Origin: an uncultured bacterium | GTDB lineage: Bacteria; UBP6; UBA1177; JAKLFG01 | Length of the DNA: 49,903 bases | NCBI GenBank assembly: GCA_937871295.1 | Contig: CALMRE010000044.1 | Span: forward strand, 1 to 49,903 | Direction: 5' to 3' | Shown: positions 1 through 49,903 of the stretch, one piece after another | How the letters are laid out: each line of letters begins with the position of its first letter | Position numbering within the stretch: the stretch's first letter is position 1 | Made by a program: the position numbers and the translations under genes | The notes under the pieces: generated by a model | The model's database searches: none | What the model saw: the letters and a program-made list of their open reading frames with translations, nothing else | Told to the model about the DNA's origin: nothing

Positions 1-1251
1 AAACTGCTCTCGGAACCGCCCAAAGAACGGTTCGACCGCGTCATCGTCGACAAGCAGGTGATGCCCTTTTCCGAAAAGGACGATCTGGCCGAGTTCGGTC
101 CCGGGGTCACCACCGTCGAGTTCAATTATACGGCGCTCTCCTACCTTTTTTCCGACAAAATGATATTCAAATACAAGTTGGACGGGTTCGACGGCGACTG
201 GATAGAGGCGGGCGCACGCCGCACCGCTTTCTACAGCAACCTCAAACCCGGCAGATATGAGTTCCGCGTCATCGCCGCCAACAACGACGGCGTCTGGAAC
301 AACCTCGGCGCCCATTACCGTTTCTACCTGAAACCCTATTTTTATCAGACGTGGTGGTTCCGTATCCTGCTGGCGTTTTTCATCGCCGGCGGCGTGGCCG
401 CCTACATCCGGCTCAAGGCGCGCGAGATACGGCGCCGCGAGGTGGAAATGGCCCGCATCATCGAGTCGCGGACCAAAGACCTGCGCGATATCATCCTCCA
501 TGTTCAGAACATGTCGGAGCGACTCACCGAGATATCGGAGATGCTCAGCCGGTCGACCGCCACCACCGCCGAGCGGTCGGGCGACACCTACGCCAAGATA
601 GATCTCGTATCCTCGACGCTGACCGACATCACCGCGAAACTCAGCGACACGCGCCAGCAGGTCGTTTCGATGAACGACGTGGTCACCAAGATATCGGACA
701 AGGCCGATGAATCCTCGACGGTGCTCCTGCAGGCGGTCCGGGCGATGGAACTCATCGCCACCTCGGCCGCCGAGATCCGCAACATCATCGAGGTCGTGGG
801 GGAGATCGCCTTCAAGACCAACCTCCTGTCGCTCAACGCCGCCATCGAGGCGGCCCGCGCCGGCGACGCCGGCAAAGGGTTCGCGGTGGTCGCCGATTCG
901 GTCCGCGAACTGTCCAATCAGACCGCCGGGTCGCTCAATTCGATCCGGTCGCTCATCACCGACACCGGCGACAAGGTCTCATCGGGTAAGGAATCGGTCG
1001 ATAACAGCGCCCACTTCATCAGCGAGGTCATCAGCGAATTCAAAGGTATCTCCGACCGGATGGGGCGCATCAACGCCATCATCGAGAAACATGTGGCCGA
1101 GGTCGGCCGCATCGACATATCGCTCTACGAGATCCGTCGCCTGACGCAGGACAACACGGTGCTGGTCGAAGAGGTCCACCGGGCGGCGCAGCAACTCAAG
1201 GACGAAACGGCGCGGCTGGTCCGCGAAGTGACCAAGATACAGGAACTGTAA
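1..1251 (+). CDS. Y_Y_Y domain/methyl-accepting signalling protein, 5'-truncated
   Basis: The frame is open from base 1, so the N-terminus lies outside the window. The first ~95 visible residues look like a Y_Y_Y domain ([10 protein letters not shown], then [17 protein letters not shown]), which normally follows a periplasmic Reg_prop beta-propeller. One membrane segment follows ([19 protein letters not shown]), then a coiled coil and a methyl-accepting chemoreceptor signalling domain with the hairpin tip ([29 protein letters not shown]). I see no HAMP domain between membrane segment and signalling domain. Y_Y_Y sensors usually end in kinase or GGDEF modules, so the chemoreceptor output is unusual. 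Role inferred: a periplasmic ligand sensor signalling to a CheA/CheW-type complex. No che genes are nearby. Confidence 0.85.
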
Positions 1252-1273
1252 AAACCATAGCAAGGAGACTTCC

Positions 1274-2158
1274 ATGACCCGTATCGTACTCTTTCTGACG
1301 GCGCTTTCGGCGCTCTTCATTCTTTCCTGCGCCACCGGCGGCGGCGGCGACGAACCGGTCGCCGGACCCGGCAAGATGCTCGAGTCGACCCCGGCGGCGA
1401 AGCCCGAATGGCTCTCCATCACCGGCTACGCGCAGAAAGGGGGCAACTGGTATTTCGTGGGCGAATCGTCGAAGTCGCGCACCGAAGAGGATGCCCGCGC
1501 CAAGGCGCTGCTCAACGGTCTCTCGCAGATATCGAGCCAGTTCGGCGTGAAGGTGTCGAGCGAACTGATATCGCAGGAGAAGGAGTCCAACGGCAACTAC
1601 TCCTACGACATCGGCGTCAAGAATAAACTGACCGGCGCCCCGATACGGATAAAGGACTACAAACTCGACGCGACCTACATCGAGAAATGGGATCGCGGCG
1701 TGGTCGAATTCGACGCCAAGGTGCTCGTGAAGGTCCCCGACGAGGAGATCGCCCGCATCAAGAAAGAGATCGACGCCCTCTGCGGCTGGGCGGTGCTCAC
1801 GCCCCGCGAGGAATTGATGAACGACGCGATGCGGCTCGTGAAGGAGTTCGCGCAGCTCAAGAAGTTCAACCTCAAACCCGACGCCGACCCGGTGGCCGAG
1901 AACTACACCATCGAGACGCTCGCGCAGAAAGCGGCCGATTCGGCCTTCTTCCTCGTCCTCAAGGTGAAACCGGCCGAACCGAAGAACGTCGACGGCGAAT
2001 GGTACGCCGATGTCGCGGTCGAGGCGGAATACATCTCGCTGACCGAGAACAAGGTCATCAAACCGTACAGCGGCTCGGCGCGCGGCGCCGCCTACACCGA
2101 TAAGGACGCCGTCAAGAACGCATTCCTCAAGGCGTTCGACGAGATCATGACGCAATAG
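1274..2158 (+). CDS. LPP20-like lipoprotein
   Basis: 294 residues. A signal peptide ends in a lipobox (LFILSC followed by ATGGGG), so the protein is probably anchored at the outer membrane. The body has the arrangement of LPP20-type lipoproteins: an early segment with many alternating charged residues (EEDARAKALLNGLSQISSQF) and an aromatic/charged beta-rich part (EKWDRGVVEFDAKVLVKVPD). An AAGGAGA ribosome site lies just before the ATG. It starts the colinear envelope cluster that continues with a thioredoxin-like and a CsgG-like gene, a common companionship for LPP20/CsgG proteins. Exact function unknown. Confidence 0.7.
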   Translation: MTRIVLFLTALSALFILSCATGGGGDEPVAGPGKMLESTPAAKPEWLSITGYAQKGGNWYFVGESSKSRTEEDARAKALLNGLSQISSQFGVKVSSELISQEKESNGNYSYDIGVKNKLTGAPIRIKDYKLDATYIEKWDRGVVEFDAKVLVKVPDEEIARIKKEIDALCGWAVLTPREELMNDAMRLVKEFAQLKKFNLKPDADPVAENYTIETLAQKAADSAFFLVLKVKPAEPKNVDGEWYADVAVEAEYISLTENKVIKPYSGSARGAAYTDKDAVKNAFLKAFDEIMTQ

Positions 2159-2171
2159 GGGAGGGATGACG

Positions 2172-2678
2172 ATGAAGAAACTGCTGTTTGTCCTGTGCTT
2201 CCTGTGGGTCGGCGCGTTCGCCGCGGAACAGAAGAAGGATCTGGACTTCGAACTGTACGACATGGGCGACAAGCTCTACAACACCAAGGCGATACGCGCC
2301 GCGGCGGGGGTGAAACTGCTCGCGGTCGATTTCTTCTCGATACACTGCGAACCGTGCAAAAAGGCGCTCCCGGCGTGGTCGACGCTCTATAAGGAGTACA
2401 AGGCTAAAGGGCTGGAGGTCATACTCGTGGTCCTGCCGGTCGAGGACGACCGCGAAAAGGAACTCCAGAAGATAGAGTTCTTCTTCAAGAATAATCCGAT
2501 ACCCTTCGCGCTGGCCTACGACAAATACAAACTGACCGGGAAAAAATTCGGCGTGGTCACCGACAAGGGTTCGGCGCAGGTGCCGCAGGGGTTCCTGCTC
2601 GACCGCGACGGGAAACTCATCTTCCAGTCGGAAGGCCACGACAAGATGTTCGAGAAGATCAAGGCGACCTTGAAATAA
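2172..2678 (+). CDS. periplasmic thioredoxin-like (TlpA/ResA-type) protein
   Basis: 168 residues with a Sec signal peptide (MKKLLFVLCFLWVGAFAAEQ) and a thioredoxin fold with a CEPC active site after a DFFSIHC strand. The cis-Pro loop is probably the later QVPQGFLLDRDG segment, typical of the TlpA/AhpC-TSA superfamily. The upstream in-frame ATG at 2166 directly abuts the GGGGAGGG site; the ATG at 2172 has proper spacing and starts the signal peptide, so I use it. Likely a reductant of exported cysteine proteins. No partner CcdA/DsbD is in the window. Confidence 0.85.
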   Translation: MKKLLFVLCFLWVGAFAAEQKKDLDFELYDMGDKLYNTKAIRAAAGVKLLAVDFFSIHCEPCKKALPAWSTLYKEYKAKGLEVILVVLPVEDDREKELQKIEFFFKNNPIPFALAYDKYKLTGKKFGVVTDKGSAQVPQGFLLDRDGKLIFQSEGHDKMFEKIKATLK

Positions 2679-2702
2679 CACGCTTTTGGAGGGAGGAATA
2701 CG

Positions 2703-3431
2703 ATGAGAGGAACGATGAAACTGGCGGTGGTCGCGCTGTTGGCGACGATCATCGCCTTCGCGGCGGTCGCGCAGGGACAGGAGAACGCCATGAAACCGCG
2801 GATCGCGGTGCTCGATATCGCGCCGACGGGGGTGCCGCAGAATCTGGCGGTGTCGGTGACCGAACTGCTCTCGACCGAACTGGTCAACACCCGGATGTTC
2901 GAGGTGATCGAGCGGATGCAGGTGGCCAAGATACTCAACGAACAGGGCTTCCAGCAGACCGGCGTCACCGACAGTTCGGCGGCGGCCGAGGTCGGCAAAC
3001 TGCTCAACACCAAGCGGGTCGTCATCGGTACGCTGGGAAAACTGGGGCAGAAACTGGTGGTCACCCTCAAGATCGTCGATGTCGAGAAGGCCTCCATCCT
3101 CTTCGCCGAAAAAGAGATGGCCAACGGCGAGGACGATCTGGTCGGCGCCTGCGAGGAACTGGCCAATAAACTGGTCTTCAACATCACCGGCATGAAGATA
3201 AAGAACCGCAAGACCGCCCGCGTGGCCGATCCCGCTCCGGCGGCGCAGCCCGCTCCGGCCGCAAAACCGGCTCCCGTCGTTCAGCCCGCTCCGGTCGCCC
3301 AGCCCGTCGCGCCGAAGACCGAACAGAAGAAAGAGGACCCGAAAAAGAAGAAAGCGGTCCCCGCGAAAGAGGAGAAGGACCCGGTCCGCAAGCATTCCAA
3401 GGATTCCATGAACGAACTCGATAAAATATAG
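2703..3431 (+). CDS. CsgG-family envelope protein
   Basis: 242 residues. After a signal peptide (ends near AVAQGQ) comes a CsgG/TolB-N-like fold: RIAVLDIAPTG, then VSVTELLSTELVNTRMFEVI, then ILNEQGFQQTGV and a GKLLNTKRVVIGTLGK segment. No lipobox Cys is visible, so it is probably periplasmic rather than a true CsgG pore. The C-terminal third is low complexity: a Pro/Ala tandem repeat (PAP-A/V-V/A-QPAP units) and a Lys/Glu-rich tail that may bind peptidoglycan or the membrane. It follows the thioredoxin-like gene by 24 bases with a strong GGAGGGAGG site. Confidence 0.8.
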   Translation: MRGTMKLAVVALLATIIAFAAVAQGQENAMKPRIAVLDIAPTGVPQNLAVSVTELLSTELVNTRMFEVIERMQVAKILNEQGFQQTGVTDSSAAAEVGKLLNTKRVVIGTLGKLGQKLVVTLKIVDVEKASILFAEKEMANGEDDLVGACEELANKLVFNITGMKIKNRKTARVADPAPAAQPAPAAKPAPVVQPAPVAQPVAPKTEQKKEDPKKKKAVPAKEEKDPVRKHSKDSMNELDKI

Positions 3432-3438
3432 CGTTCCC

Positions 3439-3894
3439 GTGCCGACCGACACCAACTCATCGCAAAAAGATAAAAAACGGTGCGTCCGGTGCGGTCGCTG
3501 TCTGGCGGTCTGTCCCTTCTACCGCATCACGCGACGCGAGGAGTTTTCGCCGCGCGGCCGTGTGGTGCTGACCGAAGCGCACGATACGCCCGATACGGTC
3601 CGCTGTTTCGCCTGTCTCAAATGCGTCGCGGCCTGCCCCTACGAACTTTCGCCGCTCGACCGGCCGGGACAGCGGTTCCCCGGAACGGCGGCCGATACGG
3701 CATCGACGGCGCTATTCGCGTTCATTTACTACGGCGCGGCGCTTCCCCCCGAAGCGGCGCAGGGCCCGCTGGCGCGTGTCTGGATGGCGGCCCGCGGCGC
3801 GGTCAAAGACGAGCCGGCGCTGAACGGCGCGCCCCGTTTCGTGGGCGGCGAACTCTACCATCCCTTTCTTCAGATAGAACTAGCGAGGAGATAA
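3439..3894 (+). CDS. small protein with two [4Fe-4S] cluster motifs
   Basis: 151 residues, GTG start seven bases after the CsgG-like stop; no good ribosome site, so translation may be coupled. Two classical motifs bind two [4Fe-4S] clusters: CVRCGRCLAVCP and CFACLKCVAACP. The pattern and the following Pro/Arg-rich stretch resemble the N-terminal ferredoxin module of GlcF/LutA/HdrC-type proteins, but the CCG domains of those proteins are absent; the remaining ~85 residues are not recognised. Cytoplasmic electron carrier inferred. It is odd inside an envelope gene cluster, with no oxidoreductase partner beside it. Confidence 0.65.
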   Translation: MPTDTNSSQKDKKRCVRCGRCLAVCPFYRITRREEFSPRGRVVLTEAHDTPDTVRCFACLKCVAACPYELSPLDRPGQRFPGTAADTASTALFAFIYYGAALPPEAAQGPLARVWMAARGAVKDEPALNGAPRFVGGELYHPFLQIELARR

Positions 3895-3898
3895 GACC

Positions 3899-4828
3899 AT
3901 GACCTGCAGGACGATCATCTTAACGCTGCTCTTCCTTTTCACGGTGACGGCCTCCGGCGCACCGACGGGTCCGGCCGTTCCCGCCCCCAAGGCTCCTCCC
4001 GGTCCGGTGCCGGCGGCCGACGAACCTTTTGTCCCGGCCGACCTCGATGCGCAGTTGAAGGGCAGAGGGCTCAACTGGCTCCAGACGCGCGTCAATCAGT
4101 CGATCGCCCGCTCCATCCGTGAACGGAAGGTGGCGCTCGAGAGCCTCAACGAATATCTTTTCCTGATGACGGTCCCCAACTTCGCCTACCGCGGCGACGC
4201 CGGAGAGGAGAAACTGGGCGAGGATATGATGGGCCTGCTCGGCACGATAAAGACGGGCGAAGAGGCGGTCATCATGGAACTCCAGTGGGCCGAACTGGTC
4301 GGGATGGGACTGCCGTTCAAAAAGAAACTGACCGATGCGCTCGTCTTTCCGGCGGGCTATTTCAAAAGCGAGATCGATCTGACCTTCTTCGTCGATGTGA
4401 ACACCTTCACCGCCCGCGTGGGCGCGGCGCTCGGGGTCGTTCCCAAGGCGAAGCCGGTCTACAACAGCCAGCAGAAATTCTACCGGCTCAAACGGGACGA
4501 TCTGCAGTGCATCTATATCATCAATATCCCCAACATCGCCTACGAGATGGTCTATACCGGCGAGCCGTTCGAGAACATCATCAAGCAGTATCTCAAGGAG
4601 GCGGAATTCCTCTTCGCGCTCATGGAAAAATACGAAAAGAGGCTGGCGGCCGACAAGCAGCTCACGTACGACGGACGCTACATAAAAGGGAAGGACATCT
4701 TCGTCGATCTCTGGTTCCTCCACGGCAAGGTGAAAGGCGACCGCGCGTCGGCCGAGACGCTCTTCGAGGCGCTCTTCAAACACAAGCCGGTAACGGTCAG
4801 CGGCTCCGAAAAGAGCGGGGGACAATGA
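3899..4828 (+). CDS. exported protein of unknown function
   Basis: 309 residues. It has a signal peptide (hydrophobic run IILTLLFLFTVTASG) and a Pro/Ala-rich linker, then an alpha-helical/beta mixed domain I do not recognise. Notable segments are LNWLQTRVNQSIARSIRERK and a region rich in aromatics (YIINIPNIAYEMVYTGEPF). The GGAGATAAG ribosome site is well placed. Its stop overlaps the start of the next gene (ATGA), so the two are probably translated together and may act together at the membrane. Confidence 0.75.
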   Translation: MTCRTIILTLLFLFTVTASGAPTGPAVPAPKAPPGPVPAADEPFVPADLDAQLKGRGLNWLQTRVNQSIARSIRERKVALESLNEYLFLMTVPNFAYRGDAGEEKLGEDMMGLLGTIKTGEEAVIMELQWAELVGMGLPFKKKLTDALVFPAGYFKSEIDLTFFVDVNTFTARVGAALGVVPKAKPVYNSQQKFYRLKRDDLQCIYIINIPNIAYEMVYTGEPFENIIKQYLKEAEFLFALMEKYEKRLAADKQLTYDGRYIKGKDIFVDLWFLHGKVKGDRASAETLFEALFKHKPVTVSGSEKSGGQ

Positions 4829-5517
4829 ATCGCTGTACCCACTGCGGTTACCGCAACGATACCCGTTTCTACTGCGCCGGCTGCGGCCGCCGACTGGTCG
4901 CGCCGCTCTACGGACACGCTTCCGAAGCGGACTCCGGCGCGCGGCCGTTCGTCGCTGAACTTACCGCCGCGGTCGAACGGATATTCCCCTCGGGTGCCGC
5001 CACGGCCGAACCCGCGCTGGCGGTTCCCGCTCCGGTCATCGATCTGACGCGCATCGCGGCCGCGAGCGGTATCGTACTTGCCGGCGGTGCGAAGTGGTGC
5101 CCGGTCGACGGCCGCCAGACGGCGCGCGCTTTTTTCACCGACCTTCTGCTCGGCGCCGGCGCATCGATGATCGTGGCCTTCTGCGCTTTCACTTTCGGTG
5201 AGCTTCCGGTCATCGCGGCGGTCAAGATGTACTTCGCCACCTTCATGGCCTTTTCGCTGGTCTCGTGGACCCTGTTCCCGTACCTTTTCGGCGCGCCCCC
5301 CGCGGCGCTGGTGCTCTACGATCTGCGGGTGATCCACGCCGACAATCAGCAGGTGCGGGGCGACGGCATGACGGCGTTGTTGCTGTGGCTTATTTCGCTC
5401 ACCTATTCGCTTTTTCCCCTGCTGGCCGCCGAGTATCTGTTCCTTATGGTGGCGCGTGAACATTACCAGCCGCTCCCCTTCCAACTGGCGGCGGTGCGTT
5501 ATATGAGGTCCATGTGA
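4825..5517 (+). CDS. zinc-ribbon, RDD-like membrane protein
   Basis: 230 residues, starting in the ATGA overlap with the previous gene. The N-terminus is a rubredoxin-type zinc ribbon (CTHCGYRN...YCAGCGRR, two CxxC knuckles), followed by a ~70-residue linker and about four membrane segments. The membrane part begins with DGRQTARAFFTDLLLG and has a central LYDLRVIHADNQQVRGDG stretch, resembling RDD-family proteins, though the family's Arg-Asp-Asp signature is not intact. Function unknown. Confidence 0.7.
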   Translation: MNRCTHCGYRNDTRFYCAGCGRRLVAPLYGHASEADSGARPFVAELTAAVERIFPSGAATAEPALAVPAPVIDLTRIAAASGIVLAGGAKWCPVDGRQTARAFFTDLLLGAGASMIVAFCAFTFGELPVIAAVKMYFATFMAFSLVSWTLFPYLFGAPPAALVLYDLRVIHADNQQVRGDGMTALLLWLISLTYSLFPLLAAEYLFLMVAREHYQPLPFQLAAVRYMRSM

Positions 5518-5528
5518 CGGAGGAGATC

Positions 5529-5867
5529 ATGACCGACTGTATCTTCTGCAAGATAGCGAGCGGCGTCATCCCGGCGAAAATGGTGTACGAGGACGACCGA
5601 TTCGTTGTCTTTCCCGATATCAGCCCGCTCTACCGGACCCATCTGCTTATCGTTCCCAAGCGGCATATCGCGTCGGTCAACGATGTGGACGGGGCGGGCA
5701 ACGATGCGCTCGCGGGCATCTTCGCCGTCGCCAAAGCGGCGGCCGATAAGGTCGGCGTCGCCGAGGGAGGCTACCGGCTGACGGTCAATACCGGCCTCCA
5801 CGCGGGGCAGGTGGTCATGCACTTCCATATGCATCTCCTTGCCGGAGAGCCGCTGCGGGCGCTGTGA
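5529..5867 (+). CDS. HIT family (HINT-type) nucleotide hydrolase
   Basis: 112 residues, the usual HINT length. It starts MTDCIFCKIASG, characteristic of the family with an N-terminal zinc-binding CxxC. The histidine triad is HFHMHLL near the end, preceded by the strand GGYRLTVNTG and GQVVMH. The ATG at 5529 follows GGAGGAG by a few bases and is preferred over the GTG at 5514 inside the previous gene. Expected activity: hydrolysis of AMP-linked phosphoramidates in the cytoplasm. Confidence 0.93.
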   Translation: MTDCIFCKIASGVIPAKMVYEDDRFVVFPDISPLYRTHLLIVPKRHIASVNDVDGAGNDALAGIFAVAKAAADKVGVAEGGYRLTVNTGLHAGQVVMHFHMHLLAGEPLRAL

Positions 5868-5937
5868 GCCGTTCGCGGAATAATCGGGTGAACGCTCCTG
5901 TTGGTGCAAGGGTCATAGGCTTTATGAGAGGTCGAAG

Positions 5938-7272
5938 ATGAGAAAACTGATCGGTATGTTCACGGTCCTTCTGTTCTGCGGCACGCTCGCGGCCGCGGCG
6001 ATACAGGATCTCGAACGCGAGATAACGCAGATAAGCGACAAGGCGCAGAAGAGCGTCGCCTTCATCAAGGTCAGCAAGACCATGCGCGGCCCCGGTCCCG
6101 GCATGGACCCGTTCTGGGATATGCTGCGCGATTTCGGCTTCCGCGGCAACGGGCCGCAGTTCAATCCGAAGCAGGAGGGGCTCGGCACCGGTTTCGTCAT
6201 CGACGCGGCCGAAGGCTACCTCGTCACCAACAACCATGTCATCGACGGCGCCGACAAACTGGAGGTCACGATACACAAGAAGACCTTCGCGGCCAAGGTG
6301 GTGGGCACCGACCCCAAGACCGACATCGGCCTGATCAAACTCGAGAAGTTCGCGAAGGGCGACATCGAACAACTGCCGCTCGCCGACTCCGACGCGGTGA
6401 AGGTGGGTAGTTTCGCCATCGCCATCGGCAACCCCTTCGGTCTGTCGCAGTCGGTCTCGTTCGGCATCGTATCGGCCAAGGGACGGTCGAATGTCAACAT
6501 CACCGAGTACGAGGATTTCATCCAGACCGACGCGGCGATCAACCCCGGCAATTCGGGCGGTCCGCTGCTCAACCTGCAGGGACAGGTCATCGGGATGAAC
6601 AGCGCCATCTTCTCCAAGTCGGGCGGGTACATGGGGATCGGTTTCGCGGTGCCGGCGAACATGATAAAAAGCATCATCGACCAGTTGCGCGGCGGCAAGA
6701 AGATAAAGCGGGCGCTCATGGGAGTGAACATTCAGGACCTGACCCCCGAATTGGCCAAGCATCTTAATATACCCGAAAATCAGCCGGGCGTGCTGGTCTC
6801 GTCGGTGGCGAAGGGGAGCCCGGCCGAGAAGGCGGGGATGAAAAAAGGCGATGTGGTGACCTTGTTCGACGGGAAGCCGGTCGAATCATCGGCGCAACTG
6901 CGCAATCTGGTAGCATTCAGCCCCTTTAATAAGAAAATAGCGCTCACGGTGGTGCGTGACGGCAAACAAACGACCCTGATGCTCACCCTTTCGGAAAAAT
7001 TCGAGTTCGAAGCGGGCGGTGATGGCGAAGGGGCGTCGAACGATTTCGGGTTCGGCGTGATGGAGCAGAACGGCAAGGTGGTGGTACAGCAGGTCGATCC
7101 GCAGTCGCTGGCCGCGATGGCGGGACTCCGTGAAGGGGATATCATCGAAGAGGTCAACAAGAAGACGGTCAGGAACCTCCGCGAATTCAACGCCGCCGCC
7201 GGCACCGCCAAGTCGCTCCTTCTCCTCATCGAACGCAAAGGGCGCGAATTCTTCGTCGTCATCAACCGGTAA
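5938..7272 (+). CDS. HtrA/DegP-type periplasmic serine protease with two PDZ domains
   Basis: 444 residues. It has a signal peptide (cut near LAAAAI), a trypsin-like domain with catalytic triad H100 (VTNNH), D129 (KTDIGL) and S206 (NPGNSGGPL), then two PDZ domains, beginning near GVNIQDLTPELAKHL and near FGFGVMEQNGKVVVQ. The domain order and length fit the DegP/DegQ family of protein quality-control proteases. It ends in convergence with the HEPN/MNT pair. Identity is firm; DegP versus DegQ cannot be decided. Confidence 0.95.
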   Translation: MRKLIGMFTVLLFCGTLAAAAIQDLEREITQISDKAQKSVAFIKVSKTMRGPGPGMDPFWDMLRDFGFRGNGPQFNPKQEGLGTGFVIDAAEGYLVTNNHVIDGADKLEVTIHKKTFAAKVVGTDPKTDIGLIKLEKFAKGDIEQLPLADSDAVKVGSFAIAIGNPFGLSQSVSFGIVSAKGRSNVNITEYEDFIQTDAAINPGNSGGPLLNLQGQVIGMNSAIFSKSGGYMGIGFAVPANMIKSIIDQLRGGKKIKRALMGVNIQDLTPELAKHLNIPENQPGVLVSSVAKGSPAEKAGMKKGDVVTLFDGKPVESSAQLRNLVAFSPFNKKIALTVVRDGKQTTLMLTLSEKFEFEAGGDGEGASNDFGFGVMEQNGKVVVQQVDPQSLAAMAGLREGDIIEEVNKKTVRNLREFNAAAGTAKSLLLLIERKGREFFVVINR

Positions 7273-7328
7273 AAAGTGGTTGCCGGATATCGTAAGCCCG
7301 ACCTGCAGCATACAGCGGCAGAGATTTT

Positions 7329-7643
7329 CTAGATGATCTCGATGCCGGTTTCTTTTATCTCGCGGATTATTCCGACCGTTTCTTTCTGAAAATCGCCTTC
7401 GTTGAAGACTATCGTTTCGATCCGCGTGTCGATCCCGGCCGAGAGCGGTGCAAGTTTCAACGCGGCTAGGAAATTGTTGCCGTTGTTATCGGCGACGACG
7501 CAAAGATCTATGTCACTGTTGGCCGTATGGTTTCCTTTCGCATAGGAGCCGAAAAGGATGAGTTTTTTTATCGCCAGTTCTTTTGCCGCCGCTTTTTTCA
7601 GTTTGCGGGCCAGTGCGATTATTTGAACTGGGACGCGAGCCAT
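7329..7643 (-). CDS. MNT-type nucleotidyltransferase (minimal), antitoxin of a HEPN/MNT pair
   Basis: 104 residues. The core motif is GSYAKGNHTANSDIDL, the GS-x10-DxD signature of minimal nucleotidyltransferases; a third acidic residue may be in RIETIVFNEGD. The ATG at 7643 has AAGGAG upstream and lies inside the last 25 bases of the HEPN gene, so the two are translationally coupled. In known HEPN/MNT systems the MNT protein neutralises the HEPN partner, in characterised cases by AMPylation. Base composition is lower in GC than the neighbours, consistent with transfer. Confidence 0.88.
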   Translation of the reverse strand: MARVPVQIIALARKLKKAAAKELAIKKLILFGSYAKGNHTANSDIDLCVVADNNGNNFLAALKLAPLSAGIDTRIETIVFNEGDFQKETVGIIREIKETGIEII

Positions 7644-8011
7644 GCCATTAACTCCTTTCCTTGCTTGAGATAGTTCTTTGCGAATTCCTTGGTGCAAAGT
7701 TTTTGGAAATGCTTTTTGTGGTCGTCATAGCGGGCGGCGGTATTGAAGGTCGTTATTTGCGCCAAAAGTCCCCGCGTGGCGGCCGACACCGTTATGCCGT
7801 CGATCTTGACGGCGAGATTTTGCAGATTGTGGCCGAACGGCGGCTCGGCTTTATTCCGGTTCACATGGAGCGCCTTGAGCATCTTCTCAACCGCGAGGTG
7901 CAGAAAGAACATAGCGTAGGAATATCGGCCGGATTTGAAAAGATCATTGGCGGCGCCTAATGCCTCGTCTGCCGATTCTTTCCAGTATTTCTCAATGTTC
8001 TTGAGCGCCAT
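7619..8011 (-). CDS. HEPN domain protein, toxin of a HEPN/MNT pair
   Basis: 130 residues, all alpha-helical. It shows HEPN features: SGRYSYAMFFLHLAVEKMLK in the second helix and the Rx4-6H RNase motif in ARYDDHKKHF. The ATG at 8011 has GGAG seven bases upstream; a TTG further upstream (8035) is less likely. HEPN proteins of this group are RNases, often toxic. It is the first gene of a two-gene module with the MNT gene downstream, in a locally AT-richer segment. Confidence 0.88.
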   Translation of the reverse strand: MALKNIEKYWKESADEALGAANDLFKSGRYSYAMFFLHLAVEKMLKALHVNRNKAEPPFGHNLQNLAVKIDGITVSAATRGLLAQITTFNTAARYDDHKKHFQKLCTKEFAKNYLKQGKELMAWLASQFK

Positions 8012-8149
8012 GGCTTGCTCCGCAACGGCAATCAATAAAGCACCTCACTATACTGGCAAATGGGAATAATGTCAAACGGAGGCTGTTTGTTCCCGCCGAA
8101 AAGGTATGGGAAGAGCTATGACTTTGATTTGTCCGGTGCACCGTTCCCC

Positions 8150-8178
8150 TTGAAATTCCCCTTATTTTAAGGTAGAGT
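8150..8178 (+). promoter_or_regulatory. sigma-70-type promoter for the repeat lipoprotein
   Basis: TTGAAA (8150-8155), 17-base spacer, TAGAGT (8173-8178), about 43 bases upstream of the ATG at 8221. The TTGxxx/TAxxxT pattern recurs elsewhere in this window. Confidence 0.55.
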
Positions 8179-8220
8179 CCCCTCCGTCTTGGGTTGTGAC
8201 CTATATCCGGAGGAAACATC

Positions 8221-11025
8221 ATGCAAAGATCTTTGGCGTGCGCCGTGCTGGCGCTTGGGCTCCTGTTCATCGCGGCCTGCGACGACGGCAAGAAGAACAA
8301 TACCGGCGACACCACCTGCGGCAACGGTACGCGGAACCTCGGCGAGATCTGCGACGGGTCCGACCTGAACAATGCCACCTGCGTGTCGCTCGGTTTCGGG
8401 GCGGGACCGCTTTTGTGCAACGACCAGTGTACCGCGTTCGATACCAGCCTGTGCGGTCCGTCGCTCACCTGCGGCGACAATCAGATAAACGGCGTCGATG
8501 TCTGCGACGGCACCGCGCTGGGCGGCAAGAGCTGTCAGACCGAGGGCTTCACGGCGGGCGAACTTACCTGCCTCGCCAACTGCGCCGGCTTCGACACCTC
8601 CGCCTGCACCGGTCAGATCGTCTGCGGCAACAATACCGTGGAGGGGACGGAGGCCTGCGACGGGATCCAGTTGAACAGCCAGACCTGCGAGACGCAGGGG
8701 TTCGGCCCCGGTACGCTTGCCTGCAAGGGCGACTGCTCCGGCTTCGATACCGGCGGGTGCGGCGAGGCGTGCCAGCCGCAGTGCGGCGCGCGGGTCTGCG
8801 GCCCCGATCCGGTCTGCCAGCAGTCGTGCGGGCAGTGCGGCGCCTTCGAAGAGTGCTCGGATGAAGGGCAATGCGTAAAGACGTGCGACCTCGACGAGGT
8901 GACCGCCGACACCGTACTCAACATCGACCTGACCACGGCGACCGTCGGCGGTCAGATAACGCTCAACGGCGGAGTGATGCCCGACAACACACTGAACGAA
9001 TACTACGAACGCGGCTATGTCCGCTTCGTCCACCAGCAGAGCGGCGACACCATCTCCTTCCCGGTCGGCATCACCGGCATCGCCCAGTTCAGCGGCACGG
9101 TGTTCGCGGGCACCTACGATATCTTCTACAGCCCCCAGAGCGCCGACTACCAGCAGGTGACCCCCGCGACGCTCTACGTGTTGGCCGAGGATGTCGTCGT
9201 GAGCGGCGCGTGGCAGCATAATTATGACCTGCCGACCGTCACGGTGAGCGGTACGCTGACCAAGAACGGAGCACCGATGCCCGCCAATACGCTCAATGAA
9301 TACTACGACCGGGGATATGTCCGCTTCACCGACAAAAAGAGCGGCGACTCTTTCTCGGTCCCCTTCGGCATCGCCGGTCCGGCCGCCTTCTCTACGACGA
9401 TCTTCGCCGGCGAGTACCGGGTGACGCTCGTACCCAACGGCGCCGACTACCAGAATGTCCTGCCCGATCAGGATCTCATTCTCGGAGAGAGCGAGTCGAT
9501 CACCGCGACCAAGGCGCTTTCCTACGATGTGGGCACCGTCGCGGTGTCGGGCGTGGTCACGCTGAACAGCTATCAGATGCCCGATAACACCCTCAGCGAG
9601 TACAACGACCGCGGACATGTCCGTTTTTCCGATACGGTGAGCGGTTCGACCCTCTCCTTTCCGTTGGGCATCACCGGGCCGGCGGCCTACAGCGGCGAAC
9701 TGTTCGCGGGCACCTATCGCGTCCTGCTCTCGCCGCAGGGGAGCGATTATCAGAATGTCCTGCCGGCGATACTGCATGAACTCGAAGCGGGGGTGACCCT
9801 CGCCAGTGCCGTCACGCGCAACTTCAATGTCAATACCGCCGAGGTGAAGGGGGTCATCACGCTCGACGGCGCCCAGATGCCGGCCAATACGCTGAGCGAG
9901 TACAACGACCGCGGCTTTGTCCGTTTCACCGACACCGTGAGCGGGGACCGCCTTTCGTTCCCGATCGGCATCACCGGACTTGCCGAATACACCGCGAAGC
10001 TATTCACCGGTACCTACAAGACCGATCTGATCCCCAACGGCGCCGACTACCAGAATGTCATGCCCGATCTGGACAAAAAACTCGACGATGCGCTGGTCGT
10101 GGCAGGCGATGCGACCAAACACTATCCGGTCGATACGGTGTCGCTTACGGCCACCGTGACGCTGAACGGCGGCCAGATGCCGGCCAACACCATCAGCGAG
10201 TACAATGAACGCGGCTATCTGCGCTTCGCAAACACCGCCAGCGGCGATTCGCTCTCCTTCCCGCTGGGTATCACCGGCCCGGCGACCGCCACGGTGAAGG
10301 TCTGGAAGGACGACTATCAGGTGACGCTGGTGCCGCAGGGGATCGACTACCAGAATGTCCTGCCCGACCTCAAACTGGTGGTGGAGAAACGGCTCTCGAT
10401 AACTACCGGGACGCCTCTTTCGTGGAATGTCGAGACCGCCACGGTCAGCGGCAAGGTGACGCTCAACAGTTATCAGATGCCCGACAATACGCTGAATGAA
10501 TACTACGAGCGCGGCTATCTTCGCTTCACCAGCAAGCGCTCCTACGACTATCTTTCGGCCTCCTTCGGCATCGCCGGGGAGGGGACCTACTCGATAAAGC
10601 TCTGGAAAGGTCCCTACGATGTGTCGCTTTCGCCCAACACCGCCGACTACCAGAATGTCCTGCCCGATCTTCGGATACCGCTTCGCACCGGCTGTTACGA
10701 ACTGGGGGCCAACTGCACCGCCGACAAAGCCGACATCACCGGTATATGGGAACTGACCGCCGAGGACCCGAACTGGGGCGTCTGGATATTCACCTTTACC
10801 CAGACCGGCTCGACGGTGACCGGCAGCGGTTCGAACAACTTCGGGCAGACCGCCGCCGTCCAGAACGGCGCCCGGAGCGGCGATACGATATCGTTCAAGA
10901 TGCAGCCCTACGGCGAGGTCGCGGTCGAAGGGACGCTCCGGAACGGCTGCGCGATGACCGGCACCTTCGAAGATCTTTCCTACGGGCAGGGGATCATCAA
11001 GTGGACCGGCGAACGGATACAGTAG
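8221..11025 (+). CDS. large repeat lipoprotein with Cys-rich N-terminus and six 100-residue repeats
   Basis: 934 residues. A signal peptide ends in a lipobox (LFIAAC). Three ~50-residue Cys-rich units follow, of the type CGN(G/N)T...GE.CDG, as found in myxobacterial Cys-rich repeat proteins, then a further Cys-dense segment. Residues ~240-825 are six tandem beta-rich repeats of exactly 100 residues, each with MP-D/A-NT-L/I-x-EY-x-x/N-RG and a SGDxxSFPxGI(T/A)G core, closing with DYQNVLPD. The C-terminal ~100 residues (ITGIWELTAEDPNWGVW) look like a lipocalin-like barrel. Probably displayed at the outer surface; binding or adhesion is inference. Function not known. Confidence 0.85.
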   Translation: MQRSLACAVLALGLLFIAACDDGKKNNTGDTTCGNGTRNLGEICDGSDLNNATCVSLGFGAGPLLCNDQCTAFDTSLCGPSLTCGDNQINGVDVCDGTALGGKSCQTEGFTAGELTCLANCAGFDTSACTGQIVCGNNTVEGTEACDGIQLNSQTCETQGFGPGTLACKGDCSGFDTGGCGEACQPQCGARVCGPDPVCQQSCGQCGAFEECSDEGQCVKTCDLDEVTADTVLNIDLTTATVGGQITLNGGVMPDNTLNEYYERGYVRFVHQQSGDTISFPVGITGIAQFSGTVFAGTYDIFYSPQSADYQQVTPATLYVLAEDVVVSGAWQHNYDLPTVTVSGTLTKNGAPMPANTLNEYYDRGYVRFTDKKSGDSFSVPFGIAGPAAFSTTIFAGEYRVTLVPNGADYQNVLPDQDLILGESESITATKALSYDVGTVAVSGVVTLNSYQMPDNTLSEYNDRGHVRFSDTVSGSTLSFPLGITGPAAYSGELFAGTYRVLLSPQGSDYQNVLPAILHELEAGVTLASAVTRNFNVNTAEVKGVITLDGAQMPANTLSEYNDRGFVRFTDTVSGDRLSFPIGITGLAEYTAKLFTGTYKTDLIPNGADYQNVMPDLDKKLDDALVVAGDATKHYPVDTVSLTATVTLNGGQMPANTISEYNERGYLRFANTASGDSLSFPLGITGPATATVKVWKDDYQVTLVPQGIDYQNVLPDLKLVVEKRLSITTGTPLSWNVETATVSGKVTLNSYQMPDNTLNEYYERGYLRFTSKRSYDYLSASFGIAGEGTYSIKLWKGPYDVSLSPNTADYQNVLPDLRIPLRTGCYELGANCTADKADITGIWELTAEDPNWGVWIFTFTQTGSTVTGSGSNNFGQTAAVQNGARSGDTISFKMQPYGEVAVEGTLRNGCAMTGTFEDLSYGQGIIKWTGERIQ
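8938..10737 (+). repeat. six in-frame tandem repeats of exactly 300 bp
   Basis: The marker codon run ATGCC(C/G)(G/A).. begins at 8977, 9277, 9577, 9877, 10177 and 10477, i.e. a 300-base period with no insertion or deletion over six copies, coding for 100-residue beta-rich modules. Boundaries are approximate. Confidence 0.9.
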
Positions 11026-11046
11026 CGGAGCGGGGAGGGGAAGAAG

Positions 11047-12228
11047 ATGCAGAAAGCTGTTCTCCGGTTCATGGTCGCGCTGCTTGGCTTCTTTCTCGCC
11101 TCGGGGTGCGCCGTCGAGGCGACCAAGTACGGCGTTATCTATGACGACTATGTCCCCGCCGATGAAGATGCGGCAACAGACGATCAGACCGATCAGTCGG
11201 ATCAGACCGACGAAGAAAAGGACGAAAAGGACATAAGCGACATAAAGGACGAAGAGTTCGATCAGGATGCCGCCGTGTCTGACGAGGACACCGTCGTCCC
11301 CGACGACGACGCAGCGGTCGATACCGGCTTTTTCCCCGCCGGGGCGGCATGGTATCAGGATATCTCGCAGGCGCCCAAGGATAGTGAATCCGACACCGTC
11401 ATTTCCAATCTTGAGTCCGACGGCGGCTGGGGTAACGGCGACACCTTCCAGATGGATTTCTCGATAGAGGTACTTTACGCCGACAGCGCCACGCCGCGCC
11501 GGACCTTCACGCCGACCGACGAATTCTACAGCCCCGACTGCGACGAGGCGCCGGTGCCGGTGCCCGACGGCGGCGTGCTGGAGGGTGAGGAGGGCTACCG
11601 CTGTCTTTCCGACGGCGACTGTCACCTCATCGTGGTGGAGCGCGACGAAAAAAAACTCTACGAGATGTGGCGCGCCGACATCGATGGCGTTACCTTCAAC
11701 GGCGGTTGTATGGCGGTGTGGGACCTGACGCGGCTCTATGGCCCCGACGGGCGCGGCGACCAGTGCACGAGCGCCGACGCGGCGGGCTATCCCATCGCGC
11801 CGCTCCTGTTCACCGCCGACGAGGTGGCGGCCGGTTCCATCGACCACGCGATCCGCTTCATCCTGCCGAACGCCCGCATTCGCAACGGCGTCTTCGTCCA
11901 TCCGGCGACCCATTCGACCAACGCGACCGAAGGCGGCGCGGGGACGATTCCCTACGGCGCGCGGCTGCGCCTCAAGAGTTCGTTCAATGTCGACGGCCTG
12001 CCGTCGGAAGGGGCGAAGGTGGTGGCGCGGGCGCTCCAGAAGTACGGCATGTTCCTTGCCGACGGTGGCCAGATAGCGCTCACCGGCCGTTCCGACCGCA
12101 CCACGACGGCGAAATGGGACGGCCTGCTTGACCCGCACGACCTTTCGTCGCTTGCGGTGACCGACTTCGAGATGATCGACGGCGGCGAGCGCATTCCCTA
12201 CACCGGCGACTGCGTCCGGATACCGTGA
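11047..12228 (+). CDS. lipoprotein with acidic linker and conserved unknown domain
   Basis: 393 residues with lipobox (FLASGC). An extremely acidic, Gln/Thr/Ser-containing linker (~residues 35-95, DDQTDQSDQTDEEKDEKD and more) probably spans from membrane to surface. The ~290-residue C-terminal domain contains NARIRNGVFVHPATHSTNA and RLRLKSSFNVDGL, then ALQKYGMFLADGGQIALTG. I know these as recurrent in uncharacterised secreted proteins of several phyla but cannot assign an activity. The GGGGAGGGG site lies seven bases before the ATG; the gene follows the repeat lipoprotein by 21 bases, so the two are probably cotranscribed. Confidence 0.8.
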   Translation: MQKAVLRFMVALLGFFLASGCAVEATKYGVIYDDYVPADEDAATDDQTDQSDQTDEEKDEKDISDIKDEEFDQDAAVSDEDTVVPDDDAAVDTGFFPAGAAWYQDISQAPKDSESDTVISNLESDGGWGNGDTFQMDFSIEVLYADSATPRRTFTPTDEFYSPDCDEAPVPVPDGGVLEGEEGYRCLSDGDCHLIVVERDEKKLYEMWRADIDGVTFNGGCMAVWDLTRLYGPDGRGDQCTSADAAGYPIAPLLFTADEVAAGSIDHAIRFILPNARIRNGVFVHPATHSTNATEGGAGTIPYGARLRLKSSFNVDGLPSEGAKVVARALQKYGMFLADGGQIALTGRSDRTTTAKWDGLLDPHDLSSLAVTDFEMIDGGERIPYTGDCVRIP

Positions 12229-12249
12229 GGTTCATCCCTCCGATTTTTT

Positions 12250-12278
12250 TTGTTCTTATCGCGCTTTTCTGCTAGGCT
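12250..12278 (+). promoter_or_regulatory. probable promoter of the POT transporter
   Basis: TTGTTC (12250-12255), 17-base spacer, TAGGCT (12273-12278). It lies in the 77-base gap before the transporter, just after a T-rich run that may also end upstream transcription. Confidence 0.4.
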
Positions 12279-12305
12279 GACCCGTCACCACTTAAGGGGG
12301 ATCCG

Positions 12306-13772
12306 ATGTTGGGACATCCGAAAGGCTTGTTCGTGCTGTTCATGACCGAGATGTGGGAACGGTTCTCGTTCTACACGATGCGGGCGATATTGGTGCTCTA
12401 CCTCACCGGCGTCATCTTCGTCGGCCTCTCGAACGACCCGCAGGTCATCCGCGACCGGGCGTTGGAGGTCTACGGCATGTACCTCCTGCTCGTCTATATC
12501 TCGGGCCTCGCCGGCGGCTTCTTCGCCGACAAGGTGCTGGGCTCGCGCAAGGCGATATTCGTCGGCGGCCTCGTTATGGGGACCGGCCTGTTCGTCATGG
12601 CCTCGCCCGATCTCATCTACTACGGACTCGGCCTCATCATCGTCGGTAACGGCTTTTTCAAGCCCAACATCTCGACGATCGTCAGCGGTCTCTACCCCGA
12701 GAACGATGCGCGGCGCGACGGCGCCTTCACCATTTTTTATATGGGGATCAACATCGGCGCGTTCGTCGCGATATTCAGCGCGGGTTACGCCGAAAGCATC
12801 CAGAACTGGAATATCGGTTTTGTCATCGCCGGTATCGGCATGATCATCAGTCTCATCATCTTCCATTTGGGACAGAAACACCTCGGGACCGCCGGTTTCC
12901 CGCCGGATCGCGTCGTGACGGCCGAGACACGCCTCGCCGTGGCCGATCTGCGCGATATCCTCGTCTGGGCCGTCGGCATGACGGCGGCGGTGCTCGGCGT
13001 GGTCTTTCTGTGGAACCACGGCCTTTCGCCGCTCTGGGATATGATACCGGGGATGGTGAAGCTCATCGGCGGCATCATACTCATCTTCGTTGCGTTCGGC
13101 GGCTTTGTCTCCACCAACCGCGACAATACCCGCGAGGAGTGGGAGCGGATCATCTCGATAATCATCCTTTCGGTCTTCGTGATATTCTTCTGGGCCGGTT
13201 TCGAGCAGGCGGGCGGTACGATGAACCTCTTCGCCTTTGAGCAGACCGACCGTCATATCTTCGGTTGGGAGATGCCGGCGACTTGGTTCCAGGGGATAAA
13301 CCCGCTCTTCATCGTCATCCTCGCGCCGCTTTTCTCGATGCTCTGGGGCCGCTTCGACCGCTCGAAATATCCGCTCTCGACCCCCGCCAAGATGGGGATC
13401 GGCATGATCATTCTCGGCCTCGGCTTCGTGGTGATGTATTTCGGCGAAGGGGTCGCCTCCGAGTACGGCAAGGCGGGAATGGGGTGGTTGGTCGCGGTCT
13501 ATTTCCTCCACACGATGGGAGAACTCTGCCTCTCGCCGATAGGGCTTTCGATGGTGACCAAACTCTCGCCGACGCGGCGCGTATCGCTCATGATGGGGGT
13601 CTGGTTCGCCTGCACCGCCATCGCCGACTACCTGTCGGGCCGCATGGAGGCGATCGTTCACGCCTTCGGTATCAACCTCTGGGCGACGCTCATCGCCACC
13701 TCCATCGGCGCGGGCGTACTGCTCCTCTTCCTTACCCCGATGCTCAAAAAATGGATGCACGGCAAGGCCTGA
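12306..13772 (+). CDS. POT/PTR2 proton-dependent oligopeptide transporter
   Basis: 488 residues, about 14 membrane segments, typical for bacterial POT proteins. The N-terminal ExxER proton-coupling motif is visible (EMWERFSFYTMRAILVLYL), as is the PTR2 signature FTIFYMGINIGAF in the fifth helix region. FKPNISTIVSGLY is also typical. It imports di- and tripeptides with protons across the inner membrane. Its stop overlaps the start of the HAD gene (TGATG), so the two are coupled. Confidence 0.95.
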   Translation: MLGHPKGLFVLFMTEMWERFSFYTMRAILVLYLTGVIFVGLSNDPQVIRDRALEVYGMYLLLVYISGLAGGFFADKVLGSRKAIFVGGLVMGTGLFVMASPDLIYYGLGLIIVGNGFFKPNISTIVSGLYPENDARRDGAFTIFYMGINIGAFVAIFSAGYAESIQNWNIGFVIAGIGMIISLIIFHLGQKHLGTAGFPPDRVVTAETRLAVADLRDILVWAVGMTAAVLGVVFLWNHGLSPLWDMIPGMVKLIGGIILIFVAFGGFVSTNRDNTREEWERIISIIILSVFVIFFWAGFEQAGGTMNLFAFEQTDRHIFGWEMPATWFQGINPLFIVILAPLFSMLWGRFDRSKYPLSTPAKMGIGMIILGLGFVVMYFGEGVASEYGKAGMGWLVAVYFLHTMGELCLSPIGLSMVTKLSPTRRVSLMMGVWFACTAIADYLSGRMEAIVHAFGINLWATLIATSIGAGVLLLFLTPMLKKWMHGKA

Positions 13773-14413
13773 TGTCACGTTATTCGCATATCCTCTGGGA
13801 TTGGAACGGGACGCTCATCGACGACGCGTGGCTCGGCGTCGCGGTGATGAATGAGATGCTCGAAAAGAAGAAACTCCCGACCATCACCGTCGACTATTAC
13901 CGCGCCGTCTTCGGTTTTCCGGTGCGCGACTACTACCGCCAGCTCGGTTTCTCCATCGACGAGGACCCGGTGTGGGAAGAGGTGGCCAACGATTTCATCG
14001 GCGGCTACCATCGCCGGATGCACGAGGTGCGGCTTTTCGCCGATGTCAAAGAGACACTCTCGGCCTTGAAGGAACGGGGTCTCACGCAGATCATCCTTTC
14101 GGCGATGGAACAGAAGACACTCACGCGCCATGTCGCGGCGCTCGGCATCGCCGATTATTTCAGCCATGTGCAGGGTATCGATAACCACTACGCCGACGGC
14201 AAGGGGCACCTGGCGCAGGCTATGGGGGAGCGGCTCGGCGTCGATCCGAAGAACATTCTGTTCGTCGGCGACACCCTGCACGATATCGAGGCGGCGCGCC
14301 GTATCGGGTGCGACTGCTGTCTGTGCGCGCGAGGCCACCAATCCAAAGAGCGGCTTCTTGCCGCCGGGGTGCCGGTGGTCGAAACGCTTAACGAATTGCG
14401 CGAAAAACTGTAG
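13772..14413 (+). CDS. HAD-superfamily phosphatase (phosphoglycolate phosphatase-like)
   Basis: 213 residues. Motif I is DWNGTLIDD (the usual DxDGT with the second Asp replaced by Asn). A helical cap follows (VDYYRAVFGFPVRDYYR), then motif II around IILSAMEQ, and motif IV FVGDTLHDIEAARRIGC. Mg-dependent hydrolysis of a small phosphoester is expected; the substrate is unknown, and the Asn in motif I may alter phosphatase efficiency. The start overlaps the transporter stop. Confidence 0.88.
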   Translation: MSRYSHILWDWNGTLIDDAWLGVAVMNEMLEKKKLPTITVDYYRAVFGFPVRDYYRQLGFSIDEDPVWEEVANDFIGGYHRRMHEVRLFADVKETLSALKERGLTQIILSAMEQKTLTRHVAALGIADYFSHVQGIDNHYADGKGHLAQAMGERLGVDPKNILFVGDTLHDIEAARRIGCDCCLCARGHQSKERLLAAGVPVVETLNELREKL

Positions 14414-14416
14414 TAC

Positions 14417-14812
14417 CTAGCGGGGGATCACCATACGGCCCTCGGCCTCCGCGAGCACTGTGTCGCCATCCCGCAGGAGCGCTTTGGTGGTGACGATACG
14501 GCCGCTTTTCGACACTACTTCGCCCTCGACGGTGAGCGGAACCTTCGGGAAAACCGGTTTTTTGAAGCGGACCTTGATCTCGGCGGTGACGCAGTATTCG
14601 CCCAGCGCGATGGCGGCATGGGCCATCATCTCGTCGAGGAGCATCGAGGTGATCCCGCCGTGGATGAAATCCTGCCAGCCGATATATTTCTCGGGTATCG
14701 TGACGGTGCACCACGCTCGGCCCTTTTCACGGTCGGTCGCGATCTTCAGCTGAAAACCGTGCGGATTATCCTTTCCGCAGACGATGCATTTCCCGGTGTC
14801 GATGAGTTCCAT
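14417..14812 (-). CDS. PaaI-type hotdog thioesterase
   Basis: 131 residues, single hotdog fold. The helix signature HGGITSMLLDEMMAHAA is that of the PaaI/4HBT family. The N-terminal CIVCGKDNPHG segment is common in a subgroup of these proteins. Probable role: hydrolysis of acyl-CoA thioesters in the cytoplasm. It is convergent with the HAD gene and lies just downstream of a lipoprotein gene on the same strand. Confidence 0.9.
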   Translation of the reverse strand: MELIDTGKCIVCGKDNPHGFQLKIATDREKGRAWCTVTIPEKYIGWQDFIHGGITSMLLDEMMAHAAIALGEYCVTAEIKVRFKKPVFPKVPLTVEGEVVSKSGRIVTTKALLRDGDTVLAEAEGRMVIPR

Positions 14813-14819
14813 GGGCGCC

Positions 14820-16055
14820 TTACTGCGCCTCTATTGAGATGTCGTCGAGATACCAGCCTTTGTGGCTATAATTGGTCGGGTCGGTCGAAGTGGTGGTCTC
14901 GCTCACACCGGTCGAATAGACGAAGCGCATCACGAAGTTCGCGGTAAGCACTTCCGCCGGTATCGTGAAGTAGGTGCTTACCCACCCGCTGGTGGTCTGA
15001 ACGAAGCCTTTCTCGTCGTCGACATAGAAACTGTCTTTGTTGTTGCAGGAGTAACTGAGTCCCGACGAGCCGCGGATGTTCACGGTCCCTGAACAGGTGG
15101 CGCAACCGTTTACCCATGTCGAGCCGCCGTTGCCCGAAAATTCGAGTATCCCGCCGTCGAAGTAGGTCCCGTTGTCCCAGAAATCGCGCGACTGCCAAGC
15201 CCAGAGGGTCACCGTCTGTGCGGCGTAGGCCGACAGGTCGATGACGGGCGAGCGCAGTTCGGCGCGCTGACAGTTGATGTAATTGCCGTCGAGATTGGTG
15301 CCCCAACAGCCTGCCCCTTCATGGCAGCTGGCGCCGTCGCTCCGCGTACCCTGCTCCCAGAAGTCGTAAGGCCAGTTTGTCTGACCCGCGAAACCGTCGA
15401 CGGCGGTGTGGGCCCAGCCTTGCGCGCCGCTGTTGAAGTCGTAGGCCACGATCGTCGCCGGGGCGCTGTCATCGTCGCTGACGGTCGCATCGTCCACGGT
15501 GTCGTCGGCCACGGTCGCGTCGTCCACCTCGGCCGCGTCGTCGGCCACGGTCGTGTCGTCCTCGACCTCGGCGGCGTCGTCGGCAACGGTATCTTCATCA
15601 GCCGTCGTGTCCACTAGGTCCGTATCGTCCATTTCGTCCACATCAGCCACGGCATCGTCGGCGACGATGTCTTCATCAACAACCGAAAGATCGGACTGAT
15701 CCGTCTGATCCGACTGCTCGATGTCGGCCTCATCTTCATCAGTCGCCGTATCCGCCGTGTCGGGCAGTTGGTTGTCGTTCGTGTCAGGTAACTGGTTGTC
15801 GTTGTCCGCGGCGTTATCGGGCGCACCGCCGATACATTCGGCGTACCCGCTATCCATCGAACAGCCGTTGGGGCAATCCTCCAGCGGTTCCCAGACGAGC
15901 TCGCCGTTGCAGACGAGGATCGTCAGCAGTTCGTCGTCGCAGACGGTGGCGCCTTCGTAGTCGCACCAGCCGCCGGCGATGAAGAGCGGTTCTTCCTCAA
16001 TGGCGCAGGCGGTCGCGATGAAGGCGGCGAGAAGCGCGAAAGACAGTATACGCAT
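14820..16055 (-). CDS. lipoprotein with long acidic linker and C-terminal jelly-roll-like domain
   Basis: 411 residues. The lipobox is FIATAC; a small Cys-containing domain follows (CDYEGATVCDDELLTILVC...CPNGC, a pattern common in myxobacterial secreted proteins). Next is an Asp/Thr/Val/Ala-rich linker of about 120 residues, including QLPDTNDNQLPDT and repeated TVADDAAEV units. The C-terminal ~200 residues (YDFNSGAQGWAHTAVDGFAG...WYLDDISIEAQ) resemble MAM/immune-inhibitor-type beta sandwiches that bind carbohydrate or mediate adhesion. The ATG at 16055 is chosen for its GGGAGGGAG site and signal peptide. Function unknown. Confidence 0.82.
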   Translation of the reverse strand: MRILSFALLAAFIATACAIEEEPLFIAGGWCDYEGATVCDDELLTILVCNGELVWEPLEDCPNGCSMDSGYAECIGGAPDNAADNDNQLPDTNDNQLPDTADTATDEDEADIEQSDQTDQSDLSVVDEDIVADDAVADVDEMDDTDLVDTTADEDTVADDAAEVEDDTTVADDAAEVDDATVADDTVDDATVSDDDSAPATIVAYDFNSGAQGWAHTAVDGFAGQTNWPYDFWEQGTRSDGASCHEGAGCWGTNLDGNYINCQRAELRSPVIDLSAYAAQTVTLWAWQSRDFWDNGTYFDGGILEFSGNGGSTWVNGCATCSGTVNIRGSSGLSYSCNNKDSFYVDDEKGFVQTTSGWVSTYFTIPAEVLTANFVMRFVYSTGVSETTTSTDPTNYSHKGWYLDDISIEAQ

Positions 16056-16098
16056 CGGTCTCCCTCCCTGAAGAAGATCATCATCCATAACCCACCGT

Positions 16099-16126
16099 CA
16101 TAATAGCATTAAATTTTGCTTTGGCA
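16099..16126 (-). promoter_or_regulatory. probable promoter of the acidic-linker lipoprotein
   Basis: On the minus strand: TTGCCA (16126-16121), 16-base spacer, TATTAT (16104-16099), about 44 bases before the ATG at 16055. Confidence 0.5.
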
Positions 16127-16149
16127 ACAGAAAAAACGGGGCATCGGCG

Positions 16150-16383
16150 TCAGAAGGATTCCCACGCTTCCCAGAGTTCGTCGCGGTGATTTTCTGCCCA
16201 TTCGGCGACCAGCGTCACGGTCGCTTCGGGCAGGTTGCCGTCGATCATCACCAGCGTCTCCATGTCGAACTGTCCCATCTTTTCGCGGTAGAACGCGAAG
16301 AAAGTGGACGCCGCGTCGCCGTCGTTGTAGACCTTGATCTTCACCTCGAAGATGGTCGCCACCAGTTTCATTTTGTTTTCCAC
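16150..16383 (-). CDS. small DUF4160-like protein
   Basis: 77 residues from a GTG at 16383 that sits five bases after a perfect GGAGG; an ATG at 16371 is a shorter alternative. The C-terminus (TVTLVAEWAENHRDELWEAW) resembles the end of DUF4160 proteins, often found in toxin-antitoxin-like pairs. The His-rich core of that family is missing, so the assignment is tentative. The start lies 11 bases beyond the stop of the acyl-CoA ligase, so it is probably cotranscribed with it. Confidence 0.55.
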   Translation of the reverse strand: MENKMKLVATIFEVKIKVYNDGDAASTFFAFYREKMGQFDMETLVMIDGNLPEATVTLVAEWAENHRDELWEAWESF

Positions 16384-16394
16384 AACCCCCTCCG

Positions 16395-18152
16395 TCAACT
16401 GTAGAGACTATCGAATATCTCTTTGTATTTCTTCGTTATCTCGCGCCGCTTGAGCTTGAGCGTCGGGGTCAGTTCGCCCCCTTCGACGGTGAATCGCCGT
16501 TCATGGATGTGGAACCGCTTGAGCGCCTCGTGGCTTTCTATCTGCCGGTTGACCCGGTCGATGCTGGCCCTGATGAGTTTTTTGTACGCGGGGTGATGGA
16601 TGAGTTCCCGTTCGTCGGCCGCCGCGATGTCGTTGTCCTGCGCCCAGACCTTCAACTGGTCGAAGTCGGGGACGATGAGCGCCGCGAGGTATTTCTGTTC
16701 GTCGCCCACGACGCACGCCTGATCTATCCACGGGTCGGCGGCGAGCATGTTCTCTATCTTTGCGGGAGCGACATTCTTGCCGCTGGCCATCACGATGATA
16801 TCCTTCATCCGGCCGATGATCTTGAGTTTCTTGTTGTCGGTCCACACGGCAATGTCGCCGGTATGGAAAAAGCGGTCGTCGTCCATGACAGCGCGCGTCT
16901 CGTCGGGCTTATTCCAGTACCCTTTCATGACGATGGGACCGCGCACCAGCACCTCTCCGTCGGGAGCGATGCGGACATCGAGCCCGTTCAGCGCCGGGCC
17001 GACGGTGCCTACATCGCGGTCGTCGGGCATGTTGACGCTCACCACCGGGGAACATTCGGAGATGCCGTAGCCTTCGACGATGGGGGTGCCGATGATGTTG
17101 AAGAAACGGACGATCTCGGGCTGTATCGCCGCGCCGCCCGATATGAAGAGTTGTATGGTGCGGACCGTCTTTCCGCGTATCTTGTCGAAGACGATGCGGC
17201 GGTAAAAACGGTAAAGCAGGTTGGCGGGGAAGGGGACCGGCTCGTTCTTTTCGAGGTGACGGTAGATCCGCTCGCCCAGCCGCAGGCCGCGGTAGAAGAG
17301 CATCCGGACCGCCGGATGGGCGTTGCCGACATTGCGCAGGACGGTGTTGTAGATCTTCTCGAAAAGGCGCGGGACGGCGCAGGCGATGGTCGGCCCTCCC
17401 TTTTCGATGTATTCGACCGTCTTGGCCATGACCGGGACCGGGATGATCGTGCCCCCCATCGAGACGACCGTCTGGATGACGGCGAATTCGTAGGCGTGCG
17501 AGAGCGGCAGTATCGAGAGATAGCGCAGGTCGGTGATGAAAGAGAGGACCGGCTGGAGCATGAGGACATTGCTGATGAGGTTGCGGTGCGAGAGCATCAC
17601 CCCTTTCGGTTCGCCGGTGGTGCCGCTGGTGTAGATGAGGATGGCGGTGTCGTCCCAGTCGGCGGGGCGCGTCCGGTCGGGGTCGAAGGCGGGATCGCCC
17701 TGCGCCGTGAGGCGGTCGAGCGGCGTGAGTTCCGTCCGCGCCGTTTCGGGGTCGAAGATGACGGCGCCGACGAACCGTTCGCGGGCCGCCGGCGCGATGA
17801 TATCGTAGAGACATTCTTTCGACACGAAGCCGAAGCGCGCGCCGCAGTCGCGGATGATGTAGTCCTGCTGTTCGGGACTCGCGGTGGTGTAGAGCGGCAC
17901 CGCGACGCAGCCCGCCCGCATCACGGCGTAGAGGCAGATATACCACTCGGCGCGGTTCTCGCTCATGATGACGACGCGGTCGCCCTTCTGGATGCCCGCC
18001 GCGGCCAGAGATCCGGCGATGCGGAGTACCCGGTCGTGCATATCGGCGTAGGAAAGTTCTTCGGCGCCGTCGCGTTTCACCGTATGGATAGCGGTCCGCG
18101 CGGGGCAACGGTCCAGATTCTCCGCGAAAAGTTCAAAAAGATTGCGGGTCAT
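16395..18152 (-). CDS. long-chain acyl-CoA synthetase (AMP-forming)
   Basis: 585 residues. ANL superfamily motifs are clear: the P-loop YTSGTTGEPKGVMLSH (A3), EGYGISECSPV (A5), the RFFHTGDIAVW segment (A7) and the hinge/Lys region KIIGRMKDIIVMASGKNVAP (A8). The length and the ~30-residue insertion before the C-terminal domain fit the FadD15/FAA1-like group that activates long-chain fatty acids. Cytoplasmic or membrane-associated, feeding lipid synthesis or beta-oxidation. Confidence 0.94.
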   Translation of the reverse strand: MTRNLFELFAENLDRCPARTAIHTVKRDGAEELSYADMHDRVLRIAGSLAAAGIQKGDRVVIMSENRAEWYICLYAVMRAGCVAVPLYTTASPEQQDYIIRDCGARFGFVSKECLYDIIAPAARERFVGAVIFDPETARTELTPLDRLTAQGDPAFDPDRTRPADWDDTAILIYTSGTTGEPKGVMLSHRNLISNVLMLQPVLSFITDLRYLSILPLSHAYEFAVIQTVVSMGGTIIPVPVMAKTVEYIEKGGPTIACAVPRLFEKIYNTVLRNVGNAHPAVRMLFYRGLRLGERIYRHLEKNEPVPFPANLLYRFYRRIVFDKIRGKTVRTIQLFISGGAAIQPEIVRFFNIIGTPIVEGYGISECSPVVSVNMPDDRDVGTVGPALNGLDVRIAPDGEVLVRGPIVMKGYWNKPDETRAVMDDDRFFHTGDIAVWTDNKKLKIIGRMKDIIVMASGKNVAPAKIENMLAADPWIDQACVVGDEQKYLAALIVPDFDQLKVWAQDNDIAAADERELIHHPAYKKLIRASIDRVNRQIESHEALKRFHIHERRFTVEGGELTPTLKLKRREITKKYKEIFDSLYS

Positions 18153-18164
18153 CTACATTCCCCG

Positions 18165-18193
18165 TTGACTTATGGCCGTACCGCGGCTAGAAT
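18165..18193 (+). promoter_or_regulatory. strong sigma-70-type promoter reading into the structured RNA
   Basis: TTGACT (18165-18170), 17-base spacer, TAGAAT (18188-18193), opposite in direction to both flanking genes. Predicted start is around 18200, exactly where the closing helix of the downstream RNA begins. Confidence 0.6.
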
Positions 18194-18199
18194 GGGAGT

Positions 18200-18365
18200 T
18201 GCCTGCCGGGTGCGTGATCCGCTGACGAAAGTAGTTTCTTCCGTGACTACTTATTGGGGCCGTCACCGTGCCGTGACTGTAAAAAGGTAGCGGCCGAACA
18301 TGCCCCACCTGTGATGCACAGGTAAGAAACGAGTTGGTGACACGGCCACGGCGGGTTCTTTTTTT
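18200..18365 (+). ncRNA. candidate free-standing structured RNA, about 165 nt
   Basis: This gap lies between two minus-strand genes and holds no convincing reading frame. A closing helix joins GCCTGCCG (18201-18208) to CGGCGGGT (18349-18356), immediately before a T-tract (18359-18365). Inside are hairpin AAGTAGT/ACTACTT (18229-18235/18246-18252), long helix GGCCGTCACC/GGTGACACGGCC (18258-18267/18336-18347, two-base bulge) and hairpin ACCTGTG/CACAGGT (18307-18313/18317-18323). It has its own upstream promoter. I do not recognise a family: no SRP-type GGAAG/AGCA loop, no tmRNA tag, too short for RNase P. A 6S-like RNA or a new family are options. Confidence 0.5.
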
Positions 18366-18379
18366 ATTTTTCCTCATAT

Positions 18380-19111
18380 TTATTTTGAAGAAGTTAGTTT
18401 TTTCAGGAATTCGATCTCGGCGGGGGTGAGGCGGCGGAATTGGCCCGGTTTGAGGCCGTGCGCGGTGAGTCCGGCGAATGAGAGCCGTTCGAGGTGCAGG
18501 AGGAGCCGGTCGACCCCCTTGATGAGTTCCTTGACCTCGTGTTTGCGTCCTTCGGAGAGGGTGAGTTCCAGCGTCGTAGTGGTCTGATCATGCCCGACCA
18601 CGACGATATCGAGGACGCGGCAGAGATGACCGTCGATCTCTATCCCTTTCTTGAGCGTGCGGATGATGGTGTCGGGGAAGTTGCCCGCGACGATGACGCG
18701 GTAGACCTTCGCGATGCCGAAACTGGGGTGGGTGAGCCGATGGGCGGTCTCGCCGTCGGTGGTGAGCAGCAGCACCCCCTCGACCTCGCGGTCGAGCCGT
18801 CCGATCGGGAATAGGCCCGGCGTGGGGGGGAGCAGTTCGACGACCGTCCTGCGGCCGCGGTCGTCGGTGACGGCCGAGAGGTAGCCCGCCGGTTTGTTGA
18901 GGAGGTACCAGACCTTTTCTTCGATGCGGGCGATCGCCGTGCCGTCGACCGTCACCGCGTCGCGCGCCGGGTCGACCTTGTCGCCGGTGGCCGCGGTGCG
19001 GCCGTTGATGGCGACGCGGCCCTCCGCCACGAGGATATCGGCCTTGCGGCGCGGCGCGACCCCCGCCTCGGCCAGAAAACGGTTGATGCGGATGGCGGTT
19101 CCCTCACCCAT
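18380..19111 (-). CDS. RsuA/RluB-family pseudouridine synthase
   Basis: 243 residues. An N-terminal S4 RNA-binding domain (INRFLAEAGVAPRRKAD, VAINGRTA) is followed by the catalytic domain with the Asp motif GRLDREVEGVLLLTTDGE; the usual Thr/Ser after the Asp is Val/Glu here. The later LTLSEGRKHEVKELIKGV matches the family. It isomerises a uridine in 16S or 23S rRNA; which one cannot be decided. The ATG overlaps the stop of secA (TGATG), so it is coupled to secA. Confidence 0.92.
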   Translation of the reverse strand: MGEGTAIRINRFLAEAGVAPRRKADILVAEGRVAINGRTAATGDKVDPARDAVTVDGTAIARIEEKVWYLLNKPAGYLSAVTDDRGRRTVVELLPPTPGLFPIGRLDREVEGVLLLTTDGETAHRLTHPSFGIAKVYRVIVAGNFPDTIIRTLKKGIEIDGHLCRVLDIVVVGHDQTTTTLELTLSEGRKHEVKELIKGVDRLLLHLERLSFAGLTAHGLKPGQFRRLTPAEIEFLKKLTSSK

Positions 19112-21825
19112 CAGTCGTAGATGCCCTTACCCATGCAGCATTTTTTGAACTTCTGGCCCGAGCCGCAGGGACACGGGTCGTTGCGGTTGACCTTCGGCGC
19201 GATGCGCTTTGCCGGCTCTTTGACGGCCGCCGTTTTGGGGGCGCTTCCCGCCTGCATCTCGCGTTCCCGCTTCTCTTCCTTTTTCTCGAACTTCTCCAGC
19301 GATTCCTGCGTCACGATCTGGACCGCGAAGAGCCGTTTGACCGATTCGCTGTAGATGGTGGTCATCATCTCGGTGAAGAGGCTGAAGCCCTCGCGCTTGT
19401 ATTCGAGTTTCGGGTTCTTCTGACCGTAGCCGCGCAGGCCGATACCTTCGCGGAGGTGGTCCATCGTCAGCAGGTGGCGCCGCCAGAAGAAATCGAGCAC
19501 CTCGAGGATGACGTGCCGTTCGAGCTCAAAGGTGAGTTCCGGGGTGTACTGCGACATCTTCTTGGTGTACTGCTCGACCATGAAATCGTAGATGACCTGC
19601 GCCAGCGCGGTGCGGGGATCCTTGCCGCGCTCCACTTTCGCCGCCACCTCGGGGGTGACGAAGGTGAAATTCTCGGGCGCCATCATCACCACGCGGGCGA
19701 GTTGTTCGCGGACCGCGTCGCAGTCCCACGCGCCGGGCGACTGGCCTTCGGGGATGGAACTGCCGACCAGTGCGTTGGTCACCTCTTCGATCATCGACAG
19801 GACCGTCTCGCGGTTCTTCTCGCCGCCGGTAAGGATATCGCGGCGCAGGGCGTAGACCGCCTTTCTCTGCTGGTTCATCACATCGTCGTATTCGAGAACG
19901 TGTTTACGGATGCTGAAGTTGTGACCTTCGACCTTCTTCTGGGCGTTCTCTATCGCCTTGGTGATCCAGCGGTGCTCGATGGGTTGTCCCTCTTCGAGCC
20001 CGAGTTTGTCCATGATGTTGAAGACCTTTTCGCCGCCGAAGATGCGCAGGAGATCGTCTTCGAGCGACAGGAAGAAGCGCGACGACCCCGGATCGCCCTG
20101 ACGGCCCGACCGGCCGCGGAGCTGGTTGTCGATGCGGCGCGATTCGTGCCGTTCGGTGCCGACGATATGCAGGCCGCCCGCCGCGACCACCTCGTCCCGT
20201 TCGCGGATGCAGATCGGGCGGTATTTCTCGACCAGTTCGTCGAACTTCGCCTTCAGCTCCTCTTCGGTGGTCGCCTCGCGCCCCGCGAGCCAGCCGTTCA
20301 GTTCGGCCTTCGCGAGTTTTTCGGGGTTGCCGCCCAGCACGATATCGGTGCCGCGCCCCGCCATGTTGGTGGCGATGGTAACGGCCCCTTTGCGGCCCGC
20401 CTGCGCGATGATGTCGGCCTCTTTATGGTGGAACTTCGCGTTGAGGACATTGTGCGGTATCCGCGCTTTTTCGAGCAGTTGGCGGAAGACCTCGGAACTG
20501 TCGACCGATATGGTGCCCACGAGCACCGGCTGACCCGCTTCGTGCCGTTTGCGGATCTCCTTGATGACCTCCTCCTCCTTCGAGCGGCGGGTCTTGAAGA
20601 TAACATCGCCGTGGTCCTTGCGGATGGCGGGGCGGTTGGTCGGTATCACGATGACGCCGAGGTTGTAGATATCGGCGAATTCGGCCGCCTCGGTGTCGGC
20701 GGTGCCGGTCATGCCGGCGAGTTTCTGGTACATGCGGAAGTAGTTCTGATAGGTGATGGTGGCGAGCGTCTGGTTCTCGCTCTCGACCTTCACCCCCTCC
20801 TTGGCCTCGATGGCCTGATGGAGGCCGTCGGACCAGCGGCGTCCCTCCATGATGCGGCCGGTGAACTCGTCGACGATCATAACGCGGTTGTCGCGGAGGA
20901 TGTAGTCGACCTCCTTGACGAACATGAAGTGCGCCTTGAGCGCCTGCTGAACATGGTGGACCATCTGCAGGTTCTCGGGGGCGTAGAGATTCTGTATCTT
21001 GAGCAGTTGTTCGACCTTGTGGACGCCATCCTCGTTGAGGACGACGCTCTTCGCCTTCTCGTCGCGCTTGAAGTGGACCTCATCCTTGAGGCCGTACATG
21101 ATCGAATTGACCACGGTGTAGAGTTCGGTCGAATCCTCCGACGGGCCGCTGATGATCAGCGGGGTGCGCGCCTCGTCGATGAGGATGCTGTCAACCTCGT
21201 CGACGATGCCGAAGTTGAGGTCTCGCTGGACATAGTTCGCCAGTTCGTACTTCATGTTGTCGCGCAGATAGTCGAAGCCGAACTCGCTGTTGGTGCCGTA
21301 GGTGATATCGCAGTTGTAGTTATCCTTCTTTTCCTTGTTCGACAGGCCGTGGAGCACCACGCCCACGGTGAGGCCGAGGTATTTGTAGATGTTGCCCATC
21401 CATTCGGCGTCGCGCTGGGCGAGGTAGTCGTTTACCGTGACGAGGTGACACCCCTTGCCGGTGAGGGCGTTGAGGACGAGCGCCAAGGTCGCGACGAGCG
21501 TTTTTCCTTCGCCCGTCTTCATCTCGGCGATCTTTCCTTTGTGCAGGACCATGCCGCCGATGAGCTGGACATCGTAGTGGCGCATGTTGAGGGTCCGTTT
21601 GCCCGCTTCGCGGACCATCGCGAAGACCTCGGGGATGACATGGTCGATCGGTTCGCCGTTGGCAAGCCGCTGTTTGATGTCGTTGCACCGGCCGATCATG
21701 TCGCCGCGGGTCAGTTTCGCGGTCTCCTCCTCCAGATAGTTGGTCCGGGCGACGAAGGGCTGGCACATTTTGAGGAAACGGTCGTTCTCGCTCCCGAATA
21801 TCTTTCTGACTATGGTTTTGAACAT
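19111..21825 (-). CDS. secA: preprotein translocase ATPase SecA
   Basis: 904 residues, full length. Visible are Walker A ([13 protein letters not shown]), the [15 protein letters not shown] Walker B/preprotein region, [24 protein letters not shown] (motif V) and [11 protein letters not shown] (motif VI). The C-terminal SEC-C zinc finger is [16 protein letters not shown]. It drives post-translational protein export through SecYEG, in keeping with the many exported lipoproteins encoded around it. Confidence 0.98.
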
Positions 21826-21906
21826 GGCGGACTCCTAAGAAAATGTTCAGCACAGGTAACCAAAAAACGGGGAAAAAGCAATTTTAGAGGTAAAAAGGAG
21901 AAACGA

Positions 21907-21934
21907 TTGACTTTCATTTCCGGTCTGATACTAT
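21907..21934 (+). promoter_or_regulatory. probable promoter of the lipoprotein triplet
   Basis: TTGACT (21907-21912), 16-base spacer, TACTAT (21929-21934), divergent from secA and about 40 bases before the first lipoprotein ATG. Confidence 0.5.
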
Positions 21935-21974
21935 GTGGACGGTCATCGCGGCAGTCGTTCATCGGGAGGGAAGG

Positions 21975-22649
21975 ATGCTCAAACACTTCTATCGGTTCAT
22001 GGTCGTGATACTGGCGGCATTGACCGCGACGGCGGTGACGGGATGCGTTGCCACCGATTACGGCGATATACCCGTCGATTTCGACGAGGATCTCGTTGCC
22101 GACGAGGATGTCGCCGAGAACGAAACCATCACGCCCGACGACGATTTCGATGTGCCCGTTGATCCCGACGAAGATACGGCCGATAAGGATGCTGTTGACG
22201 CGGAGGGTCTCGACAGTGAGTCGGAAGTGCCCGACGAGGACGGCGACGAACCGGAGTTTGAGGATACCCTGTACGGATGCCCGACCGTCGAGTTCCATGT
22301 CGAAGGTTCGGTCAGCGCTGCGGGCGGTTCGCCGATAGAGGGAATAGCGATAACCTACCAGCTGAGCGAATATTCATCGACATCTCAGGTGTTGAGCGGT
22401 AGCGACGGAACTTTCTTCATTTGGGAGCAAGAGTCCTGTAGTTTGTCTCCCCAAGAAACGGTGATGCTCGGGGTCATGGACATCGATGGGGCGACGAACG
22501 GCCGGTATCAGGATAAAGAGGTCAGTGTCCCGTTAGCGTGTACTTATGATCCAAGCGACTTCGGTTACTACGCCTGCACCAACATCGATGTGAAGATAGA
22601 ACTCGAAGAGGTTACCTCTGATGACGATATCTTGCTACCGGATGAGTGA
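21975..22649 (+). CDS. lipoprotein paralogue 1 (radical-SAM-associated lipoprotein-like)
   Basis: 224 residues from the ATG at 21975, which has GGGAGGGAAGG before it. Signal peptide MLKHFYRFMVVILAAL with lipobox TAVTGC; acidic linker (~residues 25-95); then a domain VEFHVEGSV...GSPIEGIAITY...DIDGATNG...KEVSV ending DVKIELEEV. The layout (short 'YG.P' after the lipobox, carboxypeptidase-regulatory-like beta sandwich, DxDGxxNGxFxxK motif) resembles the family named radical SAM-associated putative lipoprotein, best known from Bacteroidota. First of three tandem paralogues. Confidence 0.75.
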   Translation: MLKHFYRFMVVILAALTATAVTGCVATDYGDIPVDFDEDLVADEDVAENETITPDDDFDVPVDPDEDTADKDAVDAEGLDSESEVPDEDGDEPEFEDTLYGCPTVEFHVEGSVSAAGGSPIEGIAITYQLSEYSSTSQVLSGSDGTFFIWEQESCSLSPQETVMLGVMDIDGATNGRYQDKEVSVPLACTYDPSDFGYYACTNIDVKIELEEVTSDDDILLPDE

Positions 22650-22659
22650 GGGAAAATAG

Positions 22660-23724
22660 ATGCTCAGGCACTTTTACCGGCTCATGGTCGTGGCGCTGGG
22701 GATGGTTGTCTTCGTGGGGTGCGAGGGGACGCATGTTGTCGAGAAAGAGCCTATAGCGACCGGTGAGGACCACGACACGGTGGACGACGACGCGGACGAC
22801 GACGCGGTCGATGTCGACCTCTACGATGCCGACATCCCGGACTACGATCCCGATGTGGTGAAACCCGATGTCGATCTCGATATAGACAGCGATCCCTGCG
22901 ACAATCCGAATGTCGGCAAGAACTGCAAGACCGACACCGAGTGCGGCTCCTGCCTCATCTGCGTGAACGCGAAGTGCGCCATTGGTTGCCAGTCCGATGC
23001 CGATTGCCTGAACTACGCCGGAACGAAATGCAACAGGGCCTTCAGCCGTTGCCTGAACACGACCGCCACCGACGGCGCCTGCGGCGAGACGAAATGTCCG
23101 TCCGGTTGTTGCTATGCCACGAAGGGTTTCCTGTCGCTCAAATGCCTTTCGACGGCGACGCTCCAGACCTGCGGCATCTGCAAGCAGGGTGATATCTACA
23201 TGGATGGTAAACAATGTGTCCCGGCCGCCTGCAAGGTGGACGAGATCAAGTGCCAGACCTACAACGCCACCGTTCCGAATGCCCAATGTTTCTCGTGTGA
23301 TGCGGATACCTTCCTCTGTCAGAGCGACCCGACCTGCGCCGGCGCGGACAGTTGCGTCGGATGCGAATTCGCTATCCAGGGGACCGTCTTGAATGCGCAG
23401 GGCGACACATTGACCGGTATCGAAGTTGTCGCGTACGAGGGGACCTCCTTTGAAACAATTGTGACAACGGGGCCGACCGGCATTTTCAAGTTTGATCTGC
23501 AGGCCAACTACGGCTGCGAGATCGGCGAACCGGAGACGATCCCGTTAATTTTCAATGACACCGACGGCGCCGCGAACGGCGGCAACTTCGAAAGTAAGCA
23601 GGTGGATGCCGTGCTACCGTGGATAGAGTCTTGGGTGAACCCCTGCACATACCAGAATAAGGACCTTGTCATTACGCTTGACGAGGTCGGCAACAACGAC
23701 GATATCCTGTTCCCGGATGAGTAA
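22660..23724 (+). CDS. lipoprotein paralogue 2 with inserted Cys-rich domain
   Basis: 354 residues. Signal peptide MLRHFYRLMVVALGMV with lipobox VFVGC; acidic linker rich in DDDADDDAVD; then a Cys-rich insert (~residues 85-240, about 25 cysteines, e.g. CKTDTECGSCLICVNAKC) absent from its neighbours. It ends with the shared domain (FAIQGTVLNAQGDTLTGIEV...DTDGAANGG) closing in ITLDEV. The Cys-rich part resembles myxobacterial disulfide-rich modules. Ten bases separate it from paralogue 1. Confidence 0.75.
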   Translation: MLRHFYRLMVVALGMVVFVGCEGTHVVEKEPIATGEDHDTVDDDADDDAVDVDLYDADIPDYDPDVVKPDVDLDIDSDPCDNPNVGKNCKTDTECGSCLICVNAKCAIGCQSDADCLNYAGTKCNRAFSRCLNTTATDGACGETKCPSGCCYATKGFLSLKCLSTATLQTCGICKQGDIYMDGKQCVPAACKVDEIKCQTYNATVPNAQCFSCDADTFLCQSDPTCAGADSCVGCEFAIQGTVLNAQGDTLTGIEVVAYEGTSFETIVTTGPTGIFKFDLQANYGCEIGEPETIPLIFNDTDGAANGGNFESKQVDAVLPWIESWVNPCTYQNKDLVITLDEVGNNDDILFPDE

Positions 23725-23740
23725 GCGAGGGGAGGGACGC

Positions 23741-24256
23741 ATGTTCAAACACTTCTACCGGCTCATGGTCGTGGCGCTCGGCCTGTTCCTTGCGTCGAGT
23801 TGCGGCGAGAGCACGCCGCTGTATGGATGTATAGAAGGGGATTTTGACGAACTGCCCGTGACAGACAGTGATGTGTGTCCTTTTACGGAATATCGTATCG
23901 AAGGGACCATTCTTTCGACTATGGGTACGCCCATCGAAGGCATAAAGATAACTCCTTCGAATAATTCAATCGGTGTGGCCGGGATCGATGGTTATTATGC
24001 CGAGATATATAGCGGGCCGACGGGCAACTTTTCCTTTGCCGCATGGGATGAGTGCGGGAATCCCAAGACGACCTCTTTCGTCATCATAGCGGATGATGTT
24101 GACGGGGATCAAAATGGCAATTTCGCTACGAAGGAGACCGCCGTTTCTCTCGAATGCAACGATGTCATTTCATCAGACAATCATTGCGCCAATACCGCGG
24201 TGAAGATAGAACTTGAAGAGGTTTCTTCCGACGACGATGCGCTCGTCGACGACTGA
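23741..24256 (+). CDS. lipoprotein paralogue 3 (short form)
   Basis: 171 residues from the ATG at 23741 (GGGGAGGGACGC upstream). Signal peptide MFKHFYRLMVVALGLF with lipobox LASSC, no long acidic linker, then the same domain (YRIEGTILSTMGTPIEGIKI...DDVDGDQNGNFATKE) ending VKIELEEVSSDDD. The near-identical signal peptides of the three genes suggest recent tandem duplication with divergence of the mature parts. Function unknown; no radical SAM gene lies in the window. Confidence 0.75.
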   Translation: MFKHFYRLMVVALGLFLASSCGESTPLYGCIEGDFDELPVTDSDVCPFTEYRIEGTILSTMGTPIEGIKITPSNNSIGVAGIDGYYAEIYSGPTGNFSFAAWDECGNPKTTSFVIIADDVDGDQNGNFATKETAVSLECNDVISSDNHCANTAVKIELEEVSSDDDALVDD

Positions 24257-24262
24257 ACGTAA

Positions 24263-25771
24263 CTAGAAGATATTTATCCCGAAATGCAGGTGATGAAAGT
24301 GCCAACTGAGCCAACTGGTGTATTCGGCGAGGTTCGCCCGTTCGGCCGGTGAGATGTAGCGCGGATCGTCGGTCGGCAGTTGCGACAGCGTTCCCGCCGC
24401 CGCATCGATGAGCGGTATCAGCATCTCGTCCACCAGCATCACCCCGTCGACCGCCCCCGTTTCGAGCAGACGCACCATGAAGAACGCCTGCCGTTCGGCG
24501 TCGAGTGTCACCGGCTGGTCGCTTTCGACGCAGACGCCGGTCCATGCATTGTATTCGCAGACGGGACGGAACCGGTTGTCGGGCCCGGTCTGGAAAAAGG
24601 CGATGTCTATCGCGGTGCCGTTGCGGTGGTCCGCCTCGCGGTGACGCATCGTTTCGAGCCCGCCGATGTCGTATCCCGGCGTCCGTCCGTTGTTCTGGCT
24701 CATGTCGTTGATACCGAGCGGTGCGGTGTCGGGGAAGGCTTCGATCGTCCGGCCGAGCGCGTAGCGGACCGCCATGATGACCGCGCGGGTCGAAAAGCGG
24801 TAATTCGACGAACAGTCAAACAGGTAGCGCCCTTCGGGGTAGGTCAGGTCGCCCGCCGGGAAGGGGATCAGTTCCTTGCGGCATTCATCGTCGGTGAAGC
24901 CCGCCGCGATGCAGTTCACGCCGTCGTGGTAGGGAGCGCTGGTCACCGTCAGGTCGTATTCGTTCGCGGCGTCATTCGATCCGGTCACGCGGATGTAGCG
25001 CACCGCGCCGCCGTCGCGGCTGTAGAGTCCCACCGCCTCTTCGTCGCTTTCGCAGCAGGTCACGGCCGGCGGGTAGGGGGTCAGATCGAAACCGCGGAAG
25101 GCGACGATGCCGCCCGACTCGTCGTAGACCACCAGATCGAGGTTTCCCGCCATGAGCCGGTGGGTGATACCGACCGATACGATGGTTTCGGCCGGGAGCG
25201 TCACCTTATACCAATGATCCTCACCGGCGCAGCGGGTAAGTCCCGTCACGACTCCGAGCGTCGGCGCTATCTCTTTTGCCGTTTCGGGGCCGTCGCCCGC
25301 TATCGATGGCCGTCGGTCACCTTCCCGGCAGGCGAACGGCGTGCACCAACTGCCGCAGGCGGGGTCGCACGCCGAACCGAAAGAGGGGATGCAAAGCACT
25401 TCGCGGTCGGGCGATCCGACACAGGTGGTATCGTCGAACGGCTGGAGGCAGAAGCCGTAGGTGTCGTTGAAGGGCATCATCCGGCAGACGGTGCCGGAAG
25501 GGCAATCGTCGCCCGTATCGCACGGTCCGTCGGCCCGGACCACGCACAGACCATAGAGACAGAGGGCGGGAGTGTCGTCGGTCGAAAGGCAGTCGCCGTT
25601 GCATTGACAGAACTGCCCGGGCGCGGCAAGCACGACGGCGTCCTCGTCGGGAAGCACCGTGTCGGCCGTTTCATCGGGCGTCGGCTGTTGGTCTACCGGC
25701 GTAGTGATATTGTTAGTGCAGGCGGCCATGAATGCCGCGATAACGGCGAAAAGTAGAACGCGTGACCACAC
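24263..25771 (-). CDS. lipoprotein with C-terminal LAS/MepA-like metallopeptidase domain
   Basis: 502 residues, GTG start with AGGGAG upstream. Lipobox FMAAC; acidic stretch; Cys-rich module (~residues 50-150); a beta-rich pre-peptidase-like domain (DHWYKVTLPAETIVSVGITH...NLDLVVYDESGG); then a C-terminal domain. The last has LGINDMSQNNGRTPG, HREADHRNGTAIDIAF (HxxGxxxD-like) and HFHHLHFGI, matching zinc ligands of penicillin-insensitive murein endopeptidases (MepA/LAS fold). Probable cell-wall or foreign peptidoglycan hydrolase at the surface. The peptidase call rests on motifs only. Confidence 0.7.
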   Translation of the reverse strand: MWSRVLLFAVIAAFMAACTNNITTPVDQQPTPDETADTVLPDEDAVVLAAPGQFCQCNGDCLSTDDTPALCLYGLCVVRADGPCDTGDDCPSGTVCRMMPFNDTYGFCLQPFDDTTCVGSPDREVLCIPSFGSACDPACGSWCTPFACREGDRRPSIAGDGPETAKEIAPTLGVVTGLTRCAGEDHWYKVTLPAETIVSVGITHRLMAGNLDLVVYDESGGIVAFRGFDLTPYPPAVTCCESDEEAVGLYSRDGGAVRYIRVTGSNDAANEYDLTVTSAPYHDGVNCIAAGFTDDECRKELIPFPAGDLTYPEGRYLFDCSSNYRFSTRAVIMAVRYALGRTIEAFPDTAPLGINDMSQNNGRTPGYDIGGLETMRHREADHRNGTAIDIAFFQTGPDNRFRPVCEYNAWTGVCVESDQPVTLDAERQAFFMVRLLETGAVDGVMLVDEMLIPLIDAAAGTLSQLPTDDPRYISPAERANLAEYTSWLSWHFHHLHFGINIF

Positions 25772-25798
25772 GAGAGCATATCTCCCTGATCCCGGGAC

Positions 25799-25827
25799 AT
25801 TTTCATTCAGAACGGGACGATTGTCAA
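25799..25827 (-). promoter_or_regulatory. possible promoter of the MepA-like lipoprotein
   Basis: Minus strand: TTGACA (25827-25822), 17-base spacer, GAAAAT (25804-25799), 28 bases before the GTG. The -35 is perfect, the -10 weak. Confidence 0.35.
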
Positions 25828-25835
25828 GCGGAGAT

Positions 25836-27566
25836 CTACGCGACGCCCGAGAACTTGGTGAGGGTGAGTGTTTCGGCGATGTTGTGGACCTGCGAGACCA
25901 TGCCGTCGATGTTGACGAGTATGTCGATGTAGGCCATCGACGCCTCCCCTTTGCAGGTCCCTTCCTGAAGCCGCTGGAAATGGCCCATCTTGGCGGCGCG
26001 CACCTTGTCCTTGATCTCCTTTTTCTTCATCGTGGCGGCGGCGAGGAACTCCTTCGCGTCGACCTCGACGCCGCTCAGCGGGACGATGGTCGCCTCGTAA
26101 AAATCCTCTATTTCGGTGACGATGTCGTGCAGTGAAGCGCGGGCGGCGTCGGACAGGAGCAGATTATCGTTCTTCATCTTGAGATAGCTTCGCGTCATGT
26201 TGGTCACATAATCGGCGTACTTCTCGAGGTTGTGGGCGCAGGTGATGTAGTTGCCGACCTTCGCCGCATCCTCGCGTGACAGCGACCGCTGTGACAAGGA
26301 CAGCAGGAACTCGGTGATCGCCTTGCGGTATTCGTCGATGAGTTCCTCGTTCTTCTCGATCTTCTCGGCCGCCACCCCCGCGTCTCGTTTCCCGCCGAGG
26401 ATATCGCGTATCCGCGTGGAGTTCTTCTTGACCCGTTCGGCCATCGCGAAGAGTTCCTTTTCCGATTCGAGGATGCCGATCGCGGGCGTTTCTACCAGCC
26501 CGTAGTGGATGTGGACGAACTGGCGGATCCCTTTCGACGGTTTCGCCTTCGGTTCGGGGACGATCTTTTTGACCGCGAAGGCGAGGAAGCCGATGAGCGG
26601 GGTGAAGAAGATGACGTTGGTGACATTGAAGAGCGTGTGGGCCATCGCGACATGCGGGCCGATGAAGGGTTTCGCGCCGATGGCCATGCCGTAGCGCGCC
26701 GCCTCTTCGGCGGTCTTTATCGTCAGGTCGGCGTCCTGCGGGATGAAGGTGTTGACCAGTTTGACGAAGGGGAAGAAGATGATGAGTATGATGATCACGC
26801 CGAAGACATTGAACAGGGTGTGGGCGAAGGCGGCCCGCTTGGCGTTGTGATTGGTCCCGATGCTCGCCAGCAGGGCCGTGATGGTGGTGCCGATGTTGTC
26901 GCCCAGTATCAGCGATACCGCGCCGGGAAAGGTGAGCAGTCCCTGCGTGGCCAGCGCGATGGCGATGCCGATGGTGGCCGAACTCGACTGGACCGCCACG
27001 GTGGTGGCCGTGCCGATGAGCACACCCAGCAGAACACTCCCGTAGCCGACGCCGTCGACCATCGTGAAGAAATGGACGAAGCCGGGGCTGTTGCGCAGGG
27101 GGCCGAGCCCGTCACTCATGGTGTTCATGCCGAGGAAGAGGAGTCCGAGGCCGAATACCGCCTCGCCGCTATAGCGAGCCGTCTCGTTGCGGCCGGCGAA
27201 ACGGAGCAGGACGCCGATGCCGATGATGACCATCGCGTATTTCACCACCGACAGCGATACCAGCCAGCCGGTGACGGTGGTGCCGATATTGGCGCCGAGA
27301 ATGACGCCGATCGCCTGCGTGAGGGTCATGAGTTGGGCGTTGACGAAACCGACCGTCATGACGGTGGTGGCCGAACTCGACTGGATGAGGGCGGTCACCG
27401 TCAGCCCGACGCCGATGGCCATGAAGCGGTTCTTCGTCAGGAAGCCGAGTACCTTGCGGAGCCGGTCGCCCGCCACCTTCTGCATCCCCTCCGACATGAT
27501 CTTCATGCCCATGAGGAACAGGCCGAGTCCGCCGAAGACCTCGAATCCTATCGTTTTCCAATCCAT
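25836..27566 (-). CDS. Na/Pi cotransporter (NptA-like) with PhoU-like C-terminus
   Basis: 576 residues. Two inverted Na_Pi_cotrans repeats carry the QSSSATT signature (IQSSSATTVMTVGFV and VQSSSATIGIAIALA) with GANIGTTVTG/GDNIGTTITA pairs. The C-terminal ~200 residues are helical and PhoU-like (ITCAHNLEKYADYVTNM). Such proteins move phosphate with sodium, or export it. The start is ATG at 27566 after GGGGTGAT. The promoter contains a perfect palindrome (separate entry). Confidence 0.93.
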   Translation of the reverse strand: MDWKTIGFEVFGGLGLFLMGMKIMSEGMQKVAGDRLRKVLGFLTKNRFMAIGVGLTVTALIQSSSATTVMTVGFVNAQLMTLTQAIGVILGANIGTTVTGWLVSLSVVKYAMVIIGIGVLLRFAGRNETARYSGEAVFGLGLLFLGMNTMSDGLGPLRNSPGFVHFFTMVDGVGYGSVLLGVLIGTATTVAVQSSSATIGIAIALATQGLLTFPGAVSLILGDNIGTTITALLASIGTNHNAKRAAFAHTLFNVFGVIIILIIFFPFVKLVNTFIPQDADLTIKTAEEAARYGMAIGAKPFIGPHVAMAHTLFNVTNVIFFTPLIGFLAFAVKKIVPEPKAKPSKGIRQFVHIHYGLVETPAIGILESEKELFAMAERVKKNSTRIRDILGGKRDAGVAAEKIEKNEELIDEYRKAITEFLLSLSQRSLSREDAAKVGNYITCAHNLEKYADYVTNMTRSYLKMKNDNLLLSDAARASLHDIVTEIEDFYEATIVPLSGVEVDAKEFLAAATMKKKEIKDKVRAAKMGHFQRLQEGTCKGEASMAYIDILVNIDGMVSQVHNIAETLTLTKFSGVA

Positions 27567-27604
27567 AAGATCACCCCGTTTGTGAGAAATCGGTTCGCGG
27601 TTCG

Positions 27605-27633
27605 TTAATACACGGTTACCGTGCGATTAGCAA
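27605..27633 (-). promoter_or_regulatory. promoter with palindromic operator upstream of the Na/Pi transporter
   Basis: Minus strand: TTGCTA (27633-27628), 17-base spacer, TATTAA (27610-27605). The spacer contains the perfect inverted repeat CACGGTTACCGTG (27611-27623), with outer TAAT/ATTA extending the symmetry. The position between -35 and -10 suits a repressor. Confidence 0.5.
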
Positions 27634-27668
27634 CAAAAGCGGGGGAAATTGTAAAAAAGAGATGCCGG

Positions 27669-27935
27669 TTAGGGGAAAGCCCGATATATTTCCTTGCGAT
27701 GTAAAATCCGCGCGAACTCGACTACGCCGTTCTCGTAAAAGAAGCCGACACGATAATCGCCCAACCGAACACGATATGCATTCTTTGCACCGGCAAGTTT
27801 CTTGAGGTTGCCTATCTTGGCGAGGGAAGGTGCAGATTCGAATTCTTCAATAAGAATAAACAGTTTCTTGCGTGTTGCCTTGTCTCCGATATCGTCTATG
27901 TCACGGCTGAAGCGTGCAAGGAACCGTATCTGCAT
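27669..27935 (-). CDS. RelE/ParE-family toxin
   Basis: 88 residues, typical length. The family pattern is clear: N-terminal FLARFSRDIDDI, then KLAGAKNAYRVRLGDYRVGFFYENG and ARILHRKEIYR. RelE-type toxins cleave ribosome-bound mRNA; ParE types inhibit gyrase; sequence alone leans to RelE-like. The ATG overlaps the antitoxin stop (TGATG). Confidence 0.88.
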   Translation of the reverse strand: MQIRFLARFSRDIDDIGDKATRKKLFILIEEFESAPSLAKIGNLKKLAGAKNAYRVRLGDYRVGFFYENGVVEFARILHRKEIYRAFP

Positions 27936-28132
27936 CAGTCGCGCAGTTTTTTAAGAATGGTCTCTTTCTTGACGCACTGTGAGCGATCGCAATTCTGCAT
28001 CAACGAGGCGAGGCCGATATCTTCCCTTTCCGTCGCGGAGAGTTTGCGGAAGGCGAAGTTCATTTTCTTGAAAAGCGCCGTGATGAGACGCTCTTCAACT
28101 TTATCGCGCGGAGTTATCACGATGGCGTTCAT
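27935..28132 (-). CDS. antitoxin of the RelE-type pair
   Basis: 65 residues from the ATG at 28132 with AAGGAGG eight bases before; a GTG at 28138 is too close to that site. The body (ITPRDKVEERLITALFKKMNF...LSATEREDIGLASLMQ) is helical and fits small antitoxins placed before RelE-like genes. DNA-binding family not determined. Confidence 0.75.
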   Translation of the reverse strand: MNAIVITPRDKVEERLITALFKKMNFAFRKLSATEREDIGLASLMQNCDRSQCVKKETILKKLRD

Positions 28133-28159
28133 AGTCACGACCTCCTTCGTGTGGATGCC

Positions 28160-28453
28160 TTACAACTTGAAGAGGCTGTTGAGCTTGGCCTTGGCGTCGA
28201 GTTCGTCGCCGCCGTCGCCCTCCTCGGCCTGCTTGAATTCGAAGGCGGCACAGAAGTTCTGCGTATTGCGTTCGCGGACGAAGGCGGTCGAGGTCTCGCG
28301 ACATTCGTTCGGGTAGCCCGGTTCGTGGAAACGGCAGTTCATACAGCAGTGCAGATCGGCGTAACAGTGCGGGCAGACATCCTGACGGCCCACTTTGCCG
28401 CGGATATCTTCGAGTTCCTCAAGGGACTTGCTGCAGTTGAAGCATTTGTACAT
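28160..28453 (-). CDS. small zinc-ribbon protein
   Basis: 97 residues. Several Cys pairs are visible: CFNCSK, CPHC, CCMNC, plus CRE and a distal FCAAFEF. The first and second pairs can form a zinc ribbon. The GGAG site fits the ATG at 28453 better than the one at 28465. Similar orphans occur in deltaproteobacterial genomes; no function known to me. Confidence 0.75.
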   Translation of the reverse strand: MYKCFNCSKSLEELEDIRGKVGRQDVCPHCYADLHCCMNCRFHEPGYPNECRETSTAFVRERNTQNFCAAFEFKQAEEGDGGDELDAKAKLNSLFKL

Positions 28454-28540
28454 GGGCGTCTCCATTCACAAAAACCTTTCCCAATATACCGATGCGCGCG
28501 CCGAAATCAAGAGGAAAAAATACCTCACCTCGACCTTTTC

Positions 28541-28659
28541 AACCTCACCCGCCACTTTTCGTGGCCGCCCTCTCCGTAGAGCAGAGAGGGCTCTTGCGGA
28601 ATTTTATTTTTACCTTCCCTGCACGACGGGGAAGGGGGACCGCTTGCGGTGGATGAGGT
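28541..28659. repeat. dispersed palindromic repeat, copy 1
   Basis: A ~119-base element bounded by AACCTCACCCGCC and GGTGGATGAGGT (imperfect terminal inverted repeats), with inner hairpins CCCTCT...AGAGGG and CTTCCC...GGGAAG. It fills most of the 244-base gap before the YciB-like gene. A closely similar copy is at 32258. Confidence 0.8.
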
Positions 28660-28662
28660 ATA

Positions 28663-28690
28663 TTGACAATCTGTTCCTCTTTGCTAGGCT
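28663..28690 (+). promoter_or_regulatory. promoter of the YciB-like gene
   Basis: TTGACA (28663-28668), 16-base spacer, TAGGCT (28685-28690). The predicted start coincides with the ATG at 28698, and no ribosome site is present, which suggests a leaderless mRNA. Confidence 0.55.
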
Positions 28691-28697
28691 TGCACCC

Positions 28698-29297
28698 ATG
28701 AAAACTTCGACGCTCGCCCGCTCTCTTCTCCTCGGCTTTTTGCCGATACTGATATTCATCGTCGTCGAAGAAATCTACGGCACCGTCGCCGGCATCGTCG
28801 CCGCCATCGCGCTGGGCATCGTCGAGATCGCCGTCATCTACCTCAAAGAAAAGCGGTTCGACCGGCTGGTGCTGTTCGATATCGGGCTTGTCGCCGCGCT
28901 GGGCGGCATATCGCTGCTGTTCGCCAACGAGATATTCTTCAAACTCAAACCGGCCCTATTCGAGTTCTTCTTCTGCGGTATGATGGCGCTGTCACTCTGG
29001 GGCAGGGTGCCGCTCATCCAGATGATGATGCAGAGGCAGATGCGCGGCACGGGGTTGGCCGTGGCCCCCGATAACCCGGCGATCATCAAGATGCTAACGG
29101 TGCTGTTTTTCTTATTTTTATTTCACGGGGCGCTCACCGCGTGGGCGGCGGTCTATGCGACCTCGGCGGCCTGGGGCTTCATCTCCGGGCCGCTCCTCTA
29201 CATACTTTTCGGCCTCATGTTCCTAGTGCAGTTCGTGAAGATGAAGATACGGAGACCTTCTGCAACCTCATCCGGCCTGCGGCCACCTTCTCCGTAG
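28698..29297 (+). CDS. septation protein A (YciB)-like inner-membrane protein
   Basis: 199 residues with about five membrane segments. Patterns such as LLLGFLPILIFIVVEEIYG, IYLKEKRFDRLVLFDIGLV and WAAVYATSAAWGFISG fit the intracellular septation protein A family of inner-membrane proteins, although identity to E. coli YciB looks low. The last ~8 codons and the stop codon are supplied by a copy of the dispersed repeat beginning at 29274, so the original C-terminus may have been replaced. Confidence 0.7.
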   Translation: MKTSTLARSLLLGFLPILIFIVVEEIYGTVAGIVAAIALGIVEIAVIYLKEKRFDRLVLFDIGLVAALGGISLLFANEIFFKLKPALFEFFFCGMMALSLWGRVPLIQMMMQRQMRGTGLAVAPDNPAIIKMLTVLFFLFLFHGALTAWAAVYATSAAWGFISGPLLYILFGLMFLVQFVKMKIRRPSATSSGLRPPSP

Positions 29298-29355
29298 AGC
29301 AGAGAAGGTAAAAAGGTCTCTCCTCCGCACTACGGAGGAGACGGAAGAGGAGGTT
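29274..29355. repeat. dispersed palindromic repeat, copy 3 (short variant)
   Basis: An ~82-base element bounded by AACCTCA and GAGGAGGTT, with hairpin ACCTTCTC...GAGAAGGT and a second hairpin CTCCTCCG...CGGAGGAG. It lies between convergent genes and overlaps the end of the YciB-like gene; it may act as a bidirectional terminator. Confidence 0.7.
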
Positions 29356-29372
29356 GAAGTGGAGTGTGTTCG

Positions 29373-29699
29373 TTATTTCTTCGATTTCTTCGGTTTCGGG
29401 GTGGGGAGGGCGTCGGCGGTGAGGCGGGCGAGTTCCGCGAGCCATTCCTGATCGTCGAGTTGTTCGTCGATGAGGAAGTGCGGTTTGGCGCCGGAGTAGG
29501 GGGGCGCTTCGGTCGGGTCGCCGATGAAGGCGCGGCCGGCGGCGGTCGGTTTCACGAAGAGTTGGTTGTCGCAGACGAGGGCGATCACTTTGCCGTCGAG
29601 ATAGACGGCGTATTCACCGAACATCTTCCGCGCGGTGATCTCTCCGGCGGTTTTCATCTGGCCGGTCACATAGTCTATGAAACTCTTTTCGGTGGACAT
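29373..29699 (-). CDS. TfoX N-terminal domain protein
   Basis: 108 residues. The TfoX_N pattern is good: VTGQMKTAGEITARKMFGEYAVYLDGKVIALVCDNQLFVKPT (key MFGEY and D.QLF.K.T), ending in a Lys-rich tail. Proteins of this class occur widely as orphans; the link to competence is known only for the two-domain proteins. ATG at 29699. Confidence 0.88.
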   Translation of the reverse strand: MSTEKSFIDYVTGQMKTAGEITARKMFGEYAVYLDGKVIALVCDNQLFVKPTAAGRAFIGDPTEAPPYSGAKPHFLIDEQLDDQEWLAELARLTADALPTPKPKKSKK

Positions 29700-29852
29700 G
29701 GTCTTAACTCCGCAGGCAAAGTTCAGTATGTTGGCAAAAGAGCTTATTTCTCTGATAGACGATGGCAAGAGATTCTTTGAATTCCTAATGCTATAAGTTG
29801 ATTTTAGTCTTTTCCATGTTAGATTAATTGAAGATTCTGAAGCGGAGGATGT

Positions 29853-30521
29853 ATGAAAGAGCTTTTCAAAAACGCACTTACCTGCAAAGTTGCACTGGCA
29901 TGGCTGGGTATGCGTTCTTCTGAAGAGGCATGGCATCAGTGCGACCGTGTCGATTGGATGTTAAGCGAAATGCGTCAGATCGGGTATAAGAATGAAAAAG
30001 GCATAAGGTTGTTTGCCTGTATGTGTGTGCGACAAACGCCTCTGGGTGACGGACGGGTAGTTTGGGATTTATTGGATGATGTCCGCAGTAAAAAAGCCGT
30101 TGATGTTGCAGAAAAATTTGCACATGGAATAGCGACATCTGCCGAACTTCTAGCTGCTGAATGTGGGGCCTATAGCACACAACAAGCTCCCATTTATACA
30201 AGCCCCGCGAGCCTCGGAAGGTACGCCAATCTTGTGGCCTATGCCAGCGCCGCCGCCGCCGCTGCGGCAAGCACTTATGAGATATATGCAGAGTGCGCTG
30301 CAAGCTGGGCTTCTGCGGCATCTGCTCGACACCCCTATTCTGAAGACATTGTTGCTATGCTTGCATATTGGGCCGCAACTAGCCGTCCCAGTGATACGAG
30401 TGCTTATAGTGAGGCATATCTCGCATCTGAAGATTCAGACGCGTCTATTGCTGCGAGAAAATGGCAGGCAGACAAGTTGCGAGAAATGGTTCCTTGGTCT
30501 GAAGTAAAAAATTTGTTATAA
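29853..30521 (+). CDS. Ala-rich protein of unknown function in an AT-rich island
   Basis: 222 residues, good GGAGG site. The middle is strongly helical and Ala-rich (YASAAAAAAASTYEIYAECA). The order of features (RLFACMCVRQ, WDLLDDVRSKKAVDVAEKFAHG, Ala-rich stretch, AARKWQADKLREMV at the end) recalls proteins abundant in planctomycete genomes, often beside uncharacterised domains. The GC content is much lower than the surrounding sequence, so recent transfer is likely. No activity can be assigned. Confidence 0.65.
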   Translation: MKELFKNALTCKVALAWLGMRSSEEAWHQCDRVDWMLSEMRQIGYKNEKGIRLFACMCVRQTPLGDGRVVWDLLDDVRSKKAVDVAEKFAHGIATSAELLAAECGAYSTQQAPIYTSPASLGRYANLVAYASAAAAAAASTYEIYAECAASWASAASARHPYSEDIVAMLAYWAATSRPSDTSAYSEAYLASEDSDASIAARKWQADKLREMVPWSEVKNLL

Positions 30522-30564
30522 TGGTGAATTCCCACAGCATCATCGCTTCCTGTTGGAGGTCTGT

Positions 30565-31554
30565 ATGGCTAAGGTAAGAAAAAGAATCAGCAATGCGTTG
30601 GCAACCTCCATATTATATAGATGTGCTAAAACCTGTTGCGTTTGCAAAATTCCCCAAAAGGCATTGCAAATTCATCACATAGATGAAAACACAGAAAACA
30701 ATGTCGAAGAGAATTTGGTAGCTCTTTGCCAAGACTGCCATGACGAGGCACATACAAATCATAGATTGTCCCAAAACCTTACGGAAGAACGATTGATAGC
30801 TTTTAAAAACAGATGGGAAGAGGAAATAGCCGAAAGAGCATCGGAAGCAATGCTCCCGCATTCGGATGGGATATCACAAGCAATGTGGACCTATGTAAAT
30901 CATCAATGGTTGCCGGAAATCATGAGGGCTAAACATGTTAGCTTTGATCCGGAAAGATTCTCGTTGTTAAGAGCAGAAAATTTAATTGATGAAGATGGTT
31001 TTCCGATATTTCAAACAGAACCTAGAGGTAGAGTTCTAGCCACCGTTTATGACCATTTTGATTGCGCGGATGCTCGACATCTCCATCTTATGTATATAGA
31101 TGCTGTTGATAAGCTCATTTTAAACTCAAATCCCATTGAACTTGGAGCAATTTGGAAGAAATCAGAAATGCGTTCAGTTTTGAATCCAGGAGCTTTGTGT
31201 TTCTGCATAAGAGGTTTTAGATTCAAAAGAATAGGGCGGAGAGAAAACAAAGAAGAAAACCGATTGGCTTATGCTCAATCCAAGGGTATCAGAATAGAAT
31301 TCCTAGTAAATACAAGACATATGTATGGCGACTCTTCGCTATATTTGCATTTTACTGGCAATAGCGTAGTTGCTGTATTGATGATAGTGAGAAACATTGT
31401 TACAGAAAATGGATTGCTTTTAATTCAGGCCACACCATTAGCCATGGGAACTGGATTTTCTTGCAGTGATTATAACTCGCCGTATGACTTACGGTACGGT
31501 TGGGCGACTGGAAATACTTTGCCACAGAATGATGGTGACGCTGAAGAGGATTAG
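30565..31554 (+). CDS. HNH endonuclease-domain protein
   Basis: 329 residues from the ATG at 30565 (TTGGAGG upstream). The N-terminal ~90 residues hold an HNH nuclease with zinc ligands: CCVCKIP...LQIHHIDENTENNVEENLVALCQDCHDEAH, so histidines and Asn are in place. The remaining ~240 residues (FDPERFSLLRAENLIDEDGF...YDHFDCADARHLHLMYID) are not recognised and may be a sensor or target-binding domain. AT-rich (about 40% GC), unlike neighbours; probably a transferred defence or mobile gene with the preceding Ala-rich gene. Confidence 0.82.
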   Translation: MAKVRKRISNALATSILYRCAKTCCVCKIPQKALQIHHIDENTENNVEENLVALCQDCHDEAHTNHRLSQNLTEERLIAFKNRWEEEIAERASEAMLPHSDGISQAMWTYVNHQWLPEIMRAKHVSFDPERFSLLRAENLIDEDGFPIFQTEPRGRVLATVYDHFDCADARHLHLMYIDAVDKLILNSNPIELGAIWKKSEMRSVLNPGALCFCIRGFRFKRIGRRENKEENRLAYAQSKGIRIEFLVNTRHMYGDSSLYLHFTGNSVVAVLMIVRNIVTENGLLLIQATPLAMGTGFSCSDYNSPYDLRYGWATGNTLPQNDGDAEED

Positions 31555-31568
31555 CTTTAGCTGGCCCG

Positions 31569-32186
31569 CTACAGCGGCGCCTGCTTGAGTTCGCGGAGCG
31601 CCGCCGAGAGGACGCGGAAGGCGGAACGGAGGAAAAGCAGGAGTAGTCCGGCGGCGACCACAAGATCGGGCCAACCCGCGCCGGTCGCCCAGACGCCGCC
31701 CGCCGCGACGAAGACCGACAGGTTCGACGCGATATCGTTGCGCGAACACTCCCAGACCGAACTCATGTTGATATCTTCCTTCCGATGCCGCCACAGGAGG
31801 AACAGGCAGGTCCCGTTCGCCGCGAGCCCGACGAGGCTGAATATCCCCATCGTCTCGAAGATCGGTACCGCCGGGTTGATGAGTTTGTAGGTGAGCTGTC
31901 CCGCGACCACCAGCGCCGCGAGGAGGATGAGCAGTCCCTTGAACAGCGCCACTTTCGCCTTCATGCGGGTGCCGAGCGCCACGGCGTAGAGACTGAGGGC
32001 GTAGGTGAGGGCGTCGCCGAGGTTGTCGAGGCTGTCGGACAAAAGCGCGGTCGATCCGGCGTACAACGCCGCCGCGACGATGACGAAGAACATCACCGCG
32101 TTGATGATGAGCACTATTTTGAGCGTCGCGCTCTGCCGTTCGCGCAGGGCGCTCAGATCGCAGTTGTCGCAAGAGCAACCGGCCAT
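31569..32186 (-). CDS. CDF-type cation transporter
   Basis: 205 residues, four to five membrane segments. The first metal site is the SDSLDNLGDALTYALSLYA motif; the second is CSRNDIASNLSV, i.e. DxxxN in place of the usual HxxxD. This variant is found in a subgroup of COG1230 cation transporters. The N-terminal CSCDNC may bind metal. Probably exports Zn, Co or similar divalent ions. The ATG at 32186 has a GGAGG site; the longer frame upstream has no start signal. Confidence 0.88.
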   Translation of the reverse strand: MAGCSCDNCDLSALRERQSATLKIVLIINAVMFFVIVAAALYAGSTALLSDSLDNLGDALTYALSLYAVALGTRMKAKVALFKGLLILLAALVVAGQLTYKLINPAVPIFETMGIFSLVGLAANGTCLFLLWRHRKEDINMSSVWECSRNDIASNLSVFVAAGGVWATGAGWPDLVVAAGLLLLFLRSAFRVLSAALRELKQAPL

Positions 32187-32257
32187 CGGTACCTCCGTCA
32201 AACTTGATCCATCGTAGCAACATGGGCGGGGAAAGCAATACCGCATACCAACCTTCT

Positions 32258-32384
32258 ACCTCACCCGCTGCTGGCGCAGCCGCCCTCTCCGTCGAGCATA
32301 GAGGGCTCTTGCGGAATTTTCTTTTTAACCTTCCCCGCACGACGGGGAAGGGGGACCGCGTGCGGTGGATGCGGTGGATGAGGT
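32258..32384. repeat. dispersed palindromic repeat, copy 2
   Basis: ~127 bases bounded by ACCTCACCCGC and GCGGTGGATGAGGT, most of it alignable to copy 1 (shared CCGCCCTCTCCGT, GAGGGCTCTTGCGGAATTTT and CGACGGGGAAGGGGGACCGC). It fills the gap between the CDF transporter and the GGDEF gene; a duplicated GCGGTGGAT lies at its end. Confidence 0.8.
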
Positions 32385-32408
32385 TGAGAGAGGGGCCGAG
32401 GTATTTAT

Positions 32409-32437
32409 TTGCCTCCTTCTTCACTATCCGCTATAGT
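32409..32437 (+). promoter_or_regulatory. promoter of the PAS-GGDEF gene
   Basis: TTGCCT (32409-32414), 17-base spacer, TATAGT (32432-32437), 23 bases before the ATG. Confidence 0.55.
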
Positions 32438-32460
32438 CCGTGCGGACCACGGAGGGCGCG

Positions 32461-33363
32461 ATGCATTTCGGCGACGATATCCACAAATTGGTGCTCGACA
32501 ACCTCTACGACGGCGTCTACTTCACCGACACCGACCGCCGCATCACTTACTGGAACAAGGCGGCCGAACGGATCACCGGCTTCACCGCCGCCGAGGTGAT
32601 GGGCCGTCACTGCCACGACAATATCCTCAACCATGTCGACGAGGACGGCACACAGCTCTGTTTCGGTCCCTGTCCGCTCGCCAACTGCATGCGCGACAAC
32701 CAACTCCGCGAACGGGAGATATATCTGCACCACAAGGACGGCCACCGCATCCCGGTGCTGGTCCGCGTCGCCCCGGTCCATGACGCGAAGGGGAACTTGC
32801 TCGGTGCGGTCGAGATCTTCAGCGACCGTTTCTCGCACGACGAGATGCGCAACCGTGTCGAGGAACTGGAGCGGCGGGCGATGATGGACGGCCTGACCAA
32901 GACCGCCACCCGCGGCTACACCGAGACGGTCATCCGTCAGCGGCTGGAGGAATACCGGCGCTACGGCTGGTCGTTCGGCATCCTCTTTTTCGACATCGAC
33001 AATTTCAAGCGGCTCAACGATACTTACGGCCACGCGGCGGGCGACAAGGTGCTGGCGATGACGGCGCGGACGCTTCTCTACAATGTCCGGTCGTTCGATC
33101 TGGTGGGGCGCTGGGGTGGCGAGGAGTTCGTCGTGGCGGTGCGCGCCAGCGACGCCGAGAGTCTGCGGAAACTTGCGTCGAAACTGTGGCGGCTCGTCGG
33201 GTCGTCGGTCCTTCACGAAGGCGAGATGGTGCTCGCGGCCACCGTTTCGGTCGGCGCGACGCTTATCCTGCCGGGCGATACGGCCGAATCGGTCGTCGCG
33301 CGGGCCGATTCGCTGATGTATGAAAGTAAGCGGGGCGGCAAGAACCGCGTCACGGTCGGATAA
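32461..33363 (+). CDS. PAS-GGDEF diguanylate cyclase
   Basis: 300 residues. N-terminal PAS domain (LDNLYDGVYFTDTDRRITYWNKAAERITG), a Cys-containing insert (LCFGPCPLANCM) that might bind metal or redox cofactor, short coiled coil, then GGDEF domain with FFDIDNFKRLNDTYGHAAGD and active site WGGEEF. Makes cyclic di-GMP, cytoplasmic since no membrane segment. The usual LTGLxNR is LTKTATR here. No I-site RxxD is obvious before GGEEF. Confidence 0.92.
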   Translation: MHFGDDIHKLVLDNLYDGVYFTDTDRRITYWNKAAERITGFTAAEVMGRHCHDNILNHVDEDGTQLCFGPCPLANCMRDNQLREREIYLHHKDGHRIPVLVRVAPVHDAKGNLLGAVEIFSDRFSHDEMRNRVEELERRAMMDGLTKTATRGYTETVIRQRLEEYRRYGWSFGILFFDIDNFKRLNDTYGHAAGDKVLAMTARTLLYNVRSFDLVGRWGGEEFVVAVRASDAESLRKLASKLWRLVGSSVLHEGEMVLAATVSVGATLILPGDTAESVVARADSLMYESKRGGKNRVTVG

Positions 33364-33431
33364 TGTCGTCGTTCTCTAATCTTCCGTAAAGTTGCCCCAT
33401 CGAGAATTCTTTTGAAATCATCCGAAAAAAA

Positions 33432-33460
33432 TTGAAAACATTCTTTTGCCTCGGTATAGT
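33432..33460 (+). promoter_or_regulatory. promoter of the NuoEF fusion gene
   Basis: TTGAAA (33432-33437), 17-base spacer, TATAGT (33455-33460), about 50 bases before the ATG. Confidence 0.6.
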
Positions 33461-33513
33461 CGGGCGGCGAGTTTTCCAGTTCCTTTTATTTTTATATTTG
33501 AACGAGGTGACGC

Positions 33514-35238
33514 ATGATCAGCACCGGCGCTACGAAGAAGATCGAAAGCCTGATGGCACGGTACCCCAAAAAGGAATCGGCTTTGATGCCCGCCCTGATG
33601 ATCGTCCAGAAGGAGAACGGGAATGTTCTTTCAAAGGGCGATATCGAGGAGACGGCGAAGCTGATCGGCGTGACCGACGCGAAGGCCTTCGGCGTCGCGA
33701 CCTTTTACACCATGTACAATGTGAAGGAGAAGATCGGCAAGTACCACCTGCAGGTCGACACCAACATCCCGGCGACCCTCGCGGGGGCGAAGAAGATACT
33801 GGCATACATCGAGAAGAAACTGGGCATTAAGGCGGGGCAGACGACCGCCGACGGGCTCTTCACGCTTCACGAGGTCGAGTGTCTCGCCTCCTGCGGCACC
33901 TGCCCGGTCATTCAGGTCAACGACACCTACTACGAGAATCTGACCGTCAAGAAGGTCGACCTCCTCATCGAATCGCTGAAAAAGGGCGAGATGCCCGACA
34001 ATAAGGCCAGATCGAACTGGGGGAGCGCCTGCAATGTGCTCCTCAAGAACCGCGGCGTGAAGGATGCGGCGAAACTCTCGGTCTATAAAAGAAAAGGCGG
34101 TTACAAGGCGCTTGAAAAGGCGCTGACGATGGCCCCCGAGGCGATCGTCGCCGAGGTCAAGGAGTCGGGGCTCAAGGGGCGCGGCGGCGCCGGTTTCCCG
34201 ACCGGCACCAAGTGGGGTTTCCTGCCGAAGAACAACACCAATCCGGTCTATCTCATCTGCAACGCCGACGAGGGGGAGCCGGGGACCTACAAAGACCGCC
34301 AGATCATGGAATACGACCCGCATCTGCTCATCGAGGGGATGGCGATAGCGGCGCGCGCGCTCGGTTCGAAACTGGGCTTCATCTATATCCGCGGCGAATT
34401 CGACTGGATAGCCGATATCCTCGAGACGGCGATAGAAGAGGCGAAGAAGGGCGGTCAGCTCAAAGAGTTCGACATCATCGTCCACCGCGGCGCGGGCGCC
34501 TATGTCTGCGGCGAGGAGACGGCGCTCATCGAATCGATAGAGGGCAAACGGGGCCAGCCGCGCATGAAACCGCCCTTCCCGGCGGCGCAGGGGCTCTACG
34601 GCTGTCCGACCATCGTCAACAATGTCGAGACCTTCGCGAGCGTTCCGTTCATCATCGAGAAGGGGGCGGCCGAGTTCAAGAAGTTCGGTCCCGCCGAAAG
34701 CGCCGGGTTCCGTATCTTCGGCATCAGCGGCAATGTCAAGAAGCCGGGCGCCTACGAATACCCGATGGGGGTTTCCTTCAACGACCTCATCGCGGCGGCG
34801 GGCGGCGTTGACGGCGATCTCAAGGCGGCCATCGTCGGCGGCCTGTCGGTGGCCATCCTCAAGGCGGACGAACTGAAAGACCTCAATATGGACTACGCCT
34901 CGTGCGCTGCGAAGGGGACCGCGCTGGGTTCCGGCGGCGTCATGGTCATCAACGATACCTGGTCGATACCGGAGTTGGCCCTGCGCGCGATGAAGTTCTA
35001 CGCCCACGAATCGTGCGGCAAGTGTACGCCGTGCAAAGAAGGGTCGAAAATGACGGTCCGCGCGCTCCAGAAGATCGTGTCGGGGCAGGGGACCACAGAG
35101 GATCTCGCCAATGTCGAGCGGCTCGTGGGGACCATCAAAGGGCTCACCCTCTGCCCGGTCGGCGAGGCCTTCTCGGTGCCGATCCGCGCGATGGTCGAGA
35201 AGTTCCGCCCCGAATTCGAGGCGCTGATAAAACACTGA
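33514..35238 (+). CDS. NuoE-NuoF fusion, NADH-oxidoreducing subunit of a formate dehydrogenase
   Basis: 574 residues; two proteins normally separate are joined. Residues 1-155 are NuoE/HymA-like: C123 and C127 remain (ECLASC), but the first two Cys of the [2Fe-2S] site are D82 and A87. Residues ~165-574 are NuoF-like: FMN site GRGGAGFPTGTKW, NADH site RGAGAYVCGEETALIESIEG and a [4Fe-4S] site of C501, C504, C507 and C547. In NAD-dependent formate dehydrogenases these subunits pass electrons between FdhA and NAD. The next enzyme genes (ALDH, FdhA) support this. Its partner is probably the FDH at 37337. Confidence 0.92.
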   Translation: MISTGATKKIESLMARYPKKESALMPALMIVQKENGNVLSKGDIEETAKLIGVTDAKAFGVATFYTMYNVKEKIGKYHLQVDTNIPATLAGAKKILAYIEKKLGIKAGQTTADGLFTLHEVECLASCGTCPVIQVNDTYYENLTVKKVDLLIESLKKGEMPDNKARSNWGSACNVLLKNRGVKDAAKLSVYKRKGGYKALEKALTMAPEAIVAEVKESGLKGRGGAGFPTGTKWGFLPKNNTNPVYLICNADEGEPGTYKDRQIMEYDPHLLIEGMAIAARALGSKLGFIYIRGEFDWIADILETAIEEAKKGGQLKEFDIIVHRGAGAYVCGEETALIESIEGKRGQPRMKPPFPAAQGLYGCPTIVNNVETFASVPFIIEKGAAEFKKFGPAESAGFRIFGISGNVKKPGAYEYPMGVSFNDLIAAAGGVDGDLKAAIVGGLSVAILKADELKDLNMDYASCAAKGTALGSGGVMVINDTWSIPELALRAMKFYAHESCGKCTPCKEGSKMTVRALQKIVSGQGTTEDLANVERLVGTIKGLTLCPVGEAFSVPIRAMVEKFRPEFEALIKH

Positions 35239-35293
35239 AGTCCGGCCGAACCGTAAATTCCTCTCTCTCTTTTTCATTCCTCCCGACAAATAG

Positions 35294-35322
35294 TTGCAAG
35301 GTGACCGTTCCCGTGATATGAG
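35294..35322 (+). promoter_or_regulatory. possible promoter before the riboswitch-like leader of the aldehyde dehydrogenase
   Basis: TTGCAA (35294-35299), 17-base spacer, TATGAG (35317-35322). Predicted start ~20 bases before the leader element. The -10 is weak. Confidence 0.35.
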
Positions 35323-35349
35323 GATGGCCGTCGTTCTTTTACATCAACT

Positions 35350-35442
35350 CTCCGAGCCCGGGTTCCTGTAGCCGCTGTCGGTATGGATACCGGGACGATA
35401 AGGTATGGGGCGAAAGGCCCATGCCCCCTTTTGGAAAGGAGG
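35350..35442 (+). promoter_or_regulatory. Moco-riboswitch-like leader, divergent subtype (copy 1)
   Basis: Begins CTCCGAGCC, has TCCTGTAGCC, a stem capped by CGAAAG (ATGGG...CCCAT), and ends CCCTTTTGGAAAGGAGG. The skeleton matches the classical elements at 37165 and 46384. The AAAGGAGG at 35435-35442 is the ribosome site of the next gene and can pair with the first CTCC, so ligand-dependent hiding of the site (off switch) is inferred. Confidence 0.6.
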
Positions 35443-35447
35443 AATTC

Positions 35448-37079
35448 ATGACCAATGCTATCTTCAACCTGCCGGAATCCTACAATGAACCGACCTACGG
35501 CTATGCCCCCGGCACGAAAGAAAAGGCACTGCTGAAAGCGGAACTGAAAAAACAGTTCGAAGAGTGCATCGACATCCCGCTTATCATTGGCGGCAAAGAG
35601 CTCCGCACCGGAAAGACCCGGAATGTCGTCTGTCCCCACGACCACCGGCATGTTCTCGCGGTCTGCCACGAGGCCGGAGAGAGCGAAGTGCGCAGGGCGA
35701 TCGAAACGGCGCTGGCCGCCAAGCAACAATGGGAGAACACGCCGTGGGAGGACCGCGCGGCGGTGTTCCATCGGGCGGCAAGCCTCATCTCGGTAAAGTA
35801 CCGCTACATCCTCAACGCGGCGACGATGCTCGGCCAGTCGAAGAGCTGTTATCAGGCCGAGATAGACGCGACCTGCGAGACGGCCGATTTCTACCGCTAC
35901 AATGTCAAGTTCATGGAGCAGATCTACCGCAACCAGCCGATATCGGACCACCATGTGTGGAACCGGGTCCACTACCGGGCGCTGGAGGGGTTCGTTTATG
36001 CCGTGACGCCGTTCAATTTTACCGCCATCGGGGCGAATCTCCCCGCCGCGCCCGCCATCATGGGCAACACCGTCGTGTGGAAACCGGCATCCACTTCGCT
36101 CCTGTCCAATTACTATCTCATGCAACTCTACAAGGAGGCGGGGCTTCCCGACGGCGTCATCAACTTCGTACCGGGAAGCGGCGCGATGATATCGGGCATC
36201 GTGCTCGACGATCCGGCGCTCGCCGGGATACACTTCACCGGCTCGACCGGCGTGTTCAGATCGATGTGGCAGACGGTCGGCGCGAATCTTGCGAAATACC
36301 GCATCTATCCGCGACTCGTCGGCGAAACGGGCGGCAAGGACTTCATCTTTATGCACAACTCGGCCGATGTCGAAGAGGTGACGAGCGCCATTCTTCGTTC
36401 GGGGTTCGAATATCAGGGGCAGAAATGTTCCGCCTGTTCCCGGGTCTATGTGCCGCGCTCCCGATGGAAAGAAATGAGAGAAAGGCTGATCGTTCTGGTC
36501 GCGACCATCAAAGTGGGAGATGTGCTCGATTTCAGGAACTACATGAACGCGGTCATCGACGAGGCGAGTTTCGACAACACCATGCGGTATATCGATATCG
36601 CCCGCAAGTCGCCCGACGCGGAGATCGTCACCGGCGGCACCGGCGATAAATCGAAAGGCTATTTCATTCAGCCCACGATCATCGAGGCGAAGACGCCGCG
36701 CTTCATCACGATGGAGGAGGAGATATTCGCGCCGGTGGTGACGATATTCGTGTACGATGACGACAAGCTGGACGAAACCCTGAAACTGGTCGATTCGACC
36801 TCGCCCTATGCGCTGACGGGGGCGATCTTCGCGACGGATCGTCATGTGATCAACAAATTAAGCGACGCGCTTCCCAACGCGGCGGGCAACTTCTACATCA
36901 ACAACAAGCCGACCGGCGCGATGGTGGGGCATCAGCCGTTCGGCGGCGCCCGCGCCTCGGGCACCAACGATAAGGCGGGCAGTTTTCTCAACCTTATCCG
37001 CTGGACCAGTCCGCGCACGATCAAGGAATGCTTCACGCCGCCCCGGGTGTACGGCTACCCCTTCCTCGGCGAGGAATAA
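35448..37079 (+). CDS. pruA: L-glutamate gamma-semialdehyde (P5C) dehydrogenase-type aldehyde dehydrogenase
   Basis: 543 residues, the length of the ALDH4 (pruA/ALDH4A1) type. Rossmann and NAD features are clear (FNFTAIGANLPAAPAIMGN, HFTGSTGVF); the catalytic Glu is in LVGETGGKDF and the nucleophile is C327 in EYQGQKCSACSR. ALDH4 enzymes oxidise glutamate semialdehyde to glutamate with NAD+. The substrate-anchor segment (VGHQPFGGARASGTNDKAG) fits ALDH4. The gene sits between the formate dehydrogenase subunit genes and has its own Moco-riboswitch-like leader, odd for a flavin- and metal-free enzyme. Confidence 0.92.
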   Translation: MTNAIFNLPESYNEPTYGYAPGTKEKALLKAELKKQFEECIDIPLIIGGKELRTGKTRNVVCPHDHRHVLAVCHEAGESEVRRAIETALAAKQQWENTPWEDRAAVFHRAASLISVKYRYILNAATMLGQSKSCYQAEIDATCETADFYRYNVKFMEQIYRNQPISDHHVWNRVHYRALEGFVYAVTPFNFTAIGANLPAAPAIMGNTVVWKPASTSLLSNYYLMQLYKEAGLPDGVINFVPGSGAMISGIVLDDPALAGIHFTGSTGVFRSMWQTVGANLAKYRIYPRLVGETGGKDFIFMHNSADVEEVTSAILRSGFEYQGQKCSACSRVYVPRSRWKEMRERLIVLVATIKVGDVLDFRNYMNAVIDEASFDNTMRYIDIARKSPDAEIVTGGTGDKSKGYFIQPTIIEAKTPRFITMEEEIFAPVVTIFVYDDDKLDETLKLVDSTSPYALTGAIFATDRHVINKLSDALPNAAGNFYINNKPTGAMVGHQPFGGARASGTNDKAGSFLNLIRWTSPRTIKECFTPPRVYGYPFLGEE

Positions 37080-37106
37080 GGGAATATCCATAACGCTCCA
37101 TTTTCT

Positions 37107-37134
37107 TTGACACGGGCTTTGTTTTTAATATAGT
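37107..37134 (+). promoter_or_regulatory. promoter of the first formate dehydrogenase
   Basis: TTGACA (37107-37112), 16-base spacer, TATAGT (37129-37134): the best consensus match in this window. Start expected near 37141, just before the riboswitch. Confidence 0.7.
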
Positions 37135-37164
37135 TCGCGATGTTCCCGTTCCTTAAATAATTAA

Positions 37165-37260
37165 ACCCCCGAGCCTTCGATCCTACAGCGTTATGCCACG
37201 GTCGAAGGCCAATGGGCCGATACCGAAAGGTTACGGCCTCCCGCTTTGGAAAGGAGGTGC
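37165..37260 (+). promoter_or_regulatory. Moco riboswitch, classical form (before first FDH)
   Basis: CCCCCGAGCC, TCCTACAGC, then stem GGCCGATACC-GAAA-GGTTACGGCC with internal loop, CTCCC, TTTGGAAAGGAGG. This agrees with the Moco RNA motif as I remember it (GNRA-capped CCGAAAGG stem and GGAAAGGAGG end). Known members control Mo-enzyme, moa and transport genes. The start codon of fdhA is a further ~75 bases downstream, with its own GGAGGAG. Confidence 0.85.
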
Positions 37261-37336
37261 CTGTGGTTCCGGTCTTTTCCCCTGTACTCTCGAAATCATC
37301 GTCAAGTGGTCATACATTATTTCATCGGAGGAGCGC

Positions 37337-40021
37337 ATGAAGCTTATCATTAACGGAAAAGAGATCGTTGCCCAGCCCGGCATGACCGTGCTGGAGGCGG
37401 CGAAGGCCGGCGGGATCTACATCCCGTCGCTCTGTTATCATCCCCGCACCGGACAGGCCGGCAAATGCCGCGTCTGTGTCGTGGAGGTCGAAGGGATGCG
37501 CGGACTTCAGGTGTCTTGCAATTTGAAAGTGCAGGACGGAATGTCGGTGAAGACCAAGACCCCGCAGGTGCTTGCGGCGCAGAAACTGGTGGTCGACCTT
37601 CTGCTCGCGACGGGCAAACATGACTGTATCGCCTGCGAAAGCAACGGCAAGTGCGAACTGCAGGATGCCGCCTATTATCTGGGCATCGAACGCGCTCCTT
37701 TCAAGTATGACGACATCCATTACGCGGAAGGGGACAAGAGCGCTCCCTTCGTCCGGCTCGACAAGGACAAATGCATCTCCTGCGGCCGTTGTGTGGTGGC
37801 CTGCAATAATCAGGTGGTCAACGAGGTGCTTGATTTTGCCCAACGCGGATACCGGACCGAGATCGTCTGCGACGACGACAAGCCGATGGGCGATTCGTCC
37901 TGCGTCCAGTGCGGCGAATGTTCGCAGGTCTGTCCGGTCGGCGCTATCGTCGATGTGAAATCGGTCGGCAAGGCCCGTTCATGGGAAACAAAGGTCGTCC
38001 GCACCACCTGTCCGTACTGCGGCGTCGGCTGTCAGTTGGATCTCCATATGAAAGGCGATCAGATCGTGCAGGTCACCGGCACCGAAGAGGGGAGCCCGAA
38101 CAAAGGTAAGTTGTGCGTCAAGGGCCGTTACGGCTACGATTTCATCTATGCCGAGGACCGTCTGACCCATCCGCTCATCAAAGAGAACGGCGAGTTCAGA
38201 AAGGCGTCGTGGGACGAGGCGATCAACCTCGTCGCGTCGAAATTCAAGGAGGCCATCGACAAGTACGGTCCCGATTCGGTCGCCGGCGTGAGTTGCGCCC
38301 GCAGTATCAATGAAGACTCCTACAATATGCAGAAACTGTTCCGTGGGGTGTTCAAGACCAACAACATAGACCACTGCGCACGAACTTGACACGCCCCCAC
38401 GGTGGCCGGTCTGGCTGCCTCCTTCGGCTCGGGCGCGATGACCAACTCGTTCGGCGAGTTCGCAAAGGCGAAACTGATGCTCTGCATCGGGACCAACATG
38501 ACCGAGGCGCATCCGGTCGCCTCCTATTATGTCAAGCAGGCGGTGAAGAACGGCATGACCCTCATCGTCGCCGATCCGCGTAAACAGCGGCTGGTGAAGT
38601 ACGCGGAGCTGTTCGCGCAACTCAAGGTCGGCACCGATGTCGCCTTCCTCAACGGGCTCATGAATGTCCTTATCACCGAAGACCTCTACGATAAGGAATT
38701 CGTGGAAAAGAACTGCTCCGACTTCGACAAACTGAAAGAGACCGTCCTGAAATATACCCCGGAATACGCGGCGAAGATATGCGGCGTCGAACCGGAGATC
38801 ATCAGGAAGATCGCCCGAAAGATGGCGAGCGTGAAGCCGGGGGCGGTGTGCTACACGCTCGGCATCACCGAACACACCTGCGGCAAGAACAATGTCATGA
38901 GCGTCGCCAACCTGCAGATGCTGCTGGGCAACCTCGGCGTCGAATGCGGCGGCGTCAATCCGCTCCGTGGCCAGAACAATGTGCAGGGTGCGTGCGACAT
39001 GGGCGCTCTGCCCAATGTGTTCCCCGGCTATCAGAAGGTCGTCGATCCCGCCGCGCGCGAGAAATTCGAGAAGGCGTGGGGCGTTACCGGCCTTCCCGAT
39101 AAGAACGGGCTCATGATCCCCGACATGATGGCTGGTCTCGCCTCCAAGAAGGTCCGTGCCTTCTGGATATTCGGCGAGAATCTCGCCAATTCGGAACCGG
39201 ACATCCGCCATGTCGAGCATGAACTCGAATCGGCCGAATTCATCGTGGTGAACGACATTTTCCCCAACGAGACGACGAAGTTCGCCGATGTCATCTTCCC
39301 CGCCGCCGCATGGTGCGAGGATGAGGGGACCTTCACCAGCAGCGAACGCCGCGTCAACCGGGTGCGTAAGATCAAGGATGCGCCCGGCGAGGCGAAGCCG
39401 AACTGGTGGGTGTTCCAGCAGGTGGCCAAGGCGTTCGGTCAGGAATGGCCGTCGAACAGCGGCCCGGAGATATGGGACAACGAGGTTTCGAAACTGGCCC
39501 CGGCGCTCGGCGGCATAAAGTACGTGAGGATAGAGAAAGACGGCCTGCAGTGGCCCTGTCCGACCGCCGAGCATCCCGGCACCACCTTCCTGCACAAGGA
39601 GGGGAAGTTCACGCACGGAAAGGGTATATTCAAGGCGGTCGAGTGGACGCCGCCCGCCGAGGTGGAGGATGCCGAATATCCGTTCGTGCTCAGCACCGGC
39701 AGACGCCTTTCGCAGTACCACACCAGAACGCAGACCGGCAGGGCCGGCATGGATGCGATCTACAAGCGGGAGACCGCCGATATGTCGCCCGCCGACGCCG
39801 AGCGGCTCGGTATCAAGAACGGCGAGATCGTGCTGGTCAAATCGCGCCGCGGCGAGGTCAGGGTCCCGGCCCGCGTGACCGAAGAGGTGCCCAAGGGAAT
39901 GGTGTGGATGACCTTCCATTTCCGGGAAGGGAACGCCAACTGGCTCACCAACACCGCCTACGATCCCGAGACCCGGACGGCCGAATACAAGGCCTGCGCC
40001 GTCAATGTCGTCAAGTTGTGA
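37337..40021 (+). CDS. fdhA: selenocysteine formate dehydrogenase, catalytic subunit (first copy)
   Basis: 894 residues with one in-frame UGA (38387-38389) at codon 351, in the context NNIDHCART-U-H, the usual place of Sec in formate dehydrogenase. N-terminal NuoG-like part: [2Fe-2S] C33, C44, C47, C61; H95/C97/C100/C106; two ferredoxin clusters (C146-C156, C189-C199). Catalytic bis-molybdopterin part: CPYCGVGC [4Fe-4S] (C225, C228, C232, C260), Sec351, and molydopterin-binding C-terminus. It oxidises formate or reduces CO2. With the NuoEF fusion it forms an NAD-linked enzyme. The ATG at 37337 has GGAGGAG. Confidence 0.97.
38387..38419 (+). other. Sec UGA and bacterial SECIS hairpin
   Basis: UGA at 38387; hairpin GGTGGCC (38401-38407)/GGCTGCC (38413-38419) with apical loop GGTCT (38408-38412). 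The GGTCT begins 21 bases from the UGA, as in E. coli fdhF, whose loop has the same sequence. SelB binding is expected. Confidence 0.9.
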
Positions 40022-40074
40022 TCCTATTCACCCGGTCATGATATAAAGGTTTACATCGTTCTTTGACATTGACA

Positions 40075-40170
40075 ACTCCGATCCCGGGTTCCTGTAGCCA
40101 ATATCGGTATGGATACCGGGGCGATAGGGTATGGGGCGAAAGGCCCATGCCTCCCTTTTGGAAAGGAGGA
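40075..40170 (+). promoter_or_regulatory. Moco-riboswitch-like leader, divergent subtype (copy 2, before porin/mod operon)
   Basis: Nearly the same as the element at 35350: CTCCGATCCCGG, TCCTGTAGCC, GGTATGGATACCGGG, TATGGGGCGAAAGGCCCATG, CTCCCTTTTGGAAAGGAGG. It ends in the ribosome site of the porin gene, six bases before the ATG. No clear promoter of its own is seen in the 53 bases before it; read-through from fdhA is possible. Confidence 0.6.
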
Positions 40171-40175
40171 TTCTC

Positions 40176-41411
40176 ATGATCACGGTATCACGGAAGCTGT
40201 TGGCTTCCGTCGTGGTGTTCGGCGCGCTCGCCCTCGGGGCGCAGGAGACACCGGTCAAGGAAGAGGTTAAGAAAGAGTCGCGGAAAGAGGAGTCGTCGGT
40301 GCCCGATTGGGTTAAAAAGTTGGAGATCAAAGGGGACTTTCGATTCCGTTACCAGTACCAGAATTTCGAGGATGCGGTACAGGACGACACGCTGGAGCGC
40401 AATCGCCTTCTCTACCGCGCCCGGATCGGCCTCGACGCGGAGGTCAACGACTGGGCGAAGGTTCATTTCGGCATCGCATCCGGTTCGGCCGAAACGAAGA
40501 TATCGGAGAATATGCCGACACAGGCGCTCGGACAGGATGCCCGCACCTCCAATCAACCCTTCGACGATTTCTTCAGTCGCAAACCGCTCTGGATCGATCA
40601 TGCCTACGGGGAGATATCGCCGTGGAGTTGGCTGACCATCATGGGGGGCAAGATGAAGAATCCCCTGCATACCGCTTCGCAGTTGCTGTGGAGCGCCGAG
40701 GTTAATCCGGAGGGGGCCGCCGTCACCTTCGCCTACCCGATCATCGACGAATTGACGATCCTTGCCGATGCCGCCATTCTTGTTCTTGACGAGATAAAGG
40801 CGCTTGACGACCCTCTGCTGGCGGTGGCGCAGGTGGGGGCGGCGGTCACGGTGGACGATTTCGACGGGAAATTCGTGATCGGATACTACGACCCCATGTA
40901 TCTATACAACGCCGACAGCAACACCGCGCATGCACTGGAGATAAAAAAACTTATCCGGGAAGGCTATTATTGGAAAAATATTCAGGCGCTTTTCAATGTC
41001 GCCTATACCTTGGAAAAGAAATACCAGATCGGCCTTTTCGGTGAGATGACGGCAAATCTTTACGAGTTCAACGAAGAGGCTCCGTTGGGTGAAAAGGCCG
41101 ACGAAACATTGGCATGGCTCGTCGGGGCGAAGGGAGGCACCAAGGCGCTCAAGGATCTCGGCGATTTTCAATTGACGCTCGGCTATCGTCAGGCCGGTAT
41201 CGCTTCGTGGCTACCGCTTTTCAGCGAGCCGGTCGTTTTCAACGGAAAATTAAACGGAGAAGGGATCGACTTCAACGGGCAGGTCGGTTTTTACAAAGGA
41301 CTGTCGGCCGCCGTGACATTCAACTACTTCTGGACCAAGAATGCCGAATTCAACGCCGGCGAGACGGACAGCGATATCATCTTCATGCTCGATATGAACT
41401 ATAAGTTTTGA
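40176..41411 (+). CDS. putative outer-membrane porin of a molybdenum operon
   Basis: 411 residues: signal peptide (LLASVVVFGALALGAQ), short charged linker, then an amphipathic beta-rich domain with alternating aromatic residues (GDFRFRYQYQNFEDAV, VHFGIASGSAET, FTFNYFWTKN-like near the end) and a final strand DIIFMLDMNYKF ending in Phe, as outer-membrane beta-barrels do. The family looks like a 'putative porin' class. It heads the modA-DUF364-modB-modC-fmdE-fdhD run and shares its riboswitch-like leader, so I infer oxyanion or Mo/W import across the outer membrane. Confidence 0.8.
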   Translation: MITVSRKLLASVVVFGALALGAQETPVKEEVKKESRKEESSVPDWVKKLEIKGDFRFRYQYQNFEDAVQDDTLERNRLLYRARIGLDAEVNDWAKVHFGIASGSAETKISENMPTQALGQDARTSNQPFDDFFSRKPLWIDHAYGEISPWSWLTIMGGKMKNPLHTASQLLWSAEVNPEGAAVTFAYPIIDELTILADAAILVLDEIKALDDPLLAVAQVGAAVTVDDFDGKFVIGYYDPMYLYNADSNTAHALEIKKLIREGYYWKNIQALFNVAYTLEKKYQIGLFGEMTANLYEFNEEAPLGEKADETLAWLVGAKGGTKALKDLGDFQLTLGYRQAGIASWLPLFSEPVVFNGKLNGEGIDFNGQVGFYKGLSAAVTFNYFWTKNAEFNAGETDSDIIFMLDMNYKF

Positions 41412-41446
41412 GTGATGCTATGCGTGCACAACACGAGGAAAAAGTC

Positions 41447-42220
41447 ATGAAATATCGTTTTATGCTTCTTGCTCTCGCGTTCCTTTCTTTACTGCCGGGA
41501 TTTTCCTGTGCGAACAAAGGAACTGCCGCCGAACTGGCCGTGTCGGCCGGCGCGAACTTCACCGATGTGCTGAAAGAGTGCGCCGCGCTGTACGAGGCGG
41601 AGCATCCCGGCGCGAAGATCGTGCTGAATTTTGCCTCGACCGGGGTCGTTGCCCAGCAGATCATCGCCGGGGCGCCGGTCGATGTCTTTTTCTCCGCGAC
41701 GGAGAAACACGCGGAGATGGTCGCCGCCAAAGGGCTGGCCGTCGAAGGCTCGCGGAGGACCTTCCTTTCCAACGAGATAGTCGTGATAACGAGAAAAGGT
41801 CTGCGACACACGCTGTCCGACCCGGCGGGACTTCTTGCCGACGCGGTCAAGATCGTTGCGTTGGGCAGTCCGGAGAATCTCGCCGCGGGTATCGCCGCGA
41901 AGGAGGCGTTGGCCTTTCACGGTATTCATGAGAAGGTCGCGGAGAAAGCCGCCTACGGGGAAACGGTGCGGCAGGTCCTCGATTATGTCGTTCGCGGCGA
42001 GGCCGACGCGGGGATAGTGTTTTATACCGATTATCTGATAGCGAAAGAAAAGGTGGATCTCGCCTACACCTTTTCAAAAGAGTCCCATCGGCCGATCATC
42101 TATCCGGTCCTTGCCGTTACAGGCCGTCCGAACGAGCAAAAGGCGCTGGAATTCGTAGAGTTCCTTTCCTCGGAAAAGGCAAAGGGGATATTTACACGAT
42201 ACGGCTACCGGTTCCTGTGA
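41447..42220 (+). CDS. modA: molybdate/tungstate-binding lipoprotein ModA
   Basis: 257 residues from the ATG at 41447 (GAGGAAAAAG upstream). Lipobox PGFSC, then the ModA pattern: ELAVSAGANFTDVLKECAALYE, FASTGVVAQQIIAGAPVDVFFSA (oxyanion site), then GEADAGIVFYTDY. It binds molybdate or tungstate in the periplasm and hands it to ModBC. Which metal cannot be told from the residues seen. Confidence 0.95.
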   Translation: MKYRFMLLALAFLSLLPGFSCANKGTAAELAVSAGANFTDVLKECAALYEAEHPGAKIVLNFASTGVVAQQIIAGAPVDVFFSATEKHAEMVAAKGLAVEGSRRTFLSNEIVVITRKGLRHTLSDPAGLLADAVKIVALGSPENLAAGIAAKEALAFHGIHEKVAEKAAYGETVRQVLDYVVRGEADAGIVFYTDYLIAKEKVDLAYTFSKESHRPIIYPVLAVTGRPNEQKALEFVEFLSSEKAKGIFTRYGYRFL

Positions 42221-42240
42221 TGCTTTCGAGGGAAGGTAAG

Positions 42241-43008
42241 ATGCGCGACAATGCGATACTGACCGAAGCGGTCGTCAGGCTGAAAAAGATGCTGACGGCC
42301 GATCAACCGCTCCTCGACCTGCGCATATCGGTACGGGCCGTCTGTCTGACCCCGGAGGAGGCGATAGGAAATCCGATGCGGAGGGATTATCCGATCATCG
42401 AGGGGAAAGAGCGGGTCATTGAGGCTACCGTACTGCACAGCAAGGGACAGGCGTTCACCGATGACCCCGGCGAGTTCACCGGCACCGTGCAGGAGATATT
42501 CGATCTCGATCTCTCGTCCAACCGGAACCGCGCCATCGTCATCGCCGCGATGAACGCCCTGCTTGGTCATCGCGGACTGGTCGACGGCACCGTTCATTGC
42601 AGAAATGAAGACCCGGAAAAATGTTCGAAAGAGATAGCCCTCCATATTTTCGAGAAATTCGGCCGTGTCACGGTGGGATTGATCGGTCTGAATCCGGCGC
42701 TGTTGGAAGCGCTCGCGAACACCTTCGGCGCGGAACGGGTCCGCGCAACCGATCTCAACCGGAAGAACATCGGAACCGTCAAATACGGCGTCGAGATAGG
42801 GGACGGTCGCGAACGGACCGAGGATATGGTCCGTTCATCGGATATCCTTCTGATCACCGGGACCACGCTGGTGAACGGCACCCTCGACGGTATTTTGGAT
42901 CTTGTCGCCCGCTACGGGAAGAACTATCTGCTGTACGGCACGACCATTGCCGGCGTCGCCCGGCTCAGGGGACTCGACCGTATCTGTCCGTATGCGAGGA
43001 ACGGTTGA
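42241..43008 (+). CDS. DUF364/DUF4213 Rossmann-like, putative heavy-metal chelation protein
   Basis: 255 residues from the ATG at 42241 (GAGGGAAGG upstream); a GTG/ATG at 42217-42220 is possible. The domain order fits DUF4213 followed by DUF364: IIEGKERVIEATVLHSKGQAFT, VIAAMNALL, VTVGLIGLNPALLEALAN and LLITGTTLVNGTLDGILDL. DUF364 proteins are described as putative metal-chelation proteins but have no proven function. Here it lies between modA and modB and its stop overlaps the modB start (TGATG), which ties it to molybdate or tungstate handling. Confidence 0.82.
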   Translation: MRDNAILTEAVVRLKKMLTADQPLLDLRISVRAVCLTPEEAIGNPMRRDYPIIEGKERVIEATVLHSKGQAFTDDPGEFTGTVQEIFDLDLSSNRNRAIVIAAMNALLGHRGLVDGTVHCRNEDPEKCSKEIALHIFEKFGRVTVGLIGLNPALLEALANTFGAERVRATDLNRKNIGTVKYGVEIGDGRERTEDMVRSSDILLITGTTLVNGTLDGILDLVARYGKNYLLYGTTIAGVARLRGLDRICPYARNG

Positions 43009-43670
43009 TGGGCGCGATCTCCTTTCCCTTGATCCTTTCGCTCAAGGTCGCCCTGTGCGCCACCTTTCTGGCCGCTCTTTTCGGTATCGCGGTCGGCTAT
43101 TTCATCTATGCGCGGCACTTCGCCGGGAAGGAGATACTGGATACGCTGATCACCGTTCCGCTCGTACTGCCGCCTACCGTGACCGGCTTGTACCTGATGT
43201 ATGTGTTCGGCAGGAACGGGCTTATCGGGTCTTTTATCTACGACCTCACCGGCATGTCGATCATGTTCTCGTGGCAGGCCGCCGTATTGGCCTCCTTCGT
43301 CGTCGCCGTACCGATAACCTTCAAGACCACCCGGACCGCCTTCGAGGCGGTCGACAAGAATCTCATAGAGATATCTTATGTGTTGGGGAAGAGCGAGAGC
43401 AAGACCTTTTTCACCATCATTTTTCCCCTCGCGTGGAAAGGTATCGCGTCGGGCCTCGTGCTTGCCTTCGCGCGGGCGCTGGGCGAATTCGGCGCGACCT
43501 TGATGCTGGCGGGAAATATTGAGGGGAAAACGAACACCGTGCCGCTCACGATTTATTCTCTGGCGACATCGGGAAAAGAATACGAGGCCCATATCCTCGC
43601 CCTGATCTTCACGGTTTTCTCCTTTGTGTTTCTCTATACGGTGAAAAAACTGGGGCACCGGCATGCTTGA
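43008..43670 (+). CDS. modB: molybdate ABC transporter permease ModB
   Basis: 220 residues with six membrane segments. The EAA loop is FARALGEFGATLMLAGN, specific for ModB/WtpB/TupB-like permeases. PLVLPPTVTGLYLM is also typical of ModB. Start overlaps the DUF364 stop; stop overlaps modC by eight bases. Confidence 0.95.
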   Translation: MGAISFPLILSLKVALCATFLAALFGIAVGYFIYARHFAGKEILDTLITVPLVLPPTVTGLYLMYVFGRNGLIGSFIYDLTGMSIMFSWQAAVLASFVVAVPITFKTTRTAFEAVDKNLIEISYVLGKSESKTFFTIIFPLAWKGIASGLVLAFARALGEFGATLMLAGNIEGKTNTVPLTIYSLATSGKEYEAHILALIFTVFSFVFLYTVKKLGHRHA

Positions 43671-44385
43671 GGCGAAACTGGTCCGCACCTTTAAGAATTT
43701 TTCTCTGGATGTCGATTTCAAGGTGGGAAAAGGGGTGAACATCTTTTTCGGTTTCTCGGGATGCGGCAAGACGATCACCCTGCGGATGCTCGCCGGTCTG
43801 GACCGGCCCGACAGCGGTCAGATAAAGACCGGCGGGAAGACGATCTTCGACAGCGCGCAAAAGATAGATGTCCGGCCGCAGCATCGGCGCATCGGCTATG
43901 TGCCGCAGCAGCCGTCGCTCTTTCCGCATATGAGCGTCGAGCGCAACATCCGGTACGCCGCGGACGCTTTGTCCCCGGAGGAGCGGAAGGAAACGCTGGA
44001 ACACCTGCTCGAGATATTCAGATTGAAAGAGCTGCGGAGCCGTTTTCCCCATCAACTTTCGGGCGGTCAGAAACAGCGGGCGGCGGTGGCGCGGGCGGTG
44101 GCTTCGAAGCCGGCCTATCTCCTGCTCGACGAACCGTTCAGTTCCCTCGACAGCCTCATCCGGCGGAAGATGTGCCGCTGCATAACCCATTCGGTGTACG
44201 AAAAACTCGGCATACCGATCATCATGGTGACCCACGATGCGACCGAGACGCTCGATTTCGACCAGCTCTTTGTCTTTTCAAACGGGCGGATCGTCAAAAG
44301 CGGCCCGCCGAAAGAACTGAAGCCTCTGCTCGCCGAGATGCTGGGGCCGTTGCGCTTCGACAATCCGTTCACCGGCGAAAAATAA
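43663..44385 (+). CDS. modC: molybdate ABC transporter ATPase ModC (short)
   Basis: 240 residues. Walker A GFSGCGKT, ABC signature LSGGQKQRAAVARA, Walker B LLLDEPFSSLD and H-loop VTHDATE are present. The ~110-residue C-terminal MOP/TOBE domain of E. coli ModC is missing, so no feedback oxyanion binding by this subunit is expected. Energises import with ModB. Confidence 0.95.
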   Translation: MLEAKLVRTFKNFSLDVDFKVGKGVNIFFGFSGCGKTITLRMLAGLDRPDSGQIKTGGKTIFDSAQKIDVRPQHRRIGYVPQQPSLFPHMSVERNIRYAADALSPEERKETLEHLLEIFRLKELRSRFPHQLSGGQKQRAAVARAVASKPAYLLLDEPFSSLDSLIRRKMCRCITHSVYEKLGIPIIMVTHDATETLDFDQLFVFSNGRIVKSGPPKELKPLLAEMLGPLRFDNPFTGEK

Positions 44386-44403
44386 CCACGAGGGAGTAGT
44401 GTC

Positions 44404-45000
44404 ATGAGTGCGAATTTGAATGAAACGCTCATTTGCGGCCATCCGCTTGAAGAGTACGAGGCGATGATCGAAAAGTTCCACGGCAACCGGGCGCCCGGCT
44501 TGATCATCGGCGGTTTCATGGTCGATCTGGCGCAGAAGAATCTGCCGAAAGGGGAACTGTTCGATGTGATCTGCGAATCGATGAAATGCCTGCCCGATGC
44601 GGTGCAGGTGCTTACCCCCTGTTCCATCGGCAACGGCTGGCTCAAGATACTCAAGATCGGCAGATTTGCGTGCACCTTCTTCGACAAACATACCGGCGAC
44701 GGGGTGCGGGTCTATCTCGATACCGATAAGATGAAGAACTATCCCGAGATATACAACTGGTTCTTCAAGGTGACCCCGAAGCATGAACAGGACGGAGAGG
44801 CGCTGATGAGACAGATCAGGTCGGCGGGGGCGGCGATCCTGTCCGTAGAGAAAGTGAAGGTCGATCCCGAGATATCCAAAAAAGAAAAGGGCTCCAAGAT
44901 CGCCGTCTGTCCGGTCTGCAACGAAGGCTACCCGGCGAAGCACGGTGAAAAATGCCGCATTTGCAGCGGAGAGATAAACTATCTGATGAAGAGCTCATGA
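44404..45000 (+). CDS. FmdE-like protein
   Basis: 198 residues; FmdE domain followed by a C-terminal zinc ribbon (CPVCNEGYP...CRICSG). The N-terminal FmdE motif, usually FHGHxCPG, is FHGNRAPG, so the Cys/His metal ligands are lost, while the second motif (CLPDAVQVLTPCSIGNGWL) is present. FmdE proteins were named for formylmethanofuran dehydrogenase but are common next to molybdate transport and formate dehydrogenase genes; role unproven. Starts 18 bases after modC and overlaps fdhD (ATGA). Confidence 0.87.
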   Translation: MSANLNETLICGHPLEEYEAMIEKFHGNRAPGLIIGGFMVDLAQKNLPKGELFDVICESMKCLPDAVQVLTPCSIGNGWLKILKIGRFACTFFDKHTGDGVRVYLDTDKMKNYPEIYNWFFKVTPKHEQDGEALMRQIRSAGAAILSVEKVKVDPEISKKEKGSKIAVCPVCNEGYPAKHGEKCRICSGEINYLMKSS

Positions 45001-45827
45001 TGAAGAGCGCCGCGATAAAGGAAGATTTTCCCGTCGTGCAGTTCGATACCGGCGGGGTCGAGGTGAAATTGTGGGAAGAGACCAAGTCGGTGGTCGGCGA
45101 GATATCTCTGAAGATCATGATCAACGGCGTCGATTATGCTTCTCTGTTGTGTGTCAATCAGTTCCAGAAAGAGATGGCGCTTGGTTTTCTCTACAATGAA
45201 GGGGTCATAAACGGTTGGTCCGATGTCAAGAACATCGATTTCAACGAAGGTCACTTTACGGTCGCGGTCGAACTGAACGAACGGCTGAATCTCACTGTGG
45301 GCGATAGTTTCAGGAGCGTGACATCGGGCTGCGGGAAATGTTACACCTACATCAAGCCGACCTATCGCGATCTGTATGTCGCGAACACCTCCGATAGCCG
45401 TTATGAATTGAAGAGGATAACGGACCTGATGAAAGAATTCAATCGGGAGCCGCCTATCTTTAATGCGTTCGGCGGGGTGCATGCGGCCAAATATGTCGGG
45501 GAGGGTTTCAGCGTGCTGGTCGAAGATATCGGCAGGCATAATTGCATAGACAAGATCGCGGGTATTCTGCTGTCGGAAGGGAAGGGGAGGTCGGGGGGGA
45601 TGATGCTGGTGAGCGGCAGGATATCTTCCGAGATCGTTACCAAGATCGTGCGGATGGGCGTTCCCCTGATCGCTTCCCGCTCCACGCCGACCATTCCCGC
45701 GCTCAAACTCGCGGAGCAGTACGGTATCACGCTGCTCGGGTATGTCCGTGAAGGGCGCGGGGTGATATATGCCGGGAAAGAGCGTATCGAAGAGGTTTTT
45801 CGGATGTCGGACCCGAATAAGAACTAA
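44997..45827 (+). CDS. fdhD: formate dehydrogenase sulfurtransferase FdhD
   Basis: 276 residues. The conserved TSGCGKC motif holds the cysteines that carry sulfur in this family, usually seen as CGxC. The Rossmann-like second half has AAKYVGEGFSVLVEDIGRHN and MMLVSGRISSEIVTKI. FdhD moves sulfur from IscS to the molybdenum cofactor of formate dehydrogenases and is needed for their activity. It ends the riboswitch-led operon and precedes the second FDH. Confidence 0.96.
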   Translation: MMKSAAIKEDFPVVQFDTGGVEVKLWEETKSVVGEISLKIMINGVDYASLLCVNQFQKEMALGFLYNEGVINGWSDVKNIDFNEGHFTVAVELNERLNLTVGDSFRSVTSGCGKCYTYIKPTYRDLYVANTSDSRYELKRITDLMKEFNREPPIFNAFGGVHAAKYVGEGFSVLVEDIGRHNCIDKIAGILLSEGKGRSGGMMLVSGRISSEIVTKIVRMGVPLIASRSTPTIPALKLAEQYGITLLGYVREGRGVIYAGKERIEEVFRMSDPNKN

Positions 45828-45846
45828 CAGAAAGAAGGAGGCGCGG

Positions 45847-46302
45847 ATGAACGGATCGGTCTACAGAAAAACACTGGTGATGGCGGTGAGCAACGAGATC
45901 GAGGCCCACGATTTCTACGAGGCGGCGGCGGCCAAGACCGCCAACAAGGCGCTGAAGTCGATCTTCGTGGAACTGGCGGGCGAGGAGTTGAAGCACAAAC
46001 TCCTGCTCGAATCGTTCCTTGCCGACGGCGGCAAAAAACTGCAGTTCGCCGAAACGGCCGACTACAAGATCTCCGAGACGGTGGAACTGCCGAAACTGAC
46101 CGTCGGGATGAGTTTCGTGGAGGCCATTGCGCTGGCCATGAAGAAAGAGGAAGAGGCGATGAAGATGTACCGCAAATTCGCCGACGCCAGTTCTTCCCCC
46201 GAGCAGAAGGAGACCTTCCTCCAACTCGCCCGGATGGAGCAGGGACATAAGGCCCGGCTGGAGGCGCTCTATACCGACACCGCATACGCCGAGGCGTGGT
46301 GA
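45847..46302 (+). CDS. ferritin-like (rubrerythrin-type) diiron protein, copy 1
   Basis: 151 residues, four-helix bundle with metal ligands in NEIEAHDFYEAAAAK, AGEELKHKLLLE, KKEEEAMKMYRKFA and RMEQGHKARLE, i.e. paired E..ExxH motifs. No rubredoxin domain. GAAGGAGG site. Expected to bind a diiron centre and detoxify peroxide or oxygen. It lies between fdhD and the second FDH; a close paralogue lies on the other side of that FDH. Confidence 0.9.
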   Translation: MNGSVYRKTLVMAVSNEIEAHDFYEAAAAKTANKALKSIFVELAGEELKHKLLLESFLADGGKKLQFAETADYKISETVELPKLTVGMSFVEAIALAMKKEEEAMKMYRKFADASSSPEQKETFLQLARMEQGHKARLEALYTDTAYAEAW

Positions 46303-46334
46303 TGATCCAATAAATTCGGTATCTTTGAAAATAT

Positions 46335-46363
46335 TTGCCTCTTACAGAGCCTCCGTATATACT
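46335..46363 (+). promoter_or_regulatory. promoter of the second formate dehydrogenase
   Basis: TTGCCT (46335-46340), 17-base spacer, TATACT (46358-46363), start near 46370, just before the riboswitch. Confidence 0.55.
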
Positions 46364-46383
46364 CCTTTTGCTTTGTTTTTCAT

Positions 46384-46476
46384 CCCCCGAGCCTTTCGAC
46401 CTACGGCAGGGCGCTATGGTCGAAGGCCAATGGGTCGCTACCGAAAGGTTACGGCCTCCCGTTCGGAAAGGTGGTG
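46384..46476 (+). promoter_or_regulatory. Moco riboswitch, classical form (before second FDH)
   Basis: CCCCCGAGCC, CCTACGGC, GGTCGCTACC-GAAA-GGTTACGGCC stem, CTCCCGTTCGGAAAGGTGG, close to the copy at 37165. Between it and the ATG, AGGTC (46481-46485) can pair with GACCT (46506-46510), which would cover the GGAGG of the gene. An alternative GTGA/TCAC hairpin (46474-46477/46484-46487) excludes that pairing, a plausible expression platform. Confidence 0.82.
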
Positions 46477-46511
46477 ATGTAGGTCACTAGTTTCAGAACG
46501 GAGGCGACCTC

Positions 46512-49193
46512 ATGCAGATCACGATCAACGGAAAGATCGTCGAGGCCCAAGCGGGGCAGACCATCCATCGGGCGGCCAAGGCGGCCGGTATCTACATCCC
46601 GACGCTGTGTTACCATGAAAAGGTCGGCGCGGCCGGCAAATGCCGCGTCTGCGTCGTCGAGATCGAAGGAAGCCCCGCGCTCCAGACCGCCTGTTCGGTC
46701 GAGGTGCGCGAGGGAATGAAGATCCAGACGCGGACCGAGCGGGTACTCAACTCACAGAAACTGATCGTCGACCTGCTCCTTTCGACCGGCACCCACGACT
46801 GCCTCGCCTGCGACCAGAACGGCTCCTGCGAACTGCAGGATGTCGCCTACTATCTGGGCATGGAGCGCGGATCGTTCAAGTACGCCGATGTCGAGAGCGT
46901 GAAAGACGACAGTTCCGAATTTATTTCGGTCGAGCGGAGTAAATGCATTTCCTGCGGCCGCTGCGTCGCGGCGTGCAACAACACGGTGACCAACCGCGTG
47001 CTTGATTTCAAATACCGCGGTCACAAGGCCGACATCGCCTTCGACGACGACAAGCCGATGGGCGAATCCTCCTGCGTGCAGTGCGGCGAATGCGCCCAGA
47101 TCTGTCCGGTGGGGGCGCTTACCGACAAACTTTCCAAAGGCAGGGCGCGTCGCTGGGATGTCGAGAAGGTCTATTCGGTCTGTCCCTACTGCGGCGTCGG
47201 CTGCAAACTGGAACTCCATGTCGACCGCAAGACCGACCGGATCGTCCGCGTCACCGGCGCCGAGGGTGCCCCGACCAATAACGGGATGCTCTGCGTCAAG
47301 GGTCGCTACGGCTACGATTTCGTCGGTCATCCCGACCGCCTGACCACCCCGCTCATCAAGGAGAACGGCAAGTTCCGCGAAGCGTCGTGGGACGAGGCGA
47401 TAACGCTGGTCGCGACCAAATTCGCCGAGATAAAGCAGAAGCACGGCGCCGACACCATCATGGGGCTCTGCTCGGCGAAGGTGACCAACGAAGAGAACTA
47501 CACCTTCCAGAAACTGTTCCGCACGGGGATCGGCACCAACAACATTGACCACTGCGCACGACTCTGACACTCCTCCACGGTGGCCGGTCTGGCTGCCTCC
47601 TTCGGTTCGGGCGCAATGACCAACGACATCGCCGGTCTGGACAAGAGCGATGTGGCTCTCATCATCGGTTCCGATACCTCCGAATGTCATCCGGTCATCG
47701 CCGCGCGTCTCAAAAAAGCGGCGATGGACGGCAAGGTGAAGATCATCGTCATCGATCCCAAGCGGATCAAGATGGCCGATTTCGCGACCATCTACGCTTG
47801 CCAGCGGCCCGGCACCGATGTCGCGGTCCTCAACGGCATGATGCATCTCATCATCAAGAACGGCTGGGAGGACAAGAAGTTCATCGAAGAGCGTACCGAG
47901 GGGTACGAGGCGCTCAAGGAAGAGGTCGCCAAGTTCACCCCCGAGTATGTCGAGAAGATATCGGGCATCCCCGCCAAGACGCTTGAGGAGATCGCCGAGT
48001 TGTTCGGCAAGGCCCCGACGGCGGCGCTCTACTACGCGATGGGGATCACCCAGCACACCACCGGCGTCGACAATGTCAAGTCGACCGCGAACCTTCAGAT
48101 GCTCTGCGGCAACATGGGCAAGGTGGGCGGCGGCGTCAATCCTCTGCGCGGCCAGTCCAATGTGCAGGGCGCCTGCGACATGGGCGGCCTTCCCAATGTA
48201 TTCCCCGCCTATCAGAAGATCGGCGATGCCGCGGTGCAGGAAAAGTTCGAGAAATTCTGGGGCGTGAAACTGAGCGACAAACCGGGCATGACCATGACGG
48301 TCGCCTTCGACAAGGCCCACGCGGGTGAGATGAAGGCGTTCTACATCATGGGCGAGAACCCGATGGTATCGGACCCCGACCTCCATCACGCCGAAGAATC
48401 GCTGAAGAGACTTGAGTTCCTCGTCGTGGAGGATATCTTCATGACCGAAACGGCGCAGATGGCCCATGTCGTTCTCCCGGCCTCGTCGCCCGCCGAGAAG
48501 GACGGCACCTTCAGCAACACCGAACGGCGCGTTCAGCTTCTGTTCAAGGCGGTGAACGCCCCCGGTCAGGCGAAGCACGACTGGGAGATCCACCAGATGA
48601 TCGCCAATAAGATGGGACTCAACTGGAACTACACGAAGGCCGAAGAGATCTTCGATGAGATGCGGAAGTGCACCCCCTCCTACGCGGGGCTGACCTACAA
48701 GCGGCTCGGTTTCGCCGGTATGCACTGGCCCTGCCCGAACGAGGAGCATCCCGGTACGCCGGTCCTTCACATCGGCAAGTTCTCCCGCGGGCTCGGGCTG
48801 TTCACGGCCATCCCGTTCAAGGAACCGGCCGAGATGCCCGACAAGGACTATCCGTGGTATTTCACCACCGGGCGCGTCCTTCAGCAGTACCACACCGGCA
48901 CCATGTCGCGCAAGACCCCGGGGCTCAACAACCTCGCCGGTCCCCATGTCATGATATCGGTGGAGGACGCCGAGGCGCTCGGCATATCCAACAGCGGCAA
49001 GGTCAAGGTCTCGACGCGGCGCGGTTCGCTGATCACCAACGCCTTTGTGACCAAGCGCTGTCCGAAGGGAACGGTGTTCATGCCCTTCCACTTCGCCGAA
49101 GCGGCGGCGAACAAACTGACCATCAACGCGCTCGATCCGATCGCGAAGATACCGGAATACAAGGTCTGCGCCTGCAAGATAGAAAAGGCGTAG
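46512..49193 (+). CDS. fdhA: selenocysteine formate dehydrogenase, catalytic subunit (second copy)
   Basis: 893 residues with an in-frame UGA (47565-47567) at codon 352, context NNIDHCARL-U-H. Same domain order as the first copy: NuoG-like [2Fe-2S] (CYHEKVGAAGKCRVC), His-Cys3 cluster (HDCLACDQNGSC), two ferredoxin clusters (CISCGRCVAACN, CVQCGECAQICP), CPYCGVGC cluster and the molybdopterin domains. The two proteins are similar but diverged through the C-terminal half. No NuoE/F gene accompanies this copy; it may share the fusion at 33514 or use a different acceptor. It is flanked by two ferritin-like genes and followed by selC. Confidence 0.97.
47565..47597 (+). other. Sec UGA and SECIS hairpin of the second FDH
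   Basis: UGA at 47565; stem GGTGGCC (47579-47585)/GGCTGCC (47591-47597) with loop GGTCT (47586-47590), 21 bases after the UGA. The hairpin is identical to that of the first copy. Confidence 0.9.
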
Positions 49194-49225
49194 CGGAGAA
49201 CATCAACCGATAAGGGAGTATGTCC

Positions 49226-49672
49226 ATGGATATGATCAAGATACTGCGGATGGCGGTGAACAACGAGGTCGAGGCGCACGATTTCTACGATGGCGCGGCG
49301 GCCAAGACCACCAACAAGTCGCTGAAGTCGATCTTCGTGGAACTGGCGGGCGAGGAGCTGAAGCATAAACTCCTGCTCGAATCATTCCTTGCCGACGGCG
49401 GAAAGAAACTGCACTTTGCCGAAACGACCGACTACAAGATCGCGGAAACGGTGGAGCTGCCGAAACTGACCGTCGGGATGAGTTTCGTGGATGCCATCGC
49501 GCTGGCCATGAAGAAAGAGGAAGAGGCGATGAAGATGTACCGCAACTTCGCCGACGCCAGTTCTTCCGCCGAGCAGAAGGAGATGTTCACCCAACTCGCC
49601 CGGATGGAGCAGGGGCACAAGGCCCGCCTTGAAACGCTCTACACCGACACCGCCTTCGTCGAGGCGTGGTAG
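49226..49672 (+). CDS. ferritin-like (rubrerythrin-type) diiron protein, copy 2
   Basis: 148 residues, about 85% identical to the copy at 45847 with all metal ligands kept (NEVEAHDFYDGAA, GEELKHKLLLE, KKEEEAMKMYRNFA, RMEQGHKARLE). The ATG at 49226 suits the GGGAG site better than the one at 49220. It starts 32 bases after the second FDH stop, so the two are probably cotranscribed. Inferred role: protection of an oxygen-sensitive enzyme, or iron supply. Confidence 0.9.
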   Translation: MDMIKILRMAVNNEVEAHDFYDGAAAKTTNKSLKSIFVELAGEELKHKLLLESFLADGGKKLHFAETTDYKIAETVELPKLTVGMSFVDAIALAMKKEEEAMKMYRNFADASSSAEQKEMFTQLARMEQGHKARLETLYTDTAFVEAW

Positions 49673-49708
49673 CGCGCCGCTGACCTTTCTCGCAATTCCC
49701 CATAAAAC

Positions 49709-49737
49709 TTGACAGTTCCCATCCCCGACACTACTTT
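49709..49737 (+). promoter_or_regulatory. promoter of selC
   Basis: TTGACA (49709-49714), 17-base spacer, TACTTT (49732-49737). Start expected about four bases before the tRNA. Confidence 0.6.
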
Positions 49738-49748
49738 CATGAACGATT

Positions 49749-49843
49749 GGAGAGGATGGGCCTGGTGGCTCAGCTGGTCTTCAAAACCAGTAGCGGGCGG
49801 ATAACACCGTCTGTGGCAGGTTCGATTCCTGCCCTCTCTGCCA
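49749..49843 (+). tRNA. selC: tRNA-Sec (anticodon TCA)
   Basis: 95 nt, like E. coli selC, CCA encoded. GGAGAGG pairs with CCTCTCT (first pair G-U); six-base-pair D stem TGGGCC/GGCTCA with a four-base loop TGGT, typical of tRNA-Sec; anticodon stem CTGGT/ACCAG with loop CTTCAAA; long variable arm GGGCGG/CCGTCT; T arm GCAGG-TTCGATT-CCTGC. It reads the UGA codons of both formate dehydrogenases just upstream. Confidence 0.96.
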
Positions 49844-49903
49844 GAGTTTCCCTGTTTTTTGTAAGGTGGAGCTGGTGCTCCGGGCCGGTGAGAGCCGGTC
49901 GGC

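Follow-up and report, generated by a model that had tools for sequence, protein, structure and literature searches.

We found that the ALDH4-type aldehyde dehydrogenase (ALDH) gene in the window (the whole stretch of DNA analysed, 49,903 nucleotides) follows a riboswitch of the Moco/W class, and comparison across its order suggests that the enzyme is probably a cofactor-independent backup for aldehyde oxidoreductase (AOR), controlled by a P3-less tungsten-cofactor riboswitch and made when the cofactor is scarce. For the broader reading, that a W-cofactor riboswitch regulon swaps W-dependent AOR for NAD-dependent ALDH4/ALDH7 under tungsten shortage and was recruited more than once, we put the chances at about even. 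As the sequence-only reading had it, the gene lies between those for NuoEF and FdhA, and the features of the region are as follows.

33514–35238, + strand: NuoE–NuoF fusion, upstream of ALDH (Pfam)
35338–35456, + strand: Moco/W-class riboswitch without P3, the ALDH leader, with P1 formed by CTCC (35350–35353) paired with GGAG (35438–35441) (RF01055, 52.3 bits)
35437–35442, + strand: Shine–Dalgarno sequence AGGAGG of ALDH, overlapping the 3′ strand of P1 (sequence)
35448–37079, + strand: ALDH4-type L-glutamate gamma-semialdehyde (P5C) dehydrogenase, 543 aa (TIGR01236, PDB 4idm/3v9j, residues)
37155–37273, + strand: Moco/W-class riboswitch of fdhA1, with a separate gene Shine–Dalgarno about 70 nt past P1 (RF01055, 61.8 bits)
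37263–37340, + strand: possible upstream ORF of 25 aa with a GTG start after the P1 Shine–Dalgarno (sequence only)
37337–40021, + strand: FdhA1, Sec-type formate dehydrogenase with an in-frame TGA at 38387 (read-through of TGA)
40066–40183, + strand: Moco/W-class riboswitch of the porin/uptake operon (RF01055, 58.2 bits)
40176–45827, + strand: uptake and maturation genes for a porin (PF16930), ModA, DUF364, ModB, ModC, FmdE and FdhD
46373–46489, + strand: Moco/W-class riboswitch of fdhA2 (RF01055, 58.8 bits)
46512–49193: fdhA2, a second Sec-type FdhA, with TGA at 47565

The genome has five Moco/W riboswitches, four in the window (all on the + strand) and one on contig C134, and a tRNA-Sec is found at 49748 of the window. 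The Porin_5 family porin (40176–41411) heads the ModA–DUF364–ModB–ModC–FmdE–FdhD genes under its riboswitch, the DUF364 gene (putative heavy-metal chelation; 42238–43008) lying between modA and modB, and two closely similar rubrerythrin-like proteins (45847–46302 and 49220–49672) flank fdhA2.

The match of the ALDH leader to RF01055 (Rfam cmscan) spans the whole model, positions 1–135, and exceeds the gathering score of 36 with an E value of 9.4e-10; the gene behind it scores 770.3 bits on TIGR01236, for which the equivalog cut-off is 613.6, and a Moco-riboswitch-like leader on a P5C/ALDH4-type gene is thus borne out. The start codon (ATG, 35448) follows six bases past P1, and from these coordinates P1 overlaps the ribosome site, placing the leader to hide it as had been proposed from the sequence. 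In Regulski et al. (2008; PMC2408646), a Shine–Dalgarno sequence within P1 is the repressing layout for the Moco/W class, and aptamers lacking P3 are tied to the tungsten cofactor by correlation only. The P3 columns of the RF01055 alignment are deleted in all four window aptamers, the ALDH leader included, and a short joint takes the place of P3 in 18 of 18 aligned aptamers of the order; going by these sequences, the ALDH riboswitch most likely senses the tungsten cofactor. The same 18 aptamers show compensatory changes on both sides in 12 of 20 helix pairs, with a covariation score of 0.525, compared with 0.208 for shuffles and no more than 0.199 for slid controls. Free folds predicted for the ALDH leader likewise pair part of the Shine–Dalgarno sequence, which counts against the backup reading and means that folding alone is no proof of a switch. 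A consensus promoter was sought before the ALDH leader and none was found; one precedes the fdhA1 leader, promoter matches being no more numerous than in shuffles.

The closest PDB entries to the enzyme are the P5C dehydrogenases 4idm and 3v9j. It has the active-site residues Cys327, Glu293, Ser328 and Gly490–Ala491, keeps the QKCS and GETGGK motifs that carry the catalytic Cys and Glu, and its KPTGA, which binds the semialdehyde carboxylate, matches that of the Mtb P5C dehydrogenase 4idm. This retention of P5C-type positions counts against a role as backup for AOR. With Holophagaceae (Geothrix) genes the window ALDH shares 75% identity, compared with about 64% for genes from a different family within its order, a pattern suggestive of horizontal transfer.

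Comparison of leader layouts over the 18 aptamers of the order revealed two arrangements. The six ALDH leaders, without exception, and the porin leader carry the Shine–Dalgarno sequence of their gene inside P1, whereas the AOR leaders (3/3; genomes G001, G004 and G022) and both fdhA leaders of the window have a separate one 24–70 nt past P1. The ALDH leader has the same layout as the porin leader and is 88.6% identical to it over 123 nt; the ALDH aptamer is only 53–54% identical to the fdhA aptamers. Layout and identity together group ALDH, as far as riboswitch control can be predicted from sequence, with uptake and not with the cofactor-using enzymes. ON-type control of fdhA2, by pairing of its Shine–Dalgarno sequence with aptamer CCUCCCGUUC in the free fold, was considered and dropped; shuffles of the flank reach this pairing in 268 of 2000 cases, so such control is not claimed. 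No significant anti-Shine–Dalgarno was found in the fdhA1 and AOR leaders.

Four genomes also carry Asp-rich lipoproteins and a TonB-dependent receptor behind Moco/W riboswitches (L006 1570–7242; L105 10896–16342; L111 11223–14365; L109 1676–4361), and in G002 and G004 the lipoprotein is alone behind the riboswitch, at a contig end. These genes may form an outer-membrane system for the uptake of tungstate or molybdate. Their leaders likewise hold the gene's own Shine–Dalgarno sequence inside P1 in G018 and G022, and in the window's family, represented by four genomes, it is a short upstream ORF that follows the P1 Shine–Dalgarno. Short upstream ORFs of this kind were seen at 37263–37340 of the window, where the stop overlaps the fdhA1 start, and in the L105 and L107 lipoprotein leaders; in some leaders they end at the start or the Shine–Dalgarno sequence of the main gene, suggesting translational coupling.

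Within the order, the riboswitch lies directly on ALDH4 in G000, G001, G002 and G015, and on an ALDH7–ALDH4 pair in G018 and G022 (the latter being MAG RA.bin111, locus L013), where the ALDH7 partner passes the cut-off for L-piperidine-6-carboxylate dehydrogenase. A survey of ALDH4 genes for this leader had been suggested as a check. We found AOR (PF01314) encoded in all six of these genomes, whereas none of the 15 genomes with ALDH and without AOR had the riboswitch on ALDH; as these 15 are nearly all from one genus, the Fisher value of 2e-5 for the association is confounded and overstates the evidence. In a further three genomes AOR was found and ALDH was not; two of these are incomplete. 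No strong riboswitch match was present at 79 ALDH4 loci outside the order, drawn from many phyla, so that among 80 ALDH4 loci the only strong riboswitch match by ALDH was at L013, of this order; Rfam scans of part of the 80 agree with this count. Similarly, of 22 riboswitches from outside the order, none lies ahead of an ALDH gene.

The AOR gene is itself behind a riboswitch in G001, G004 and G022, in a cluster that includes moeA/moaA, TonB genes and, in G001 and G022, ALDH. The AOR copy of G000 on C28, which has a readable 5′ end (L154 1–1984), lacks an aptamer that is present at the same place in the relatives G001 and G004, and we count this against the backup reading; a second G000 copy is truncated at the end of its contig (C62).

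The neighbours of ALDH bear on whether the switch might work in the opposite direction, ALDH being made when cofactor is abundant and acting with FdhA and NuoEF so as to link semialdehyde oxidation to formate or hydrogen production. NuoEF and FdhA do flank ALDH in the window, and NuoEF–HydA hydrogenase genes follow the ALDH pair in G018 and G022. However, the Shine–Dalgarno sequence is in P1 in all six ALDH leaders, the leader is common to the uptake operon, and no fdhA relative was found near ALDH on the 20 kb stretch of G001, where ALDH is beside AOR and TonB genes, or on the short contigs that carry it in G002 and G015. We regard an ON switch as improbable. The sequence-only reading had offered a link to formate redox balance as its second alternative; the flanking genes agree with it in the window, but the arrangement with fdhA is not kept elsewhere in the order, and a formate-specific role was therefore set aside as the main reading. 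The first alternative, substitution for AOR, is the one that we favour, and it is analogous to the B12 riboswitch on metE. It has a difficulty of its own in the same neighbourhood, in that the adjacent FdhA would lack activity under the same shortage of W.

In an ALDH4 tree (built by a quick method, with SH-aLRT support only), the genes of G000, G001, G002 and G015 fall in one clade with Holophagaceae genes, at whose loci no riboswitch was found, and those of G018 and G022 fall in another with the riboswitch-less genus. The aptamers on ALDH are of three types: that of family f1, which is like the uptake leaders; that of G015, most like fdhA2 (81%); and those of G018 and G022, 84% alike and next like the G022 AOR aptamer (71–74%). 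Two clades and three aptamer types mean that recruitment was probably repeated, the sequences suggesting two or three events, and part of the pattern could be due to replacement of the gene while the leader was retained. The 88.6% identity of the ALDH and porin leaders would also fit a chance duplication, in which the porin leader was copied onto ALDH and the control has no function. This seems very unlikely, as three genomes of the family retain riboswitch-ALDH and different aptamers are found on the two ALDH4 clades elsewhere in the order.

With regard to substrate, no PF00171 gene besides ALDH was found in the window's genome, so no ProA enzyme was found either. The sequence-only reading had described pruA-like enzymes as part of proline catabolism; for the window ALDH this does not apply, since proline dehydrogenase (PF01619) is absent from 25 of 25 genomes of the order (the control was positive in 8 of 14). 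The P5C reductase dimer domain is absent from all eight genomes tested. The absence of matches to proline dehydrogenase, P5C reductase or ProA in G000 also bears on its proline supply. Ornithine aminotransferase passes its cut-off in each of the six riboswitch-ALDH genomes and falls below it in both riboswitch-less genomes tested, and is the likely source of glutamate semialdehyde. Taken with the missing matches, this implies that oxidation should be the main fate of ornithine-derived semialdehyde. If ALDH is repressed in W-replete cells then another oxidiser would be needed there, for which AOR is a candidate. The G022 AOR is nearest by sequence, among solved structures (PDB), to the W-dependent Aromatoleum AOR, which oxidises many aldehydes and doubles an NAD-linked dehydrogenase in that organism (PMC6365974). 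A tungsten enzyme for a semialdehyde has been proposed earlier, with glutaric semialdehyde for archaeal FOR.

The specificity of P5C dehydrogenases is not strict. It could be, then, that ALDH simply clears aldehydes left by failed molybdo- and tungsto-enzymes under scarcity, without replacing AOR in a defined pathway, and the leader type shared by ALDH and the uptake genes would fit this. We consider it unlikely, because riboswitch-ALDH co-occurs with ornithine aminotransferase and AOR and because the ALDH7 partner belongs to a second specific semialdehyde family.

The mechanism that we propose for a backup of AOR is that binding of the W-cofactor would close P1 over the Shine–Dalgarno sequence and block ALDH4 translation. 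Under scarcity of the cofactor or of tungstate, P1 would open, and ALDH would be made together with the uptake genes whose leaders share its layout. Using only NAD+, it would take over the aldehyde oxidation carried out by W-dependent AOR in W-sufficient cells, with glutamate semialdehyde from ornithine as the prime candidate substrate and aminoadipate semialdehyde as an additional candidate where the ALDH7 partner is present. The earlier proposal of a substitute for a Mo/W aldehyde oxidoreductase is thus well supported by comparative evidence (the repressing layout and AOR in six of six genomes each, riboswitch-AOR in three and probably repeated recruitment), from which we infer the ligand, the direction of regulation and a substrate common to ALDH and AOR. 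If this is correct, amino-acid semialdehydes derived from ornithine and lysine are substrates of W enzymes here, which would give a handle on tungsten-enzyme roles in these anaerobes, and a gene expected to rise only without W-cofactor would be a clean readout for the assignment of P3-less aptamers to tungsten.

Among known systems, the window ALDH resembles the P5C dehydrogenases PruA/RocA (ALDH4; PDB 4idm, 3v9j) in matching the family over its full length and in its active-site positions; the window genome differs in lacking proline dehydrogenase, and translation of its ALDH is predicted to be under W/Mo-cofactor control. In Aromatoleum aromaticum, phenylacetaldehyde dehydrogenase and W-AOR provide a precedent for an NAD-linked enzyme and a tungsten enzyme sharing one aldehyde (PMC6365974), although no riboswitch is mentioned there and both the dehydrogenase and the substrate differ from those of ALDH4. 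The Moco/Tuco riboswitch (RF01055) is the same aptamer class, with P3-less forms, Shine–Dalgarno sequences in P1 and, as in the window, uptake genes among its targets. The known targets named in its description (PMC2408646) are cofactor synthesis, transport and cofactor-using enzymes, whereas the target here needs no Mo or W. No cofactor-independent isozyme is named for the Moco class in the available parts of PMC2408646 and PMC3766115, within the open-licence literature, and such a target would, if confirmed, be of a kind not found there. The closest parallel is the B12 riboswitch on metE and other B12-independent isozymes, for which the logic is the same (PMC3766115, PMC11260477): sensing of a cofactor represses the isozyme that does without it. 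The aptamer class, cofactor and enzymes are different, and the exchange of isozymes is established for B12 whereas for ALDH4 and AOR it is predicted from the comparisons above. As with metE, a cofactor-dependent enzyme of the same chemistry, AOR, is encoded in all six riboswitch-ALDH genomes, and the backup reading would bring metE-type logic from B12 to the Moco/W riboswitch class.

Follow-up and report, generated by a model that had tools for sequence, protein, structure and literature searches.

The window, by which we mean the whole stretch of 49,903 nucleotides analysed here, contains the genes for an NAD-type L-glutamate gamma-semialdehyde dehydrogenase (P5CDH), an aldehyde dehydrogenase (ALDH) without Mo/W cofactor, two formate dehydrogenase (FDH) alpha subunits and a molybdate/tungstate uptake operon (Table 1). 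Each of the two FDH genes forms one frame if its single internal TGA is read as selenocysteine, and a tRNA-Sec is located at position 49748. A NuoF/HydB-like gene lies just upstream of the ALDH gene. The original prediction had placed Moco-riboswitch-like leaders at 37165 and 46384 in front of selenocysteine-containing FDHs and at 35350 and 40075 in front of an aldehyde dehydrogenase and a porin/mod operon. These assignments hold, based on the two TGA-containing frames together with the tRNA-Sec in the first case and on matches to TIGR01236, Porin_5 and a ModA-like binding protein in the second.

Table 1. Features of the locus. Positions are those of the window.
Feature	Position	Strand	Details
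Leader of aldehyde dehydrogenase	35338..35456	+	P3-less Moco/Tuco riboswitch; RF01055 52.3 bits, E 9.4e-10; predicted OFF
Ribosome-binding site AGGAGG	35437..35442	+	Inside P1 3' strand; paired in P1 in MFE fold
NAD-type L-glutamate gamma-semialdehyde dehydrogenase (P5CDH), no Mo/W cofactor	35448..37079	+	TIGR01236 770 bits, cut-off 614
Leader of formate dehydrogenase 1	37155..37273	+	P3-less Moco/Tuco riboswitch; RF01055 61.8 bits, E 1.5e-12; ON favoured
Formate dehydrogenase alpha subunit 1	37337..40021	+	In-frame TGA (selenocysteine) at 38387-38389
Leader of porin/mod operon	40066..40183	+	P3-less Moco/Tuco riboswitch; RF01055 58.2 bits; predicted OFF
Outer-membrane porin (Porin_5), first gene of molybdate/tungstate uptake operon	40176..41411	+	PF16930
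ModA-like binding protein, DUF364 protein, ABC permease, ABC ATPase	41408..44385	+	
FmdE + FdhD (formate dehydrogenase accessory)	44404..45827	+	
Leader of formate dehydrogenase 2	46373..46489	+	P3-less Moco/Tuco riboswitch; RF01055 58.8 bits; predicted ON
Alternative hairpin locking ribosome site GGAGG (46500-46504)	46446..46510	+	-31.8 kcal/mol; z -4.4 to -4.5; 0/200 shuffles
Formate dehydrogenase alpha subunit 2	46512..49193	+	In-frame TGA (selenocysteine) at 47565-47567

A cmscan search matched the Moco/Tuco aptamer model RF01055 (gathering cut-off 36 bits) at exactly four sites of the window, each over its full length (model positions 1-135). We refer to these leaders by their first position. 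All four were thus recognized as Moco RNAs, with the two divergent leaders (35338 and 40066) scoring close to the classical pair; the predicted sites were correct, while the exact limits of the aptamers lie about 10 nt away from the starts originally given. A fifth Moco RNA is present elsewhere in the same genome (contig C134, 47.2 bits). Covariation is strong among 18 homologous RNAs of the phylum: 85.6% of the cells hold standard pairs, and 70 are doubly changed compared with 25 in shuffled alignments (0 of 500), a signal that collapses when the structure is slid by a single column. The outer P2 helices and P4 are paired to 90-98%, with double changes at 13 pairs; P1 (72%) is without double changes, and inner P2 is paired to 67%. 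In the window, all four leaders carry the P4 GAAA loop and the P2 tetraloop receptor (CCU...AUGG or ...ACGG), the receptor strand of which varies (CCUGUAG, CCUACAG, CCUACGG). The four leaders are predicted to bind Moco or Tuco and to regulate in cis. The proposed cofactor regulon of Moco-type riboswitches on FDH, ALDH and porin/mod genes is supported.

The division of the leaders into two subtypes is real at the level of sequence families: pairwise identity is 0.90 for 35338 and 40066 and 0.81 for 37155 and 46373, compared with 0.51-0.55 between the pairs. Both families follow one common architecture. P3 is missing in all four leaders (model columns ~59-72 are gapped in each alignment), 22 invariant core columns are common to both families, and the differences between them are mostly compensated helix changes. 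The P3-less variant was linked to the tungsten cofactor by Regulski et al. 2008, and P3 alone has been put forward as a marker for Mo or W specificity (PMC2408646). Since none of the four leaders has P3, there is no indication that the pairs are divided between Mo and W. The original prediction had offered such a separation as one of two ideas. We consider it very improbable that the subtypes sense Moco and Tuco, respectively: the pairs do differ in ~45-49% of their sequence, including the tetraloop-receptor strand (CCUGUAG versus CCUACAG/CCUACGG), but the common lack of P3, the shared invariant columns and the compensated nature of most differences argue against it, as does the mixed gene use in relatives, where ALDH genes are found behind both subtypes. 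The host carries a tungsten-enzyme family, as its genome contains three matches to AFOR (PF01314), and the sole type of transporter binding protein in the window is ModA-like. One ALDH leader from another lineage (L091) possesses P3, so the association of P3 with the metal is not strict. We also rejected sequence subtype as the determinant of output sign: in the aptamer tree, the FDH-type family includes ALDH leaders of relatives whose P1 holds the ribosome site, and the output is therefore not set by the aptamer subtype.

The leaders of the ALDH gene and the porin/mod operon were expected to end in the ribosome site, and in both this site is located within the P1 3' strand. In 35338, P1 is formed by about 35348-35353 and 35438-35443; in both leaders the ATG (35448 and 40176) follows 10-11 nt past the start of the P1 3' strand. 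In E. coli moaA, this arrangement has been demonstrated to cause repression (PMC2408646). The ALDH ribosome site is embedded in P1 in six genomes of the phylum, and a P1 ribosome site drives the downstream gene in half of the ALDH leaders (6 of 12) versus none of the 16 leaders of tungsten aldehyde oxidoreductase (AOR) or FDH genes (p=0.0025). Of four further lineages with ALDH leaders (L091, L105, L151 and L163), two point to the same OFF sign by different means: in L091, the 3' end of the aptamer can base-pair with the 5' arm of a terminator (-23.3 kcal/mol), and in L163 an anti-ribosome-site element pairs with a P1 strand. We therefore predict 35338 and 40066 to be OFF switches. In the folding model, the ribosome site does not clearly close when P1 forms in four of seven P1 leaders (35338, 40066 and those of the ALDH genes in two relatives, G001 and G002); for these, the OFF prediction is based on the layout and the E. 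coli precedent.

The FDH leaders are organized differently. In 46373, an unusually stable alternative hairpin can lock the ribosome site by using the aptamer P4 3' strand, P5 and the P1 junction, thereby excluding the aptamer; when ribosome sites were swapped in, 1 of 41 paired as well. On the modelled folds, 46373 is predicted to be an ON switch that acts through a ribosome-site lock. The lock of another leader, L134, is likewise exceptional (0 of 200 shuffles). For 37155, where the start codon is located 64 nt downstream of the motif, an ON polarity is favoured. Two possible ON mechanisms for this leader, an 8-bp match of the ribosome site to P2 and a hairpin competing with P1, were no better than controls, and none of the four window leaders contains a detectable intrinsic terminator. 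In the AOR/FDH leaders L173, L172 and L040, terminators share the P1 3' strand, so aptamer formation would prevent termination, again resulting in ON logic. Taken together, the ribosome sites of AOR/FDH genes pair better with their own aptamer than those of lipoprotein or ALDH genes (p=0.0014); most AOR leaders other than L134, L040 and L173 show weak or generic pairing with aptamer strands, as any CCUCC segment gives. In the folding model, closure of P1 also opens AOR/FDH ribosome sites to a greater extent than those of ALDH genes (p=0.0012), a result we keep as a group comparison only, because enforced P1 biases the model toward opening of distal ribosome sites and because of the four P1 leaders without clear closing.

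To our knowledge, no sign other than OFF, as in E. coli moaA, has been established by experiment for the Moco riboswitch family. All four leaders could accordingly be OFF switches, with another OFF platform on the FDH leaders and some other role of the ALDH in Mo/W metabolism. The leader 37155, in which we found neither a terminator nor an unusually stable lock (z +1.5), would fit this alternative. We regard it as unlikely given the strong lock at 46446-46510, which would free the ribosome site once the aptamer forms, the ON logic of the P1-sharing terminators on AOR/FDH genes and the lack of gene-driving P1 ribosome sites in this group. Opposite output in response to the same cofactor, with P1 ribosome sites on the ALDH and porin/mod genes versus the 46373 lock and the AOR/FDH terminators, is the better of the two ideas initially put forward.

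The ALDH leader recurs in other genomes. P5CDH genes (TIGR01236; 55-61% identical) are located downstream of a Moco RNA in four lineages (L091, L105, L151 and L163), an association that is apparently new; we found no Moco riboswitch linked to an aldehyde dehydrogenase in the open-access literature. All four genomes, as well as the phylum of the window, encode an AOR subfamily of ~735 residues (59-63% identical); the genome of the window carries a copy 91% identical to the AOR of a sister genome. Outside the phylum, a leader precedes P5CDH in four of five Moco-RNA genomes with both enzymes versus none of nine without that AOR (p=0.005), a comparison based on four lineages and small samples. Moco leaders are not a general feature of P5CDH genes: only one of 80 named P5CDH loci, itself from this phylum, has one, and none was found in 20 loci, mostly of anaerobes, searched with Rfam. 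Within the phylum, all seven genomes with Moco RNAs bear AFOR, which occurs in only 3 of 21 others (p=1e-4), and in a sister genome the genes for AOR and P5CDH are clustered around moeA, with a separate Moco leader in front of each of the two.

P5CDH could also be under cofactor control for a reason unrelated to isozymes, for example if its pathway feeds the electron economy of FDH and hydrogenase. In two genomes (G022 and G018), the leader fronts clusters of P6CDH, P5CDH and HydB/hydrogenase-like genes, and the NuoF/HydB-like gene of the window would be in line with such a role. Still, the leader tracks one AOR subfamily, and the gene heading the cluster in both genomes is P6CDH, an ALDH of another subfamily, which makes this explanation improbable in our view.

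We propose, as a likely explanation, that the four leaders are ordinary P3-less Moco/Tuco aptamers with platforms of opposite sign and that the ALDH case represents an isozyme switch. With ample supply of the cofactor (probably the tungsten cofactor, possibly Moco), the aptamers would form. P1 would then close over the ribosome sites of the NAD-dependent semialdehyde dehydrogenase and the porin/mod operon, and their translation would stop. The aptamer of FDH2, and probably that of FDH1, would form at the cost of the ribosome-site lock, and the cofactor-dependent enzyme would be translated. The tungsten AOR would be used when the cofactor is available, and the cofactor-free NAD enzyme would be expressed when it is absent. 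Both AOR and P5CDH belong to aldehyde-oxidising families; we infer that they act on the same aldehyde, although they may not share a substrate. More broadly, and with somewhat less confidence, we favour a cofactor-gated isozyme exchange by one riboswitch class in several distant lineages, in which P3-less RNAs would activate tungsten AOR and FDH and repress the NAD-linked semialdehyde dehydrogenase able to substitute for the AOR, using at least four platforms (P1 ribosome site, terminator/anti-terminator, anti-ribosome-site relay and ribosome-site lock). If this is true, Moco/Tuco riboswitches would have a second physiological role in the choice between metal-dependent and metal-free enzymes, the ~735-residue AOR subfamily and the glutamate-semialdehyde dehydrogenase would be predicted to act on a common aldehyde, and opposite-sign leader pairs from one organism could be used to study whether P3-less RNAs sense Moco or Tuco.

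The leaders resemble described Moco/Tuco riboswitches (RF01055) in their sequence core, the helices P1, P2, P4 and P5, the GAAA loop, the ribosome site in P1 and their presence more than once in a genome. The coexistence of translation- and transcription-type platforms within a single organism is likewise known (PMC2408646). In contrast to these systems, the targets in the window include a cofactor-free aldehyde dehydrogenase, and we assign platforms of opposite sign to cofactor-free and cofactor-dependent enzymes. The same idea appears in one sentence on S. wolfei, where P3-less Moco RNAs precede putative sulphite oxidases and repression by Tuco was suggested given a Tuco-using alternative (PMC2408646); that target, however, is a putative Moco enzyme rather than a cofactor-free one, and the suggestion came without a comparative test. 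The closest parallel in logic is the cobalamin riboswitch of metE/metH pairs, by which the isozyme that needs no cofactor is repressed once the cofactor of its counterpart is at hand (PMC9600662). Here too, a putative cofactor-free isozyme is found under a riboswitch in genomes with a cofactor-dependent counterpart (4/5 versus 0/9), but RNA class and cofactor are different, and the cofactor-dependent enzymes can carry a leader of their own, with the opposite predicted sign.

All four leaders, originally predicted from the sequence to be Moco-riboswitch-like, match the Moco/Tuco aptamer model RF01055 over its full length (cmscan, Rfam 15) and exceed its gathering score of 36 bits (table), including the two divergent ones upstream of the aldehyde dehydrogenase (ALDH) gene (35338) and the porin/mod operon (40066). 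A fifth copy (47.2 bits) precedes a lipoprotein/TonB-receptor operon on contig C134 of the same genome (3.45 Mb in 271 contigs). When 18 Moco RNAs of the phylum (seven genomes) are aligned, pairing is kept in 85.6% of cells and 70 are double-changed, compared with a shuffled mean of 25 (0/500 shuffles); sliding the alignment by one column abolishes this covariation signal. The riboswitches of the window are of a known kind.

Moco RNA aptamers and neighboring features of the window
Feature	Position	Strand	Score (bits)	Location or remark
RF01055 aptamer	35338-35456	+	52.3	leader of ALDH
RF01055 aptamer	37155-37273	+	61.8	leader of formate dehydrogenase (FDH) 1
RF01055 aptamer	40066-40183	+	58.2	leader of porin/mod operon
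RF01055 aptamer	46373-46489	+	58.8	leader of FDH 2
Encapsulin-cargo/ferritin-like protein	45769-46302			upstream of second FDH gene
Encapsulin-cargo/ferritin-like protein	49220-49672			downstream of second FDH gene
DUF364 (heavy-metal chelation) protein	42217-43008			inside mod operon
Unannotated ORF	30553-31554			weak match to IscB/ZorE nuclease region

The leaders form two pairs, 35338/40066 (90% identity) and 37155/46373 (81% identity); between the pairs 45-49% of positions are different, mostly through compensated helix changes and in the P2 receptor strand. The suggestion that these subtypes separate molybdenum from tungsten cofactor was not borne out, since all four leaders lack P3 and both families have 22 invariant columns in common. 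Regulski et al. (2008; PMC2408646) distinguished members of the class with P3, assigned to Moco, from those without it, proposed for Tuco, and by that criterion all four would belong to the tungsten-type group; the genome contains three matches to the AFOR family of tungsten enzymes. One P3-containing leader (L091:301-440) departs from a strict P3 = Mo rule: it belongs to the NAD-type glutamate-semialdehyde dehydrogenase P5CDH in a genome with the tungsten aldehyde oxidoreductase (AOR) subfamily. In a tree of the 18 aptamers, the FDH leaders group with AOR, P6CDH, and P5CDH leaders that belong to different families of the phylum and in several cases carry a ribosome site in P1; aptamers of the 35338/40066 type occur only in the family of the window. 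The subtype therefore reflects ancestry, and the tree rules it out as the determinant of output.

The original prediction had also proposed opposite outputs for the same cofactor, and this is supported for three leaders. In 35338 and 40066, the AGGAGG ribosome site is the 3′ strand of P1, with the ATG starting 10-11 nt past the beginning of that strand. For E. coli moaA, with its ribosome site in P1, cofactor-dependent repression has been shown (PMC2408646), and this analogy supports 35338 and 40066 as putative OFF leaders. In 46373, the ribosome site lies outside P1 and is paired with the P4 3′ strand and P5 of the aptamer in a hairpin (46446-46510; –31.8 kcal/mol, z –4.5, 0/200 shuffles equally stable); among 41 swapped-in ribosome sites, one matched this pairing. 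Because aptamer and hairpin are mutually exclusive, the ligand should free the ribosome site, which supports 46373 as an ON leader in the folding model. The remaining leader, 37155, showed neither a terminator nor a significant ribosome-site lock (z +1.5).

Within the phylum, Moco RNAs, 18 in total, occur in 7 of the 28 genomes in our collection. All seven encode AFOR enzymes, compared with 3/21 others (p=1e-4), and in six a Moco RNA with the ribosome site in P1 heads an ALDH gene or cluster: P5CDH in the window and genomes G001, G002, and G015, P6CDH-P5CDH in G022 and G018. Another Moco RNA, whose ribosome site is distal, lies upstream of a ∼735-residue aldehyde oxidoreductase related to solved AORs in G001, G004, and G022. 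In G001, AOR, moeA, and P5CDH adjoin, AOR and P5CDH each with its own Moco leader.

Moco RNAs were found in 78/386 sampled genomes, mostly of other phyla. We retrieved 91 RNAs from genomes beyond the phylum, each with its 4 kb of downstream sequence, and identified the next genes. P5CDH, 55-61% identical to that of the window and above the TIGR01236 cut-off, follows four of them in three family-level lineages (f133, f144 twice, f34), which together with the own phylum makes four. All four distant genomes encode the AOR subfamily at 59-63% identity. Among the 14 Moco-RNA genomes outside the phylum with a true TIGR01236 P5CDH, this gene has a Moco leader in 4/5 with the AOR subfamily vs 0/9 without (p=0.005). 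With a model recovering 4/4 distant positive cases, one Moco leader turned up among 80 named P5CDH loci in GTDB genomes, at a locus from the window's phylum.

Of the four distant P5CDH leaders (L091, L105, L151, L163), two are predicted to be OFF: L091 carries a terminator whose 5′ arm can alternatively pair with the aptamer 3′ end, and L163 an anti-ribosome-site element pairing with the P1 strand when this is free. Terminators using the P1 3′ strand as 5′ arm predict ON for two AOR leaders (L173, L040) and an FDH leader (L172). In three further AOR leaders (L134, L122, L165), the ribosome site pairs with the P4/P5 segment as in 46373; L134 alone passed the shuffle test outright. The gene is driven from a P1 ribosome site in 6/12 ALDH vs 0/16 AOR/FDH leaders (p=0.0025), and modelled ribosome-site opening differs between these groups (p=0.0012), in tests that are not independent of ancestry and with a crude folding model, which gave no clear closing in 4/7 P1 leaders.

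Other genes also follow Moco RNAs. Lipoprotein and/or TonB-dependent receptor genes do so on contig C134 (L006:1570-7242), at L028, L029, L030, L031, and L034, and in other phyla (L096, L101, L104, L120, L128, L156), and are candidates for carrying molybdate/tungstate or a metallophore across the outer membrane. At L086, a DUF364 homologue (46% identical to the window's) lies directly behind the RNA. Where the gene lies further downstream, 18/79 leaders have a short-ORF ATG at normal spacing after the P1 ribosome site (background 8.9%, p=1.6e-4), among them L006, L028:14896, L090, L120, L124, L130, L146, L147, and L151. These ORFs are possible leader peptides; the 22-residue products in L124 and L130 are conserved and terminate in Tyr-Pro-stop, and the ORFs of L146 and L151 likewise finish with Pro-stop. 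In L124:301-2261 and L130:453-4119, Moco RNAs lie ahead of other ALDHs, one weakly similar to lactaldehyde and glyceraldehyde-3-phosphate dehydrogenases of archaea. The genomes concerned encode three AFOR enzymes, and this could represent another tungsten/NAD enzyme pair.

The simplest account of the ALDH/AOR association is an isozyme switch. Where the tungsten AOR of the ∼735-residue subfamily is present, the NAD-linked semialdehyde dehydrogenase would be needed only without the AOR cofactor and be repressed by it; AOR and FDH, useless without cofactor, would be made once it is present, and the uptake genes would be under ordinary feedback. We found no open-access paper tying the Moco/Tuco riboswitch to aldehyde dehydrogenases, and its recurrent association with ALDH and AOR genes appears to be new. 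The idea of such a switch has a one-sentence precursor in Regulski et al. (PMC2408646), concerning sulphite oxidases of S. wolfei, and the proposed switch resembles cobalamin riboswitches on metE, which repress this cofactor-independent isozyme when the cofactor of its counterpart is available (PMC9600662).
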